The position numbers and the translations under genes were made by a program. A stretch of 64,000 nt of DNA from Cyanobium sp. PLM2.Bin73 (GTDB lineage Bacteria; Cyanobacteriota; Cyanobacteriia; PCC-6307; Cyanobiaceae), in contig REEV01000120.1 in NCBI GenBank assembly GCA_007694915.1, positions 1-64,000 on the forward strand, in the 5' to 3' direction. The notes under the pieces were generated by a model. The model ran no database searches. It was not told the origin of the DNA and saw only the letters and a list, made by a program, of their open reading frames with translations. Positions 1 to 64,000 of the stretch are shown piece after piece (positions within the stretch are counted from its first letter, which is position 1; the number at the start of each line of letters is the position of its first letter).

Positions 1-74
1 TTCTCGGTGCTCCAGGCCCTACGCCCTCTCGGGCGCAGCTCATTACTGTAGCACCCTGGGGACCTGGGCTACAA

Positions 75-90
75 CCCGTGATCACACGGG
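75..90 (-). terminator. Possible weak terminator hairpin after tyrS
   Basis: A perfect 6-bp stem (CCCGTG / CACGGG) with a four-base loop lies 9-24 bases past the tyrS stop codon. It is followed on the minus strand by only a short TTGT run, so intrinsic termination is uncertain. The remaining bases 1-74 show no gene that can be supported. Confidence 0.35.
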
Positions 91-98
91 CCACTCCC

Positions 99-1394
99 CT
101 AGCCAGGGAGGACCAGGCGTCGAAAGGTCTTCTTGCCGAGCTGCAGCACCTTGCCGTTGAGTTCGTCGGCGCTGCCGAATTCCCGGTTGGCATCGAGCAC
201 CTTCTCGCCATCGAGGCGCACACCGCCCCCCTGGATCTGGCGCCGGGCCTCACTGCTGGTGGCACAGAGATCCAGCGCACTGAGCAGGTAGAAGGCCTTG
301 GCCGGGAAGTTCACCGGGGCCAGGGACACTTCCGGCACCTCCGCTTCGGCGGCACCGCGACCGCCCGCTCCAGCAACCAGGGTGGCGGCATCGGCCTGGG
401 CCTGGCGGGCGGCCTGCTCGCCATGCCGGAGACGGGTGATCTCCAGGGCCATGGTTTTCTGACGCTCGCGCGGGTTGGCTGGCAAAGCCGCCAGATCGAG
501 ACCGGTGAGCAGGGTGAGGTAGTCGTCCACCAGGGCATCGGAGAGCTTCTCGAGCTTGGAGTACATCGAGAGGGGGTCCTCGCCTAGGCCCACGGTGTTG
601 CCCAGGCTCTTGCTCATCTTCTGCACCCCATCCAGTCCGGGCAGGATCGGCAGCAGCAGGCCGAACTGGGGGGACTGGCCGAAGTGCCGTTGCAGGTCGC
701 GGCCCCTGGCCACGTTGAACTTCTGATCAGTGCCCCCCAGCTCGACATCGGCCTCAACCTGCACCGAGTCGTAGCCCTGCAGCAGTGGGTAGAGGAACTC
801 GTGCAGGGAGATGGGGGCCCCGGAGCCGTAGCGCTTGGCGAAGTCGTCCTTGGCGAGCATCTGGCCCACCGTACTGATGCCCAGCAACTCGATCACCCTG
901 GGCAGGTCCAGACCAGCCAGCCACTCGCTGTTGCGCCGCACTTCCAGCCGGCCGGGAGTGCGGAAATCGAGCAGGGCCCGCTCCGGGTCCTGGCCCTGAC
1001 CCAGCTGGGTCAGATAGGTGGAGGCGTTGGCCTCCACCTCCTCGGCGCTGAGCTGGACCCGGGTGGCACTTTTGCCGGTGGGGTCGCCGATGCGGGCCGT
1101 GAAATCACCGATGATTAATACGGCGGTGTGCCCCGCGTCCTGAAAGGCCCGCAGTTTGCGAAACAGCAGCGAGTGCCCGAGATGGATCTCGGCACCGGTT
1201 GGGTCGATGCCCAGCTTGATACGCAGCGGGCGCTGATGGGCCTCAGCCTCTGCCAGGCGAGCGGCAAGGCTGTGCTGGGATGCGGACGAAGGCGCGTCGA
1301 TGGCGCCGCCCATGGCGGCGGGGAACAGATCGGCAACGCCCCGCGTCAACCAGGCGGGCAGCTGTCGCAGGGCGGACTCGGGTGCAGAGGTCAT
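99..1394 (-). CDS. tyrS: Tyrosyl-tRNA synthetase
   Basis: Charges tRNA-Tyr with tyrosine in the cytoplasm. The 431-residue protein has the class I synthetase signatures HLGHS (residues 71-75) in the Rossmann nucleotide-binding fold and KMSKS (259-263). A C-terminal S4-like RNA-binding segment of about 65 residues contains the [14 protein letters not shown] stretch. Length and motif spacing suit the TyrZ-like bacterial subgroup. The ATG at 1394 gives a natural N-terminus. It stands alone, 67 bases downstream of the DUF1825 gene on the same strand, and may be read through from it. Family assignment is firm; the subgroup is a judgement from motif spacing. Confidence 0.96.
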
Positions 1395-1461
1395 CAGCCC
1401 CGCGGGGTTGCATCGGCGGCTGATGGTAGGCAGCCACTCGAAGCGCCATCAGACCTGATGT

Positions 1462-1785
1462 TCAGGACTGCCTGTCGAGTTCGCCCTTCATGCGCTCGAG
1501 CGTCTGCTGCATCTGGGTGAACATCATGTCGGGTGTGAGTCCGAACTGGCCTAGCTGGGTGCGCAGCTGCTCAACGGTGAGCTTGGCCTGGAAATCCTCA
1601 GAGAGCTCAAAGCGCTTCATGAACACCTGATAGCGCTCCATCACATCTTCCATGCGCGCGATGTAGAGCTTCTTGCCCTCACGGTCGAACTTTCCGTAAT
1701 CGCTGCCCAGCTGCATCAGCTGCTGATAGTCACCGAACAGGCGCCTGGCCTCGTCCTGCACGATGTCGGAGTCGAAAAAGGCCAT
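1462..1785 (-). CDS. DUF1825 family protein, cyanobacterial conserved hypothetical
   Basis: A 107-residue soluble, highly charged and probably all-helical protein that begins MAFFDSD and ends in a helix around residues 85-105. It matches my recollection of the DUF1825 family, which is confined to cyanobacteria and has no assigned biochemical role. The frame stays open far upstream, but the ATG at 1785 gives the family-typical N-terminus, and the upstream extension is serine/arginine-rich shadow sequence antisense to the next gene. It diverges from the LuxR-type regulator across a 160-bp gap that probably holds both promoters. Function unknown. Confidence 0.88.
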   Translation of the reverse strand: MAFFDSDIVQDEARRLFGDYQQLMQLGSDYGKFDREGKKLYIARMEDVMERYQVFMKRFELSEDFQAKLTVEQLRTQLGQFGLTPDMMFTQMQQTLERMKGELDRQS

Positions 1786-1945
1786 TGCGGATCCGCCTCG
1801 GTGGCTCAGAAGTCGATTCTGAACACCGCCGGGGCCGGAGGCGAGCTGACGGCGAGTGCGGAAAGACGTAACGGTTCTTGAGAGGCGACGGACAGCACCG
1901 CCCCCACTCCCCAGGCTGACGGCAGTGTACGCAGGGTGGTGAGCG

Positions 1946-2659
1946 ATGGATTTCACGCCGCTTCTCGACGAGTTGGAGGCCCATACCCAGCGCAGCCGGG
2001 AGCTGCTGCGGGATGGGCGGCTGGTGCTCTGTCTGGGGAACCGGGCGCTGCTCAGCCTGCTGGCCCAGCAGGCCAGGCAATCGGCCCGTGTGCTGGCGGC
2101 CAACACCACCGCCCGGGAGGCGAGCGCCGCGGTGGCCTCCGAGAAGCCCGACATGCTAGTGATCAGCGATGTGCTGGAGCAGGGGGACGGCATCGAGACC
2201 GCGATCGCCCTCAAGGCCAGCCATCCTGAGCTGCGGGTGCTGCTGCTGATCAACCGCCAGCACCGTCTGCATGCTCTGCGCCGGGCCATCGCCGGCGATT
2301 GCGATGGGCTGGTGCTCGAGTCGAGCTTCGGCTCCGGTGCCCTGCTGGCAGCACTGCGCGTGGTGAGTGGTGGCGGCATCTTCGTGGACAAGCCCCTGCG
2401 CCGGGAATTCCGGCGGGGCCACGAACACGCTGGACCGCGGCAGAGCCTCAGTGAGCGGGAGCTGCAGGTGCTGGCCATGGTGGCCGCCGGGGAAACCAAC
2501 GTCGAGATCGGCAAGATGCTGTTTCTCTCGCCGGACACGGTGAAGACCCACCTCAGCAACCTGCTCGACAAGCTGCCGGCCCGGGATCGCACCCATGCCG
2601 CCGTGCTGGGTCTGCGCTGGGGCTTGATCGACTGGCCTGAGGCTGAACCCTGCCGCTAA
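1946..2659 (+). CDS. NarL/LuxR-type response regulator with atypical receiver
   Basis: A 237-residue transcription regulator. Residues 1-150 look like a receiver domain: an aspartate at position 75 (PDMLVISDV) sits where the phospho-acceptor belongs. The region where the conserved lysine is expected reads GLVLESSFG, so that lysine appears to be replaced by glutamate, and the usual acidic N-terminal pair is not evident. Residues about 165-212 form a clear LuxR helix-turn-helix (SERELQVLAMVAAGETNVEIG, then a recognition helix with SPDTVKTHLSNLLDKL). No sensor kinase lies beside it. It could be phosphorylated by an orphan kinase or work without phosphorylation. Targets are unknown. Confidence 0.85.
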   Translation: MDFTPLLDELEAHTQRSRELLRDGRLVLCLGNRALLSLLAQQARQSARVLAANTTAREASAAVASEKPDMLVISDVLEQGDGIETAIALKASHPELRVLLLINRQHRLHALRRAIAGDCDGLVLESSFGSGALLAALRVVSGGGIFVDKPLRREFRRGHEHAGPRQSLSERELQVLAMVAAGETNVEIGKMLFLSPDTVKTHLSNLLDKLPARDRTHAAVLGLRWGLIDWPEAEPCR

Positions 2660-2691
2660 CTTCGGCTCCAGCAGCACCGGAACAGCGCACC

Positions 2692-3387
2692 ATGGCCAGG
2701 CGGCACTGGCTGGACCCCCTGGCGCGTCGGCTGCTGTTGGCCAGCGGCCAGCTTCCGGCAACCAGAACCACACCCCCCACAGCCCCTGCCAGCCCCTGCC
2801 GGGATTCGGCTCAGGCGGACCAACAGTGTGAGGTCGAGCGGGAGCTGCTGGCCCTGAAACTGCGACAGGAGCCTGCCCGCCCCCTGCGCACGGCTGAAGA
2901 GGTGCGACACGCCGCTGCCCTGGGCTGGCGGCTGGATGTGAACCGGGCCAGCGCCGGCGACTGGACACGCCTGCCCGGAATCGACACCGGGCAGGTGGAT
3001 CTGCTGCTGCGCCTCCAGGCCGGTGGGGTGCAGCTGAGTGGTGCGGAGGACCTGCAACGGCTCCTGGATCTGCCCTCGGCTCAGCTGGAGTGCTGGCTGC
3101 CGGTACTGCTGTTCCACTGGTACGGCCAACCCGCCACCCCATCGCCGGCCGAGATCCGGATCGATCTCAACCGGGCCGGCCCCACCCAGCTCGAGCGCCT
3201 GGGCCTGTCCAGCGAGCGCCGCCAGCGGTTGCTGCGGGAACGGGCCCGCGGGCCATTCCGCGATCTGGCCGACCTGCAGCAGCGGCTCCATCTCCCCCCC
3301 GATCTGGTGGAGAACTGGATCGGCAAAGTGAGGTTCAGCGCCGGCCAGGCAGGACCGGAGCTGCCGCCCGCGCGGCGCAGCGCCTGA
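2692..3387 (+). CDS. ComEA-like protein with two helix-hairpin-helix segments
   Basis: A 231-residue protein with two segments of the helix-hairpin-helix type. One starts near residue 80 (LDVNRASAGDWTRLPGIDTGQVDLLLRL) and one near 158 (IDLNRAGPTQLERLGLSSERRQRLLR). Each opens with the D-x-N-x-A pattern seen in ComEA and other non-specific DNA-binding proteins. The first 40 residues are proline/alanine-rich and arginine-rich with only a weak hydrophobic stretch, so export is unclear. It lies 32 bases after the LuxR-type regulator and 15 bases before a GIY-YIG-like nuclease gene, so the three could be co-transcribed. A role in DNA binding is inferred from the motif only. Confidence 0.75.
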   Translation: MARRHWLDPLARRLLLASGQLPATRTTPPTAPASPCRDSAQADQQCEVERELLALKLRQEPARPLRTAEEVRHAAALGWRLDVNRASAGDWTRLPGIDTGQVDLLLRLQAGGVQLSGAEDLQRLLDLPSAQLECWLPVLLFHWYGQPATPSPAEIRIDLNRAGPTQLERLGLSSERRQRLLRERARGPFRDLADLQQRLHLPPDLVENWIGKVRFSAGQAGPELPPARRSA

Positions 3388-3402
3388 GGCCGGCCGGCAA
3401 CC

Positions 3403-4023
3403 ATGGGAGGAGCACGGCAGGGGGACCTGTTCAGCGCGGCGGCAGACCTGGCAGGAACGGAACTCGACCCCGAACTGCCCCTGCTCCGCCATCAGCTGCT
3501 GGCCTGGCAGCAGGCCCTGGCACGCCACCAGTCCCCGCTGTTCACGGGCAGCAACGCGGTGGTTCAGCAGGTGGGGCTGTTCGATGACCCGCAACCCGCT
3601 GCCGGCGGCGGCCACCCCCATCTCGCCCTCAATCCTCTGCAGCTGCGGGCCCAGCCCCTGAGTTTCTGGCGCTGGCCGGAACCGCCCCAGCGGGGCGCGG
3701 CGCTCTACTTCGTGCTCGACCATTCGCCGGTCGGCGCAGGTCAACAGACCCAGCCACTGCTCCTCTACGTGGGCGAAACCGGCCGGGCTGATCGGCGCTG
3801 GAAGGGCGAGCACGACTGCAAGCAGTATCTGGCGGCCTACTGCGAGGCCCTGGCGCGGCTGGAGCTGGCCGCCAGGCTGAGCATCCACTTCTGGCTCGAC
3901 GCCCCTGAATCAGCACGCCAGCGCCGGGCACTGGAGCGGTCGCTGATCCAGCGCTGGCTGCCTCCGTTCAACAAGGAAACGCGTGGGCGCTGGGCCACCC
4001 CCTTCACCGCTGATGGCGACTGA
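3403..4023 (+). CDS. GIY-YIG-like nuclease domain protein
   Basis: A 206-residue protein whose second half has the elements of a GIY-YIG nuclease: ALYFV (residues 100-104) as the first strand, LYVGET (121-126) as the second, arginines at 131-132, a glutamate at 178 (ALERSLIQRW) that would bind metal, and an asparagine at 190 (PPFNKE). All expected catalytic positions are present, so activity is plausible. The N-terminal half (about residues 20-60) is glutamine/leucine-rich and not recognised. It follows the HhH gene by 15 bases and precedes pepA by about 39. Substrate is unknown; repair, uptake-associated processing and RNA cleavage are all possible. Confidence 0.7.
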   Translation: MGGARQGDLFSAAADLAGTELDPELPLLRHQLLAWQQALARHQSPLFTGSNAVVQQVGLFDDPQPAAGGGHPHLALNPLQLRAQPLSFWRWPEPPQRGAALYFVLDHSPVGAGQQTQPLLLYVGETGRADRRWKGEHDCKQYLAAYCEALARLELAARLSIHFWLDAPESARQRRALERSLIQRWLPPFNKETRGRWATPFTADGD

Positions 4024-4062
4024 AGCCGCTGGCTACGATCGCGGCCACGACACGCCTCCCCC

Positions 4063-5580
4063 ATGCAGTTTCGCTGCCTCCCCGACGCGCTCTCTGCCGT
4101 CCTCGGCCAGTGGAGCGGGGACACATTGGCGGTGGGGCTGTTCGCCGGCAGCGAGGAACGGCCGGAGCACCCTCTGCGGGGCGAACTGCTGAAGGCCGTC
4201 GGCGCCGGCCTTCAGCAACGGCTGGAGCAGCGGCGCTTCAAGGGGAAACCCGGGGAATGCCTGAGTTTCGAGCAACTTGAAGGCACGCCGCGCACGCTGA
4301 TCGTGGTGGGGCTGGGAGAGCCGGCCGGATTCGATCTCGACGGCCTGCGCGCCGCGGCCGCCAGCGTTGCCCAGGCCGCTGCGGCCGCGGGCGCCGAGGA
4401 CCTGGCGGTGGCCCTGCCCTGCGAGGGCTTTGAGAACGACGACGCCGGCAGGGCCATTGCCGAGGCGGTGCGGCTGAGCCTCTACAACGACCAGCGCTTC
4501 AAGAGCGAACAGGAGCCCCGGCCCCTGCCGGCCATGGTGTCCCTGATCGGCCTGCCCGCCAGCTGCGCCCAGGCCCTGGAGGCAGTGAGCGGCACCTGCG
4601 CCGGCGTGGAGCTGGCACGCCAGCTGGTGGCGGCACCCCCCAATGTGGTCACCCCCCAGCACCTGGCCGACACGGCCGCCGCCCTGGCCCGGGACCACGG
4701 CCTGGAGTTGCAGATTCTGGAGCGGGACGCCTGTGAAGCCCTGGGCATGGGCGCCTATCTGGGGGTGGCTCAGGGCTCCGACCTGCCCCCCAAATTCATC
4801 CATCTCACCTACCACCCAGCTGGCGGCGCCCAGCGGCGTGTGGCACTGGTGGGCAAGGGCCTCACCTTTGATTCCGGCGGCTACAACCTCAAGACCGGCG
4901 GCTCCCAGATCGAGATGATGAAGTACGACATGGGCGGCAGCGCGGCCGTACTGGGGGCAGCCCGGGCCATCGGCGAGCTCAAGCCCGCCGGGGTGGAGGT
5001 GCATGTGATCGTGGCCGCCTGCGAAAACATGATCAGCGGCGGGGCCGTGCACCCTGGCGACATCCTCACCGCCTCCAACGGCAAGACCATCGAGATCAAC
5101 AACACCGATGCCGAAGGCCGTCTCACGCTGGCGGACGCCCTGGTCTACGCCTGCAAGCTCGAGCCCGATGCCGTGGTCGACCTGGCCACCCTCACCGGGG
5201 CCTGCGTGATCGCCCTGGGCTCCGAGATCGCGGGGTTGTGGTCGAGCAGCGACGGGCTCAGCCAGTCCCTTCAGGCCGCCGCAGCCGCCGGGGGTGAAGC
5301 CCTCTGGCCGATGCCCCTGCGCAGCTCCTACAAGGCTGGCCTCAAGAGCCCCGTGGCCGATCTCAAGAACACCGGCCCGCGTCCCGGCGGCGCCATCACG
5401 GCTGCGCTGTTCCTGCAGGACTTCGTGAGCAAGGAGCTGCCCTGGGCCCACCTGGACATCGCCGGCACGGTGTGGTGCGACAAGGGCCGGGGCCTGGATC
5501 CGGCCGGGGCCACAGGCTTCGGCGTGCGCACCCTGGTGAACTGGATCTGCAGTGGGGCCCCGGTGGCGCAGCAGACCTAG
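4063..5580 (+). CDS. pepA: Leucyl aminopeptidase (M17 family)
   Basis: Removes N-terminal residues from peptides using two metal ions. The 505-residue protein has the M17 signature NTDAEGRL at 347-354, the metal-binding block GKGLTFDSGG at 264-273, and KYDMGG at 287-292, so the catalytic lysines, aspartates and glutamate all appear present. The N-terminal 170 residues match the less conserved regulatory domain. Length is normal for the family (about 490-510). The ATG at 4063 is the first sensible start after the upstream gene ends. In Escherichia coli PepA also binds DNA; nothing in this sequence tests that here. Confidence 0.96.
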   Translation: MQFRCLPDALSAVLGQWSGDTLAVGLFAGSEERPEHPLRGELLKAVGAGLQQRLEQRRFKGKPGECLSFEQLEGTPRTLIVVGLGEPAGFDLDGLRAAAASVAQAAAAAGAEDLAVALPCEGFENDDAGRAIAEAVRLSLYNDQRFKSEQEPRPLPAMVSLIGLPASCAQALEAVSGTCAGVELARQLVAAPPNVVTPQHLADTAAALARDHGLELQILERDACEALGMGAYLGVAQGSDLPPKFIHLTYHPAGGAQRRVALVGKGLTFDSGGYNLKTGGSQIEMMKYDMGGSAAVLGAARAIGELKPAGVEVHVIVAACENMISGGAVHPGDILTASNGKTIEINNTDAEGRLTLADALVYACKLEPDAVVDLATLTGACVIALGSEIAGLWSSSDGLSQSLQAAAAAGGEALWPMPLRSSYKAGLKSPVADLKNTGPRPGGAITAALFLQDFVSKELPWAHLDIAGTVWCDKGRGLDPAGATGFGVRTLVNWICSGAPVAQQT

Positions 5581-5612
5581 GTTTGCCTGGCCTCCACGCT
5601 GCCCCGCCGCCC

Positions 5613-5897
5613 ATGGCCATCCAGAAGATCCGCTGGTACGTGAAAGCCCAGCTCGGGGTGCTGATGCTGCCGGCGGGGCTGTGCCTGTTCGGAGAGGCCG
5701 TGATCCGCAAGGGTCTCGAGGAGCTGGTCAAGCGAACCGAGGTGGCCTCGGCAGCGGGCGAAAGCCTGCCCTTGAAACTGCTTCAGGCCCCAGGTCCCTG
5801 GTTCTGGTACGGCACCCTCGGATTGATCCTGATCAACGCCGGCGTGGGGCTGATGGTGGAAAGCGGGTTGCTGCGAGGCTACCCGCGCCGTAGCTGA
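5613..5897 (+). CDS. Small two-helix membrane protein, conserved hypothetical
   Basis: A 94-residue protein beginning MAIQKIRWYVKAQLGVLML. Two hydrophobic segments, about residues 13-28 and 63-82, suggest two membrane helices joined by a polar loop containing KGLEELVKRTE. The C-terminus is basic (YPRRS). The frame is open further upstream, but that stretch overlaps the end of pepA, so the ATG at 5613 is chosen. It lies 33 bases downstream of pepA on the same strand and is probably co-transcribed. No function is recognised; I recall similar small proteins only from picocyanobacteria. Confidence 0.7.
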   Translation: MAIQKIRWYVKAQLGVLMLPAGLCLFGEAVIRKGLEELVKRTEVASAAGESLPLKLLQAPGPWFWYGTLGLILINAGVGLMVESGLLRGYPRRS

Positions 5898-5949
5898 CCC
5901 CGGCGGCGCCGAGACGCGAGACAGCGCTGCTCAGGGCCCAGGGCTGAGC

Positions 5950-6183
5950 TCAGGCCACATGGCTGAAGCGGCCAGCGCCGGTGTCACGCCCGCCAGCCAC
6001 GCTGCCCGCCGACTGGAGCGCGGCGATGAGGTGCTCCGGATCCTCCAGGGCATGGATCTGCCACCGGGCGCGCTCACTGCAGAGCGGCAACAACCGGTCC
6101 AGGTCGTCAGCGGCCTGCTTGGGGCTGGGATAGGGGCCCACGTGCCTGGTGTGAAGGCCATCGCGGATGGTCAGCAGATACAA
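5950..6183 (-). CDS. Small conserved hypothetical protein, 77 residues
   Basis: A short soluble protein that begins MYLLTIRDGLHTRHVGPY and has a helical middle (SPKQAADDLDRLL, EDPEHLIAALQSAG). It is convergent with the small membrane protein gene and lies 29 bases downstream of msrA on the same strand, so it may be the last gene of the lpx/msrA run. The N-terminal sequence has the look of a real protein rather than a GC-rich shadow frame, and no overlapping alternative gene was found. No function is recognised. Confidence 0.6.
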   Translation of the reverse strand: MYLLTIRDGLHTRHVGPYPSPKQAADDLDRLLPLCSERARWQIHALEDPEHLIAALQSAGSVAGGRDTGAGRFSHVA

Positions 6184-6212
6184 CCCGATCTCCGCAGCGC
6201 GCGTGGTTCACG

Positions 6213-6923
6213 CTAACCGCGGGACGCGGCAGAACCAAGGGCCTCTCCCCAGGGCTTGAGCGTGCGGGCCCTGGAGCCCCAGACGGCATCGAGGCGTCGA
6301 TCCCGCCCGCAGGCCCAGCGGTAGTAGCCGTAGCGCAGCGGATTGCGCGCGGCATAGTTCTGGTGGTAACCCTCAGCCGGCCAAAATCGGCTCAAGGGCT
6401 TGATCTCCACCTTCAGCGCCGCCAGGGGCAGGCCCAGTTCCCGGGCCGCCTGACGGCGGCTGGCCAGGGCCAGACGCTGCTGGTCGGGGCCGGCGGTGAA
6501 GATCACGGGGCGGTAGGAGTCACCGCGATCACAGAACTGGCCCTCCCCATCCAGTGGATCGATGTTGCGCCAGTAGGCCCGCAGCAGGTCCTCTGGAGCG
6601 GTGCGGCGGGGATCGAAGCGCACGCGCACACTCTCCTGGTGGCCGGTGCCGCCGGCCGACACCTGGCGGTAGGTGGGGCGCGCCAGGGTGCCACCGCTGT
6701 AGCCACTCTCCACATCGAGCACCCCAGGGAGGGGTTCCAGATCGTGCTCCAGGCACCAGAAACAGCCGCCGGCCAGCACCAACTCCTCCTGCGCAGCGGG
6801 CAGCGGCTCGGCGGCCAGGGCCACGGTGGGCCAGGAGCCCAGGCCGCTGATGAGCAACAGCAGGCTGGCGACAACGGCCACAAGCGGACGCAGCGCCGGG
6901 ACGCGTGGCGGCGGTGAGATCAC
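6213..6923 (-). CDS. msrA: Peptide methionine-S-sulfoxide reductase, probably exported
   Basis: Reduces the S form of methionine sulfoxide in damaged proteins. The hallmark [11 protein letters not shown] lies at residues 53-63, with catalytic Cys54 and neighbouring Cys57. The rest of the fold follows ([17 protein letters not shown], ending near the [15 protein letters not shown] stretch). Residues about 12-37 form a hydrophobic signal-peptide-like segment ending VALA, so the enzyme is predicted to act outside the cytoplasm (periplasm or thylakoid lumen). Its ATG overlaps the lpxB stop by four bases (ATGA), so it is translated as the last large gene of the outer-membrane operon. Confidence 0.93.
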
Positions 6924-8137
6924 AGGGAAGCGGGGGATGGGGAGCTGGGGTGGGCGCCGGCCTGCACCTGATCCAGAATGGCGATGGCAGCCCGATCGGT
7001 GACTCCCGGTTCACCCAGCTGGCGGCGCAGGCGGCGGTAGCCGTCCAGCATGGCCAGCCGCTCCGGGCTGTCGCCGCGCAGCAGCGGCAGGGCCTGCTCC
7101 ACGATGGCGGCCGGACGCAGCGCCTCCTGCAGCAGCTCCGGCACCAGCCGCTCCCCCAGCACGAGATTGACCGGAGAGATGTGGGGCACGCTGAAGCGCA
7201 GCAGATGGCGGGCCACGAAGGCCGTCAGCCAGCTGACGCGGTAGACCACCACCTGGGGAACACCCCGCAGGGCCAGTTCCAGATTCACGGTGCCCGACTT
7301 GGCCAGGGCGAGGTCGGCGGCGGCACAGAGCACGGGCTTGAGCTGGTCGGCGTCAGCCGCCGAAATCACCGTGGCCGTCAGGCCACAGCGCTGCAGCTGC
7401 TGGCTGAGACGGACCTCGAAACCCGCCAGTCCCGCCGGCACCAGCACCTGCAGGCCAGGTTGCCGGCGCTGCAGCTCAACAGCAGCGGCGACGATGTGGG
7501 GCAGGAGGTAATGCAGTTCCTGGCGGCGGGATGCGGGCATCAGCAGCAGCACCGGGGCCTGGGGATCCAGGTCCAGCTGCCGGCAGGCCTCCTCCCGGGA
7601 TGGGAAGGCGCCGAGGGTGTCCAGCAGGGGATGGCCCACATAGGTGACCTGGGCACCGCGGCAGCGGTAGTAGCGGGCCTCCTCCTGAAAGATCGCCAGG
7701 ATCTGGTTGGTGAAGCGAATCAGGTTGGTGCGCCCCTTGGAGCCGAAGGTGAAGGCCCATTCCTGGGGGGCGATGTAATAGGTGATCGGCACGTGGGGAA
7801 AACGGCGCTTGGTGCGCAGGCCCAGGCTCACGTTGGCCCCCATGTAGTCGATCAGCACCACACCGTCGGGGGGCTGGCGGCGAAACCAGCGCCGGAGCTG
7901 ACGCTGCACCCGCAGGGTGGGCAACACGAAGGGAATCGCCTCGAGCAGCCCGATGGCCCCCATGCGGGTGGTGTCGGCGAGCAGTTCAGCGCCGGCGCGC
8001 CGCATGCGTTCGCCGCCCAGGGCGAGCACCTGCAGATGAATGCCACGCCGGCGGGCCTCCCGGTGCAGGGCCTCCACCAGCAGCGCGCCCTGCAGATCAC
8101 CCGACACTTCGCCGGTGCTCACCAGCAGGCGGAGCAT
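6920..8137 (-). CDS. lpxB: Lipid-A-disaccharide synthase
   Basis: Glycosyltransferase that condenses UDP-2,3-diacylglucosamine with lipid X to form the lipid A disaccharide at the inner face of the cytoplasmic membrane. The 405-residue protein starts with the family pattern [20 protein letters not shown] and contains [10 protein letters not shown] (about residues 120-130) and a C-terminal donor-binding half ([20 protein letters not shown]). Length is close to the usual 380-400. Its start shares one base with the lpxA stop (TGATG), implying translational coupling. Cyanobacterial lipid A is often simplified, but the first steps encoded here are conserved. Confidence 0.95.
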
Positions 8138-8943
8138 CAGCGGCTCCCCGGAATCGGTCCGCGCCGCTCTGGAGCCAGGGAGGCCTCCAGAAAAACCACC
8201 AGTTCCTCGGCCGCCCCGCTGAGGGAGTCGCGGCGCAGCTGAGCCAGGGCCTCGGCCAGCGGCAGGCCGCTCCGGTAGATGAGGGTCCAGGCACGTTTGA
8301 GATCCTCGATCTCACGCCCCCCTGCCCGCGCCGCCAGACCGCTGCGCTGCAGCCCGATGCGGTTGAGCGCCCGCACCCGCGCCGGATGGCCCTCCACCGT
8401 GGTGAATGGCGGCACATCGCGCTCGATGCGGCTCATGCCGCCCACCATCGCCAGGGTGCCGATGTGCACGAACTGATGGATGCCGAGCATGCCGCCGATC
8501 ACCGCCCGATCAGCAATCTGGACATGACCCGCGACGGCGACCCCATTGGCGATCACGATCCGGTCACCGAGCAGACAGTTGTGGCCCAGGTGGCTGTAGG
8601 CCATCAACAAGTTGCCGCTGCCCACCCGGGTGAGCTGCTCATCCCTGGTGGCCCGGTTGATCGTGACGCACTCACGCAAGGTGTTCTCGTCTCCGAGCTC
8701 CACCCCAGTGGGATCACCGGTGTACTTGAGGTCCTGGGGTTCCAGACCGATGCAGGCCCCTGGGAAGATGCGGTTGCCGCGCCCCATCCGCACCCGGCCA
8801 TCCAGCACCACGTGGGCAGCGATCCAGCACTCCGGACCGATGCGCACCTCCGGGCCGATCACCGCATAGGGGCCCACCTCCACGCCATCCGCCAGCTCGG
8901 CCCGGGGATCGACGACAGCGGTGGGATGGATGCGCGTGGACAT
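8137..8943 (-). CDS. lpxA: UDP-N-acetylglucosamine O-acyltransferase
   Basis: First acylation step of lipid A synthesis, moving a hydroxyacyl chain from acyl carrier protein to UDP-GlcNAc. The 268-residue protein is built of hexapeptide repeats forming a left-handed beta helix (for example [24 protein letters not shown]), followed by a helical C-terminal domain from about residue 190. The segment [11 protein letters not shown] contains the histidine expected at the active site. It sits five bases after fabZ and overlaps lpxB by one base. The order lpxC-fabZ-lpxA-lpxB is a common bacterial lipid A cluster. Confidence 0.96.
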
Positions 8944-8948
8944 CGCAA

Positions 8949-9428
8949 TCAGTCCACCAGCGAGAACATCAGCTCACCGGAGCAGGCCAGTTCACCATCC
9001 ACCGTGGCCTCGGCCTGCACCTTGCCGAAGCGCTTGCGCCGCAGGCTGAGCAACTCACAGGTGATGCGCAGCTGATCGCCCGGAACCACGGGCCGGCGGA
9101 AGCGCACCCCATCGATGCCGGCGAACACGAAGAGTCCCCGGGGCAGATCCGGCATCTGGGTGACGATCAGGCCACCCACCTGGGCCATGGCCTCCACGAT
9201 CAGCACCCCGGGCATCAGCGGACGCCCCGGGAAATGGCCCTGGAACTGAGGCTCATTGATGGTGATGTTCTTGATGGCCACGGCCCGTTTGCCCGGCTCG
9301 TGTTCGATCACCCGATCCACCAGGGCGAAGGGGTAGCGGTGGGGCAGCAGCCCCTGGATCTGCTCCACGGCGAGCAGCGGGGAGCCGGATGGCACAGAGC
9401 GGTGGGCAGCTGGTGTGGGCTCAGGCAA
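8949..9428 (-). CDS. fabZ: 3-hydroxyacyl-[acyl-carrier-protein] dehydratase
   Basis: Hot-dog fold dehydratase of fatty-acid elongation. The 159-residue protein has the family core [28 protein letters not shown] and the catalytic-helix region [25 protein letters not shown], with the active-site histidine of the first block and the glutamate of the second in place. Residues 1-20 are a short proline/serine-rich extension. Its stop is five bases from lpxA. Pairing with lpxC and lpxA fits its known competition for the same hydroxyacyl-ACP pool. Confidence 0.96.
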
Positions 9429-9433
9429 GGTGT

Positions 9434-10291
9434 TCAGGCAGGGAGAGGAGCGTGCTCGGCCGCCAGGGCCGCAGCCAGGGCGGTGTGCAGGCGATGGGAG
9501 CCGCGGAAGGCGAACACCTGGGCGCGGGGCAATCCAACCAGGGCGAGGTCGCCCAGCAGATCGAGGATTTTATGGCGCACCGGTTCATCGCCATAGCGCA
9601 GGGGTGGATTCAGCCACTGGGCGCCATCACACACCAGGGCATTGTCGAGGGCTCCGCCCTGAATCAGACCAGCGGCGCGCAACTGCAGCACCTGGGAGCG
9701 CAGCCCGAAGGTGCGGGCCGGGGCGATCTCGGCCACAAAGCGGGCCGGGGTCAGCAGCAAAGAGAACACCTGGCGGCCGATGGCGGGCTCGGCGAACTCA
9801 ATGGCGGCACCCAGCTGCAGATCCGCCGCCGGCAGCGCCGTGACGAAGCCGCCGCCGCCGTGCACCGTGACGGGCTGGCGCGGCTCCGGCCGGGTTGCCT
9901 GAGAGGGCAGGGCCTGCAGACCCACGCTGGCGATCGCCTCCACCCAGGGCAGGGCGGAGCCATCCAGCAGGGGCACCTCAGGCCCCTCGACACGGATCTC
10001 CACCCGGGTCACCCCCGTGCCGGCCAGGGCCGCCAGCAGGTGCTCCACGGTGGCCAGCCGCCGGTCTCCCAGCTGCAGGGCCGTGCACAGGGTGGTGTCG
10101 CACACCTGGGCCGGCGAGAGGGGCTGGGCCTGGGCGACGGGCTGATCGAGCCAGCCGAGCCGGTAGCCGGGCCGGGTGCTGGGCAGCAGCCGCAGCCGGC
10201 AGTGGGCACCGCTGTGCAGACCGACCCCATGCACCTCCACCTCCGCGGCGATCGTGTGATCGCCGGCGTAGTCGACGGGCCAGGCGGTCAC
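9434..10291 (-). CDS. lpxC: UDP-3-O-acyl-N-acetylglucosamine deacetylase
   Basis: Zinc deacetylase, the committed step of lipid A synthesis. The 285-residue protein shows [19 protein letters not shown] near the N-terminus, [14 protein letters not shown] with a zinc-binding histidine, and [12 protein letters not shown] near residue 240 with further zinc ligands. I place the start at the GTG at 10291, which shares one base with the bamA stop (TAGTG). A longer frame to 10327 would overlap bamA by 37 bases and adds no family-like sequence. Translational coupling to bamA is likely. Confidence 0.94.
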
Positions 10292-12459
10292 TAGAACTTC
10301 CAGCCCACACCGAGGTTGAAGCGCCACTCATCGGTGAAGTCCTCACTGGCCACCTCAAGGCGCAGGGGCCCCACCGGGGTGGTGACGATCAGGCCGATAC
10401 CGGGAGAGAAGCCCTCGCCCTTCTTGCCCAGGAGGCCACCGGGGTTGCCAGGGATGTCGGACTGGGTACCGAAGGTGGTGCCGGCATCGAAGAACAGCGA
10501 ACCACTGACGATGCTGAACAGGGGGAAGCGGTATTCAACGGTAAACTCGGCGAAGCTCTTGCCAACGCCGAGATCGCAGTCGAAATAGCCGCGCACGGAG
10601 TTGCCACCACCAAGGCAGAACGCCTCATAGGGAGGAATCTCGTTGCCGATCAAGGTGCCGCCAGAGAGCTGGAACCCCAAAGCCTGTGGGCAGTCCTCGG
10701 GTTCATCCAGGCCGGGCCGGCAGCCTTTGTAGATCTTCAGCCAGTTCACCGGGATGAAATGACTGATGCTGCCGCGAATGCGGTTGAAGGTGGGCGAATC
10801 GCTGCCCACTGAGAGAAATTGCTCGGTGCTCAGGCTGAGGAAGTTGCCGCTGGTGGGGTTGCGAGGATTATCCAGGCTGTTGTAGGTGGCGCCGATCCGG
10901 AAACTCAGCAGCTGGTTTTCCGAGGCGCAGTTGTAGGCGATGCAGATCACCTGGTTGCGGGATACCACGTCGGGTGACTTGGTGGCCCCCACCACGGCCT
11001 GGGAGTATTTGCTGCCAGCGAAGTTCATCGGCGTCACCTCCTGACCGCCGAAGGCCAGGATCAACCGCCAGGGGGAATCGGCGAAGGGATCACCGCCATT
11101 GAGGGGCCGCACAAACTGCACGCTGGCGCCGACGCGCTGGATGGCGACGTTGTCAAAATTGGTGCGCACCAGCTGATCGCCACCACCGATGTCGCGGGGG
11201 TCGTTGGTGACCACCTCGAAGTCGGCACCTTTGATCCTCTGGTCACCCCTCTTGAAGGTGCTGTTGCGGCTCTGGAAGATCTGGGGGATCTCGCGGCTGA
11301 AGAACGCCCGCGCCCGGAACGAGGTGCGGTGTTTGTCACCCTTGATCCAGGGATCGAAGAAGGTGATGTCACCGAGACCGCCGAACTGGCCGTAGGAGAA
11401 GTTGGTGCCCAGGTCCCAGGCTCGGCCCAGGATGTTGCTGTCCTGCAGCGAGATCTGACCGAACACCCCCTGGCTCTGGCTGTAGCCCACACCGCCGGAA
11501 AGGGAACCGGTGGACTGCTCGACGATGCCCAGCACCACCACCACGTTTCCGGGCTGGCCGGCCACGGGCCGCAGCGTGACCCGCACGTCGCTGAACAGGC
11601 CCGTGCCATAGAGCCGGCGGATGTCGTCCTCCAGCTGCCGTCGATTGAACACCGAGCCAGGCTCGAGCGAGACCTCGCGGGTGACCACCCAGGGCTTGGT
11701 CTTGCCGCGGATCGGCTGACCCTGCTCATCGGTGGGCTCCCCCTCGCTGGTGATGAACTGCACCTCCACCCCATCCACGGTGCCCTCGCGCACCAGCAGT
11801 TCCACCTCGCCGGCTGGACTGACCCGCGATGGCCCCGTGACTCTGGCCAGGGAAAAGCCCTGGTCGGTGTACCAGGTCTGCAGGGCCTGCATGCGGGTCT
11901 GCAGGGTGTTGAGGTTGAGCGTCCTGCCGAAATCGGAGGCGAAGGTGTCGGCGATCACCTCCTCGGGGAGCTTGATCTCGCCAGCCGGCTGAACGCCGAC
12001 GCGACGGAGAACGGGGTTGGGCACCACCGTGACCACCAGACTCACCCCCAGCGGGCCATCGAGGGGCTGGATGCGCACGTCGGCAAACCAGCCTGTGGCG
12101 AAAATCGCCGCCAGATCGGCCTCCAGCTCGGGGCGGGAGACGCGACTGCCGGGGATCGTGCGCATCGCCTCGTAGGCGGCGATCTCCAGCCGCTCAGCCT
12201 CGGGATGGCCCTCAAGCCCCTCCACTACCACCTCCGCGATCAGCACCCGGGGCTCAGGGGCGGGGTCGGCGGCGGGTTGGCCGGCGGGATCAAAGAAAGG
12301 GGTGTCAACCTGCTCGGAGACAGGAGGAGCCCCGGCCGGCGGGGCGGATCCTGGATCCTGCTGGGCCAAGGCATCCTGCTGGGCCAGGGCAGGGTGGCCG
12401 GCGAGGCAACCAAGGCCCAGGAGGGTCAGGGCTGCCTTGGAAGCCAATGTGCCGGCCAT
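10291..12459 (-). CDS. bamA: Outer-membrane assembly protein BamA / Omp85
   Basis: Inserts beta-barrel proteins into the outer membrane; the cyanobacterial form is related to chloroplast Toc75. The 722-residue protein has a signal peptide (about residues 1-25, ending HPALA), a proline/glutamine-rich linker with a short internal repeat, three POTRA-like repeats (roughly 60-360) and a 16-strand barrel. The barrel contains the conserved NSVRGY loop motif and ends in an aromatic residue (GVGWKF). The frame stays open to 12774, but the ATG at 12459 directly precedes the signal peptide. It lies 43 bases after purC and one base from lpxC. Confidence 0.95.
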   Translation of the reverse strand: MAGTLASKAALTLLGLGCLAGHPALAQQDALAQQDPGSAPPAGAPPVSEQVDTPFFDPAGQPAADPAPEPRVLIAEVVVEGLEGHPEAERLEIAAYEAMRTIPGSRVSRPELEADLAAIFATGWFADVRIQPLDGPLGVSLVVTVVPNPVLRRVGVQPAGEIKLPEEVIADTFASDFGRTLNLNTLQTRMQALQTWYTDQGFSLARVTGPSRVSPAGEVELLVREGTVDGVEVQFITSEGEPTDEQGQPIRGKTKPWVVTREVSLEPGSVFNRRQLEDDIRRLYGTGLFSDVRVTLRPVAGQPGNVVVVLGIVEQSTGSLSGGVGYSQSQGVFGQISLQDSNILGRAWDLGTNFSYGQFGGLGDITFFDPWIKGDKHRTSFRARAFFSREIPQIFQSRNSTFKRGDQRIKGADFEVVTNDPRDIGGGDQLVRTNFDNVAIQRVGASVQFVRPLNGGDPFADSPWRLILAFGGQEVTPMNFAGSKYSQAVVGATKSPDVVSRNQVICIAYNCASENQLLSFRIGATYNSLDNPRNPTSGNFLSLSTEQFLSVGSDSPTFNRIRGSISHFIPVNWLKIYKGCRPGLDEPEDCPQALGFQLSGGTLIGNEIPPYEAFCLGGGNSVRGYFDCDLGVGKSFAEFTVEYRFPLFSIVSGSLFFDAGTTFGTQSDIPGNPGGLLGKKGEGFSPGIGLIVTTPVGPLRLEVASEDFTDEWRFNLGVGWKF

Positions 12460-12502
12460 GGATGCGGGGTGTCTGGGCGGCGGAGCCGCGATCGCCGGCA
12501 CG

Positions 12503-13261
12503 TTACCGGTAGACCCTGGGTTCAGGACAGGCCTGCTGGAGCCGTTTGAGAACCTGCCCATAGGCCTCCACAACGCCGCCGAGGTCCTGGCGGAAACGGT
12601 CCTTGTCAAGGATTCGGTCCTGGCTGTCGGCCACGGCCTGATCCCACAGGCGGCAGGTATCCGGGCTGATCTCATCGGCCAGCAGCAACTCGCCGGAGCC
12701 GCTGAAGCCCAGCTCGATCTTGAAATCCACCAACAGCAGGCCCACGGCGTTGAACAGCTGCCGCAAGGCGTCATTCACCTGCCGGGCCAGGGCTTCGATC
12801 TGGCGACGCTGCTCTGGAGTCACCAGGTTGAGCCGCTCGAGCCGCGCTTCGGTGAGCAACGGATCGCCGTAGGCGTCGTCTTTGTAATAGAGGTCGCAGA
12901 GCGGTGGATCGAGGGACGTGCCGGGGGCCAGGGGCAGCTGGCGGCAGAGCGAACCGGCGGCCAGATTGCGGATGACCACCTCCAGCGGAATCACCCGCAC
13001 CGGCCGCACCAGCATCCAGTTGGGTCGCTCCCCCAGCCCCAGGTAGTGGGTGGGGATCCCCACCGCACCCAGATGCTCGAACAGCAGCGCCGAGATCTGG
13101 CAATTGAGGGTGCCCTTGCCCGGCAGGCTGGCCTTCTTGAGGGCATTGAAGGCGGTGGCGTCGTCCTTGTACTCGACGGCCACCAGGTCGCTGCGGTCGG
13201 TGGCATGGACCCGCTTGGCCTTGCCTTCGTGAAGCAGGCTGCCGAGCTCAAAGGCGGTCAT
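12503..13261 (-). CDS. purC: Phosphoribosylaminoimidazole-succinocarboxamide synthase
   Basis: SAICAR synthetase, the ATP-dependent ligation of aspartate to CAIR in purine synthesis. The 252-residue protein begins [17 protein letters not shown] and contains the family stretches [24 protein letters not shown] and [31 protein letters not shown]. Length is normal. Its start overlaps the end of the upstream exported-protein gene by four bases (ATGA). The divergent neighbour beyond that gene is purD, so two purine genes flank this promoter region. Confidence 0.96.
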
Positions 13262-14259
13262 GGCTGGGGTGAGGGTGACAGGGCTGGGGTCGGGTCGGGG
13301 CTGGGGTCAGCAGGGGCTGGGGGAGCTGACGGGAGGTGCCCCCCCGGCTGCCGCGGCGAGCGCAACAATCGCTCCAGCTCACGGCTGCGGCTGTCGTGTT
13401 CCGGCCCGCTCAACTGGCGGCGCTGCAGCCATTCTCCGTAGGCATCGTCGATCCGCTCCCCCAGCCTCAGGCGACGCTCGAGCGCCTGGCGGGAGGCCGG
13501 ATCGCTCACACCGGCCGCCAGCTGCTGGTCCAGCAGGGCCGCCACCAGCCCCCAGGCCCCGGCGGCAGCGGCCTGTTCCAGGGCCACTTCGAGGATCTCA
13601 TCGCGCTGACGCAGGGGCAGCCTGTCCGCCAGGGCCACCGCGCGGCCCCAGCGGGCGGCGCTGGCGGCCCCCGGGCTGCTGCTGGCCAGCAGCACCCTGG
13701 CGGCCTGCTCACGGCGCCCCAGGCTCTCGAGGTGATCGGCCAGCAGATCCAGGGCGGAGCGGGTGTCGCCGCGGCCCGCCGCCGGACTCAGTCCGAGCGG
13801 CAGGACCAGAGTCTCCAGACGCTGCGGTTCGCCACCAGCCAACAGGGTGAGGGCCTGCGACGCCAGCTCGTGGTGCAGACCGGCCTGGGCAGCACGCCAC
13901 TGCATCACCAGCCAGCGGCGGCGCCCCTGGCCGGCCGCAGGGCTGACGAGGGCCAGCACGTCAAGGGCCGCCTGGGGAGCGGCGCAGGCCAGCAGCCGAT
14001 CCGCGCTCAGCAGCACGTCCTCCAGGGCGGGAGCAGGTGCCAGGTTGCCGATCAACGCCTGCTGCTGCGCGCGCAGACCTGGGCCGTCGCCCTGGCGACG
14101 CAGCAGTCGGCAGACCTGATGCGGATCGTCGTCGGCGATCGCCTCAGAGGGCTGGGCGGATACGGGAGCAGGGGCGGCGGGAGCTGCGGTGAGGCAACCA
14201 ATCTGGAGACCAATCAGCAGGCCCGCCAGCCGGGCAGGGGACACCTGCCAGCCAGCCAT
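13258..14259 (-). CDS. Exported, alanine/leucine-rich helical protein of unknown function
   Basis: A 333-residue protein with a signal-peptide-like N-terminus ([21 protein letters not shown], then a cysteine and an alanine/proline stretch ending PVSA). The body (about residues 45-290) is a succession of amphipathic helices rich in Ala, Leu and Arg, resembling TPR-like or other solenoid repeats. The C-terminal 35 residues are proline-rich. The LQIGC sequence is lipobox-like but not canonical, so lipoprotein status is uncertain. I chose the ATG at 14259 because it starts the signal peptide; the frame is open to 14349. It overlaps purC by four bases and may be first in the bamA-lpx operon. Role unknown. 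Confidence 0.7.
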
Positions 14260-14377
14260 GCCCCAGCCGCCGGTTCGGGGAGAGAATGGAACCCGGCAAC
14301 CCATCCAGCGGCAGTCTTCTGCAGCCGCCAAGCTAGGGGACCCCTCCACACCAACCTGTTTTCACCGCGTCCCGCGC

Positions 14378-15676
14378 ATGGCTTCAGAGGCATCGCCCCA
14401 ACCAGCCCGGATCCTGGTGGTAGGGAGCGGCGGCAGGGAAAATGCCCTGGCCTGGGCCCTGATCCGCAGCCACGGCGTGGAGACCGTGTGGGTGGCTCCC
14501 GGCAATGGCGGAACCGGGGACCTGGCCGGCTGTCAGCCGCTGGCCATCCCCGAAACAGACGCGGACGCCCTGGTGGAGGCCTGCCGGCGGCATGGCATCG
14601 AACTGGTGGTGGTGGGCCCGGAAGCCCCGCTGGCCGCCGGGGTCGCCGATCGGCTGCGGACCGCCGGCCTGGCGGTGTTCGGCCCCGGCGCCGACGGCGC
14701 CCAGCTGGAGGCCAGCAAACACTGGGCCAAGGCACTGATGCAGGAGGCGGGGGTGCCCACCGCGGGGTACTGGTGGGCCGGCAGCGAGGAGGAGGCGCTG
14801 GCGGTGCTGAACCGCGAGAGTCGCCCGCTGGTGGTGAAGGCCGATGGACTGGCAGCCGGCAAGGGGGTGACCGTGGCCGAAACCATGGACGAGGCCAGGG
14901 CCGCCATCGGCGAGATCTTCGCGGGCCGCTTCGGCGGCGACGCCTCTCTGGTGCTCGAGGAACGCACCGAGGGTCCGGAGGTGTCAGTGTTCGCCCTCAG
15001 CGACGGCCAGAACCTGGTGCTGCTGCCGCCAGCCCAGGATCACAAGCGCATCGGCGAAGGGGACACCGGGCCGAACACCGGCGGCATGGGGGCCTACGCG
15101 CCAGCTCCCCTGCTGGATGACGCGGGCATGGAGCAGGTGCGGCGCCAGGTGCTGGAGCCCACCCTGGCGGCCTTGCGCCGGCGGGGCATCGACTACCGCG
15201 GGGTGATCTATGCCGGCCTGATGCTCACCGCCGATGGGCCGAGCGTGATCGAGTTCAATTGCCGCTTCGGCGATCCGGAATGCGAGACCCTGATGCCCCT
15301 GCTGGGTCCCGAGCTGGCCACCGTGCTGCTGGCCTGCGCCCGTGGGCAGCTGGCCACGGCCCCACCGCTGACGATCGCACCGCTCTGCAGTGCCTGCGTG
15401 ATCGCCGCTGCCGAAGGCTACCCTGCGGCAGTACGCCGAGGCGACGCGATCAGCAGCTCCCTGCAGCCCGACGGGCACCTGCAGCTGTTCCATGCCGGCA
15501 GCAGCCGCGACAGCCAGGGGGTGTGCCGCACCAGCGGCGGGCGGGTGCTGGCGATGGTGGCCCAGGCCGACGACTTCGACACGGCCTTCGAACGGGCCTA
15601 CTGGGGGCTTGAGCAGGTGCACTTCGCCGGCATGACCTACCGGCGCGACATCGGCCACCAGGTGCGCAGTCGATGA
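14378..15676 (+). CDS. purD: Phosphoribosylamine-glycine ligase
   Basis: GAR synthetase, the second step of purine synthesis. The 432-residue ATP-grasp enzyme begins ILVVGSGGRENALAWAL and carries the ATP-grasp features ASKHWAKALMQEAGVPTAGY, PLVVKADGLAAGKGV and the signature RFGDPECETLMPLL. The frame is open to 14189, but the ATG at 14378 gives the standard N-terminus. Its stop overlaps the nblS start by four bases (ATGA), an arrangement that couples a purine gene to a sensor kinase. Confidence 0.96.
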   Translation: MASEASPQPARILVVGSGGRENALAWALIRSHGVETVWVAPGNGGTGDLAGCQPLAIPETDADALVEACRRHGIELVVVGPEAPLAAGVADRLRTAGLAVFGPGADGAQLEASKHWAKALMQEAGVPTAGYWWAGSEEEALAVLNRESRPLVVKADGLAAGKGVTVAETMDEARAAIGEIFAGRFGGDASLVLEERTEGPEVSVFALSDGQNLVLLPPAQDHKRIGEGDTGPNTGGMGAYAPAPLLDDAGMEQVRRQVLEPTLAALRRRGIDYRGVIYAGLMLTADGPSVIEFNCRFGDPECETLMPLLGPELATVLLACARGQLATAPPLTIAPLCSACVIAAAEGYPAAVRRGDAISSSLQPDGHLQLFHAGSSRDSQGVCRTSGGRVLAMVAQADDFDTAFERAYWGLEQVHFAGMTYRRDIGHQVRSR

Positions 15677-17688
15677 CCACGGCCGAACCCACGGCAGAGC
15701 GCACCTGGCGCCAACGCCTGGCGCGCTGGTGGGCGGAATTCAGCCTGCAGACCAAGCTGCTGGCGGTGGCCACCCTGGTGGTGAGCCTGCTGATGACGGG
15801 CATCACCTTCCTGGCCCTCAACGGCATCCAGCGCGATGCGCGGATGAGCGACACCCGCTATGCCCGTGATCTGGGCCTGCTGCTGTCGGCGAACGTCACG
15901 CCCCTGGTGGCGGAGGGGAACGACCGCGAACTGGCCTCGGTGGCCGATCGCTTCTGGCGCTCCAGCCGCAGCCTCCGGTACATCTTCTTCGCCGATCCTG
16001 AGGGGATCATTTATCTCGGGATTCCGATCGGCTCCAATAACGGCAGCAGCGAACTGCTGCTGAGCCGGCGCCTGGAGCTGCCGGCCGACATCGCCAAGCG
16101 CCCCGACAATCCCCTGGTACGCCAGCACCTGAGCCCGGACGGCCAGGTCACCGACGTGTTCGTACCGATGGTGAGCAACGGCACCTACCTGGGGGTGGTT
16201 GCCCTGGGCATCAACCCCAACGAGACCCTGCTGGCCAGTGCCGCCCTTACGCGTGAGGTGACGGTGGCGGTGTTCATCTCGATCTGGGTGCTGGTGATCC
16301 TCGGCTCGGTGTTCAACGCCCTCACGATCACCCAGCCGGTGAAGGAGCTGCTGCGGGGGGTGCGCCAGATCGCCGGTGGCAACTTCGAAACCCGCATCGC
16401 CCTGCCGGTGGGTGGGGAGCTGGGGGAATTACTGGAGGGCTTCAACACCATGGCCACCCAGCTGGAGGAGTACAAGGCCGCCAATATCGAGGAACTCCGG
16501 GCCGCCCAGGTGAAGCAGCAATCGCTGATCGCCACCATGGCCGACGGGGCCGTGCTGCTGGATGCCGACGGCGCCATCGTGCTGGCCAACCCCACGGCCC
16601 GACGCCTGTTCCGCTGGGAGGGGCGCAACCTGGAAGGCAATGCCCTGATCCAGGAACTACCCGAGCGCCTGGCGATGGACCTGCAGGACGCCCTCGACAT
16701 CGTCACGGGCGGCGGCCTGGACAGCACCGATCTGCGCTGCAGCCTGGGAGAACCGCCCCGCACCCTTCGGATCGTGCTGCAGTCCGTGCGCGACGCCAGC
16801 GGTGAAACCCTCAAGGGCATCGCCATGACGGTGCAGGACCTCACCCGGGAGGTTGAACTGAATGCCGCCCAGAGCCGGTTCATCTCGAACGTGTCCCATG
16901 AGCTGCGCACCCCCCTGTTCAACATCAAGAGCTATGTGGAAACCCTCCACGATCTGGGAGATCAGCTGAGCGAGGAGGAGAAAAAAGAGTTCCTCGGCAT
17001 CGCCAATGCCGAAACCGATCGGCTGACACGACTGGTGAACGATGTGCTCGATCTGTCGCGTCTGGAGTCCGATCGCCAATGGAGTTTTGAACCTCTTGAG
17101 CTGGCGGCAGCAATCGAGCAAACCCTGCGCACCTACCGGCTCAATGCGGAAGAGAAAGGTGTGAGTCTGCACTTCGAGGCCGATCCACAGCTGCCGCGGG
17201 TGCTGGGCAACTGGGATCTGCTCCTGCAGGTGTTCGACAATCTGGTGGGCAATGCGCTGAAGTTCTCAGCCAAAGGGGGATCTATAATGCTTCGCGCCTA
17301 TCCCTGGCCCGACCTCTGTGCCTTGCCCAGCGAGACGCTTCCCGAGCACGCCGGGCCCAGCTGCGAGGTTCAGTCTCCCCTACCGCGGCTGAGGGTGGAG
17401 ATCGCCGACACCGGCAGCGGCATCGCCCCCAGGGATCAGGAGCGAATCTTCGAGCGGTTCTACCGGGTGGAGAACGCCGTGCACACAGAGGCGGGCACGG
17501 GCCTGGGCCTCTCGATCGTGCGTGGCATCCTCGACAAACATGGCACCCAGATCGCCATGGCCAGCGAGCTGGGGGTGGGCACCACCTTCTGGTTCGATCT
17601 CCCGCTGGAAGAAAGCGACAATGAGGAGTTGCAGCTGGCCGCCGAGCGCCAGCAACGCACATCTGAGTTGGTGGCGGCGAAGCGCTGA
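15673..17688 (+). CDS. nblS: NblS/Hik33-type membrane sensor histidine kinase
   Basis: A 671-residue histidine kinase of the type known as NblS, DspA, Hik33 or Ycf26, which in cyanobacteria responds to high light, cold and nutrient stress. Domains in order: a membrane helix (about 30-52), an extracytoplasmic sensor region (55-195), a second membrane helix (200-222), a HAMP linker (222-275), a PAS domain (285-390), a HisKA domain with SHELRTPLFNIKSYVETLHD (phospho-histidine in SHELRTP, about 416-422), and a HATPase domain with NLVGNALKFS, DTGSGI and GTGLGLSIV. A 30-residue insert (ALPSETLPEHAGPSCE region) interrupts the HATPase domain. Assignment rests on domain order and the HisKA sequence. 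Confidence 0.9.
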   Translation: MTTAEPTAERTWRQRLARWWAEFSLQTKLLAVATLVVSLLMTGITFLALNGIQRDARMSDTRYARDLGLLLSANVTPLVAEGNDRELASVADRFWRSSRSLRYIFFADPEGIIYLGIPIGSNNGSSELLLSRRLELPADIAKRPDNPLVRQHLSPDGQVTDVFVPMVSNGTYLGVVALGINPNETLLASAALTREVTVAVFISIWVLVILGSVFNALTITQPVKELLRGVRQIAGGNFETRIALPVGGELGELLEGFNTMATQLEEYKAANIEELRAAQVKQQSLIATMADGAVLLDADGAIVLANPTARRLFRWEGRNLEGNALIQELPERLAMDLQDALDIVTGGGLDSTDLRCSLGEPPRTLRIVLQSVRDASGETLKGIAMTVQDLTREVELNAAQSRFISNVSHELRTPLFNIKSYVETLHDLGDQLSEEEKKEFLGIANAETDRLTRLVNDVLDLSRLESDRQWSFEPLELAAAIEQTLRTYRLNAEEKGVSLHFEADPQLPRVLGNWDLLLQVFDNLVGNALKFSAKGGSIMLRAYPWPDLCALPSETLPEHAGPSCEVQSPLPRLRVEIADTGSGIAPRDQERIFERFYRVENAVHTEAGTGLGLSIVRGILDKHGTQIAMASELGVGTTFWFDLPLEESDNEELQLAAERQQRTSELVAAKR

Positions 17689-17692
17689 ACCC

Positions 17693-19243
17693 TCAGCCAA
17701 GGTCGCGCGCGTCCGCCACACTCTCCACGATGCGAGCCAGTTCACTGCGTTCGTCGCCACTGACGCGGTGGGGAACGCCAGAGATGATGCGCTCGAAATT
17801 GGAGAAGGAATCCTTGATATCGGGCCCTTGACCGGTAATCACAAACTCGCGGATTCCCTTGTCGTGCCAGGATCCACGCATCTTGAACACATTCAGCGCC
17901 CTGGCCATCTCCCCTCGGATTTCAACGTATTGAAGCAGGATAATCGTGTCGGTGATTGTGGAGATATGGGCATCGGTAATGGAATGGCTCCCCATAAACT
18001 CCTCTGAAGTATTCGTGAAAAATCCGGCGATTTCCTCCTGCTTGGCATAGCCCGTGACGCCGATCACAAACTGCCGAAAGGCATTCCGGCCGACACCCCG
18101 GGCCAGAGCACTGAGGGAATCAATGGCCATTCTGGAGGGCTTAAATTGAGCAATCTCTGTTTTGATGATCTGAAGATGGTCTTCAAGGCCAGTGGACTCC
18201 GGGTAAGCACAAATGATCTTCAGCAATCCATCGCGCTCCATCGCCTCAAAGTCAATGCCCCAGCTGGTGGCATTACGAAGCAATTGAGCTCGAGATTCCT
18301 CATAGGCAAACAGGATGGCCCGTTCATTATTCAGACAAGCATCTTCCACAAATTTCGACACCAACAGAGTCTTGCCTGTACCCGTGGCGCCAGTGGCCAG
18401 GATAATGGAATCCTTGAAGAACCCTCCACCGCACATGACGTCCAGCTTCGGCACACCGGAACTCAGGCGCACGTTGGAACTGCGCTGGGTGAGCTGCATC
18501 GCCCCGAGAGGGAACACGCTCATTCCGTGGCTGCCGAGGGTGAAGGGGAATTCACCCTTCATGTGGGTGGTGCCACGCAACTTGAGGATTTCCACGGTGC
18601 GGCGACGGCGTTCACCCTCCAACACGTTGCGGAGAATCACGACGTTGTCGGACACAAATTCCTCGACTCCGTAGCGCGCAACCGGGCCGTACTCCAGTTC
18701 GCGCTCTGTGGTCATCACAGTGGTGACTCCGATCGACTTGAGCCTGGCAATCAAGCGGAAAATCTCCCGCCTCACCACGGATACGGCGTCGTACTGCTGA
18801 AAGACGGCCGTCATCGAGTCGATCGCAACCCGACGGGCCTTGTATTTTCGAATCGCGTAATTGATACGCTCGATTAACCCAGAAAGATCGAAGCTTCCGG
18901 CCACATCCTGGCCATCAGGATCCGGCGATGCATCCAGAATAAAGAGCTTGTTTTGATCCACCATCGCCTGGATATCCCAGCCAAAACTGGAAGCGTTGCG
19001 AATGATGTCAACCGGTGATTCCTCGAAGGTTACAAAAACCCCCGGCTCGTTGTAGTGCTTGATTCCATTGTACAAAAAGTGAAGCGAGAGTATTGTCTTG
19101 CCAGTTCCTGATGTTCCCGACACCAGCGTGGAGCGACCGATCGGCAAGCCGCCGTGGCAGACATCATCAAAGCCTTCAATCCCCGTTGGCAGCTTCTGCA
19201 CATGGGACATGGACGTCAAGGAGGCAGTCTGGTCAGACATCAA
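17693..19243 (-). CDS. kaiC: Circadian clock ATPase/autokinase KaiC
   Basis: Core clock protein, a hexamer of a duplicated RecA-like unit. Both P-loops are present: GTSGTGKT (residues 43-50) in CI and GATGTGKT (285-292) in CII, as are both catalytic glutamate pairs (FEES 73-76, YEES 314-317). The phosphorylation region reads SITDAHIST: Ser428 and Thr429 correspond to Ser431/Thr432 of Synechococcus elongatus, and Thr423 to its Thr426. The C-terminal tail is the expected site of KaiA binding. The two leading methionines leave the start ambiguous by one codon. Base composition is visibly less GC-rich than the surroundings. It ends five bases from the convergent nblS stop. Confidence 0.98.
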   Translation of the reverse strand: MMSDQTASLTSMSHVQKLPTGIEGFDDVCHGGLPIGRSTLVSGTSGTGKTILSLHFLYNGIKHYNEPGVFVTFEESPVDIIRNASSFGWDIQAMVDQNKLFILDASPDPDGQDVAGSFDLSGLIERINYAIRKYKARRVAIDSMTAVFQQYDAVSVVRREIFRLIARLKSIGVTTVMTTERELEYGPVARYGVEEFVSDNVVILRNVLEGERRRRTVEILKLRGTTHMKGEFPFTLGSHGMSVFPLGAMQLTQRSSNVRLSSGVPKLDVMCGGGFFKDSIILATGATGTGKTLLVSKFVEDACLNNERAILFAYEESRAQLLRNATSWGIDFEAMERDGLLKIICAYPESTGLEDHLQIIKTEIAQFKPSRMAIDSLSALARGVGRNAFRQFVIGVTGYAKQEEIAGFFTNTSEEFMGSHSITDAHISTITDTIILLQYVEIRGEMARALNVFKMRGSWHDKGIREFVITGQGPDIKDSFSNFERIISGVPHRVSGDERSELARIVESVADARDLG

Positions 19244-19326
19244 CAGGTACTGATCAAAGAAATCGGACCGTGGCTCGAACCGTGGCGAGGGGGAAGCAAC
19301 AACACCGGGAGTGCGATGGCACGACG

Positions 19327-19647
19327 TCAGACATCAGTGCCAACGAGGCCATCATCGCTGAGCTCGTCATAGAGAAGGTCGAGGCCGATCAGCACGCGCT
19401 CACGGTCACTGAGATCACCGATGATGCGACGCACCGGTGGTGGCAGGATCTTGGCCAGGGTCGGCGTGGCCAGGATCTTGTCCTCCTCCGCCAGCTGAGG
19501 ATTCTTAAGGACATCAATCACCTTGAGCGCGTAAACGCCGCGAAATTCCACGTCCAGGATATCTCGCAACGTTTTCAGCGCACGCATTGAGTTGGGAGTG
19601 TTCCCGGCAACATAGAGCTTTAGAATGTAGGTCTTGCGTGTTGCCAT
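19327..19647 (-). CDS. kaiB: Circadian clock protein KaiB
   Basis: A 106-residue thioredoxin-like clock protein that switches fold to bind phosphorylated KaiC and sequester KaiA. It begins [24 protein letters not shown] and contains [42 protein letters not shown] in pieces typical of the family, followed by an acidic tail (YDELSDD). The frame is open to 19704, but the ATG at 19647 gives the family N-terminus. It lies 83 bases upstream of kaiC and 57 bases after kaiA. Confidence 0.97.
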
Positions 19648-19704
19648 GAAGAAATTGCCGAGAAGAAATTGGATATCTGAGTGCGCCAACGGAACGATCG
19701 CCAA

Positions 19705-20541
19705 TCACAACTGTTCAACGACCGCATCGGCGGGGATGGAGCGCCGGTACATCTCGCAGAGGTGGGCGAGGACATCAAGCAGCGCCAGGCGGTAATCCTG
19801 CAGGTGATCACCTCTGTGGCCCTGAATCCTAAGTTGTTTGGCAAAGGCGTCGATCAGATTCATGTGGATCTCGATAGCCTTTGTAATCGGCAGGTCGCTG
19901 AAGAAGGCCGTGTTCACAAAGCTTTCCAGGGCCTGGTTGGCCGCTGGCGGATCCTGGAAGTAGTGGAGCAGCAGGTCGCGGTAGGTGCGTTGCAAGGAGC
20001 CCAGCAGCTCGGCGGCGTCCTGGGGGGGGAGGTGGCGCAGGAAACGGGAGGAATCACGCCGGTACACCACCCCGGCCAGGCCCAGCCGGCCCTGGAGTCG
20101 ATCGGCCAGGCGCCAGCGCTCGGAGAGGTCCAGATCACCAGGCGCCCCCTTGCCCGGCGGCAGCCCATCGCCGCCGGGCGCCAGGAACCGGGAGACCGCA
20201 GCATCCACGCTGTAGCTGAGCTGCTCCAGCCGGTCGGACGGCAGGTGCACTTCGGCCTCGTGCAGCTCCTCTGCGGCGGAGCCAATGGATCCGATCACCA
20301 CCGCCGGCAGCAGCAGACCACGCTCCCTGAGCGCTCGCACCTGCTCCGAGCTGAGGAGTCCGCGCTCGAGTAGCAGGGCATCGGCGGCCTCGCGGTGTTC
20401 CTCCAGAGCCGCGACCGGATCACCTCCCGAATCGCACAGCAGAAGGCGGTAACGCTGCTGGCCCGCCAGCCAGCGGTCCACACCGGCCTGCACGGCCGGG
20501 TCGCGGAGAAGCGAAACAACAGTCAGAGGCACACGCGACAT
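19705..20541 (-). CDS. kaiA: Circadian clock protein KaiA, full length
   Basis: Stimulates KaiC autophosphorylation. The 278-residue protein has an N-terminal pseudo-receiver domain (about 1-140) and a C-terminal four-helix domain (about 170-278). The latter includes FLRHLPPQDAAELLGSL, the dimer/KaiC-binding helices around FVNTAFFSDLPITKAIEIHM, and YRLALLDVLAHLCEMYRRSIP. Both domains are intact, unlike the KaiA loss reported for Prochlorococcus. The start is the ATG at 20541; the frame runs on to 21072 only through sequence antisense to rplU. It diverges from rplU across about 200 bp. Unlike kaiB and kaiC, the first half is as GC-rich as the neighbours. Confidence 0.95.
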   Translation of the reverse strand: MSRVPLTVVSLLRDPAVQAGVDRWLAGQQRYRLLLCDSGGDPVAALEEHREAADALLLERGLLSSEQVRALRERGLLLPAVVIGSIGSAAEELHEAEVHLPSDRLEQLSYSVDAAVSRFLAPGGDGLPPGKGAPGDLDLSERWRLADRLQGRLGLAGVVYRRDSSRFLRHLPPQDAAELLGSLQRTYRDLLLHYFQDPPAANQALESFVNTAFFSDLPITKAIEIHMNLIDAFAKQLRIQGHRGDHLQDYRLALLDVLAHLCEMYRRSIPADAVVEQL

Positions 20542-20613
20542 CCCAGGCCATCCACGGCGCCGGATCCGCCGTTCTGGTGCCCATCTTGACGAGAGGAGGT
20601 GCACGGGGCGAGA

Positions 20614-20632
20614 GTTGACAATTGTGATCAAC
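20614..20632. promoter_or_regulatory. Inverted repeat containing TTGACA between kaiA and rplU
   Basis: The 19-base element GTTGACAATTGTGATCAAC has 5-base complementary ends (GTTGA/TCAAC) and a central CAATTG. It contains a -35-like TTGACA on the plus strand. It is one of the few AT-richer spots in the divergent kaiA-rplU gap, 72 bases upstream of kaiA and 110 upstream of rplU. It could be a promoter element for rplU-rpmA, an operator, or both. The assignment is by eye. Confidence 0.35.
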
Positions 20633-20742
20633 GCCGTGCGCCAGGCCGCAATGGCGAGGACACAGAACCATCGGGTCTGGCAACGCACAGCCGCACCCCG
20701 TGGTTCTGGGCTCCATCTCCAGCCTGGCCACGCCCCGCCGCC

Positions 20743-21135
20743 ATGACCCAGTCTCCGTCCCAGGCCAGCTCCAGCGCCCCCAGTGCGGGCACCCCCGCTG
20801 CCGGCCCCTACGCCATTGTCGAAGCCTGCGGCCAGCAGTTCTGGCTCCAGGCCAACCGCTACTACGACCTCGACCGGCTGCCGGCAGAGGTGGACAGCAC
20901 CGTGACCCTGGACACCGTGCTGCTCGTGAACGACGGCACCAGTCCCACCCTGGGCCAGCCCTACGTGACGGGGGCCACTGTGGAACTCAAGGTGATGGCC
21001 CACCGCCGTGGGTCCAAGGTGATCGTCTACAAGATGCGGCCCAAGAAGAAAACCCGCCGCAAGGCGGGCCACCGCCAGGAACTCACCAGGGTCATGGTTC
21101 AGTCCATCTTCGTGAACGGCAAAGCCATCGCCTGA
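20743..21135 (+). CDS. rplU: 50S ribosomal protein L21
   Basis: Large-subunit ribosomal protein that binds 23S rRNA. The 130-residue protein has the L21 core [48 protein letters not shown] and the basic [14 protein letters not shown] stretch. A 22-residue serine/alanine/proline N-terminal extension precedes the conserved start. The ATG at 20743 is preferred; the frame is open to 20599 but overlaps the likely promoter. It precedes rpmA, the usual L21-L27 pair. Confidence 0.95.
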
Positions 21136-21156
21136 TCAGCCGGCCAGTTCTCCGAC

Positions 21157-21198
21157 CCACGGCCTCCGCACCACGGCCTACCCACCACGGCGCGCCAC
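21157..21198. repeat. Three tandem 14-nt repeats between rplU and rpmA
   Basis: CCACGGC recurs at 21157, 21171 and 21185, each copy starting a 14-base unit. The first two units differ at two positions (CCACGGCCTCCGCA, CCACGGCCTACCCA) and the third diverges more. The array occupies about half of the 89-base intercistronic space of this ribosomal protein operon. A role in mRNA processing or in setting the rpmA:rplU ratio is only a guess. Confidence 0.6.
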
Positions 21199-21224
21199 AA
21201 TCTCTCCACCCCTGTTTTCTTCCC

Positions 21225-21488
21225 ATGGCCCACAAGAAAGGCACCGGCTCCACCCGCAACGGCCGCGACTCCAATGCCAAGCGCCTCGGCGTCAAGGCCT
21301 ACGGCGGTGAAACCGTTACCGCCGGCTCGATCCTGATCCGCCAGCGCGGCACCGCGGTGCTGCCCGGCAGCAACGTGGGCCGCGGTTCTGACGACACCCT
21401 GTTCGCCCTCGTGGATGGCGTGGTGAGTTTCGATTCGATCAAGCGCAGCCTGCGCAACCGCAAGCGCATCAACGTGGCTGCGGGCTGA
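21225..21488 (+). CDS. rpmA: 50S ribosomal protein L27
   Basis: An 87-residue protein beginning [27 protein letters not shown] in parts, the diagnostic L27 N-terminus that reaches the peptidyl transferase centre. There is no Firmicutes-type cleavable N-terminal extension. The ATG at 21225 is unambiguous. It follows rplU by 89 bases and is convergent with the methyltransferase gene. Confidence 0.96.
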
Positions 21489-21517
21489 ACGGAAGCGGAC
21501 CGGGCGGACCAGGGCCC

Positions 21518-22342
21518 TCAGGCCAGCCGGTAGGCCCGGGTGGTGATCAGCAGAGGGTGAAACACCTCCAGAAAGCAGCTCTGGAGCGTGCGGAAGAAGC
21601 GTTCCACCACCACAGGATCATCGATGTGGAAGGGATACTCGCCGTGGTGTCCCTTGAAGAAATACCAGTTGAACAGAGCCACAGCCTCGCTTTCCATGCG
21701 CGCTGCGAACTCCTCCAACTGGGCGGCTGGATCGCTCAGATGTTCCAGCACATCGAGGCACACCACGCTGTCGAAGCGGCCTGGCAGGGCAGGGTCGCTG
21801 AGGTCGCGGGCGCAGCGAAGCTTGCCCGCCAGCCCCAGGCGCTCGGCCCGTTCTTCGACAAAGCGGCGGTTGTGGGGATTGAGGTCCACGAACCACACCC
21901 GCTCCACCGACTCCAGGCCGGCAGCCGCCAGGGCGTGACTGCCGATGCCGCCGCCGAAGTCGAGCACCTGGCCACAGGCGAAGCGCTGCTGCAGGCGCAG
22001 GGTTTCGGCGATGTAGTCGGCACTGTCCAGGTGCCAGGCCGCCAGCTCCAGCAGGTGGCCGGTGCCCACGGTTTCCTCGTAGAAGCGGCCCGCCTGCTCC
22101 GGGTCGAAGCCGCCGGGGTGCAGAGCGGCCAGCTCGGCGGTGCTGTGGGGCAGGCGTCGCTCCAGTTCCTCGAGTGTGAGAGCCAGATGGTCGGCCAGCT
22201 GCTGCCTGAGGGCAAAGCCATCGCGCAGAAACCGCTCCACACTCAGGTCATCGGCCGTCCGCGGATCGCCGGGATGGGCTGCGGCAAGGGTCAGAGCAGG
22301 GCCGGCTGCGCTGCTGGGGTCGGGCTGGGGCTGGGGCGACAC
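21518..22342 (-). CDS. Class I SAM-dependent methyltransferase, substrate unknown
   Basis: A 274-residue protein with a Rossmann SAM-binding motif VLDFGGGIGSHALAAA (about residues 126-141), an acidic motif II in VWFVDLNPHN, and SVVCLDVLEHLSDP as the post-motif strand and helix. The N-terminal 110 residues are helical and are not part of the minimal fold. The last 40 residues carry aromatic-rich sequence (NWYFFKGHHGEYPFH) that may shape the substrate site. It lies between rpmA (convergent) and the YhhQ-family transporter gene 27 bases upstream. The target molecule cannot be read from the sequence. Confidence 0.8.
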   Translation of the reverse strand: MSPQPQPDPSSAAGPALTLAAAHPGDPRTADDLSVERFLRDGFALRQQLADHLALTLEELERRLPHSTAELAALHPGGFDPEQAGRFYEETVGTGHLLELAAWHLDSADYIAETLRLQQRFACGQVLDFGGGIGSHALAAAGLESVERVWFVDLNPHNRRFVEERAERLGLAGKLRCARDLSDPALPGRFDSVVCLDVLEHLSDPAAQLEEFAARMESEAVALFNWYFFKGHHGEYPFHIDDPVVVERFFRTLQSCFLEVFHPLLITTRAYRLA

Positions 22343-22369
22343 CGTCGATCTGCTGTGGACCGGGCCAAG

Positions 22370-23077
22370 TTAGGCATCGCCGAGTTCCGCCCCGGCTCCC
22401 GGCACCTCCAGCCAACGGCGCAGCCAGCCCACCAGCAGGATGAAGGGCAGCGTGTCGATCAGAGCGGCCAGGGCCTTGAACAGGTAGCCACTGGCGATGT
22501 AGCTGGCCAGCTGGGGCAGCACCGGCGCCTCCGGCCGAAGCGGCAGCAGGTGGTTGGCGTAGTGGCTGATCAACACCACGGCGCTGGTGTCCACGAGCTG
22601 GCTCACCAGGGTGGAGCCGTTGTTGCGCAGCCACAGGGCCTTGCCATCACTCACGCGCTTCCAGAAGTGAAACAGGCGGACATCGGTGAACTGGGCGGCC
22701 ATGTAGGCCGCCATCGAGGCTCCCACGGCGCCGAAGGCCAACCGTCTCACCTCAAAAAATGTGGCCTCTGGGGCCCCGCCCAGACCCGGCAGAGCACCCC
22801 CCAGCCAGAGGATCAGCACAATCCAGCCGTTGAGGATCAGCCCCACCCACACCAGCTGGCTGGCCCGTCGCTCCCCCCAGAGCTCGCTGATCAGGTCGGT
22901 GCACAGGAAGGTGACCGGATAGGGCAGGGCCCCCACCGCCACCACCACCGGCCAGGAGCCGATCGTGCCCAGCTGAAGAAAGCGGGTGAGGCCGAGGATG
23001 TTGAGCATCCCCATCGTGCCCAGAAACAGTCCCGCCAGCACCAGAAACACCAGCTCGCGGCGCTGCTGCACGGTCAT
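22370..23077 (-). CDS. Queuosine precursor transporter, YhhQ/VUT family
   Basis: A 235-residue integral membrane protein with about six hydrophobic helices. It shows the family features YPVTFLCTDLISELWGERRA near residue 55, FTDVRLFHFWKRVSDGKALWLRNNGSTLVSQLVDTSAVV (in two stretches) in the middle, and SGYLFKALAALIDTLPF near the C-terminus. Proteins of this family import queuine or preQ precursors for tRNA modification. The ATG at 23077 is preferred; a longer frame to 23170 runs into truB. It diverges from truB, another tRNA-modification gene, with only about 40 bases between starts. Confidence 0.85.
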   Translation of the reverse strand: MTVQQRRELVFLVLAGLFLGTMGMLNILGLTRFLQLGTIGSWPVVVAVGALPYPVTFLCTDLISELWGERRASQLVWVGLILNGWIVLILWLGGALPGLGGAPEATFFEVRRLAFGAVGASMAAYMAAQFTDVRLFHFWKRVSDGKALWLRNNGSTLVSQLVDTSAVVLISHYANHLLPLRPEAPVLPQLASYIASGYLFKALAALIDTLPFILLVGWLRRWLEVPGAGAELGDA

Positions 23078-23117
23078 GGCGATGGAGCATGGGGGCTTCA
23101 GGCTGACGCGCGCGGCG

Positions 23118-24026
23118 ATGGCTGACCAGCCCTGGGGCTTCCTGGTGCTCGACAAACCGGCCGGGCTCACCTCCCACGCCTGCGTGAGCCGGGTGCGGCG
23201 GGCCTACGGCCTGCGCCGGGTGGGCCACGGCGGCACCCTCGATCCGGCGGTCACCGGCGTGCTGCCGATCGCCGTGGGGTCCGCCACCCGGCTGCTGCCC
23301 TACCTCAGCGGCGAGAAGACCTACCGCGGCACGGTGCAGCTGGGCCTCACCACCAGCAGCGACGACCTGCAGGGGGAGAAGCTGGAGCGGCGGCCCGTGC
23401 CGGAGCTGGACATCGCCACTCTGAACCGGGTGCTGGACAGATTCCGGGGGGCGATCCAGCAGGTGCCGCCGCAGGTATCGGCCGTGCATGTGGATGGTGA
23501 GCGGGCCTACCGACGGGCGCGGCGGGGCGAGACCCTGGAACTGGCGCCGCGGCCGGTGCTGATCCAGCGCCTGGAGCTGCTGGGCTGGAACCCCGCGGAC
23601 GGCCGGATGGAGCTGGAGGTGGCCTGCTCGGCGGGCACCTACATCCGCGCCCTGGCCCGCGATCTGGGGGCAGCCCTGGGCTGCGGCGGCGTCCTGGCCA
23701 GCCTGCGGCGCACGGCCGCCCTGGGGTTCAGCCTGGAGCAGGCGGTGCCCCTGGAGGCCCTCGAGCAACGCCCCCCCCCGCACCTTCTGGAGCCCCTGGC
23801 GGCCCTGGGCCCTCTGCCCCGGCAGCAGCTCAGCCCCTCCCAGCTGGACGGCTGGCGCTGCGGCCGCCGGCTGTCCGCTGCCACCCCGGCCGCGGCCGCA
23901 GCAGGGGAGCTCAGCGAGGGCCAGGCCGTGGTGGTGGTGACGCCGGATGGCAATCTGGCGGGCATGGCCCGGGTCACCGCCGACGGCCAGCTGCAGCCGA
24001 AGCTGGTGCTCGAGGCGGCCGGGTGA
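23118..24026 (+). CDS. truB: tRNA pseudouridine-55 synthase
   Basis: Makes pseudouridine 55 in the T loop of tRNAs. The 302-residue protein starts [23 protein letters not shown] and contains [19 protein letters not shown] with the catalytic aspartate, then [15 protein letters not shown] and [15 protein letters not shown]. The C-terminal part is a less conserved PUA-like region. The ATG at 23118 matches the family start; the ORF is open to 22986 within the divergent gene. Confidence 0.95.
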
Positions 24027-24058
24027 TGCCGATCGTCACTCCCCCCGCCCCATCCCCC

Positions 24059-24853
24059 ATGGCCGGCCACAGCAAATGGGCCCAGATCAAGCGCACCAAG
24101 GCGGTGGTGGATGCCAAGCGGGGCGCGCTGTTCACCCGTCTGGGGCGGGAGATCACCGTGGCGGCCCGGGGGGGCGCCGATCCGGCGGGCAATTTCCAGC
24201 TGCGCACGGCCATCGAGAAGGCCAGGGCGGCGGGGGTGCCCAACGCCAACATCGAGCGGGCGATCGCCAAGGGCTCCGGCCAGCTCAGCGGCGGGGCCGA
24301 GTCGTTCGAGGCCGTGCGCTACGAGGGCTACGGGCCCGGCGGGGTGGCCGTGCTGGTGGAGGCCTTCACCGACAACCGCAACCGCACCGCCGCCGACCTG
24401 CGGCTGGCCTTCGGCAAGCACGGGGGGAATCTGGGCGAGACGGGCTGCGTGGGCTACCTGTTCGAGCAGCGCAGCGTGGCCTGGGTGCAGCTCCCCGGCC
24501 TCGATGAGGAGCGGCTTCTGGAGATCCTGCTGACCCTCGAGAGCGAGGCTGGGGTGAGCGTGCTCGGGTACGAGCTGGGGGCTGACGGCGCGGAAAGCGG
24601 GGATGCGTCGGCCGACGTGGTGGCGCCCTTCGAGCAGCTGGAGGCCCTGCAGGACGGCCTGCGCCGCCAGGGGCTGACCGTCAAGGGCTGGGAGCACCGC
24701 TGGATTCCCCAGCTCAGCTGCCCGCTCAGCGATCCCGAGCAGCTGCGGGCCTGCCTGCGCATGCTCGATGGCCTCGAGGAACTCGATGACGTGCGCGCCG
24801 TGACCACGAACCTGGAGGCCGATGCCGCCCTGCTGGAGGAGCTGATGGTCTGA
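24059..24853 (+). CDS. YebC/TACO1 family protein
   Basis: A 264-residue protein beginning with the near-invariant [20 protein letters not shown]. It includes the family stretches [59 protein letters not shown] and [14 protein letters not shown]. Members have been described both as transcriptional regulators and as translation factors that relieve ribosome stalling at difficult stretches; which applies here is unknown. It starts 32 bases after truB, probably in one transcript, and is convergent with the nagB-like gene. Confidence 0.93.
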
Positions 24854-24871
24854 GCCGGCGGCCTGGCGAGC

Positions 24872-25651
24872 TCAGGCGACGCCGGCCTCGCGGCTGAGGG
24901 CGGCCCGGTCGGCGACCACCTCCACGGCCGGGTGCCCCTGCAGCCAGCTGGCAGGCAGCTCGGGGGATGGCCGCCGGCGCAGCAGACGCCCCAGCACATC
25001 CGCCTTGGCCGCTCCTGTGACCACCACCAGGATGCGCCGGGCCGCCAGGATCTCTGCGAGGCCCAGGGTGATGGCCCACTCGGGCACCGCGGCCGGATCC
25101 CCGGCGAAGGCGGCGGCATTGTGCCGGCGGGTGGCGGCGCAGAGCCGCACGGGCCGGCAGATGCTTGTGGCGTCGCAGGGCGGCTCGTTGAAGCCCACAT
25201 GGCCGTTCACCCCCAGGCCCAGCAGCTGCAGACCGATGCCGCCGGCAGCGCGGATCTCTGCGGCGTAGCGTCCCGCCTCGGCCAGGGGATCGGGCACCAG
25301 GCCATCGGGCAGCCGCAAAGCGGCTGGATCCAGCCCCAGCGGCTCGGTGAGACGGGCGTGCATGTAGGCAGCGAAGGAATAGGGATGGGTGCGGCCCAGG
25401 CCCACGTACTCGTCGAGGTTGTAACTCAGCCAGTGGCGGCGCAGGTGCCTGCTCTGCCCCTCCGGCAGCTGCCGCGCCGCCTCCACCAGGGCGGCGTACA
25501 CGGGCAGCATGGTGGCGCCGGTGGCCAGTCCCAGGCAGCTCGGCTTCGGCGCCAGCGCGTGGCTGAGCAGCTCCCGGGCCACGTGGCGGGCCACGGCCTT
25601 GCCGTCATCCAGGAGGGTGAGGGCCAGCCTTGGAGGACTGTCTGCACTCAA
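24872..25651 (-). CDS. nagB: Glucosamine-6-phosphate deaminase family protein
   Basis: A 259-residue sugar-phosphate isomerase. It has LGLATGATMLPVYAAL (phosphate-binding loop, about residue 40), YNLDEYVGLGRTHPYSF (catalytic aspartate region), LLGLGVNGHVGFNEP (about 145-159, the signature block) and VVVTGAAKADVLGRLL. These fit NagB, which converts glucosamine-6-phosphate to fructose-6-phosphate and ammonia. The related 6-phosphogluconolactonase family is less likely because of the NGHVGFNEP block. It is seven bases downstream of the SpoIID-domain gene, so a link to cell-wall amino sugar recycling is possible but inferred. Confidence 0.88.
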   Translation of the reverse strand: MSADSPPRLALTLLDDGKAVARHVARELLSHALAPKPSCLGLATGATMLPVYAALVEAARQLPEGQSRHLRRHWLSYNLDEYVGLGRTHPYSFAAYMHARLTEPLGLDPAALRLPDGLVPDPLAEAGRYAAEIRAAGGIGLQLLGLGVNGHVGFNEPPCDATSICRPVRLCAATRRHNAAAFAGDPAAVPEWAITLGLAEILAARRILVVVTGAAKADVLGRLLRRRPSPELPASWLQGHPAVEVVADRAALSREAGVA

Positions 25652-25657
25652 GCGGGC

Positions 25658-27034
25658 TCAGGGCTGGCCGAACGGACGCAGCACCGTACCCCGGTAGTAG
25701 TGGCTGAGGATGCGCTCGTGGCTCTCACCCCGGCGGGCCATGGCCAGGGCGCCCCACTGGCTCATGCCCACGCCGTGGCCGAAGCCGCGGCCCACGGCCA
25801 GCAGCGCCGGCTGGGGCACAGGGCGAGCAGGGCCGCCCGCCAGGGAGTTAGCGGCGGGGCCAGCAGCGGCACCGGCAGACCTAACGACGGGGATCGGCAT
25901 CCGCGGTGTGGCGCCTTCAGACGGGACAATCGGTATCCCCATCGGCGCTGGCGGCAGCGGCGGGGACTGGGCCAGGGCAGGCTGGGCATCGATCACCTGG
26001 AAGCGCACCTGGGTGCTGCGCAGCCCCAGGCGCGAGCGCAGCTGGGGCCCGGTGACCACCAAGGCGCCGCTGGGGCCCACCACCCGGGCTTGCCGCACCC
26101 GTCCCGTGGCGGTGGTGGACAGCACATCGATGCGGTACACCCCACCCGTTTCCGTAAAGGCCTGCCGCAGCCGGTCGGCCGGCAGCAGTTCCTGCCACTG
26201 GTGCACCGGACTGTCGTGATCGAAATCGGGCACGCTCACCAGATAGGGCAGCTGCTGCTGCCAGATGTCACCGCTGTTCTCGGTGAGGCCACCGCTGCTG
26301 CTGTGAAACACGGTGTTGGCGAGATTGGAGCCGAACATCAGCACCTGACCGCGGGTGCTGGCCACGGCCTCACGGGTGGAGGCGGTCTCCGCCTCCAGGC
26401 CCTTGTAGACCTGGCTGCTGACCGTGGCCTTGAGGTCGTAGGCGGCGGCGGGTCTGAGCTGGCGCAGGGCGTAGGTGCGGGCGGCCACCGCCTGGGCACG
26501 CAGGGCCTGCTGGGGCCAGCTGGCGGGCATCTCGCTGCCCACCACACTGGGTAGATAGGTCTCCAGGGGCACGTGGTTGATGGCCTGCAGTTTGCCGCCG
26601 GAGGCCAACAGGCGCAGCCGGCCCGGATAGCGCCGTTGCTGCAGCTGGAAGACTCCGTCGGCCTGGGGAGTGGTGCCGGGAACGGGCTCCAGCCAGTAGG
26701 CCGACGATGGGGGCAGCTGAACGCTGGTGGGGGCCTGCCCGCCGCTGGCCCCCGGCAGCAGCAGACGCACGGTTCCGCCCTGTACGGACACGGTGGCGGT
26801 GGTACGGGCGGGAAGCTGAACGCCGCCGGGCTGGATCCGCAGGGGCTGGCCCAGGGAGGCCAGCGACAGGCTTGGGCCTTCCGCCAGCAGCACCCGCACG
26901 TCGGGCTCACCGGGGCGGGCCTGGAGGGGGGTATCGCCGGAGACGGCAGCTGGGACTGTGATGGCCACCAGAGCAAGCACCGGTGTCCACGGGCGCAGGG
27001 ACAGCGACACGGCGAAGTTCACGGGGTCGCCCAT
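25658..27034 (-). CDS. Exported SpoIID/LytB-domain protein
   Basis: A 458-residue protein with a hydrophobic N-terminus (about residues 10-32, ending near VSGD) that looks like a signal peptide. The body holds a SpoIID-type domain: [33 protein letters not shown] (in two stretches), [16 protein letters not shown], and the C-terminal [22 protein letters not shown]. In Bacillus SpoIID is a lytic transglycosylase acting on denuded peptidoglycan; the cyanobacterial relatives have no sporulation role. The start at 27034 is 40 bases from the divergent rnz start. A cell-wall function is inferred from the family. Confidence 0.85.
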
Positions 27035-27074
27035 TGTGGCTGGCGTGGCAACATGCGCCAGAGGTCCTCCCCCC

Positions 27075-28055
27075 GTGCAGGTCACGTTTCTCGGCACCAG
27101 TTCCGGGGTGCCAACCCGGGGCCGCAATGTGTCCGCCGTGGCACTGCGGCTGCCTCAGCGCGCCGAGCTCTGGCTGTTCGACTGCGGCGAGGGAACCCAG
27201 CATCAGTTCCTGCGCAGCGACCTGCGGGTAAGTCAGCTGAGGCGGATCTTCGTGACGCACATGCACGGCGACCACGTGTTCGGTCTGCCGGGCCTGCTGG
27301 CCAGTCTCGGCCTGGCGGGCACCTGCCCGGGCATCGACCTCTACGGCCCCGACCGGCTGCGCGATTTCCTCGAGGGGGTGCTGCATACCAGCTCCACCCG
27401 TATCAGCTACCCCCTGCGCCACCACCGCGTGGGGCCGGCGGCCGCCACCGGCAGAACGGTGCTGGAGCTGGAGGACATCAGCGTGCGCTGCACCCCCCTG
27501 ACGCACCGGGTACCCGCCTTCGCCTACCGGGTGGATCAGAAGCCCCGCCCGGGGCGCTTCGATGTGGCCAGGGCCAGGCAACTGGGCATTCCGCCCGGCC
27601 CGATCTACGCCCGGCTGAAGCAAGGGGCCAGCGTCACCCTGGAGGACGGGCGGATCATCAACGGCGCCAGCCTCTGCGGTCCGGAGCGGCCGGGGGCCAG
27701 CGTGGTGTACTGCACCGACACGGTGTTCTGTGAGGCGGCGGTGGAGCTGGCGGCAGGCGCCGATCTGCTGATCCACGAGAGCACCTTCGCCCACGCCGAG
27801 GCCGAGCTGGCCTTTGCCCGCCAGCACTCCACCACCACCATGGCTGCCCAGACAGCTCTGGCCGCTGGGGTGAAGCAGCTGGCCCTCACCCATTTCAGCC
27901 CCCGCTATGGGCCCGGCAACGCCGTCACCCCCGACGATCTGCTGGCGGAGGCCCGGGCGATCTTTCCCAGCACCGTGCTCGCCCGTGATTTTCTCAGCAT
28001 CGATGTGCTGGCAGAGGAGCCGGAAGCGATGTCGGCGGATGGGCCAGGCGCCTGA
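27075..28055 (+). CDS. rnz: Ribonuclease Z
   Basis: Endonuclease that trims the 3' trailer of tRNA precursors. The 326-residue metallo-beta-lactamase-fold protein has [19 protein letters not shown] at the N-terminus, [11 protein letters not shown], and the zinc motif [14 protein letters not shown] (HxHxDH at residues 62-67). Later ligands lie in [11 protein letters not shown] and the LTHFSPRYG region. I choose the GTG at 27075 because the family starts right at this point and an AGAGG ribosome-binding sequence lies about ten bases upstream; the frame is open to 26958. Confidence 0.94.
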
Positions 28056-28165
28056 GCCTGCAACAGTTCTCCCGAATCCGGAGCGGAGCCCCCGCCCCCC
28101 GTGATACAAGATCTGCGACGCGGTTGTCACCGCCAACCTTCCGGCTTCTCCCCAGGCTTTTCTCC

Positions 28166-28708
28166 ATGGCCTCCACCCCTCCGGCCTTCGCCACCCTCTC
28201 CCTCCACTGGGCCCTGCGCGCCTGCCTGCGCGCCCTGGTGGCCCTGCCCCTGGTGTTCTCGCTCTGCGTGGGCTTCAGCGGCCCGGCCCTTGCCGCGCGG
28301 TGGACCGCCGAGCAGCTCACCGTGCCCGCCGGCCCCGATGGCAGCACCGTGACCTTCACCGAGCAGGAGATCAAGGCCGGGCGCAGGCAGTTCAACACCA
28401 GCTGCGGCGAATGCCACGCCGGCGGAATCACCAAGACCAACCAGAACGTGGGGCTGGATCCGGAGACCCTGGCCCTGGCCACCCCGTCACGGGACAACGT
28501 GGAGGCCCTGGTGGATTACATGAAGGATCCAACCAGCTACGACGGTGAGTACTCCATCGCCGATGTGCACCCCAGCATCCGCAGCAGCGACATCTTCGTG
28601 AAGATGCGCGATCTGGACGATGAGGATCTGCGCCTCATGGCCGGCTTCATTCTCACCGCACCCAAGGTGCAGGGGGTGCAGTGGGGCGGCGGCAAGATCT
28701 ACTTCTGA
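28166..28708 (+). CDS. psbV: Photosystem II cytochrome c550
   Basis: Extrinsic lumenal haem protein that stabilises the oxygen-evolving cluster. The 180-residue precursor has a signal peptide ending ALAA near residue 43, giving a mature protein of about 137 residues as expected. The haem site is CGECH at residues 80-84 and a second histidine at 135 (ADVHPSI) fits the distal axial ligand. The C-terminal QGVQWGGGKIYF is typical. The ATG at 28166 is preferred over the open frame to 28124. It is monocistronic, followed by a strong terminator. Confidence 0.97.
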   Translation: MASTPPAFATLSLHWALRACLRALVALPLVFSLCVGFSGPALAARWTAEQLTVPAGPDGSTVTFTEQEIKAGRRQFNTSCGECHAGGITKTNQNVGLDPETLALATPSRDNVEALVDYMKDPTSYDGEYSIADVHPSIRSSDIFVKMRDLDDEDLRLMAGFILTAPKVQGVQWGGGKIYF

Positions 28709-28768
28709 CCTTCCCCCTGCCGCAAGCCGTCCTCTCCAACCCTGGGAGCCAACGCAGTACACGCCCCA

Positions 28769-28793
28769 CCGGTGCCTCAGGCACCGGTTTTTT
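28769..28793 (+). terminator. Intrinsic terminator of psbV
   Basis: A perfect 8-bp GC-rich stem (CCGGTGCC / GGCACCGG) with the three-base loop TCA is followed by six T residues, 60 bases after the psbV stop. On the minus strand no T-run follows, so it should stop only plus-strand transcription. The loop bases are also the TGA stop codon of the minus-strand gene that ends here. Confidence 0.93.
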
Positions 28794-29184
28794 CATGGGA
28801 ACCGGGGGGTGAGACGTTGGCGGGATCCATGGAGCCAGGCTGCTTGCTATACCACCACTCCTGCAGGGCAGGCCGCAGCCGCACGGGGAACAACGTGACC
28901 ACCGTGCGGGTGGGCCTGGCACCGGGCAGCAGCAGGTCCACGGCGTAGGAGGGACAGCGGCGGGCGGCCAGGTCGGCCACGAAACGGCGGCCGACGCGGC
29001 GCCAGCTGGGCTCCTTGCTGCGCCAGGCCAGGCGGCAGCAGGGCCAGGGCAGCTCCTCGCGGTCAAACAGGCGGCAGCAGGGCCCCAGGATCCGGTAGCT
29101 GTACTGGCCGCCGGCGCTGGTGTGTTCAGAACCGGGCGGCAGCAGCTGCTCGGCGGCGCGGGCGAACGGGAACAGGGCAGACAT
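28777..29184 (-). CDS. Small cysteine-rich conserved hypothetical protein
   Basis: A 135-residue soluble protein with five cysteines, including two CC pairs (GPCCRLF and PWPCC) and RRCPSY, and a basic tryptophan-containing centre (LAWRSKEPSWRRVGRRF). The C-terminus is WWYSKQPG followed by a polar tail. No known domain was recognised. Its ATG at 29184 lies one base past the T-run of the petF terminator, and its TGA lies in the loop of the psbV terminator on the opposite strand. No ribosome-binding site is apparent, because that position is the terminator stem. Expression may depend on petF read-through. The clustered cysteines suggest metal binding, untested. Confidence 0.65.
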   Translation of the reverse strand: MSALFPFARAAEQLLPPGSEHTSAGGQYSYRILGPCCRLFDREELPWPCCRLAWRSKEPSWRRVGRRFVADLAARRCPSYAVDLLLPGARPTRTVVTLFPVRLRPALQEWWYSKQPGSMDPANVSPPGSHEKTGA

Positions 29185-29185
29185 G

Positions 29186-29208
29186 AAAAAGCCACCCCGG
29201 AGGGTGGC
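29186..29208 (-). terminator. Intrinsic terminator of petF
   Basis: On the minus strand a 7-bp stem (GCCACCC / GGGTGGC) with a four-base loop is followed by five T residues, about 32 bases past the petF stop. The next gene's ATG begins directly after the T-run, so read-through would be needed to express that gene from the petF promoter. Confidence 0.88.
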
Positions 29209-29239
29209 GGAAGGATGGGCCGGATTCAACCCACCGGGC

Positions 29240-29539
29240 TCAATAGAGCTCTTCTTCGGCGTGGGTGGTGATGGTGCAGTCACTGGTGGGGTAGGCGACG
29301 CAGGTGAGCACGAAGCCCGCTTCAATCTGATCGTCGTCGAGGAAGCTCTGGTCGGACTGGTCAACGGTTCCGGCGGTGAGCTTGCCGGCGCAGGTGCTGC
29401 AGGCACCGGCGCGGCAGGAGTACGGAAGGTCGATGCCCTGCTCTTCAGCGGCGTCGAGGATGTACTGGTCGTCGGGAACCTCGATGGTCTTGTTGAGGCC
29501 CTCGCTCTCGTTGATGAGGGTGACCTTGTAGGAAGCCAT
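29240..29539 (-). CDS. petF: Plant-type [2Fe-2S] ferredoxin
   Basis: The main soluble electron carrier from photosystem I to ferredoxin-NADP reductase, the thioredoxin system and nitrogen assimilation. The 99-residue protein has the cluster ligands Cys42, Cys47, Cys50 and Cys80 in the order C-x4-C-x2-C-x29-C, an acidic surface, and the usual EEELY C-terminus. A single transcript is likely, with its own terminator. Its leader holds two hairpins (29559-29601). Confidence 0.97.
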
Positions 29540-29558
29540 GGAAGGGATTGGGGCTCAC

Positions 29559-29601
29559 AGGCACCCGGGCGACCGGGCCTGTAGGACCTGCCCTTCCTAC
29601 A
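29559..29601 (-). promoter_or_regulatory. Two hairpins in the petF upstream region
   Basis: Two inverted repeats lie 20-62 bases upstream of the petF ATG. One is a bulged stem pairing AGG/CCT and CCCGG/CCGGG (29559-29580). The other is a 7-bp repeat TGTAGGA (29580-29586) / TCCTACA (29595-29601) with an eight-base spacer. They could be leader RNA structure or an operator overlapping the promoter. The remaining part of the gap up to 29717 shows nothing else recognised. Confidence 0.45.
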
Positions 29602-29717
29602 TCGGGCGGCCACCGTTCCTGTCGGTTTGGGGGGCTGGGCTGCGGAAGCCCAATCAAAGCCAGATCACCCATCAGCGTGCCTTATGCAACATCCCGGCCG
29701 GCCGGGGCCGCCGCGCT

Positions 29718-30617
29718 TCAGGCCCTGCGAATCGTCAGCAAACCCCAGTCGCTCTGGCGGGCCGTGAGGGCAGCATTCCATCCCTGGGCCGCCAGCGCCT
29801 GGCGCAGCCGCGGCTCCTGGGACACCAGCAGGCCGCTCAGCAACCCCAGCCCAGCGGGGGCGAGCACGGCCTGGAAGGCGGGGCAGAGGGCCTCGATCAC
29901 CGGGGCCAGGATGTTGCAGAGCAGCAGGTCGGCCGGCCGCGACTCCAGCAGCTCCGCCAGCGTCTCCACCGAGCCCTGGCGCACCCGCAGGCGCTGCTCC
30001 AGGCCGCAGGCCTGGGCGTTGCCGGCCGTGGCCCGCACCGCCAGGGGATCAGTGTCCACCGCAGCCACGGACGGGGCGCCGAGCCGCAGGGCGGCAAGGC
30101 CGAGGATGCCGCTGCCACAACCCAGATCCGCCACTCGCAGGCCGCTCAGGTCAGGGGCCATCCCCTCCAGGGCCACCAGGCAGAGCCGGGTGGTGGGATG
30201 GCTGCCGGTGCCGAAGGCACTGCCGGGATCCATGCGGATCACCAACCTCTGGGCGCAATCGGCAGGCACCTCCAGCCAGGGGGGAAGGATCAGCAGCCGC
30301 TCGCCCACCGGGTCGGGGCGCCAGTGCTGCTTCCAGCTCAGGCTCCAGTCCTCGTCGTCCTGCTGCTCCCAGCTGATCGGCGGCAGGGGCAGGGCGAAGG
30401 GCTCAGCCAGGGGCGCCAGGGCCGCCTGCAGCCGCTGGCGCTCCTCCTCGGGCCAGTCGGCGGCCGGCAGCCAGGCTAGCAGCTGCCGCTGGCCGGGGTG
30501 TTCCGGGCGGTGACGCACGGCCAGGCGAGGAATGCCCAGGCTGTCGAGTTTCCAGAGCAGGGATTCCTCCAGCTCCGGGGGGCAGGGCATCTGCAGACGC
30601 CACCAGGACTGAGGCAT
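29718..30617 (-). CDS. prmA: Ribosomal protein L11 methyltransferase
   Basis: SAM-dependent enzyme that trimethylates ribosomal protein L11. The 299-residue protein has an N-terminal substrate-binding domain (about 1-110, with DEDWSLSWKQHWRP), a linker with MDPGSAFGTGSHPTTRLCL, and a Rossmann domain with VADLGCGSGILGLAAL and AAVDTDPLAV, followed by LLCNILAPVI. All are in family order. It lies 26 bases downstream of serA on the same strand. Confidence 0.94.
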   Translation of the reverse strand: MPQSWWRLQMPCPPELEESLLWKLDSLGIPRLAVRHRPEHPGQRQLLAWLPAADWPEEERQRLQAALAPLAEPFALPLPPISWEQQDDEDWSLSWKQHWRPDPVGERLLILPPWLEVPADCAQRLVIRMDPGSAFGTGSHPTTRLCLVALEGMAPDLSGLRVADLGCGSGILGLAALRLGAPSVAAVDTDPLAVRATAGNAQACGLEQRLRVRQGSVETLAELLESRPADLLLCNILAPVIEALCPAFQAVLAPAGLGLLSGLLVSQEPRLRQALAAQGWNAALTARQSDWGLLTIRRA

Positions 30618-30643
30618 GACGATGGCGCGACGGGGCAGACCGC

Positions 30644-32233
30644 TCAGAGCAGGGTCACCGGGTGCGCCTCCTGAATGCCATCGATCCCGTGGATGCTCTC
30701 CAGCAGGCTGGCGGGAATCGGGTCGTCGAGGCTGAGCACCATCACGGCATCGCCGCGCACGATCCGGCGGCCCACCTGCATGGAGGCAATGTTGACATTG
30801 TGCTCACCGAGCACCGAGCCGATGCGGCCGATGATCCCGGGCATGTCGCGGTGGCGGGTGAACAGCATGTGGCGGCTCGGACTCACCGACACGGGGAACT
30901 CGTCGATGGCGGTGACGCGCAGGTCGCCATCGCCGAACACCGCCCCGCTGACGCTGTGATTCCCCTTGCTGCTGCGGGAGCGGAGTTCCAGGGAGCCGCC
31001 GGCATAGTCGCGGGCCGCCTCATCCTTCACCTCGAGCACGTGGATGCCGCGGTCCCTGGCTTCCAGGCTGGCGTTGACATAGTTGATGGCATCGCCCAGA
31101 GCGGTGGAGAGCACCCCCTTGAGCACCGCCACCACCAGGGGCTGGGCGGGATGGGCGGCAAACTCGCCCTGCAGCCTCACCTCCAGCTCACTGATCTGGC
31201 CGCCGGCCAGCTGGCTGAGCAGCTGGCCCAGGGTTTCCGCCAGCTGCAGATGGGGCCGGAGCTGCTCCATCACCTCGGCATTGAGGCCGGGGATGTTCAC
31301 CGCGCTGCGGGCCGGCTGCCCTAGCAACACATCGCGGATCTGCTCGGCCACATCGATGGCCACGTTCTCCTGGGCCTCGGCGGTGCTGGCCCCCAAGTGG
31401 GGGGTGAGCACCAGCCGCTCCTTCACGCCGCGCAGGGACGACTCGGCCGCCAGAGGTTCCTTGGCGAACACATCGAGGGCGGCGCCGGCGATCACGCCCG
31501 CCTCCACCGCCTCGGCCAGGGCCGCCTCATCCACGATCCCGCCCCGGGCGCAGTTCACCAGCCGGGCCGTGGGCTTCATGGTGCGCAGCAGCTCGGCGTT
31601 CACCAGGTTCTCGGTGTCGGGTGTGCGCGGCAGATGCAGGGTGACGTAGTCGGCCTGGGCAAACAGGTCGGCCAGGGGCAGCAGCTTCACCTGCATGCTC
31701 TGGGCCCGTTCGTCAGAGACGAAGGGGTCGTAGGCCAGCAGCTCCATGCCCATCGCCTTGGCCACCCGGGCCACGTGGGAGCCGATCTTGCCCAGGCCCA
31801 CCACGCCGAGCTTCTTCTTGTAGAGCTCGTTGCCCACGTAGGTCTTTCGGTCCCAGCCGCCGGCCATGGTGCTGGCGTGGGCGTGGGGCACATGGCGCGA
31901 GAGGGAGAGCATCAGCGCCAGGGCGTGCTCGGCGGCGGCGATGGTGTTGCCCTCGGGGGAGTTCACCACCAGCACCCCGCGCCGGGTGGCGGCGGGCACA
32001 TCGACGTTGTCGACGCCGACACCGGCCCGGCCGATGATGCGCAGCTTGGTGGCGGCCTCGATGATCTCAGCGGTCACCGTGGTGCCCGAGCGGATCATCA
32101 GGCCCTCGTAGTCGCCGACGATCGCCTTGAGGTCCTCGGCTGACAGGCCAGGGCGCACATCGACCGTGGCCACTTGCGAGAGGATGTCGATCCCCGCCTG
32201 GTCAATTGGATCGGAAACGAGAACCTTGGTCAT
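30644..32233 (-). CDS. serA: D-3-phosphoglycerate dehydrogenase
   Basis: First enzyme of the phosphorylated serine pathway. The 529-residue protein is the long form: a substrate/NAD-binding core (residues 1-310, with VVGLGKIGSHVARVAKAMG as the dinucleotide loop and RGGIVDEAALAEA and LTPHLGASTAEAQ carrying catalytic residues), an intervening domain (about 315-450), and a C-terminal ACT domain (about 455-529, HRDMPGIIGRIGSVLGEHNVNIASMQVGR region) that binds serine in homologues. Feedback control by serine is therefore possible. Confidence 0.96.
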   Translation of the reverse strand: MTKVLVSDPIDQAGIDILSQVATVDVRPGLSAEDLKAIVGDYEGLMIRSGTTVTAEIIEAATKLRIIGRAGVGVDNVDVPAATRRGVLVVNSPEGNTIAAAEHALALMLSLSRHVPHAHASTMAGGWDRKTYVGNELYKKKLGVVGLGKIGSHVARVAKAMGMELLAYDPFVSDERAQSMQVKLLPLADLFAQADYVTLHLPRTPDTENLVNAELLRTMKPTARLVNCARGGIVDEAALAEAVEAGVIAGAALDVFAKEPLAAESSLRGVKERLVLTPHLGASTAEAQENVAIDVAEQIRDVLLGQPARSAVNIPGLNAEVMEQLRPHLQLAETLGQLLSQLAGGQISELEVRLQGEFAAHPAQPLVVAVLKGVLSTALGDAINYVNASLEARDRGIHVLEVKDEAARDYAGGSLELRSRSSKGNHSVSGAVFGDGDLRVTAIDEFPVSVSPSRHMLFTRHRDMPGIIGRIGSVLGEHNVNIASMQVGRRIVRGDAVMVLSLDDPIPASLLESIHGIDGIQEAHPVTLL

Positions 32234-32327
32234 GCCCGGCGGGAGAAGGTCAGCCGGGGGTGCAGTGTAGTGACGGCCCCCTGCGGCAGCCCCTCGGGCG
32301 CAGCCGCCAGAATCAACCCGGCAACGC

Positions 32328-32846
32328 GTGAATGGGAGTCCGATCTTGACCAGTGTGGTGGTGGTGGTCGATGACCTGAAGCGTCTGCATCAGGTGCGTG
32401 ATCAGCTAGCCGCCCTGCAGCCGCCGCCGGCCCAGCTGATCGCCGTGGGTGCCGGCGAGACGGCCATGGACGCGGTGGAGCGGCTCAACCCGGCTGCCGC
32501 TCGCCGGCGCCGGCAGCGCTCCATGGCCCGCTGGTTGATTCCCTTCGGCTTCTTCGCCGGCCTCACGTTCACCTTCATCACCGACCTCGACACCTTCGCC
32601 TTCGCCGGCGACTGGGGCTCCCACCTGATCGGCGGTCTGCTGGGCCTGGGATCGGGCTGGATGGGCAGCTTTGCCGCCGCCGCCAGCGTGCGCTCCGAGC
32701 AGGACGACCGCCTGCGCAGCCTGCGCAACCGCGTGGAGGAAGGCAGCTGGCTGCTGCTGGTGGAAACCGCCGCCGGCGCCGAGATGCCCTGGAGCACCCT
32801 GCAGCAGGCCCGTCCCCAGGCGGTGGTGCGCCTGGGCGACAGCTGA
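32328..32846 (+). CDS. Small membrane protein, conserved hypothetical
   Basis: A 172-residue protein with a soluble N-terminal 60 residues (VVVVVDDLKRLHQVRDQLAALQ), a strongly basic stretch (AARRRRQRSMAR), and two hydrophobic segments at about 69-84 and 97-120, the second glycine-rich. A polar C-terminal 50 residues follows. Its TGA shares one base with the ATG of the PSII S4-domain gene (TGATG), so translation is coupled. The ATG at 32328 is used, although a TTG at 32346 (just before TSVVVVVDDL) is also possible. A link to photosystem II assembly through its partner is inference. Confidence 0.75.
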   Translation: MNGSPILTSVVVVVDDLKRLHQVRDQLAALQPPPAQLIAVGAGETAMDAVERLNPAAARRRRQRSMARWLIPFGFFAGLTFTFITDLDTFAFAGDWGSHLIGGLLGLGSGWMGSFAAAASVRSEQDDRLRSLRNRVEEGSWLLLVETAAGAEMPWSTLQQARPQAVVRLGDS

Positions 32847-33637
32847 TGCTGCCGCGCGTTGCGCTGCTCGAGGGCAGCCGCGATCCGGCCGCCCTGGCCA
32901 GCGTGCTCGATGCCGCCGACACGGCACTGCGCACCTGGGAGCCCTGCTGGACGGGCTTTCTCGATCCCGCCGTGCGCGAAGAGGTCCTGCAACGCCTCGA
33001 GCCCCTGGCCGAACTGGAGGTTCACAGCGAAGGCGGCTTCGCCGGGGCGGAACGGCAGTGCCTGCTGCTGCAGCGCAACCAGGATGAGCGTGGGCTGGAG
33101 CGGCAGATCCCAGCGGCCGATCTGGACGGGCTCGAGATCAGCGGCAACTTTCTCTTCGATCCGGCCGAACCCGCCGACCTGCGCCAGGCCCTGCTCGACC
33201 TGGGCACAGCCCCCGAGGCGATCGGCGATCTCTGGATGCGCGGTGACCGGGGCGGCCAGGGGGTGCTCAGCGGCGCCGCGGTCCGCAGCCTCGATGGCCT
33301 GGCGGGCCTGGTGCGCAGCGTGGAGGTGCAGCTGCAGGCCAGGCCCATCGACACGCTGCAGGTTCCCATGCGCCGGCAGCCGCGGCGCTGGCACAGCGTG
33401 GAGGCCTCCTGCCGGCTGGATGCTGTCGCCTCCGCCGGCTTCGGGGTGTCGCGCACACGCATGGCCGAGCTGATCCGCAGCGGCCAGGTGCGCGTGAACT
33501 GGGGGGTGATCAGCCGATCCAGCCGGGAACTGGCCGCGGGCGATCGGGTGCAGATCGCCGGCCGCGGTGAACTGGCCGTGCTCAGCATTCAGCCCACGAA
33601 GCGCCAGCGCTGGCGGATCGAGCTGGAACGCCGCTGA
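32846..33637 (+). CDS. Photosystem II S4-domain RNA-binding protein
   Basis: A 263-residue protein of the YlmH-like family known in oxygenic phototrophs as the photosystem II S4 domain protein. The central part has FLDPAVREEVLQRLEPLAELEVHSEGG and GDLWMRGDRGGQGVL. The C-terminal 75 residues are an S4 domain: SCRLDAVASAGFGVSRTRMAELIRSGQVRVNWGVISRSS in pieces. S4 domains bind structured RNA, and the family name records its restriction to phototrophs rather than a proven PSII role. It overlaps the upstream membrane protein gene by one base. The tRNA-Val gene lies 129 bases downstream. Confidence 0.88.
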   Translation: MLPRVALLEGSRDPAALASVLDAADTALRTWEPCWTGFLDPAVREEVLQRLEPLAELEVHSEGGFAGAERQCLLLQRNQDERGLERQIPAADLDGLEISGNFLFDPAEPADLRQALLDLGTAPEAIGDLWMRGDRGGQGVLSGAAVRSLDGLAGLVRSVEVQLQARPIDTLQVPMRRQPRRWHSVEASCRLDAVASAGFGVSRTRMAELIRSGQVRVNWGVISRSSRELAAGDRVQIAGRGELAVLSIQPTKRQRWRIELERR

Positions 33638-33766
33638 GGGCTGCAGCGCAGAGGGGTGCGGCGCTGAGGGTGGATTCGCTGAGCGGCTGGGCTGCTAGTT
33701 TTCACCACGGCAACAGCCTGCAACGCCAGCTCCTCATGGGAACATTCCAAGGGGTTTGACAATCAA

Positions 33767-33838
33767 GGGCGATTAGCTCAGAGGTAGAGCACTACCTTGA
33801 CACGGTAGGAGTCACTGGTTCGATTCCAGTATCGCCCA
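33767..33838 (+). tRNA. tRNA-Val (anticodon GAC)
   Basis: A complete cloverleaf: acceptor GGGCGAT pairs with ATCGCCC, the D arm is GCTC..GAGC, the anticodon stem is CTACC/GGTAG with loop TTGACAC, and the T arm is ACTGG-TTCGATT-CCAGT. The anticodon GAC is at 33799-33801 and reads GUC/GUU valine codons. The discriminator is A, and CCA is not encoded. A short variable loop (GAGTC) is present. The 32 bases between it and murD suggest its own promoter and possible read-through. Confidence 0.97.
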
Positions 33839-33869
33839 CTTTCCTTAGCTCGGAAGTTTCTACTCAGCC

Positions 33870-35351
33870 ATGTCCGGCATCGGAGATTCTTCCGCCTCCC
33901 TTACTCCCGCTCAGCAGGAGTCCAGCAACCGGGGACACAGCTCTGGCCTCCAGCCCGCCGTGCCGGCGCTGGCGGCCGTGATCGGCATGGGCCGCTCGGG
34001 CATCGGTGCGGCCCGTTTGCTGCAGGCCCTCGGCGAACGGGTGGTGCTGCGCGAAAGCCGCAGCACGGAAACGATGCAGAAACAGGCTGCCCAACTGCGC
34101 CACCAGGGCATCGACGTCCAGCTCAACCAGGGGCTGGATCTCGACGCCCTCCTGGCGCTTGGCCCTGAGCTCAAGCGGGTGGTGGTGAGCCCCGGCATCC
34201 GCTGGGATCATCCGGTGCTGGAAGCCCTGCGCGCCCATGGCATTGCCGTGCAGGGTGAAGTGGAGCCGGCCTGGCACGCCAGTCGCCCGGTGCCCTGGAT
34301 CGGCATCACCGGCACCAACGGCAAAACCACCGTCACCCATCTGGTGCACCACCTGCTGCGCAGCGCGGGCCGGGATGGGGAGATGGCCGGCAACGTGGGC
34401 CGCTCCGCAGCCGAAACAGTGCTGGAGAGGCGCCAGAGCGAGCGGGGGCTTCCCGAGTGGCTGGTGGTGGAGCTGAGCAGCTACCAGATCGAATCCTGCG
34501 ACGCCGTGGCGCCACAGGTGGGCATCTGGACCACCCTTACCCCCGACCATCTTGAGCGGCATGGCACGGTGAATCACTATCGCAGCATCAAGCGCCGGTT
34601 GCTGGAGCGCAGTGCGGTGCGGGTGCTCAATGGCGATGATCCCGACCTGCGCTCCAGGGCAGCCAGCTGGGATCAGGCGACCTGGGTGACGGCCGGGCCG
34701 CGGCAGCCCCTGGCCCCTGGGATCGAACCGGCCCTCTGGATCGAAGCGGAGCGGGTGTGGCACCTCCGGGACGGGCAGCCCTGCGAACTGATGGCCGCCG
34801 ATGCCCTGGCCATGCCGGGATCCCACAACCGTCAGAACATGCTGCTGGCGGTGGCGGCCGGGCTGGAAGCAGGTCTGGACGGCCCCACCATGGAGGCTGC
34901 CCTGCGAAGCTTCCCCGGTGTCCCCCACCGCCTGGAACACATCCGCACCTGGCGGCAGGTGCGGTTCTTCAACGACAGCAAGGCCACCAACTACGACGCC
35001 GCCGAGGTGGCCCTGCAGGCCCTCGACGGGCCGCTGGTGGTGCTGGCCGGTGGCCAGGCGAAGATCGGTGAGGCCAGCGCCTGGGTGGCGGCCCTGAAGC
35101 GCAGCGCCAGGGCCGTTGTGCTCTATGGCGAAGCACAGGGGATGTTCGCCGGGCTGCTGCGCGATCAGGGCTATGCCGGCCGCGTCGACACCTGTCCCGG
35201 CCTGGAGCAGGCGGTGCCCCTGGCCGCCACGCTGGCGGAGGAACTGGGCTGCACGGCGGTGCTGCTCTCTCCGGCCTGTGCCAGCTTCGACCAGTACGCC
35301 GATTTCGAAGCCCGAGGGGAGCATTTCAGCGGCCTGGTGGCCAGGCTCTGA
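33870..35351 (+). CDS. murD: UDP-N-acetylmuramoylalanine-D-glutamate ligase
   Basis: Adds D-glutamate to UDP-MurNAc-L-Ala in peptidoglycan synthesis. The 493-residue protein has an N-terminal Rossmann domain (AVIGMGRSGIGAARLLQ), a central ATPase with P-loop GITGTNGKTTVTHL (about residues 146-159), WLVVELSSYQIES and TPDHLERHGTVNHY, and a C-terminal domain with SFPGVPHRLEHI and FFNDSKATNYDA. Its length is a little over the usual 440-460 because of a serine/glutamine-rich N-terminal extension of about 30 residues. No other mur gene is adjacent. Confidence 0.95.
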   Translation: MSGIGDSSASLTPAQQESSNRGHSSGLQPAVPALAAVIGMGRSGIGAARLLQALGERVVLRESRSTETMQKQAAQLRHQGIDVQLNQGLDLDALLALGPELKRVVVSPGIRWDHPVLEALRAHGIAVQGEVEPAWHASRPVPWIGITGTNGKTTVTHLVHHLLRSAGRDGEMAGNVGRSAAETVLERRQSERGLPEWLVVELSSYQIESCDAVAPQVGIWTTLTPDHLERHGTVNHYRSIKRRLLERSAVRVLNGDDPDLRSRAASWDQATWVTAGPRQPLAPGIEPALWIEAERVWHLRDGQPCELMAADALAMPGSHNRQNMLLAVAAGLEAGLDGPTMEAALRSFPGVPHRLEHIRTWRQVRFFNDSKATNYDAAEVALQALDGPLVVLAGGQAKIGEASAWVAALKRSARAVVLYGEAQGMFAGLLRDQGYAGRVDTCPGLEQAVPLAATLAEELGCTAVLLSPACASFDQYADFEARGEHFSGLVARL

Positions 35352-35422
35352 TCCAGGGAGCCCCGGAGCAGACGGCCAGCAGGGTGATCCGTAGCATCCA
35401 CGCAGATGAGCAAACGCCTGCG

Positions 35423-35878
35423 GTGGCCTACTGGCTGATGAAGAGCGAGCCGGATGTCTACGGCATCGAGCATCTGCAGCGGGAGCAGACCACCCTCTGG
35501 GACGGCATCCGCAACTACCAGGCGCGCAACTTCATGCGCAGCATGGCCGTGGGCGACCTGGCCTTTTTTTATCACTCCAATACGAAACCACCGGGCATCG
35601 TGGGGCTGATGGAGGTGCTGGAGACCGGCTTGGTGGATCCCACCCAGTTCGATCCCAACTCCAAGTATCACGACCCGGCCTCCAGCCAGGACAGCCCCCG
35701 CTGGGACTGTGTGCGCCTGGGCTACGTGCGCCAGTTCCCCACCCTGCTGTCGCTGGAGACCCTGCGGCAGACCTTCACCACGGAGCAATTGGGAGTGGTG
35801 CGCCGGGGCAACCGCCTCTCCATCCTGCCGGTGCCGGACAGCATCGCTGAGCGGATCCTGAAGCTGCTGGAGAGCTGA
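35423..35878 (+). CDS. EVE-domain protein
   Basis: A protein of about 151 residues made of a single EVE (PUA-like) domain. It starts YWLMKSEPDVYGIEHLQ and contains LWDGIRNYQARNFMRSMAVGDLAFFYHSN and GIVGLMEVLETGLVDPTQFDP. EVE domains bind modified nucleotides in DNA or RNA. The frame is open to a GTG at 35384, but homologues as I recall begin at the GTG at 35423, so that start is preferred with moderate confidence. Its stop shares one base with the next gene's ATG (TGATG). Confidence 0.85.
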   Translation: MAYWLMKSEPDVYGIEHLQREQTTLWDGIRNYQARNFMRSMAVGDLAFFYHSNTKPPGIVGLMEVLETGLVDPTQFDPNSKYHDPASSQDSPRWDCVRLGYVRQFPTLLSLETLRQTFTTEQLGVVRRGNRLSILPVPDSIAERILKLLES

Positions 35879-36660
35879 TGGGGGCCACCGCGCCCACGAC
35901 CCCACCGATCGCCATCCGCCGCGCTCTGGAAGAGGGCTGGGCTGGCTTCCGCCGCGGCAGCAGCACCTTGATCCCATTCACCCTGCTGGTGGGCGGCCTG
36001 AATGTGCTCTGCCAACTGGCCATCCGCTTCAGCGGCGAGCGGATCGTCAATGTCTATGGCCAGACCGATGCGCTGGCGCGCACAGGCTTTCTGCTGGCCT
36101 GGCTCGCCTACCTGCTCAGCAACCTCTGGCTGGTGGTGGGCCTGCTGCAAGGGGCGAACATGGCGCTGGAACGGCAGCGGCCGCGGCTGCGGGATCTGTT
36201 GCGGCTGGACTGGCGGGCCCTGGGGCGAGCTGGCGGCACGTTGGCCCTGGTGCTGCTGGTGCTGGCGGTGATCTTCCGTCTGGCCCAGGCCAGTGCCTGG
36301 CTGTTGGCCCTGCTGCAGCCCCTGCTGGTGGCGCTGCCACTGCTGGCGGGGGGGGCCGCGGTGATCTACGTGGTCACCGACCAGCTGCTCAGCCTGCCCC
36401 TGACCGTGCTGGGGGGCCATGGGCCCCTGGAGTCGTTCCGCCGCGGCCGGGCCGCCATCGACCCCCACTGGCTGCAGGCCCTGGGCCTGACGCTGCTGCT
36501 GGGTCTGGTGCTGCTGTCGGGGTTTCTGCTGCTGGTGGTGGGCCTCGCGGCATCCCTTCCGGTGACGGCCTGCATCCTGGTGGCGGCCTACCGCCAGCTG
36601 TTCACCCGCCGTGGAAGGGTCCCCGAGAGGGGAACAGATGGGCCAGGTAGCAGCGGGTGA
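35878..36660 (+). CDS. Multi-helix membrane protein of unknown function
   Basis: A 260-residue hydrophobic protein with about five or six membrane segments, separated by short arginine-rich loops (for example MALERQRPRLRDLLRLDWRALGR). The N-terminus has IRRALEEGWAGFRRGSSTLIPF, a pattern recalling proteins with glycerophosphodiester-phosphodiesterase-type membrane domains or DUF975-like families, but I cannot assign one. It is translationally coupled to the EVE gene. Its last 59 bases overlap, antisense, the end of the DUF2811 gene. Confidence 0.72.
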   Translation: MGATAPTTPPIAIRRALEEGWAGFRRGSSTLIPFTLLVGGLNVLCQLAIRFSGERIVNVYGQTDALARTGFLLAWLAYLLSNLWLVVGLLQGANMALERQRPRLRDLLRLDWRALGRAGGTLALVLLVLAVIFRLAQASAWLLALLQPLLVALPLLAGGAAVIYVVTDQLLSLPLTVLGGHGPLESFRRGRAAIDPHWLQALGLTLLLGLVLLSGFLLLVVGLAASLPVTACILVAAYRQLFTRRGRVPERGTDGPGSSG

Positions 36661-36904
36661 CATCCCGGCTCTGCACCCCGTTCTGCACCAGGAAACCAGC
36701 CACGGCCGCCTGGAACAGGCGGTACTGATCCCAGTTGGGATGGGCGTCGATGAACAGCCGCATCGACACCAGCAGGGCCTCGGGCACCTCCGCCCGCAGG
36801 CTCACCATTGGTTCACTCTGGCCTGGCGGCTGGCCCTCGGCAGCCGGCGGATGGCCGGATTCGGCAGCGCGGGTGGAGCGGCTGATCGTGACCTTCGTTT
36901 CCAT
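36602..36904 (-). CDS. DUF2811 family protein
   Basis: A 100-residue protein. Residues about 33-95 (VSLRAEVPEALLVSMRLFIDAHPNWDQYRLFQAAVAGFL in two stretches, then QSRDVTRCYLAHLF) match the cyanobacterial DUF2811 family as I recall it, a small helical domain of unknown role. The first 32 residues are polar and proline-rich. The ATG at 36904 is preferred; the frame continues to 37027 without family-like sequence. Its 3' end overlaps the convergent membrane protein gene by 59 bases, so the two messages are complementary there. Confidence 0.8.
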   Translation of the reverse strand: METKVTISRSTRAAESGHPPAAEGQPPGQSEPMVSLRAEVPEALLVSMRLFIDAHPNWDQYRLFQAAVAGFLVQNGVQSRDVTRCYLAHLFPSRGPFHGG

Positions 36905-37202
36905 GGCTCTTCCCCTGAAGCGAGCCCAAGAATCCCGAACGCCCCCGGGGCCGTCAAATCCGGGCCAGCGGCCCAGCTGCAGCCCCTCCCAGCCTGAGAT
37001 CCCAGTGCAGACCAGGGTTCCCGGCAAGGAGCGCGACGCCCGGCCCGGACGCCGGGGGCACGGCAGCCGCTGTCAAGGGCAGGCTGGGCAAGCGGGCCGT
37101 ATTCCACAGCACCACGGGAGAGAGAGAGGGTCGCGGCCTTGCCCTGGGGAAAGCCTGGGGAAAAGCCAAGCACCGCGGGGGGGATCCAGCCCCAGGCCGG
37201 AG

Positions 37203-37239
37203 TGATCAGCAGTGCTGATCAGCGGCCAGCAGGCTGGCC
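37203..37239. promoter_or_regulatory. Two adjacent perfect hairpins upstream of the dehydrogenase gene
   Basis: TGATCAGCA-G-TGCTGATCA (37203-37221) is a perfect 9-bp inverted repeat around one base. Two bases later GGCCAGC-AG-GCTGGCC (37224-37239, counting flanking bases) is a second perfect 7-bp repeat. They lie 50-86 bases upstream of the ATG at 37289. There is no T-run, so termination is unlikely. The rest of the gap from 36905 to 37202 is GC-rich with no supported gene or recognisable RNA. Confidence 0.6.
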
Positions 37240-37288
37240 ATTCTCAGGGTCACGGCTGCTTCATGCTGATGCCCCGCATGCCTTGGCC

Positions 37289-38158
37289 ATGGCTGGCATC
37301 ACCACCGTTGCTCTGCTGGGAACCGGGCTGCTCGGGACCGCCATCGGCCAGCGGCTGCTGGAGCAGGACGTGGTGGTGCAGGCCTGGAATCGCAGCCACC
37401 AGCGGCTGCAGCCGTTGGTGGCGCTCGGTGCCAGGGGCTGCCGCGAACCGCAGGAGGCCCTGGAGGGCTGCGACTGGGGGATCACGGTGCTCAGCGATGG
37501 GGCCGCGACGCGGTCGGTGCTGCAGCGCTGCCCCCTCCACAGCCAACGGGTGCTCCAGATGGGCACCATCGCCCCTGCCGAGAGCCGCGAACTCGGGGAG
37601 GCGATCGGCGCGGCGGGCGGCGCCTACCTGGAGGTGCCGGTGCTGGGCAGCCGCCCGGAGGCCCTGGCCGGCAGGTTGCAGGTGATGGCCGCCGGCCCAG
37701 TGGCCCTGTTCGATGCGGCGCTGCCCGTGCTCACGCGGCTGGGCCCGGAGCCACGGCTGCTGGGCCCACTGGGTGCTGCGCTGGAGACCAAGCTGGCTCT
37801 CAACCAGCTGATCGCCAGCCTCACCCACGCCTTCAGCCTGTCTCTGCATCTGGTGCAGTCCTGCGGCGTGGATGTGGAGCGCTTCATGGACCTGCTGCGC
37901 GGCAGTGCTCTTTACGCCCCCACCTTCGACAAGAAGCTGCCGCGCCTGCTGGCAGACGACTACGACCACCCCAACTTTCCCACGGCTCACCTGCGCAAGG
38001 ATCTGTTGCTGTTCCTGGCGGCGGCCCGGGAGCGGGGCCTCGACACCAGTGGCCTGCAGGGCCTGGCGGATCTCCTGGCCCAGGCTGAAGCAGGCCCGCT
38101 GGATGCCCTCGACTACAGCGCCCTGCACCGGCTCACGGCCAGGCCCGATCAGCCCTGA
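37289..38158 (+). CDS. NAD(P)-dependent beta-hydroxyacid dehydrogenase family protein
   Basis: A 289-residue oxidoreductase of the 3-hydroxyisobutyrate/tartronate semialdehyde/glyoxylate reductase group. It has the dinucleotide loop VALLGTGLLGTAIGQRLLEQ (about residues 6-25), MGTIAPAESRELGEA (substrate-binding region), and LETKLALNQLIASLTHAFS with the catalytic lysine. The C-terminal helical domain includes PTFDKKLPRLLADDYDHPNFPTAHLRKDL. The ATG at 37289 is chosen; the frame runs upstream through the hairpin region without family sequence. A glyoxylate or succinic semialdehyde reductase would fit a cyanobacterium, but the substrate cannot be read. Confidence 0.88.
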   Translation: MAGITTVALLGTGLLGTAIGQRLLEQDVVVQAWNRSHQRLQPLVALGARGCREPQEALEGCDWGITVLSDGAATRSVLQRCPLHSQRVLQMGTIAPAESRELGEAIGAAGGAYLEVPVLGSRPEALAGRLQVMAAGPVALFDAALPVLTRLGPEPRLLGPLGAALETKLALNQLIASLTHAFSLSLHLVQSCGVDVERFMDLLRGSALYAPTFDKKLPRLLADDYDHPNFPTAHLRKDLLLFLAAARERGLDTSGLQGLADLLAQAEAGPLDALDYSALHRLTARPDQP

Positions 38159-38522
38159 ACGCCAGGCCCTGGCGCAGGGCCGCCACCACAGACTGGGAGG
38201 CGACCTCACTCCAGCCGGCCTCCACCCCCCGGGCCGCAGCTCCGGGAGTGAGGACAAAGCGCAGCCGCCAGGCCTGGGGACGCCCCTCCAGCTCCAACCA
38301 AAGCGACCCCCTCTCCAACTCCAGGCTCACCTCCTCTTCTGGCATCAGGCGATCGGCCAGCTCGGCCAGCTCATCGGCCAGGCGGCAACAGCCCTCTGCC
38401 AGAGCCCGGGCCTCGTCGGCCTGCAACTCCACCGCCCAGCCCTCGCCGCCGAGCAGCACCGGGAAGGAGCCGCGGCCGGGATCCAGGCACAACCTCCAGC
38501 CAGGACCCTCGTGAACCTCCAA
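38133..38522 (-). CDS. DUF1818-like conserved hypothetical protein
   Basis: A 129-residue soluble protein that begins GPGWRLCLDPGRGSFPVLLGGEGWAVEL and continues with the helix ALAEGCCRLADELAELADRLMPEEEVSLELERGSLWLELEG in two stretches. This looks like the cyanobacterial DUF1818 family, whose role is unknown. Its 3' end overlaps the convergent dehydrogenase gene by 26 bases, and it follows rpoZ by two bases, so the two are probably co-transcribed. Confidence 0.8.
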   Translation of the reverse strand: MEVHEGPGWRLCLDPGRGSFPVLLGGEGWAVELQADEARALAEGCCRLADELAELADRLMPEEEVSLELERGSLWLELEGRPQAWRLRFVLTPGAAARGVEAGWSEVASQSVVAALRQGLAFRADRAWP

Positions 38523-38524
38523 GC

Positions 38525-38755
38525 TCAGCCGGGCAGCAGGGCAGGCTGATCCTGCTCGTCGCTGAGTTCGACGATGGCCCGCTGCACGGGCTTGATCATC
38601 GAGTCGTCCAGCAGCCCGTCGAAATCATCGAAGCGGCGCTGCTTGGCCCGAAAGGCGATGCGCACGGTGGTGAGGTAGCGGTTGCTGGAGTGGCGGATGA
38701 GGCTCTCGGCCCGCTGGGCCAGGTCCTTGGAATTCACCTCGAGTCCGGTTTGCAT
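38525..38755 (-). CDS. rpoZ: DNA-directed RNA polymerase omega subunit
   Basis: A 76-residue protein with the cyanobacterial/plastid omega (Ycf61) sequence: [28 protein letters not shown] near the middle and [16 protein letters not shown] at the C-terminal side. Omega aids assembly of RNA polymerase by holding the beta' subunit. The ATG at 38755 is the only reasonable start. It diverges from the Hsp70-like gene with 66 bases between starts. Confidence 0.92.
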
Positions 38756-38821
38756 CCGACGGCAGCCACAGCCCCCAACTTAGTGGAAGGCGGCTAGAAG
38801 TCCCTGATTCAGGGCAGCTCG

Positions 38822-40369
38822 ATGCAGGGCACCGTGGCCATCGACCTGGGCAGCACCACCACCGTGGTGGCCCATCAGGCCCCCGCAGGCACGCCCGAGC
38901 TGTTGGCCGTTCCCCCCTACAGCCTGGCCTCCCCTGTGGTGGTGCCCTCGCTGCTGTGGTTCCACCACGACAGCCAGTCCCGCCCCCTGATCGGCCGGCA
39001 GGTGCTGGAGGCGGGTCTGGCCCACCAGGACGATCCCCGCCTGCAGCGCGACTTCAAACGCCGCATCGGCTCCGCTGCGGCGTCCCGCGGAGCCGGGGGG
39101 GTCAGCCCTGAACAGGCCGGCAGACTGCTGCTGCACCATCTCTGGCGGGCCCTGCCGGCCGGACTGGAGCCCCGGCGGCTGGTGCTCACCGCCCCGGTGG
39201 AGGCCTACCGCGGCTACCGCCAGTGGCTGCTGCAGGTGTGCAGCGACCTGGAGGTGCCCGAGCTGGCCCTGGTGGATGAACCCACCGCCGCGGCGATCGG
39301 AGCCGGACTGCCCGCCGGCAGCACGGTGCTGGTGCTGGATCTGGGAGGGGGCACGATCGATCTCTCCCTGGTGCAGCTGGAGGGGGGCGAAGGCCGGGCG
39401 GCACCGATCGCCCAGCTGCTGCGCTTCGCCGGCCGCAACCTCCACGACAGCCGCCAGCAGCTGCGCTGCGCCCGGGTGATCGGCAAGGCCGGGGTGGCGC
39501 TGGGCGGTCGCGACATCGACCGCTGGATCGCCGCCCTGCTCTGCCCCGACCAGGCGACCAGCGGCCCATTGCTGGAGGCCTGCGAACGGCTGAAGTGTCA
39601 GCTGAGCGAGCAGAGCGAGGCCCTGGTGGTGTGGAGTCCGCCCCAGGCTCCCCCGCGGGAGCTGCGGCTGAGCCGGGCGGCCCTGGACGACCTGTTGCAC
39701 GCGTGCGGCCTGATCGAGCAGCTCGACGCCCTGCTCGCCGAGGTGCTGGCGGCGGGCCGCAGCGCCGGCATCTCCCTGGAGCGGATCACGGCCGTGCTTC
39801 CGGTGGGCGGCACCAGCCAGCTGCCGACGATCCGCGACTGGGTCCGCCAGCGCTGCACCAACGTGCCGATCCGGGACCAGCGGCCCGTGGAGGCCGTGGC
39901 CCTCGGTGCCCTGGCGCTGACCCCTGGCGTGCAGGTGAAGGACGTGCTGGCGCGGGGGGTGTCGCTGCGCTGCTGGGAGCAACGCAGTGGACGCCACCAC
40001 TGGCATCCGTTGTTCGTAGCCGGCCAGAGCTGGCCCACGGATCAGCCCCTGGAGCTGGTGCTGGCCTGCAGCTGTGACGGCCAGCAGGCACTGGAACTGG
40101 TGCTGGGGGACCCGCTGGACGAGCGGCGGCGCGAAGTGGTGTTTGAAGCCGGTCTGCCGGTGCTGCGCAGCCGGGACGCCGGCGCCGCCAGAGTGCAGCC
40201 CTGGGCCCAGCGCCCCGTGGCCCTGCCCATGAACCCGCCCGGCCAACGGGGGCAGGATCGCCTGCGGCTGCAGTTCCGCATCGACGCCGACAGCCAGTTA
40301 CTGGTGGAGGCCACCGACCTGCTCAGCGGCGAACGGCGCGGACCCATGCGCCTGGGAGCGGTGCGCTGA
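38822..40369 (+). CDS. Hsp70-like protein without the C-terminal lid
   Basis: A 515-residue relative of DnaK. The actin-like ATPase has phosphate-1 motif AIDLGSTTTVV (6-16), VDEPTAAAIG (151-160), phosphate-2 motif LDLGGGTIDL (172-181) and the adenosine motif PVGGTSQLP (327-335). Residues about 370-515 resemble the beta-sandwich substrate-binding domain (LFVAGQSWPT, LRLQFRIDADSQLLVEATD). DnaK proper is about 630 residues; here the helical lid and the EEVD-type tail are absent. The linker region VQVKDVLARGV is present but not the classic DVLLLDV. It is followed two bases later by a membrane protein gene. Client and co-chaperones are unknown. Confidence 0.9.
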   Translation: MQGTVAIDLGSTTTVVAHQAPAGTPELLAVPPYSLASPVVVPSLLWFHHDSQSRPLIGRQVLEAGLAHQDDPRLQRDFKRRIGSAAASRGAGGVSPEQAGRLLLHHLWRALPAGLEPRRLVLTAPVEAYRGYRQWLLQVCSDLEVPELALVDEPTAAAIGAGLPAGSTVLVLDLGGGTIDLSLVQLEGGEGRAAPIAQLLRFAGRNLHDSRQQLRCARVIGKAGVALGGRDIDRWIAALLCPDQATSGPLLEACERLKCQLSEQSEALVVWSPPQAPPRELRLSRAALDDLLHACGLIEQLDALLAEVLAAGRSAGISLERITAVLPVGGTSQLPTIRDWVRQRCTNVPIRDQRPVEAVALGALALTPGVQVKDVLARGVSLRCWEQRSGRHHWHPLFVAGQSWPTDQPLELVLACSCDGQQALELVLGDPLDERRREVVFEAGLPVLRSRDAGAARVQPWAQRPVALPMNPPGQRGQDRLRLQFRIDADSQLLVEATDLLSGERRGPMRLGAVR

Positions 40370-40371
40370 GG

Positions 40372-41280
40372 GTGGACGACGCGGGCGCCGCACCCGCAGA
40401 CAGCCAAACAGCCCCGCCCTCCCATAAAAATGGGAGATCGCGCGCGTTCGCCTTGGCCCTGCGCCACCACAGGCTGCCTCAACTCTTGCTGGGCCTCACC
40501 CTGGGGGTGGTGGCCCTCGGCCTGGGGGCGGTGTACTGGTGGGAGCGGCAGCTGCCCGAGCGGCTTGAGCAGGCCGCTGAGCGAGGCGATCTCGATGCCT
40601 GTGTGCGCTACGGGGAGCAACTGCAGGCGCTGCGCTGGCTTGGGGACCGGGCACCGGGCGCCCAGGCGGAGTGCCGCCGCCGCAAGGCCGCCCAGCTGTG
40701 GGAGCAGCGGCGCTGGGCCGAGGCCCTGCAGCTGCAGCTGCAGCTGGTGAACTCCGAGACCGGCACTCCCGAGGACCGCAGCCTTCTCGACGCCTGGCAG
40801 CAGAGGCTCAAGCAGCAGGCCCTGGAGCTCTTCCAGGCCGGAGATCTGGACGCCAGCCTGGCCCGGCTGGAGCCCATGGGCGAGCACAGCCGGCCCGACC
40901 GCTCCGCCCTTGGCGATCAGCTGCGCCAGATCTGGGAACGCAACCGCCAGGGCCTGGAGCGATCACGGCGCCTGGTGGCGGAACAGCGCTGGTGGGAAGC
41001 CCTCGATGCCCTCAACCGCCTGGACCATCCCTGGTGGCAGCAGCAGGGGGAGTCGGTGCGTGCCCAGGTGAAGGCCAACCTCAACCGCCTGAGCGAGCAG
41101 GAGCGCCAGCGCGACAGCCACGGAGAGCTGCGCCACAGCGTGCCGGTCGAGCGCCTGGATGCGGAGGTGAGCCGGCTGATTGCCCAGGGGATGGATGACT
41201 GGGAGGCCTTCAACAAGGGCTGCGCGGCCCTGGGGGGACGGGTGGTGGAGCTGGGCCCGGAATCGGCCTGCCAGCGCTGA
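40372..41280 (+). CDS. Single-pass membrane protein with helical repeat body
   Basis: A 302-residue protein with a polar N-terminal 30 residues, one membrane helix (about 35-54, LLLGLTLGVVALGLGAVYWW) and a long helical body rich in Gln, Glu, Leu and Trp. The units recall TPR-like repeats (AAERGDLDACVRYGEQLQAL, EQRRWAEALQLQLQLV, FQAGDLDASLARLEPM, EQRWWEALDALNRLDHPWW). The C-terminal 40 residues include GMDDWEAFNKGCAALGG. The start is a GTG two bases after the Hsp70-like stop, which ties the two together. A role as membrane anchor or co-chaperone for the Hsp70-like protein is inference from position and architecture. Confidence 0.75.
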   Translation: MDDAGAAPADSQTAPPSHKNGRSRAFALALRHHRLPQLLLGLTLGVVALGLGAVYWWERQLPERLEQAAERGDLDACVRYGEQLQALRWLGDRAPGAQAECRRRKAAQLWEQRRWAEALQLQLQLVNSETGTPEDRSLLDAWQQRLKQQALELFQAGDLDASLARLEPMGEHSRPDRSALGDQLRQIWERNRQGLERSRRLVAEQRWWEALDALNRLDHPWWQQQGESVRAQVKANLNRLSEQERQRDSHGELRHSVPVERLDAEVSRLIAQGMDDWEAFNKGCAALGGRVVELGPESACQR

Positions 41281-41321
41281 CGGCCTGCGTGACAGGATTG
41301 GCAGCACATCCCGGGGAGGCC

Positions 41322-41540
41322 ATGCAGCCAGGAGATCAGGTGAAGGTCTGCAGCAGCGTGGTGGTGTACCACCACCCCCAGCACCGTGGTCAGGCCTTCG
41401 ATCTGCAGGGACAGCAGGGTGAAGTGCTGTCGGTTCTCAACGACTGGAAAGGCCGGGTGATCAGCCCTACCCTGCCGGTGGTGGTGGCCTTCGGAAAATT
41501 CCGCGCCCACTTCCGCGCCGACGAACTGGAGCCGGCCTGA
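41322..41540 (+). CDS. ftrV: Ferredoxin:thioredoxin reductase variable chain
   Basis: A 72-residue SH3-like protein with GDQVKVCSSVVVYHHPQHRGQAFDLQG, GEVLSVLNDWKGRVISPTLPVVVAF and FRAHFRADELEP, the FtrV pattern. It pairs with the catalytic FtrC subunit, not in this window, to pass electrons from ferredoxin to thioredoxin and so light-regulate metabolic enzymes. The ATG at 41322 gives the usual N-terminus. It lies 41 bases after the membrane protein gene and is convergent with pyrR. Confidence 0.92.
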   Translation: MQPGDQVKVCSSVVVYHHPQHRGQAFDLQGQQGEVLSVLNDWKGRVISPTLPVVVAFGKFRAHFRADELEPA

Positions 41541-41556
41541 GGGCGCGGCTGGGCCC

Positions 41557-42087
41557 TCAAGGGCGCAGCAGGTAGACCCCCTCCTCCCCATCCACGCCCA
41601 TGAGGCAGAGCTGGATGGTTTCCTGACGGCTAGTGGGCAGGATGCGACCACAGAAATCCGGCTGGATGGGCAGTTCCCGGTGCCCCCGGTCCACCATCAC
41701 CAGCAGGCTCACACGCCGCGGCCGCCCCCAGGCCTGCAGCGCGTCGAGGGCCGCCCTGACGGTGCGGCCGGTGAAGATCACATCATCCACCAGCAACACG
41801 TGTCGGCCGTCGAGATCCACCGGCAGATCGGTGGCCTGCACCAGACGGGTGCCGATGCGGTCGAGATCGTCGCGGTGAAAGGTGGGGTCGAGACTGCCCT
41901 GTTGCACCGCGTGGCCGCAGAGCTCGGCGAGGCGGTTTCCGAGCACCTCAGCCAGGGCTACCCCGCGCGTGGGGATTCCGAGCAGCACCAGGTGGTGGCT
42001 GTCAGCCACCGCTTCCAGCACCTGGGTCGCCAACCGGTCCAGGGTGCGGGACAGCTCAGCCCTGGAGAGGATTTCCAGGCGTTCCAT
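41557..42087 (-). CDS. pyrR: PyrR-type phosphoribosyltransferase/regulator
   Basis: A 176-residue type I phosphoribosyltransferase with the PRPP loop VLLVDDVIFTGRTVRAALDAL (about residues 96-116) and the PyrR-specific stretches GIPTRGVALAEVLGNRLAE, DPTFHRDDLDRIG and RELPIQPDFCGRILPTS. In Gram-positive bacteria PyrR both forms UMP and attenuates pyr mRNAs; in cyanobacteria the regulatory role is less certain. No pyr genes are adjacent, so it would act elsewhere. Confidence 0.93.
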   Translation of the reverse strand: MERLEILSRAELSRTLDRLATQVLEAVADSHHLVLLGIPTRGVALAEVLGNRLAELCGHAVQQGSLDPTFHRDDLDRIGTRLVQATDLPVDLDGRHVLLVDDVIFTGRTVRAALDALQAWGRPRRVSLLVMVDRGHRELPIQPDFCGRILPTSRQETIQLCLMGVDGEEGVYLLRP

Positions 42088-42281
42088 CGGGCCGCCGCGG
42101 TTGTGTAAATCCTAGGGACCCGAGGATGTGACCAAAACCTGACGGGAGAGGGGAATCGAAAGAAAACGGCAACTTTCGGGCTGTAAGTTGGGATTTCATG
42201 GCGTGCATCAGCATCCCCCACCGGCGACTACAGCCCTTCCACCGCAACCCTGCCTTGCCGGTGCAATCCTGACTCCACACG

Positions 42282-42311
42282 GCGCCCCGCAGCACTGCGC
42301 CCCGCAGCACT
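42282..42311. repeat. Perfect 15-bp tandem duplication upstream of gpmI
   Basis: The unit GCGCCCCGCAGCACT occurs twice head to tail (42282-42296, 42297-42311), with a third partial copy of its core following. It lies within the 352-base gap between pyrR and gpmI. The same gap holds an AT-richer patch at 42157-42178 with an inverted repeat CGAAAG/CTTTCG, likely near the divergent promoters. No other gene or RNA was recognised there. Confidence 0.6.
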
Positions 42312-42439
42312 GCACAGCGCCCCCCGCACCACGCCTGACTCCACTGCGCACCACTGTTTCCTATTCCATTCCGTCAGAGCGCCTGCATTCCGTTTCAGCA
42401 CTGAGTGCATGTCGTCCGGTGAATTCAGGTTCGTCCCCG

Positions 42440-44128
42440 ATGTCAGCTTCCCCCTCCCAGGATTCAGTCGCCTCGGCCAGCAGGACATCCACTCCCGTCA
42501 CCGGCACCGCGATCGGCAGCAACCGCGCTGAATCCCGTGCGCCTGTCGCCCCTGTGGTGCTCACCATCCTCGATGGCTGGGGATACCGCCATGAGGATGA
42601 ACACAACGCCATCCGCAGCGCCGACACCCCGGTGATGGACTCGCTCTGGCACGCCTATCCCCACACCCTCATCGAAGCCAGCGGAGCTGCGGTCGGCCTG
42701 CCCGATGACCAGATGGGCAACTCCGAGGTGGGCCACCTCACCATTGGCAGTGGGCGCATCATCCGCCAGGAGTTGGTGCGCATCAGCCAGGCCGTGCGCG
42801 ATGGCTCCCTGGCGACCAACCCCGCCATGGAAGCCCTAGCGGAGCGTCTTCTGGCCAGCGGGGGCACGCTGCACCTGATCGGTCTCTGCTCCGACGGTGG
42901 TGTGCACAGCCACATCGACCACGTGGGGGGGGTGCTGCACTGGGCGGCCGGCCGGGGCCTCTGCGATGTTTGCGTGCATGTGATCACCGACGGCCGCGAC
43001 ACGGCCCCGAACAGCGCGCCGCGGTTCATCGCCGAGCTGGAGCGGCAGATCGAGGCGGCTGGCGTTGGCCGCATCGCCACCCTCTGCGGCCGCTACTGGG
43101 CCATGGACCGCGACACCCGCTGGGACCGCACTGAGAAGGCCTACCGGCTGCTCACGGAAGCCGAGCCCCTCACAGCGATGGCTGCGGCAGAGGTGATTGA
43201 GGCCTCCTACGAGGCCGACGTGGGCGATGAATTTCTCGAGCCGGTGCGCGTGGCCGATGGACACCTGAAGTCGGGCGACGGCGTGGTGTGTTTCAACTTC
43301 CGCCCCGACCGCGTGCGGCAGTTGATCCGGGCCCTGGTGCTGCCCGAGTTCAGCGCCTTTCCCCGCACCCTGCTCAGCGATCTGGACGTGGTCACCTTCA
43401 CCCAGTACGAGAAGGGTCTGCCGGTGGCGGTGGCCTTCCCGCCCGAATCTCTCGACGGCCTGCTCGGGCAGGTGGTGTCAGAGGCGGGACTGCGCCAGTT
43501 CCGCACCGCCGAAACCGAGAAATACCCCCATGTCACCTACTTCATGAACGGGGGCATCGAGCAGGCGTTCCCCGGTGAGGATCGTCACCTGGTGCCCTCT
43601 CCGCGAGTGGCCACCTACGACCAGGCTCCGGAGATGTCGGCTGAGCAGCTCACCGACAGCTGCATCGCCGCCATTGAAAAGGGGATGTATTCCCTGGTGG
43701 TGATCAACTACGCCAACCCCGACATGGTGGGCCACACTGGCAAGATGCAGGCCGCCACCACCGCCATCGGCACCGTGGACCGCTGTGTGGGCCGGCTGCT
43801 GGAGGCCACCGGCCGGATGGGCGGCACGATGCTGATCACAGCCGACCACGGCAACGCCGAACTGATGCAGGGCGGCGACGGCCGGCCCTGGACGGCCCAC
43901 ACCACCAATCCGGTGCCGGTGATCCTGGTGGAGGGCGAGCGCCGCAAGCTGCCCGGCCACGGCAATGACATCCAGCTGCGCGAACACGGCGGGCTCGCCG
44001 ACATCGCCCCCACGCTGCTGGAGATCCTCAACCTGCCCAAACCGGCGTCCATGAGTGGGGTGTCACTGGTGGGCCCCGCCGCAGTCAGCGCCGCCGCCAA
44101 GCGCATACCCCAGGCCCTGGGCGTCTGA
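42440..44128 (+). CDS. gpmI: 2,3-bisphosphoglycerate-independent phosphoglycerate mutase
   Basis: Manganese-dependent interconversion of 3- and 2-phosphoglycerate. The 562-residue protein has [11 protein letters not shown] (about 40-50), the catalytic serine at 95 in [18 protein letters not shown], the phosphatase-like [10 protein letters not shown], and late metal motifs [13 protein letters not shown] and TADHGNAE. A serine/threonine-rich extension of about 35 residues precedes the conserved start; the true start could be at a later codon. The frame is open to 42188, but that part is proline-rich and follows the tandem repeat. Confidence 0.93.
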
Positions 44129-44185
44129 GGATCCGGGGCCTGGGCTCAGAACCCTTAGGCTTCAACCTGCCAACCGGGAATTTCC

Positions 44186-44416
44186 ATGCTCACCAGCGTG
44201 CTCACCTGGGTCTGGGTGGGTTCAGCCGTGCTGCTGATCATCACCGTGCTGCTCCACAGCCCCAAGGGTGACGGCATGGGCGGACTGGCCGCGAGCGGCG
44301 GCTCGATGTTCACCAGCGCCCGCAGTGCGGAACAGACCCTCAACCGCATCACCTGGACGCTGCTGCTGGTGTTTCTGTCCCTGGCGGTGGTGTTGAGCGC
44401 CGGCTGGCTGGGTTGA
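44186..44416 (+). CDS. secG: Preprotein translocase subunit SecG
   Basis: A 76-residue protein with two membrane helices (about 5-25 and 52-74) and the connecting loop HSPKGDGMGGLAASGGSMFTSARSAEQTLNRIT, which carries the SecG signature. It supports SecYEG protein export. It starts 57 bases after gpmI and ends seven bases before msrB, so the three genes probably form one transcript. Confidence 0.93.
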   Translation: MLTSVLTWVWVGSAVLLIITVLLHSPKGDGMGGLAASGGSMFTSARSAEQTLNRITWTLLLVFLSLAVVLSAGWLG

Positions 44417-44423
44417 GGGCCTG

Positions 44424-44924
44424 ATGCTCAAGCGCCGCAGCCTACTCGCCATTCTCGGCCTGAGCTCGCTGGGGTCCGCCATGGCGGCCCTGCTGAGCCG
44501 GGCCGCCGCCGCCGACGCCGCCAGCCCGGCCGCAGATCCGGCCTGGCAGCTCAGTGACAGCCAATGGCAGGAGCGCCTGAGCCCGGAGAGCTATGCCGTG
44601 CTGCGGCGTGAGGCCACTGAACGGCCGTTCTCCAGCGCCCTCAACGCCGAGAAACGCCCGGGCACCTACCGCTGCGCCGGCTGCGACCTGCCCCTGTTCC
44701 GATCCGAGGCGAAATACGACAGTGGGACCGGCTGGCCCAGTTTCTTCGCCGCCCTGCCGGAGGCGATCGGCAGCAAAAGGGATTTCAAGCTGATCGTGCC
44801 ACGCACCGAGTATCACTGCAGCCGTTGCGGAGGCCATCAGGGCCACCTGTTCAACGACGGGCCGCGCCCCACCGGCAGGCGCTACTGCAACAACGGCGTG
44901 GCCCTCAGCTTCGAACCTGACTGA
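44424..44924 (+). CDS. msrB: Peptide methionine-R-sulfoxide reductase, probably exported
   Basis: Reduces the R form of methionine sulfoxide. The 166-residue protein has zinc-binding pairs CAGCD (about 87-91) and CSRCGG, the stretch YDSGTGWPSFF, and the C-terminal catalytic-cysteine motif RRYCNNGVALSF. Residues 1-32 begin with LKRRSLLAILGL and end in an alanine-rich stretch, a signal of Tat or Sec type. The twin arginine fits Tat but the motif is not ideal. With MsrA, also apparently exported, it would complete extracytoplasmic methionine repair. Confidence 0.93.
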   Translation: MLKRRSLLAILGLSSLGSAMAALLSRAAAADAASPAADPAWQLSDSQWQERLSPESYAVLRREATERPFSSALNAEKRPGTYRCAGCDLPLFRSEAKYDSGTGWPSFFAALPEAIGSKRDFKLIVPRTEYHCSRCGGHQGHLFNDGPRPTGRRYCNNGVALSFEPD

Positions 44925-44963
44925 AGCCAAACCCGGGCCCCGGCCCGGCTTCAGCACGCCATG

Positions 44964-44988
44964 AAAAAAGGAGGGCCGAAGCCCTCCT
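44964..44988 (-). terminator. Intrinsic terminator of groEL
   Basis: On the minus strand an 8-bp stem (AGGAGGGC / GCCCTCCT) with loop TTCG, a very stable tetraloop, leads into a run of T residues (44964-44969). It lies about 48 bases past the groEL stop. On the plus strand the stem is not followed by a clear T-run, so it mainly ends groESL. Confidence 0.92.
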
Positions 44989-45036
44989 GTTGATCTGGAT
45001 TGTTTGGCCTGGGTCGGTGTCCAGCCAGGTGAGCGA

Positions 45037-46716
<1,680 letters not shown>

Positions 46717-46762
46717 TCAGCGCCTGACGATGACAGCCGGCTCGGCTGATCACGCGCTGGGC

Positions 46763-47074
46763 TCAGTTGACGACGGCGAGGATGTCCTTTTCAGACAACA
46801 GCACGTACTCATCGGCGCCCAGCTTGACGTCGGTACCGGCGTACTTGCTGTAGAGGACCTTGTCACCCACGCCCACTTCAGGGGCCTGGCGGGTGCCGTC
46901 ATCATTGCGCTTGCCGGGGCCCACCTGCACCACTTCACCCACCTGGGGCTTTTCCTTGGCGGTGTCGGGCAGCAGGATGCCGCCGGCAGTTTTTTCTTCA
47001 GACTCGGAAACCTTGATGAACACGCGATCTCCAAGGGGTTTGACCGTGGAGACGCTGAGAGAAACAGCAGCCAT
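46763..47074 (-). CDS. groES: Co-chaperonin GroES
   Basis: A 103-residue lid of the GroEL chamber. It begins [41 protein letters not shown], with the mobile loop at about residues 24-38, and ends [16 protein letters not shown]. The ATG at 47074 gives the expected N-terminus; the frame is open to 47164, into the operator. It is followed after 91 bases by groEL on the same transcript. Confidence 0.97.
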
Positions 47075-47153
47075 GGATGAATGCGACAGCAACGACATGG
47101 CGTCACGAACGCCATTGCAGCGCTGAGGGTCAGGCCTTGGGCAATGCCCAGAG

Positions 47154-47180
47154 CTGGCACTCAAGCGCTACGAGTGCCAA
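47154..47180. promoter_or_regulatory. CIRCE element (HrcA operator) upstream of groES
   Basis: The inverted repeat GGCACTC-N9-GAGTGCC, extended to nine-base arms with one mismatch (CTGGCACTC / GAGTGCCAA), matches the CIRCE consensus TTAGCACTC-N9-GAGTGCTAA with the exact nine-base spacer. It lies 80 bases upstream of the groES start and 162 upstream of atpD. HrcA repression of groESL, relieved by heat, is the known role of this element in cyanobacteria. Bases 47181-47341 ahead of atpD show no other feature I recognise. Confidence 0.93.
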
Positions 47181-47287
47181 CCTATGCGGGCCGCCCTGCC
47201 ACGCACCAGCGCCACGCTGTGCGGGTGACCGAACCGCCGCCCGGCGGCAGGGCTCGGTGGTAAGGTTGCCCCGCTTATCAGCGGTGA

Positions 47288-48811
<1,524 letters not shown>

Positions 48812-48844
48812 TCGCCCTCGCCGTTGTCCTGAGGAGCACAAGCC

Positions 48845-49252
48845 ATGACCCTGACCCTGCGCGTTCTGGCCCCTGACCAGAGCGTTTTCGATGGCAGCGC
48901 CGACGAGGTGATCCTGCCCTGCACCACCGGCCAGATGGGCATCCTGCCTGGCCACATCACCCTGCTCACCGCCCTGGAAACGGGAGTGATGCGGCTGCGG
49001 GCCGGGGGTGAGTGGACGTCCATCGCCCTGCTGGGCGGGTTTGCTGAAGTGGAGGCGGATGATGTGACCGTGCTGGTGAACGGAGCCGAACTCGGCAGCC
49101 GCATCGATGCCGCCGCGGCCCAGACCGCCTTTGAAACAGCCCAACAGGCCGCCCAAGGCTACGAGGGCCAGCCCCCCAGCACGGAGAAAATCAAGGCCGC
49201 TCAGACTCTGGCCCGTGCCAAGGCCTGGCTCCAGGCCAGCCAGACCGCCTGA
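48845..49252 (+). CDS. atpC: F-type ATP synthase epsilon subunit
   Basis: A 135-residue subunit of the central stalk that also inhibits ATP hydrolysis. The N-terminal beta-sandwich (LTLRVLAPDQSVFDGSADEVILPCTTGQMGILPGHITLL) and C-terminal helical hairpin (ETAQQAAQGYEGQ, KAAQTLARAKAWLQA) are both present. The ATG at 48845 is preceded by GAGGAG about nine bases upstream, a strong ribosome-binding site. It lies 33 bases after atpD and ends in a clear terminator. Confidence 0.96.
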   Translation: MTLTLRVLAPDQSVFDGSADEVILPCTTGQMGILPGHITLLTALETGVMRLRAGGEWTSIALLGGFAEVEADDVTVLVNGAELGSRIDAAAAQTAFETAQQAAQGYEGQPPSTEKIKAAQTLARAKAWLQASQTA

Positions 49253-49316
49253 GCGATCCCCTCCGGAGCCATCCATTCCAGCGCCCCCATTCCAGCGCCC
49301 ATCGATTGCTTCAGAC

Positions 49317-49341
49317 CCATCCCGCCAGGGATGGTTTTTTT
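49317..49341 (+). terminator. Intrinsic terminator of atpD-atpC
   Basis: A 7-bp stem (CCATCCC / GGGATGG) with loop GCCA is followed by seven T residues, 64 bases past the atpC stop. It is a textbook rho-independent terminator. Confidence 0.94.
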
Positions 49342-49379
49342 CTGGACAAACCCGCAGCAGCCACACCCTCAGCAACCAT

Positions 49380-49403
49380 GAAAAAGCGCCCCGGGTGGGG
49401 CGC
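49380..49403 (-). terminator. Intrinsic terminator of the PSRP-3 gene
   Basis: On the minus strand a 7-bp stem (GCGCCCC / GGGGCGC) with loop ACCC is followed by five T residues, 28 bases past the PSRP-3 stop. It faces the atpC terminator across about 40 bases. Confidence 0.88.
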
Positions 49404-49431
49404 GCTCGGCGGATGGATCAGTCGGGGCGGA

Positions 49432-50785
<1,354 letters not shown>

Positions 50786-50813
50786 GCCGTTGCTGACGGT
50801 GGTCGCCACAGCG

Positions 50814-52130
50814 CTAGCCGCGCTGCATCGCCGCCGGTGCCTTGAGGGCGGCGGCGCTGAGCACCTCATGGCCCTGGTCGGTCACGGCCACATCGTCCTC
50901 GATGCGGATGCCGATGCCCTTCCAGCGCTCCTCGATGGCGGGCTGATCCTCCGGCACCGGCAGGCGATCGCTCACGTACAGCCCCGGCTCCACGGTGAGC
51001 ACCATGCCAGGCTCCAGCTCCTGGGGATGCTCACCGAGGCGGTAGGCGCCCACATCGTGCACGTCGAGTCCGAGCCAGTGGCCGGTGCGGTGCATGTAGA
51101 GGTGGCGATAGGCGCCGCGTTCGATGATCCCGTCCACCTCGCCGCGCAGCAGGCCCAGCTCCACCAGGCCCTCCACCAGCACCCGCACGGCGCTGCCGTG
51201 CACCCCCTCGGCGGTCTGGCCGGGTGCCACGGCGGCCACCGCGGCCTCCTGGGCGGCGAGCACCAGCTCGTAGAGCTGCCGCTGCTCCGGCGAGAAGCGG
51301 CCATTCACCGGAAAGGTGCGGGTGATGTCCCCGTTGTAGTAGTCGGCCAGCGAGCAGCCGGCATCGATCAGCAGCAGATCCCCACCACGCAGTGGGGCGT
51401 TGTTGGCCGTGTAGTGCAGCACGCAGGCATTGTCGCCACCGGCGACGATCGAGCCGTAGGCCGGCCCGCGGGCTCCCTGCTCGAGGAAATGCTGCTCGAT
51501 TACCGCCTGCACCTGCCGTTCATTGAGGCCGGGTCGCACCACCTCCCGGGCCAGCTCATGGGCCTCGGCGGAGATCCGGCAGGCCTCCCGCATCCGCTCC
51601 AGTTCCTCGGGCTGCTTGCACAGCCGCAGCTGGTGCAGCAGCGGGCAGGGGGCCACCAGTCCCAGGGCCGCCGCGCCGCTGCGTGGGGCCCGATCGAGCT
51701 GACGGGCCCAGGCGGAGAGCACCAGGGGCTCCACCTTCGGGTGCTTGCCGATGCGGAAGGCAATGCCCTCGGCCCCGTCCAGGTAGTCGCCCAGGCGAGC
51801 TGGCAGCTCACTGAGGGGATGGGCGAGGTCGGCGCCGAACCGCTCCACGGCCCCCTCCGTGCCCCAGCGGAACCCGGTCCACACCTCGGCGCTGGCTTCG
51901 CGGGGCTGCACGAACAGCACCAAGCGCTCGCCCGGGGGGCGGTGGGGGAGCAGTAGCGCCACGGCATCGGGCTCATCGAATCCGGTGAGGTACCAGAAAT
52001 CGCTGTCCTGACGGAACGGGTACTCGCAGTCGGCGTGATGGGTGACCAGAGGCGCCGCCGGAATCACAGCCGCCGCCCCCCCCAGCCGCTCCAGGAAGCG
52101 CTGCCGGCGCTGGGCGTGGATCGACGTCAA
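50814..52130 (-). CDS. pepP: Xaa-Pro aminopeptidase (M24B)
   Basis: Cleaves the residue before a proline at peptide N-termini. The 438-residue protein has the N-terminal domain found in PepP (VIPAAPLVTHHADCEYPFRQDSDFWYLTGFDEPDAV) and the pita-bread catalytic domain with metal ligands in LIDAGCSLADYYNGDITRTFPV, MHRTGHWLGLDVHDVG and LTVEPGLYV. I set the start at the TTG at 52130, since GAGAGGGG lies seven bases upstream and the length then fits the usual 440; the frame is open to 52319 through the divergent gene. Confidence 0.92.
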   Translation of the reverse strand: MTSIHAQRRQRFLERLGGAAAVIPAAPLVTHHADCEYPFRQDSDFWYLTGFDEPDAVALLLPHRPPGERLVLFVQPREASAEVWTGFRWGTEGAVERFGADLAHPLSELPARLGDYLDGAEGIAFRIGKHPKVEPLVLSAWARQLDRAPRSGAAALGLVAPCPLLHQLRLCKQPEELERMREACRISAEAHELAREVVRPGLNERQVQAVIEQHFLEQGARGPAYGSIVAGGDNACVLHYTANNAPLRGGDLLLIDAGCSLADYYNGDITRTFPVNGRFSPEQRQLYELVLAAQEAAVAAVAPGQTAEGVHGSAVRVLVEGLVELGLLRGEVDGIIERGAYRHLYMHRTGHWLGLDVHDVGAYRLGEHPQELEPGMVLTVEPGLYVSDRLPVPEDQPAIEERWKGIGIRIEDDVAVTDQGHEVLSAAALKAPAAMQRG

Positions 52131-52224
52131 GGGCACCCCTCTCAAACCCAATCGAAGGGCCAGTCTGGAGCAATCCCCTCCGCGACCGATTAAATGGGGT
52201 GATGGCCCAGGGCCCCTCCACCCC

Positions 52225-53238
52225 ATGAACGACCTGTTGGTCCTGGCCCTGCTGGTGCTGATCGTGCTGGCCGGCTCGGCCCTCTGCTCCGGTGTGGAGG
52301 CGGCCCTGCTCACGGTCAATCCGGTGCGCGTGCATGAGCTTGCGGTGCGCCCCCGGCCGGTGAAGGGGGCCCTGCGGCTGGGGCAGCTGCGTCAGCGGCT
52401 CGGCCGCACCCTGGCGGTGCTGGTGATTGCCAACAACGGCTTCAACATCTTCGGCAGCCTGATGCTGGGTGCCTTCGCGGCCCAGGTGTTTCAGAGCCGC
52501 GGGATGGAAGGCCTGGGGTTGCCCCTGTTCTCGATCGGACTCACCGTGCTGGTGATCCTGCTGGGGGAAATCCTGCCCAAGGCCCTGGGCAGCCGCCTGG
52601 CGCTGCCGGTGGCCCTGGCCAGCGCCCCGCCCCTGCACCTGCTGGGGCTGCTGATGGGTCCCCTGGTGCTCCTGCTGGAGCGGTTGCTGCCGGCGATCAC
52701 CGCGGAGAGCGAGCTCAGCACCGATGAGAACGAAATCCGCCTGCTGGCCCGGCTGGGGTCCCAGAAGGGCCAGATCGAGGCCGATGAGGCGGCCATGATC
52801 GCCAAGGTGTTCCAGCTCAACGACCTCACCGCCAGGGATCTGATGACCCCACGGGTGGCCGCGCCCACCCTGGCGGCAGCCGAGCGGCTGGAGCTGGCCA
52901 GGGCCCAGCTGCTGGCCAATCCCGACCCCTGGTGGGTGGTGCTCGGCGACGAAGTCGACGAGATCGTGGGGGTTGTGAGCCGCGAACGTCTGCTCACCGC
53001 CCTGCTCCAGGGCCAGGGGCAGCGCACCCCGGCCGACCTCAGCGAACCGGTGGAATACGTGCCGGAGATGATCCGGGCCGACCGCCTGCTCACCGGCTTC
53101 CGGCGCAACAGCGGCGGGGTGCGCGTGGTGGTGGATGAGTTCGGCGGCTTCGTGGGGGTGATCGGCGCCGAGGCCGTGCTGGCCATGCTGGCCGGCTGGT
53201 GGCGCCCCCCGCAGCCGGCGGGGCAGGAGGCCGGCTGA
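52225..53238 (+). CDS. CNNM/HlyC-CorC family membrane protein
   Basis: A 337-residue protein with a DUF21 membrane domain of three to four helices (about 1-170), a linker with ELSTDENEIRLLARLGSQKGQIEADEAAMIAKVFQLND in pieces, and a pair of CBS domains (about 215-330, LMTPRVAAPTLAAAERLELARAQL, VDEFGGFVGVIGAEAVLAML). Family members have been linked to magnesium and cobalt export or sensing through CBS-bound nucleotides. The usual C-terminal CorC domain is missing, which is common in the shorter form. Its stop shares one base with the GTPase start. It diverges from pepP. Confidence 0.88.
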   Translation: MNDLLVLALLVLIVLAGSALCSGVEAALLTVNPVRVHELAVRPRPVKGALRLGQLRQRLGRTLAVLVIANNGFNIFGSLMLGAFAAQVFQSRGMEGLGLPLFSIGLTVLVILLGEILPKALGSRLALPVALASAPPLHLLGLLMGPLVLLLERLLPAITAESELSTDENEIRLLARLGSQKGQIEADEAAMIAKVFQLNDLTARDLMTPRVAAPTLAAAERLELARAQLLANPDPWWVVLGDEVDEIVGVVSRERLLTALLQGQGQRTPADLSEPVEYVPEMIRADRLLTGFRRNSGGVRVVVDEFGGFVGVIGAEAVLAMLAGWWRPPQPAGQEAG

Positions 53239-54617
53239 TGGCCAGCCGCACCAGCCCAGGCCAGGCCTCCGTTGCGGCCCTGCCGGTGCCCCCTCCCGCC
53301 AGCGAGCGCTGCCGGCTGCTGCTGCGGCAGTGGCGCCGGGAGCTGCAGCTCAATGGCCGCGAACGCAGCCTGCTGGGCGGCGCCCTGGTGGTGCTCGACC
53401 GCCAGCTGGAGCGCCTCGAGCAGCGCCACCTGCGGGTGGCGGTGTTCGGCCGCGTAGGGGTGGGCAAGTCAAGCCTGCTCAATGCCCTGCTCGGGGCGCC
53501 GGTGTTCGCCACCGATGTGGCCCATGGCTGCACCCGCAGCCAGCAGGCGGCCCGCTGGGATGTGGCGCTACGCGGACTGGTGCGGGTGGATCTGGTGGAC
53601 ACCCCCGGGATCGATGAGATCGCCGCTGCAGGCCGGGGGCGGCTGGCGGCGCGGGTGGCCCGCGGGGTGGACCTGGTGCTGATGGTGCTCGATGGGGACC
53701 TCGCCGGCGTGGATCTGGAGGCGATCGCGGCCCTGCTACAGAGCGGCAAACCGTTGCTGCTGGTGCTCAACCGCTGCGACTGCTGGCCCGGCGAGCAGTG
53801 CCGGGCGCTGGAGGCCAGCATTCAGAGGCGGCTGCGGGCCGTGCTGCCGGCGGCGGCTGGCACCGTGCCCCTGCTGGCGGTGGCCGCCGCGCCCCGCCGG
53901 GCCCGGCTGCGGGCCGATGGCCGGGTGCGCAGCGACCCGGAGCCCCCCCGGGTGGAGCCCCTGCGCCGCCAGCTGATCGAGCTGCTCGAGGGGCAGGGCG
54001 AACTGCTCCTGGCCCTCAACAGCCTGGGCGCCGCCGAATCGCTCCAGCGCCAGCTGCATCAGGGCCGTGTGGGCCGCGGTCGCCAGGCGGCCCAGGGACT
54101 GATCGGCCGCTACGCCGCCCTCAAGGCCACGGGACTGGCCGCCAATCCGCTGCTGCTTCTGGATCTGGCCGGCGGCCTGGCCTGCGACGCCGCGCTGGTG
54201 GCCCAGCTCTGCCAGCTCTACGGCCTGCCGATGAGCGGTGCGGCGGCACGGGAACTGCTCAGCCAGCTCACCCGCCAGAACGCGCTCATCGGCGGCGCCC
54301 AGATCGGCATTCAGCTGGTGCTGGGGGCCCTGCGTCAACTGCTGCTGCTGGCGGCTCCCTTCACCGGCGGCCTAAGCCTGGCCCCGGCAGCGCCGGTGGC
54401 CCTGGCCCAGGCCGCCCTGGCGGTGCACACCACGCGCCGCACCGGACGGCTGGCGGCACGGGAACTGCTGCGCCGGGGAGAGCTGGGCGGCCAGCCGGGG
54501 GCCCTGCGGCGCCGGCTGATGGCCAGCGACCCGCTGGTGCGGCAGTGGCTCGCTGGCCGGGCCGCGGCCGACGGCAGCACTCACAGTCCGGCCTCCCTGC
54601 AGGCGCTGCTGCCGTGA
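53238..54617 (+). CDS. Era-like GTPase with hydrophobic C-terminal domain
   Basis: A 459-residue protein. The G domain has G1 GRVGVGKS (71-78), G3 DTPG (121-124) and G4 NRCD (178-181, in place of NKxD). Residues about 280-420 contain several hydrophobic helices with glycine-rich turns, as in DUF697/YcjF-like domains of membrane-linked GTPases. An arginine-rich helix (30-65) precedes the G domain. It is coupled to the CNNM-type gene by a TGATG overlap and to nadD by a four-base overlap. GTP-dependent control of a membrane process is a fair guess. Confidence 0.82.
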   Translation: MASRTSPGQASVAALPVPPPASERCRLLLRQWRRELQLNGRERSLLGGALVVLDRQLERLEQRHLRVAVFGRVGVGKSSLLNALLGAPVFATDVAHGCTRSQQAARWDVALRGLVRVDLVDTPGIDEIAAAGRGRLAARVARGVDLVLMVLDGDLAGVDLEAIAALLQSGKPLLLVLNRCDCWPGEQCRALEASIQRRLRAVLPAAAGTVPLLAVAAAPRRARLRADGRVRSDPEPPRVEPLRRQLIELLEGQGELLLALNSLGAAESLQRQLHQGRVGRGRQAAQGLIGRYAALKATGLAANPLLLLDLAGGLACDAALVAQLCQLYGLPMSGAAARELLSQLTRQNALIGGAQIGIQLVLGALRQLLLLAAPFTGGLSLAPAAPVALAQAALAVHTTRRTGRLAARELLRRGELGGQPGALRRRLMASDPLVRQWLAGRAAADGSTHSPASLQALLP

Positions 54618-55195
54618 GCGGTCCCGCCAGCGTCGCCCTGCTGGGCACCAGCGCCGATCCCCCCACCCGCGGGCATCAGGCCCTGCTGGAGGGGCTGCTC
54701 GGGCTCTATCCCCGGGTGGCCACCTGGGCCAGCGACAACCCGATGAAGGATCACGGCGCGCCCCTCGAGCAGCGCGCGGCGCTGCTGGCCGCGGTGGTGG
54801 CGGCGATCGGCGATCCGCGGCTGGAGCTGGTGCAGGAGCTCAGCAGTCCCTGGGCGATCACCACCCTGGAGCGGGCGGCCCAGCACTGGCCGGCCACGCA
54901 GCTGGTGTTCGTGGTGGGCAGCGACCTGGCCGGCCAGATCCCACGCTGGAGAAAGGCCGAGCAGGTGCTGCGGCGCTGCCGCCTGGCCGTGGTGCCCCGC
55001 TCGGGCTGGCCCCTGGACGAACCCCAGCTCCAGGCTCTGCGCCACCTGGGGGGCGTCGTGGAGGAGCTGCCGTTGCGGATTCCGGCCACCACCAGCAGCC
55101 AGGTACGCCGCCAGCCCGCACGGGATCAGGTGGCGGCGGCCGCCTGGCCCCTGGTGCTCCAGCACAATCTCTACGGCCTCAGCGCCCATCCCTGA
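54614..55195 (+). CDS. nadD: Nicotinate-nucleotide adenylyltransferase family protein
   Basis: A 193-residue nucleotidyltransferase. The ATP-binding motif LLGTSADPPTRGHQALL has the (H/T)xGH form, here TRGH. The second half has VFVVGSDLAGQIPRWRKAEQVLRRC and the C-terminal stretch LRIPATTSSQVRR, standing for the usual ISSTxIR. It adenylates nicotinate mononucleotide in NAD synthesis, and the next gene is nadE, which supports the call. The start is the GTG at 54614, overlapping the GTPase stop (GTGA). Confidence 0.88.
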   Translation: MSGPASVALLGTSADPPTRGHQALLEGLLGLYPRVATWASDNPMKDHGAPLEQRAALLAAVVAAIGDPRLELVQELSSPWAITTLERAAQHWPATQLVFVVGSDLAGQIPRWRKAEQVLRRCRLAVVPRSGWPLDEPQLQALRHLGGVVEELPLRIPATTSSQVRRQPARDQVAAAAWPLVLQHNLYGLSAHP

Positions 55196-55226
55196 CCGCC
55201 CGCCCCTGCCCCCACGCCCTGCACCG

Positions 55227-56930
55227 ATGCGCCTCGCCCTGGCCCAGCTCAACCCGGTGGTGGGGGACCTGGCCGGCAACGCCGCGGGAATCCTGGAGGC
55301 CTGCCGGCGGGCCCAGGACCAGGGGGCAAGCCTGGTGCTCACACCGGAGCTCTCCCTGTGGGGCTACCCCCCCCGGGACCTGCTGCTGCTGCCGGCCCGC
55401 CTGCAGGAGCAGCAGCGGGCCCTGGACCGGCTGACCCGCCAACTGGCCCGGGAGTGCCCCGGACTGGGGGTGCTGGTGGGCCTGGCCGAGCCCAGCGGCG
55501 ATGCCCAGCTGCCCAACCTGCACAACGCCATCGCCCTGGTGCAGGACGGCCAGTGGCGGGTGGTGGCTCGCAAACAGCTGCTGCCCAGCTACGACGTCTT
55601 CGACGAGCGCCGTTACTTCCGCCCCGCCACCGCCCCGGCGGTGCTGGAGCTGCCCTGGGAGGGACGCAGCCTGCGCCTGGGCCTCACCATCTGCGAGGAC
55701 CTCTGGGTGGAGGAGGAGCTGCTCGGCCAGCGGCTGGCGGGCCCCGATCCGGTGGCGGCCCTGGGCGGGCAGGGCATCGACCTGCTGGTGAACCTCTCGG
55801 CGTCGCCCTTCGGCCAGGGCAAGCTGGCCCTGCGCCAGCAGCTGGCCGCTCAGGCGGCCCGACGCCTCCACTGCCCGGTGGTGTACGTGAACCAGGTGGG
55901 GGGCAACGACGAGCTGGTGTTCGATGGAGCCAGTTTCGTGGTGGATGGCAGCGGCGCCGTTGTGGCCCGGATGCCCTGCTGCGCCGAAGCCCTGCAGCTG
56001 TGGCCGCTGGCCGCTGGCGAGGCAGCCCCTGCGGCCCGCTCCCTGCCGCCGCCCCAACCCCTGGAACAGCTGCTGCTGGCCCTGGTGCTGGGGGTGCGCG
56101 ACTACGCCCGCAAATGCGGTTTCCAGCGGGCCCTGCTGGGCCTCAGCGGCGGCATCGACTCAGCCCTGGTGGCCGTGATCGCCGCCGCGGCCCTGGGCGC
56201 CGATCAGCTGCTGGCCCTGCTGATGCCCTCCCCCTGGAGTTCGGAGGGCTCGATCCACGACGCCGAAGCCCTGGCCCAGCGCCTCGGCCTGGCCACCCAC
56301 ACCGTGCCGATCAGCGCCCTGATGGGCGGCTTCGACGCCGCCCTCAGCCCCGCCCTGGGCCAGCCGCCCGAGGGGCTCACGGCGGAGAACCTGCAGTCGC
56401 GCATCCGCGGCACCCTGTTGATGGCCATGGCCAACCAGCAGGGCCGGCTGCTGCTCTCCACCGGTAACAAGTCGGAGCTGGCGGTGGGCTACTGCACCCT
56501 CTACGGCGACATGAACGGGGGCCTGGCGGTGATTGGCGACCTCTACAAAACCACCGTGTTCCGGCTCTGCAGCTGGCTGGACAACCCGGACTCCCGCTCC
56601 TGCCGGAACGCCTTGGGGCTGCCGGCGGAGGGGGAGCTGATCGGTGCCGCCATCCGGCTCAAACCCCCCAGCGCCGAACTGCAACCCAACCAGCGCGACA
56701 GCGACTCCCTTCCGGACTACACACTGCTCGATCCGGTGCTGAAGGCCCTGGTGGAGCGTCGCCACAGCCCTGAGCAACTGGCGGCTGAAGGCACCGACCC
56801 CCAGCTGGCCCAGCGGGTCATGGCCCTGCTGCAACGGGCCGAGTTCAAGCGCCGCCAGGCGGCGCCGGTGCTCAAGGTGAGCAGCCAGGCCTTCGGCAGC
56901 GGCTGGCGCATGCCGATCGCCGCCGTCTGA
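55227..56930 (+). CDS. nadE: Glutamine-dependent NAD synthetase
   Basis: Final step of NAD synthesis. The 567-residue protein has an N-terminal nitrilase-type glutaminase with its Glu-Lys-Cys triad in TPELSLWGYPPRD, VVARKQLLPSY and TICEDLWVEEE. The C-terminal synthetase domain has the pyrophosphate loop LLGLSGGIDSALVAVIAA, STGNKSELAVGYCTLYGDMNGG and LPDYTLLDPVLKALVE. Both domains look intact. The gene follows nadD by 31 bases. Confidence 0.96.
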   Translation: MRLALAQLNPVVGDLAGNAAGILEACRRAQDQGASLVLTPELSLWGYPPRDLLLLPARLQEQQRALDRLTRQLARECPGLGVLVGLAEPSGDAQLPNLHNAIALVQDGQWRVVARKQLLPSYDVFDERRYFRPATAPAVLELPWEGRSLRLGLTICEDLWVEEELLGQRLAGPDPVAALGGQGIDLLVNLSASPFGQGKLALRQQLAAQAARRLHCPVVYVNQVGGNDELVFDGASFVVDGSGAVVARMPCCAEALQLWPLAAGEAAPAARSLPPPQPLEQLLLALVLGVRDYARKCGFQRALLGLSGGIDSALVAVIAAAALGADQLLALLMPSPWSSEGSIHDAEALAQRLGLATHTVPISALMGGFDAALSPALGQPPEGLTAENLQSRIRGTLLMAMANQQGRLLLSTGNKSELAVGYCTLYGDMNGGLAVIGDLYKTTVFRLCSWLDNPDSRSCRNALGLPAEGELIGAAIRLKPPSAELQPNQRDSDSLPDYTLLDPVLKALVERRHSPEQLAAEGTDPQLAQRVMALLQRAEFKRRQAAPVLKVSSQAFGSGWRMPIAAV

Positions 56931-56960
56931 GCCAGGCTTGGGAGCACTTGTCCCGGCTTG

Positions 56961-58103
56961 ATGGCAGCCTCGCCCAACCTCACCGCCCCGATGGCCAGCA
57001 TCGGCGTGCCCACGGAAATCAAGCGCGACGAGCGCCGCGTGGCCCTCACCCCTGACGGGGTGCGGGAGCTGGTGGGCCAGGGCATGGAGGTGCGGGTGCA
57101 GGCGGGCGCCGGCCTGGGGGCCGGCATCGACGACCGGGACTTCGCCGAGGCCGGGGCCCGGCTGGTGAGCCGCGAGGAAGCCTGGGCCGCTCATCTGGTG
57201 GTGAAGGTGAAGGAACCCCAGCCCGAGGAGTTCACCTACCTGCGTGCCGATCTGGTGCTGTTCACCTACCTGCACCTGGCGGCCTATCCCGATGTGGGCC
57301 GGGCCCTGCTGGAGGCCGACACCACCGCCGTTGCCTACGAAACCGTGCAGCTGGAGGACGGCAGTCTGCCGCTGCTGGCGCCGATGAGCGAGATCGCCGG
57401 ACGGCTGGCCGCCCAGGTGGGAGCCCATCTGCTCGAGCGGCCCCATGGCGGGCGGGGGGTGCTGATCGGCGGCTGCACGGGCGTGCGTCCGGCGCGGGTG
57501 GTGGTGCTCGGTGCCGGCACCGTGGGCTGGAACGCCGCCAGGATCGCCGCCGCCATGGATGCGGAGGTGTTCCTGCTCGACCGCTCCCCCCAGCGCCTGC
57601 GCGAACGGGAGGGCGAGCGCCGCGGCCGGCTGGTGAGCCTGGTGAGCAGCCGCAGCCTGGTGGAGCGGCTGGTGCCGGCCGCCGACCTGGTGATCGGCGC
57701 CGTGCTCACCCCCGGCGGCCGCGCTCCCACCCTGGTGGAGGAGACCCTGGTGGAGCGCATGAAACCCGGTTCGGTGATCGTGGATGTGGCCATCGACCAG
57801 GGGGGCTGCATCGCCACCAGCCGCGAAACCACCCACACCGATCCGGTGCACACGCTCCATGGGGTGCTGCACTACGCGGTGGGCAACATGCCCGGCGCCG
57901 TGCCCTTCACCTCCACCGAAGCGCTGGTGAGCGTCACCCTCCCCTACATCCTGGTGATGGCCGGCCGGGGGCTGGCGGAGGCCGTCACCGACCGGCCGGA
58001 ATTGCTCTCCGGTCTGAACACCGCCGCCGGGGCGGTCTGCCATCCCGGCGTGGCCCGCGCCCTGGGGGTGGCCACTCGCCATCCGATGGCCTGCCTGCGC
58101 TGA
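56961..58103 (+). CDS. ald: Alanine dehydrogenase
   Basis: NAD-dependent interconversion of L-alanine and pyruvate. The 380-residue protein starts [24 protein letters not shown], contains [13 protein letters not shown] and [11 protein letters not shown] with the catalytic lysine and histidine regions, and the dinucleotide loop [34 protein letters not shown] near the C-terminus is typical. The ATG at 56961 is used; a second at 56991 is possible. It is 31 bases after nadE, so an NAD-using enzyme follows NAD-making genes. Confidence 0.94.
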
Positions 58104-58114
58104 AGGCCGGGGCC

Positions 58115-58552
58115 GTGCTCAACCCCGCCCGCATCCGCATCCTGGCCGTGGGCAAGGTGCGCAAGGGCTGGATCCGCGAGGGAGTGGAGCTCTACTGCAA
58201 GCGGCTGCCGGGCCTTTCGGTGGTGGAGATCCGCGACTCCAGCCCGGCCCGCGAAGCCGCAGCCATCGCCGCCGAGCTGCGCGCCGATGAGCGGCTGGTG
58301 GCGCTGGCCGAAGAGGGCGGCGAACTGGGTTCGCTGGCCTTCGCCGATCGCCTGGGCCAGGTCGGCTCGGCCCGGCTGGCCTTCGCCATCGGCGGAGCCG
58401 ATGGCCTGGCAGCGGAACTGAAGGCCCGCGCCAGCTGGCGTCTCAGCCTCTCGCCGATGACCTTCCCCCACGAACTGGCGCGCCTGTTGCTGCTGGAGCA
58501 GCTGTTCCGCGCCCAGGCGATCCTGCAGGGCAGCCCCTACCACCGGGGCTGA
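58115..58552 (+). CDS. rlmH: 23S rRNA pseudouridine-1915 N3-methyltransferase
   Basis: A 145-residue SPOUT methyltransferase acting on pseudouridine 1915 of 23S rRNA in the assembled ribosome. It has [23 protein letters not shown], the SAM-binding knot with [11 protein letters not shown], and [25 protein letters not shown] followed by the C-terminal YHRG. The start is the GTG at 58115, 12 bases after ald. Confidence 0.95.
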
Positions 58553-58579
58553 GACATCACCGGAACAGGTGCGGGCGGC

Positions 58580-59650
58580 TCAACCCTGCAGCGGCCTGAT
58601 CGGCCGGGCCAGAGCGGCCGGGGCGATGCCCTCCCGCAGCGCCAGCACCAGCCCGGCGGCCTCGCCGTAGCCGGCCGCCGGCAGCACCGTGGCGCCGGAA
58701 TCAGCCAGGGCCAGGGCAGCGGCGGTGACCTCCAGCACACAGGGATTGTCCACGGCGATCAGGGGCACCCCCCGCTCCACGCAGGCCAGCACCGCCTCGC
58801 CCCCGAGAGCACCCGCCGGCGCCACCACCGCCCCGATCCGCTCAGCGCTGAGCAACGGCCCGTGAACTGCGGTGACCGGGGCCGCTGGGGGCAGGGGCAG
58901 CAGATCCGGCGCACGGCTGAGGCCCACCAGCACGCAGGGCAGAAAGGTGGTGCCCAGCTCCTCGCCGGCGGCCCGGGGATCGAGGCCGGGCTGCAGCGGC
59001 AACGGCCGCAGGGCCGGGGCGTGGGCGCAGGGCAGCAGCAGATGACGGCTGAGCAGATGGCTGATCACCGCCTCGGCACCGGCCAGGACGTCCACACCCG
59101 CCCCGTTGCGGTAGGCCGCCAGCGCCTCGCTGGCGGGGTCCTCGGGGAAGCGGGCCACCACCGCGATCGCCGTGGACCCTGCGTCGCGCAGCCGTTCACC
59201 GGCCCGCAGCAGGGCGTCGGGGTGAGCCAGGCCCCCCCAGCTGGCGCCGCTGGGGCCCACCTCCAGCCGCACGCCAAGGGGCGCATCGGTCGTCACCACC
59301 GGGCCGATGTCCAGACCCAGGCTGGCCCGGCAGCCATCAGCCACCTGCAGGTGGCGCAGGCGCAGATCGTCGTCGATGCCGGCGTCGAGTAGCAGACCGA
59401 CTCGCTGACGCCGCACCGGACGGAGATCGAGCTCTCCGGCAGCGAAGCGATCGAGAGCCCAACCCTCCACGTAGTGAATGCGGGGGTCGCTCCAGTACAG
59501 GGCCGCCCCGTTCAGCACATTTGGATGGGTGATCAGGCAACCGCTGGCGGCCGCGAGAAGCCGGGCGGCCGGCATGGCGTCACCCGCGAAGCCCCCGGTG
59601 GCACAGCCCACGCCGGTGGGCACCACCATCAGCGTGGGCAGAGCCGTCAT
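58580..59650 (-). CDS. DUF3326 family protein
   Basis: A 356-residue soluble protein with TLMVVPTGVGCATGGFAGDAMPAARLLAAASGCLITHPNVLNGAALY at the N-terminus (in pieces) and repeated glycine/alanine-rich strands. The sequence recalls the cyanobacterial/plant DUF3326 family, whose role is unknown. The start at 59650 overlaps the stop of the upstream 66-residue gene by four bases (ATGA), so it belongs to a unit with it and a ferredoxin gene. No catalytic motif was recognised. Confidence 0.8.
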   Translation of the reverse strand: MTALPTLMVVPTGVGCATGGFAGDAMPAARLLAAASGCLITHPNVLNGAALYWSDPRIHYVEGWALDRFAAGELDLRPVRRQRVGLLLDAGIDDDLRLRHLQVADGCRASLGLDIGPVVTTDAPLGVRLEVGPSGASWGGLAHPDALLRAGERLRDAGSTAIAVVARFPEDPASEALAAYRNGAGVDVLAGAEAVISHLLSRHLLLPCAHAPALRPLPLQPGLDPRAAGEELGTTFLPCVLVGLSRAPDLLPLPPAAPVTAVHGPLLSAERIGAVVAPAGALGGEAVLACVERGVPLIAVDNPCVLEVTAAALALADSGATVLPAAGYGEAAGLVLALREGIAPAALARPIRPLQG

Positions 59651-59847
59651 GGCGGCGGCTTGCACCCGGTCGGCGGGGCGGAGCTCAGCACCACCGCCTC
59701 CAGGCACAGCTCCTCGCCCTGCACGGCGGTGATCGCCCAGCGCAGGGGCTCACCGTGGGGCGCCAGAGCGACCCTGATCTGGGCCAGCAGGGGACCCGGC
59801 TGGCGGCGAACGCGCAGCGTCAGGGGGCGCAGAGCCAGGCTGCTCAA
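59647..59847 (-). CDS. Small conserved hypothetical protein, 66 residues
   Basis: A short beta-rich protein (SSLALRPLTLRVRRQPGPLLAQIRVALAPHGEPLRWAITAVQ in part) ending in a proline-rich tail. It fills exactly the gap between the ferredoxin gene and the DUF3326 gene and overlaps the latter by four bases. No ATG is available, so a TTG at 59847 is proposed with a weak GGGA upstream. The longer frame to 60177 overlaps the ferredoxin gene and is rejected. Function unknown. Confidence 0.5.
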   Translation of the reverse strand: MSSLALRPLTLRVRRQPGPLLAQIRVALAPHGEPLRWAITAVQGEELCLEAVVLSSAPPTGCKPPP

Positions 59848-59857
59848 GGCAATCCCG

Positions 59858-60181
59858 TCACTTCTGGAACTGCCCGAACTGGGCCTCGTAGAGGGCGTCC
59901 TCCATGCCGGCCTGGAGTTTGAGATCACTGCGCGGATAGGCCACGCACAGCAGGGCATAGCCCTGCTGCTGAAGCTCCGCCTTGACCCCCATGGCATCGG
60001 GCTGGTGCACCGTGCCCTCGCTGAGCAGGGCCGCGCAGGTGGTGCACACCCCAGAGCAGCAGGAACTGGGCAGGGGCACCCCGGCCTCTTCGGCCGCCGC
60101 CAGCACCGTCTGGTCGTCGCGACAGGAAAAAGTGTGGGTGGTGCCATCCAGGCTGGCCACGACGGTGAAGCTGGCACTCAT
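59858..60181 (-). CDS. Second [2Fe-2S] ferredoxin, divergent
   Basis: A 107-residue ferredoxin with ligands Cys41, Cys46, Cys49 and Cys79 (C-x4-C-x2-C-x29-C) in SSCCSGVCTTCAALL and LLCVAYP. An extra cysteine sits at 42. Compared with PetF it lacks the EEELY end, has a longer tail (YEAQFGQFQK) and a less acidic surface, so it probably serves a special partner rather than bulk photosynthetic transport. It lies 38 bases downstream of the oxygenase-like gene. The ATG at 60181 is chosen over the open frame to 60259. Confidence 0.9.
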   Translation of the reverse strand: MSASFTVVASLDGTTHTFSCRDDQTVLAAAEEAGVPLPSSCCSGVCTTCAALLSEGTVHQPDAMGVKAELQQQGYALLCVAYPRSDLKLQAGMEDALYEAQFGQFQK

Positions 60182-60219
60182 GGGTGGATTACGGATCGAT
60201 CGGGGGCCCGGCGGCTGCT

Positions 60220-60969
60220 TCAGGCCAGCGGCTGTCCATCTTCGGTGATCGCCTGCCACTGGCTGGGGTGGGGGGCGAGGTATTCCGGTGGGGCCTGGCC
60301 CGCGGGCAGAGGCGCTGCCGTGAGCACCAGATCCATGCTCAACGAGCAGCGCAGCGACTCCGGATCGCCATTGGGCAGGACGGCGTGATCGATGCAGGCC
60401 GGAAACACCAGCAGCAGCCCGGCGCGGGGGGCCACGTCAAGCCAGGGGCGGGTCCAGGACGTGGGAGTCACGGGCCCACCGTGGCCGACAGCAAACCCCG
60501 GCACCAATTCATTGGCCTGCCGAAGCGGCCACAGCCTCAGCGACCCGCAGCGGCCGCTGCCGTCACCGCTGAGGTAGTAGATCGCTGTGAGATGGGCATT
60601 GGGGTGGTGGTGCCGGCCCACCTCCTGCCCTGGCTCGCTGAGCACCGGCCAGCAGCGCTGAAGGTGCAGGCTGATCCGGCGGCGATCGAACCCAAGCTGC
60701 TCCAGGTAGGTGCCGATGTGACCGGTGAGCTCGGCGATCAGCGGCGCGAAGGTGGGGTGGCGGTGGAGCTGCCACACCCCGTTGAGATCACCCGTCCAGG
60801 CGCAGCCAGGCTCTGGGTTGCCCTCCGCCTGCCCGCGCAGCTCATGCAGCTGCTGCAGCTGAGCGGCCAGATCAAGAGGGTCGGGCCGGCATTGGACCCG
60901 GCCCAGGGCCAGCGGGAACAGGCCCTCGATCGCCAGAGAACCCGCTGCTCCAGGCGGTGGCGTTGCCAT
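60220..60969 (-). CDS. Putative 2-oxoglutarate/Fe(II) oxygenase
   Basis: A 249-residue protein resembling the small group of putative 2OG-Fe(II) oxygenases (TIGR02466-like as I recall). The core shows SEPGQEVGRHHHPNAHLTAIYYLSGDGSG, with candidate iron-binding histidines, then GLLLVFPACIDHAVLPN with the distal histidine and a final arginine in SLRCSLSMDLVL. An N-terminal 90-residue part is unrecognised. The ATG at 60969 is preferred. The gene lies ten bases downstream of atpG on the same strand. Substrate unknown, and the family call is tentative. Confidence 0.68.
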   Translation of the reverse strand: MATPPPGAAGSLAIEGLFPLALGRVQCRPDPLDLAAQLQQLHELRGQAEGNPEPGCAWTGDLNGVWQLHRHPTFAPLIAELTGHIGTYLEQLGFDRRRISLHLQRCWPVLSEPGQEVGRHHHPNAHLTAIYYLSGDGSGRCGSLRLWPLRQANELVPGFAVGHGGPVTPTSWTRPWLDVAPRAGLLLVFPACIDHAVLPNGDPESLRCSLSMDLVLTAAPLPAGQAPPEYLAPHPSQWQAITEDGQPLA

Positions 60970-60979
60970 CCGGCAACCG

Positions 60980-61933
60980 TCAGGCCATGGCTGCGGAGCC
61001 ACCCACCACTTCCAGGATTTCCTGGGTGATGGCGGCCTGACGGGCCTTGTTGTAATCGAGCGTGAGGCTCTTGGCCAACGCCTTGGCGTTGTCGCTGGCG
61101 TTGTTCATGGCCGTCATCCGGCTGGCGAGCTCGGAAGCCGCGGCCTCCTGCAGGGAGCGCAGCAGCTGATTCTGCACATAGAGCGGCAGCAGCGCATCCA
61201 GCAGTTGGTCGGGGTCCTGCTCGAAGACAATGTCGGCTGGCAGGTTGGGCTCGGGGTTGGGCTCGCTGCCGGTCTCCACCACCAGACGACCCTCGCGGGT
61301 TGTGAGGCGGAAGATTTCGTCCTCCGGAGTGGCAATGCCCTGGGGATCGAGAGGCAGGAGGGTCTGGATCACCGGCCGGGAGCTCACCAGATTGATGAAC
61401 TTGGTGAAGATCATCTCCACCCGATCACAGGACCCCGACAGAAATTCCGCCAGCACCTCGTTGGCGATCGAGCCTGCCTCTTGGGCATTGGGCACCTGCT
61501 CCAGGCCCGTGAACGTGGCCCGGATGGTGTAGGTGTCGGAGCGGTTCTGGAAATAGGTGATGGCCTTGCGGCCGATCAACACAAGATCAACCTTGAACCC
61601 CTGGCCGCTGAGCTCGGCGTGGCGCTGTTCGGTGCGCTTGATGATGTTGGCGTTGTAGCCGCCACAGAGGCCGCGATCACCGGTCACTGCCAGCAGGGTG
61701 ATGCACTCCACGGGCTGGTCGCGGAACAGGGGCACATCCACATCGGCAAAGCCGATGCGCGACTGGAGGGTTTCCAGCACCCGAGCCAGGCGGTCGGCGA
61801 AGGGACGACTGCGCAGCACCTGCTCCTGCGCGCGGCGGACCTTGGCGGCCGCCACGAGGCGCATGGCCTCGGTGATCTTGCGGGTGTTCTTGACCGAACT
61901 GATGCGGTCGCGGATTTCCTTGAGATTGGCCAT
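60980..61933 (-). CDS. atpG: F-type ATP synthase gamma subunit
   Basis: Central rotating stalk of the ATP synthase. The 317-residue protein begins [28 protein letters not shown] and ends [17 protein letters not shown]...[15 protein letters not shown]. Between about residues 195 and 240 it carries the insertion found in cyanobacterial and chloroplast gamma subunits, here without the two regulatory cysteines of the chloroplast form. It follows atpA by 13 bases. Confidence 0.97.
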
Positions 61934-61946
61934 CGGCTGAACTCCC

Positions 61947-64000
<2,054 letters not shown>

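Follow-up and report, generated by a model that had tools for sequence, protein, structure and literature searches.

A gene at positions 3403–4023 (+ strand) of the window, the 64,000-nucleotide stretch of DNA analysed here, was found to encode a 206-aa protein that is probably a small GIY-YIG endonuclease tethered to the β sliding clamp (DnaN) and acting at or behind replication forks. We put the probability of this reading, in which both binding and cutting are predicted from sequence and structural models, at roughly 0.65. Its main feature appears to be a pair of QxxLF motifs, which the first-pass annotation had missed and which seem to explain the protein best. A flexible N-terminal tail of approximately 75 residues would bear two clamp-binding motifs, separated by about 50 residues and flanking a short helix; because of this layout, one molecule could fill both pockets of the clamp ring, or it might occupy one pocket and hold the other motif in reserve. 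Tethering would keep the catalytic domain beside freshly copied DNA, where the enzyme may nick or trim replication-associated structures, its likely substrate being nicked, flapped or branched post-replicative DNA. The two clamp-type tags suggested that cutting probably takes place right behind the replication machinery.

The catalytic domain spans approximately aa 88–203 (3664–4011, + strand), and Y102, Y122/G124, R132, H137, E178 and N190 were each present in 47/47 homologues. The GIY-YIG catalytic set consists of Tyr, Tyr, Arg, Glu and Asn. The full set read earlier from the window alone stood for Tyr102, Tyr122, Arg132, Glu178 and Asn190, all invariant, but not for Arg131, which varies. 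The Gly of "GIY" is replaced throughout the family, by Ala in 42 and by Cys in 5 of the 47 homologues. In profile searches, support for the GIY-YIG assignment came from the relatives and not from the window protein by itself: 30 of 44 family members matched Pfam PF01541 at E ≤ 0.1 (best E 5.8e-6), whereas the window protein (E 0.15, 12.8 bits) fell below the cut-off of 22.6 bits. Alignment A1 comprised 44 of the 47 homologues (L001 is the window protein; L002, L013 and L016 were left out). No related PDB sequence was found for the window nuclease. An AF2 model of the protein (pLDDT 84) gave Eco29kI chains in all of the first ten Foldseek rows (E 0.17–0.79), and T4 EndoII, the UvrC N-domain, I-TevI and Eco29kI at ranks 1–10 of a second-look alignment (Z 5.8–7.7). 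Since Z was under 8 and the Foldseek E over 0.1, the fold evidence taken alone is moderate. Together, the residue conservation, the profile matches of the relatives and the modelled fold supported the identification of the protein as a GIY-YIG nuclease.

The N-terminal tail is variable except for two conserved QxxLF motifs. Putative clamp-binding motif 1, QGDLF (aa 6–10; 3418–3432, + strand), retained Q in 46/46, L in 44/46 and F in 42/46 homologues that have the stretch, and putative motif 2, QVGLF (aa 56–60; 3568–3582, + strand), retained Q in 46/47, L in 44/47 and F in 43/46. Between them, the alignment and the AF2 model indicated a predicted helix at aa 29–48 (3487–3546, + strand) with invariant W35 and Q43. 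A further match, QSPLF at aa 43–47, is frequent in the picocyanobacterial family and missing from most distant sequences. Both conserved motifs sit in low-confidence AF2 blocks (pLDDT 54 and 62), in keeping with flexible segments. With a relaxed pattern, motifs 1 and 2 were each present in 34/35 picocyanobacterial family sequences, and in 31/33 and 29/33 readable distant sequences, respectively (33 of 36 loci, two of which, L042 and L154, belong to the same genome, G056).

The recurrence of the motifs was compared with 1000 shuffles of the tails. After three sequences without the anchor were dropped, 113 with a tail stretch of at least 85 residues were kept and thinned to 28 non-redundant homologues. 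At least two strict copies occurred in 20/28 (shuffle mean 0.012), at least two relaxed copies in 25/28 (0.89) and at least one strict copy in 28/28 (1.1). With redundancy included, at least two strict copies were present in 127 of 148 anchored sequences (from 153 members, five without the anchor being left out). All homologues were found by profiles including the tail, which may slightly favour motif-bearing sequences. S and D are common at the third motif position, in agreement with QL[S/D]LF, which passages of two papers (PMC12309361, PMC9690074) give with QxxLF as the consensus for β-clamp binding. A passage of the former also states that Gly at this position weakens clamp binding in E. 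coli; motif 2 of the window nuclease, QVGLF, has Gly there.

Similar motifs were present in cyanobacterial proteins of replication and repair. DnaE carried a clamp-type motif after its HhH domain in 16/17 genomes (strict in 11, beginning with QG in 12); its absence from DnaE of G000 is a blemish in this control. MutS1 carried a C-terminal clamp-type motif in 6/6 distant cyanobacteria, once as strict QLGLF and otherwise as QMTIF, QLQIF, QLSLI or QLDIF (twice). In the picocyanobacterial family the C-terminal motif was found in 0/8 MutS1 proteins, whereas, of 25 readable sequences, 24 had an N-terminal QxxLF. In 23 it read QGxLF, the form that nuclease motif 1 most often takes in this family; one set gave 17 readable of 20 MutS1 stretches. 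DnaN itself was present in 6/6 genomes, with C-termini like YLVMPVQIRS. Several points count against the clamp tether: short motifs can serve other partners, motif 2 of the window nuclease has the Gly mentioned above, and the nuclease motifs are N-terminal, whereas according to one review (PMC9690074) bacterial proteins carry theirs at the C-terminus. Another is that the presence of the nuclease does not follow that of MutS1: of four genomes that have no MutS1, each split into many contigs, three carry it.

The nuclease gene was carried by approximately seven in ten sampled cyanobacterial genomes: 60 of 242 had no match, and eight of the 182 matches were unsound, seven being weak (G060, G071, G123, G208, G256, G265 and G269, the last by E-value alone) and one split (G158); all of these except G269 were inspected further. 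Its absence from about a quarter of the genomes, a further point against the tether, indicates that its function is not indispensable.

A more specific role can be proposed for picocyanobacteria, namely that MutS1 and the nuclease meet on the clamp and that the nuclease supplies the strand nick given elsewhere by MutL. MutL_C was unmatched in 37/37 picocyanobacterial family genomes, and in a draw of 35 nearly complete ones MutL_C, MutS1 and the nuclease were found in 0, 35 and 35, respectively. The other draw gave MutS1 in 33/37, the misses being 71–85% complete. The shift of the family's MutS1 motif to the N-terminus, mostly in a form like nuclease motif 1, points the same way, as do the reported absence of MutH from all cyanobacteria surveyed (PMC5101192) and a report that Prochlorococcus PCC9511 has mutS without mutL or mutH, a passage of which leaves open whether repair exists (PMC2921402). 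However, the nuclease was also present in 145 of 204 MutL-bearing cyanobacteria (weak matches included) and is thus probably older than the loss of MutL. It was found in 37 of 38 genomes lacking MutL, but one clade accounts for 35 of the 38; MutL loss is in effect that clade plus three single genomes, one of which (G161) also lacks the nuclease. Nor did the nuclease track MutS1. Moreover, an EQHxxHE-type motif, presumably the known MutL endonuclease motif, was kept by MutL in 21 of 22 distant cyanobacteria, the 22nd giving a partial match, and the idea that cyanobacterial MutL lacks this motif was dropped. On this evidence we regard a role in MutL-free repair as possible but doubtful. Slightly more doubtful still is its explicit form, in which, in Prochlorococcus, marine Synechococcus and Cyanobium, MutS1 with its N-terminal motif and the two-motif GIY-YIG nickase would assemble on the β clamp, whose position would mark the new strand.

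Alternatively, the QxxLF motifs may be docking sites for a different partner or may pack against the nuclease, the protein then being a generic repair or restriction-like nuclease. Clamp binding by the motifs is, after all, a prediction from sequence, and the family is also found in 31 plasmid records, from Nostoc, Microcystis and others, the ten listed being named "GIY-YIG nuclease family protein" or "hypothetical protein", or left unnamed. Three plasmid copies were read, and all had both motifs, in favour of the tether, one of them only upstream of the annotated start. We consider this alternative improbable, as the tail motifs are conserved at the same positions (1, 4 and 5) as the published clamp motif and have counterparts in DnaE and MutS1. 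In the AF2 model, moreover, the motif stretches are of low confidence and take no packed position, and searches with PADLOC for a defence system and for a viral or phage relative found neither, so that a defence system and a phage origin were both rejected.

The clamp-tethered nuclease was also compared with its gene neighbourhood. As the first-pass annotation had noted, three + strand ORFs, at 2692–3387 (231 aa), 3403–4023 and 4063–5580 (505 aa), follow one another, separated by 15 and 39 bases. The third is pepA, encoding leucyl aminopeptidase (Peptidase_M17, E 2.1e-121). The first encodes a tandem HhH protein (ComEA/PsbU-like), a putative partner at most. Its double helix-hairpin-helix reading held up: residues 155–213 matched Pfam HHH_3 (E 1.2e-7, over the cut-off), and in a predicted model residues 78–142 aligned to ComEA (Z 8.9) and residues 154–216 to a chain of the type II secretion pseudopilin complex (Z 7.3), the second domain also aligning to the HhH part of the polymerase PolC (Z 6.1). 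ComEA is a DNA-binding protein; we know of no DNA binding by PsbU or the type II secretion chains. By eye, some distant HhH homologues (L223, L227, L235 and L236) had hydrophobic, membrane-like N-termini.

These genes had been proposed to form a structure-specific DNA-processing complex, in which the HhH protein would bring the nuclease to branched DNA, perhaps with PepA. The gene order is kept within the picocyanobacterial family, with HhH beside the nuclease in 29/35 loci and pepA downstream in 35/35, but the expected adjacency across cyanobacteria was not observed: outside the family neither gene adjoined the nuclease in any of 12 loci, although in one (L039) an HhH homologue lies approximately 0.8 kb upstream. 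Across 36 nuclease loci beyond the family, with flanks limited to 1.5 kb in 24 of them, no neighbour family recurred three times or more. Among 33 genomes searched, 21 matched the HhH protein; eight had it without the nuclease (G043, G048, G049, G052–G055 and G059), and eight had the nuclease without it (G015, G022, G029, G038 and G051, and the incomplete G026, G028 and G032). Even with the order kept in one family and the ComEA and PolC alignments in its favour, such a unit is very unlikely given this lack of linkage, the membrane-like N-termini and the PsbU and secretion-chain matches; the HhH neighbour does not appear to be a required partner, and both HhH as an obligate and PepA as a DNA-binding partner were rejected.

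A clamp-tethered enzyme would add a replication-coupled nuclease to about seven in ten of the sampled cyanobacterial genomes. It would also be a candidate answer to a question raised in PMC2921402: whether, and by what means, MutS functions in picocyanobacteria that lack MutL and MutH. A limited literature search found no paper on a GIY-YIG enzyme tethered to the bacterial sliding clamp.

The window nuclease has its modelled fold and the catalytic residue set (Tyr, Tyr, Arg, Glu and Asn) in common with T4 endonuclease II, the UvrC N-domain, I-TevI and R.Eco29kI. As a rule, DNA-binding or partner domains direct GIY-YIG enzymes to their targets. Unlike these known nucleases, the window protein has Ala or Cys for the GIY Gly, and a tail with two clamp-type motifs where a known targeting domain is absent. 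The plastid GIY-YIG domains fused to GRXS16 and Nfu also have this fold; a plant glutaredoxin domain, 2lwf, which we take to be GRXS16, aligned with Z 5.3. Two ancestral genes in cyanobacteria are suggested for the plastid domains in a passage of PMC3721309; a sequence relation to the plant domains was dropped, as the nuclease family profile had no PDB match. In plant MSH1, a fusion of MutS to GIY-YIG, a single protein unites GIY-YIG cleavage with the surveillance of mismatches or recombination (PMC12292046), whereas the window nuclease has no MutS fusion. As clamp-binding nucleases, bacterial MutL and NucS resemble the predicted window enzyme, although their nuclease folds are unrelated to GIY-YIG. 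Both are listed among clamp partners in a passage of PMC9690074, which puts the clamp motif of MutL in its endonuclease part; the window nuclease differs from them in having two motifs and no ATPase.

The 206-aa protein encoded at positions 3403–4023 had been described in the first-pass annotation as an intact GIY-YIG-like nuclease. Searched alone, it matched the Pfam GIY-YIG profile only below threshold (E = 0.15), and hence its relatives were needed to settle the assignment. The profile was matched by 30 of 44 aligned members at E ≤ 0.1, and Tyr102, Tyr122, Gly124, Arg132, His137, Glu178, and Asn190 were invariant in all 47 aligned homologues. GIY-YIG enzymes aligned first with the structural model (pLDDT 84), with moderate Z-scores of 5.8 to 7.7 (ranks 1–10); Foldseek's own E-values were all above 0.1. 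Taken together, residue conservation, the Pfam matches of relatives, and the model indicated that the active site looks intact and that the predicted fold is GIY-YIG, as had been proposed.

The catalytic domain had been recognized, but two motifs in the tail N-terminal to it had been overlooked. This tail is variable in sequence, and few positions were held in the 47-homologue alignment: in order, Q6, L9, and F10; W35 and Q43, which fall within a predicted helix; and Q56, L59, and F60. Each of the two outer runs reads QxxLF. At least two strict motifs were present in 20 of 28 non-redundant homologues, a set reduced from the 113 with a sufficiently long tail stretch to below 70% identity across the nuclease domain, while shuffled tails gave a mean of 0.012 of 28 and never more than one in 1000 runs. 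The textbook form, QLSLF, was the commonest first motif in distant cyanobacteria (5/31). From these sequence features we infer that the tail binds the β sliding clamp, DnaN, and that the protein would cut DNA, its substrate and pathway being likewise predictions. No description of this nuclease was found in the accessible texts on GIY-YIG nucleases and sliding clamps or on clamp-binding motifs in cyanobacterial nucleases. A word search of the accessible text of the 2006 GIY-YIG survey found the name Synechocystis a single time, applied to a different protein group, and no mention of clamps.

DnaE, MutS1, and DnaN served as controls. DnaE carried a clamp-type motif after its HhH domain, as E. 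coli DnaE does, in 16 of 17 genomes of the same kinds; 11 motifs were strict QxxLF (seven of these QGNLF), and 12 began with QG. The exception was the window's own genome, whose DnaE lacks the motif and reads PQMSLSICP at the site. MutS1 ended in a clamp-type motif in six of six distant cyanobacteria (strict in one), and DnaN, with similar C-termini, was present in all six genomes tested. These controls suggested that cyanobacteria use the QxxLF clamp code, including its QG form.

The nuclease was found in 47 of 60 genomes searched, and its profile matched 182 of 242 genomes in an even draw of the class, approximately 174 of them soundly. A scan of genome contigs confirmed at least 562 relatives; the best 80 were cyanobacterial by title save one labelled Rubrivirga, a MAG contig (L086) with a picocyanobacterial-type copy, probably through a binning error. 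The nearest named relative was from a Cyanobium MAG (L051; 95% identity in the nuclease). No phage or viral relatives were found. Family members occurred in 31 plasmid records, 18 of them from Nostoc, and both motifs were kept in the three plasmid copies read (L237–L239); in L238 the annotated start omits motif 1, and both appear only with the start moved upstream. In one genome (G158, C1:2641319–2643783), the gene appears in two pieces approximately 2.2 kb apart, perhaps split by an insertion. In Synechococcus sp. GFB01 (L013; also L085), the HhH and nuclease genes read as a single open frame that runs through an undetermined base; this fusion is probably an artefact of assembly, and motif 1 is unreadable there.

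MutL_C had no match in 37 of 37 and 35 of 35 picocyanobacterial genomes (two genome sets) and was matched in 204 of 207 genomes outside the family, while MutS1 was nearly universal (238/242). Prochlorococcus PCC9511 has been reported to possess mutS without mutL or mutH, the existence of repair being left open (PMC2921402), and an as yet unknown MutH-like nicking enzyme has been postulated for cyanobacteria outside this group (PMC4390886). The nuclease is a natural candidate to supply the missing nick of a possible MutL-less mismatch repair in picocyanobacteria, and all 35 family genomes of the even draw, which are nearly complete, bear this predicted clamp-tethered enzyme. However, most cyanobacteria whose MutL is apparently endonuclease-competent carry the nuclease too, one MutL-less genome (G161) lacks it, and its occurrence does not track MutS1. 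Therefore, a general clamp-tethered role is held as the best reading of the predicted nuclease, and a mismatch-repair role would be the bold case.

The nuclease gene lies in a co-directional run in the first 6 kb of the window, opened by a LuxR-type regulator (1946–2659), whose receiver domain is weak, and continued by the HhH protein (2692–3387), the nuclease, and pepA (4063–5580). Of the 35 family loci, 29 had an HhH homologue and 18 a regulator homologue upstream (most of these loci having only 1.5 kb of flank), and all 35 had pepA downstream. The HhH protein consists of two tandem domains with matches to ComEA, PsbU-like, pseudopilin, and polymerase HhH domains. The proposal that it forms a structure-specific DNA-processing pair with the nuclease appears unlikely: adjacency was confined to the family, with neither HhH nor pepA adjoining the nuclease in 12 loci outside it, the HhH and nuclease genes each occurred without the other, and among 36 distant loci no neighbour family was shared by as many as three. 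A gene order peculiar to the family is the best reading of the pair.

The bacterial clamp-binding motif has been described as QL[S/D]LF, generally QxxLF, in which positions 1, 4, and 5 matter most, and the clamp as a homodimer whose two sites are identical (PMC12309361; PMC9690074). Unlike in the other six cyanobacteria, picocyanobacterial MutS1 had no C-terminal motif (0/8); instead, 24 of the 25 readable sequences had an N-terminal QxxLF, which took the form QGxLF in 23. It sits in a long N-terminal extension (L183–L188, L196, L240–L242, L244, L246–L255, L257–L259), and in seven sequences of the window's own genus a second motif, QLSL(V/I), precedes it. The three positions held in each motif of the nuclease tail correspond to the critical 1, 4, and 5 of the published motif; whereas the available text of PMC9690074 places that motif at the C-terminus, those of the nuclease are N-terminal.
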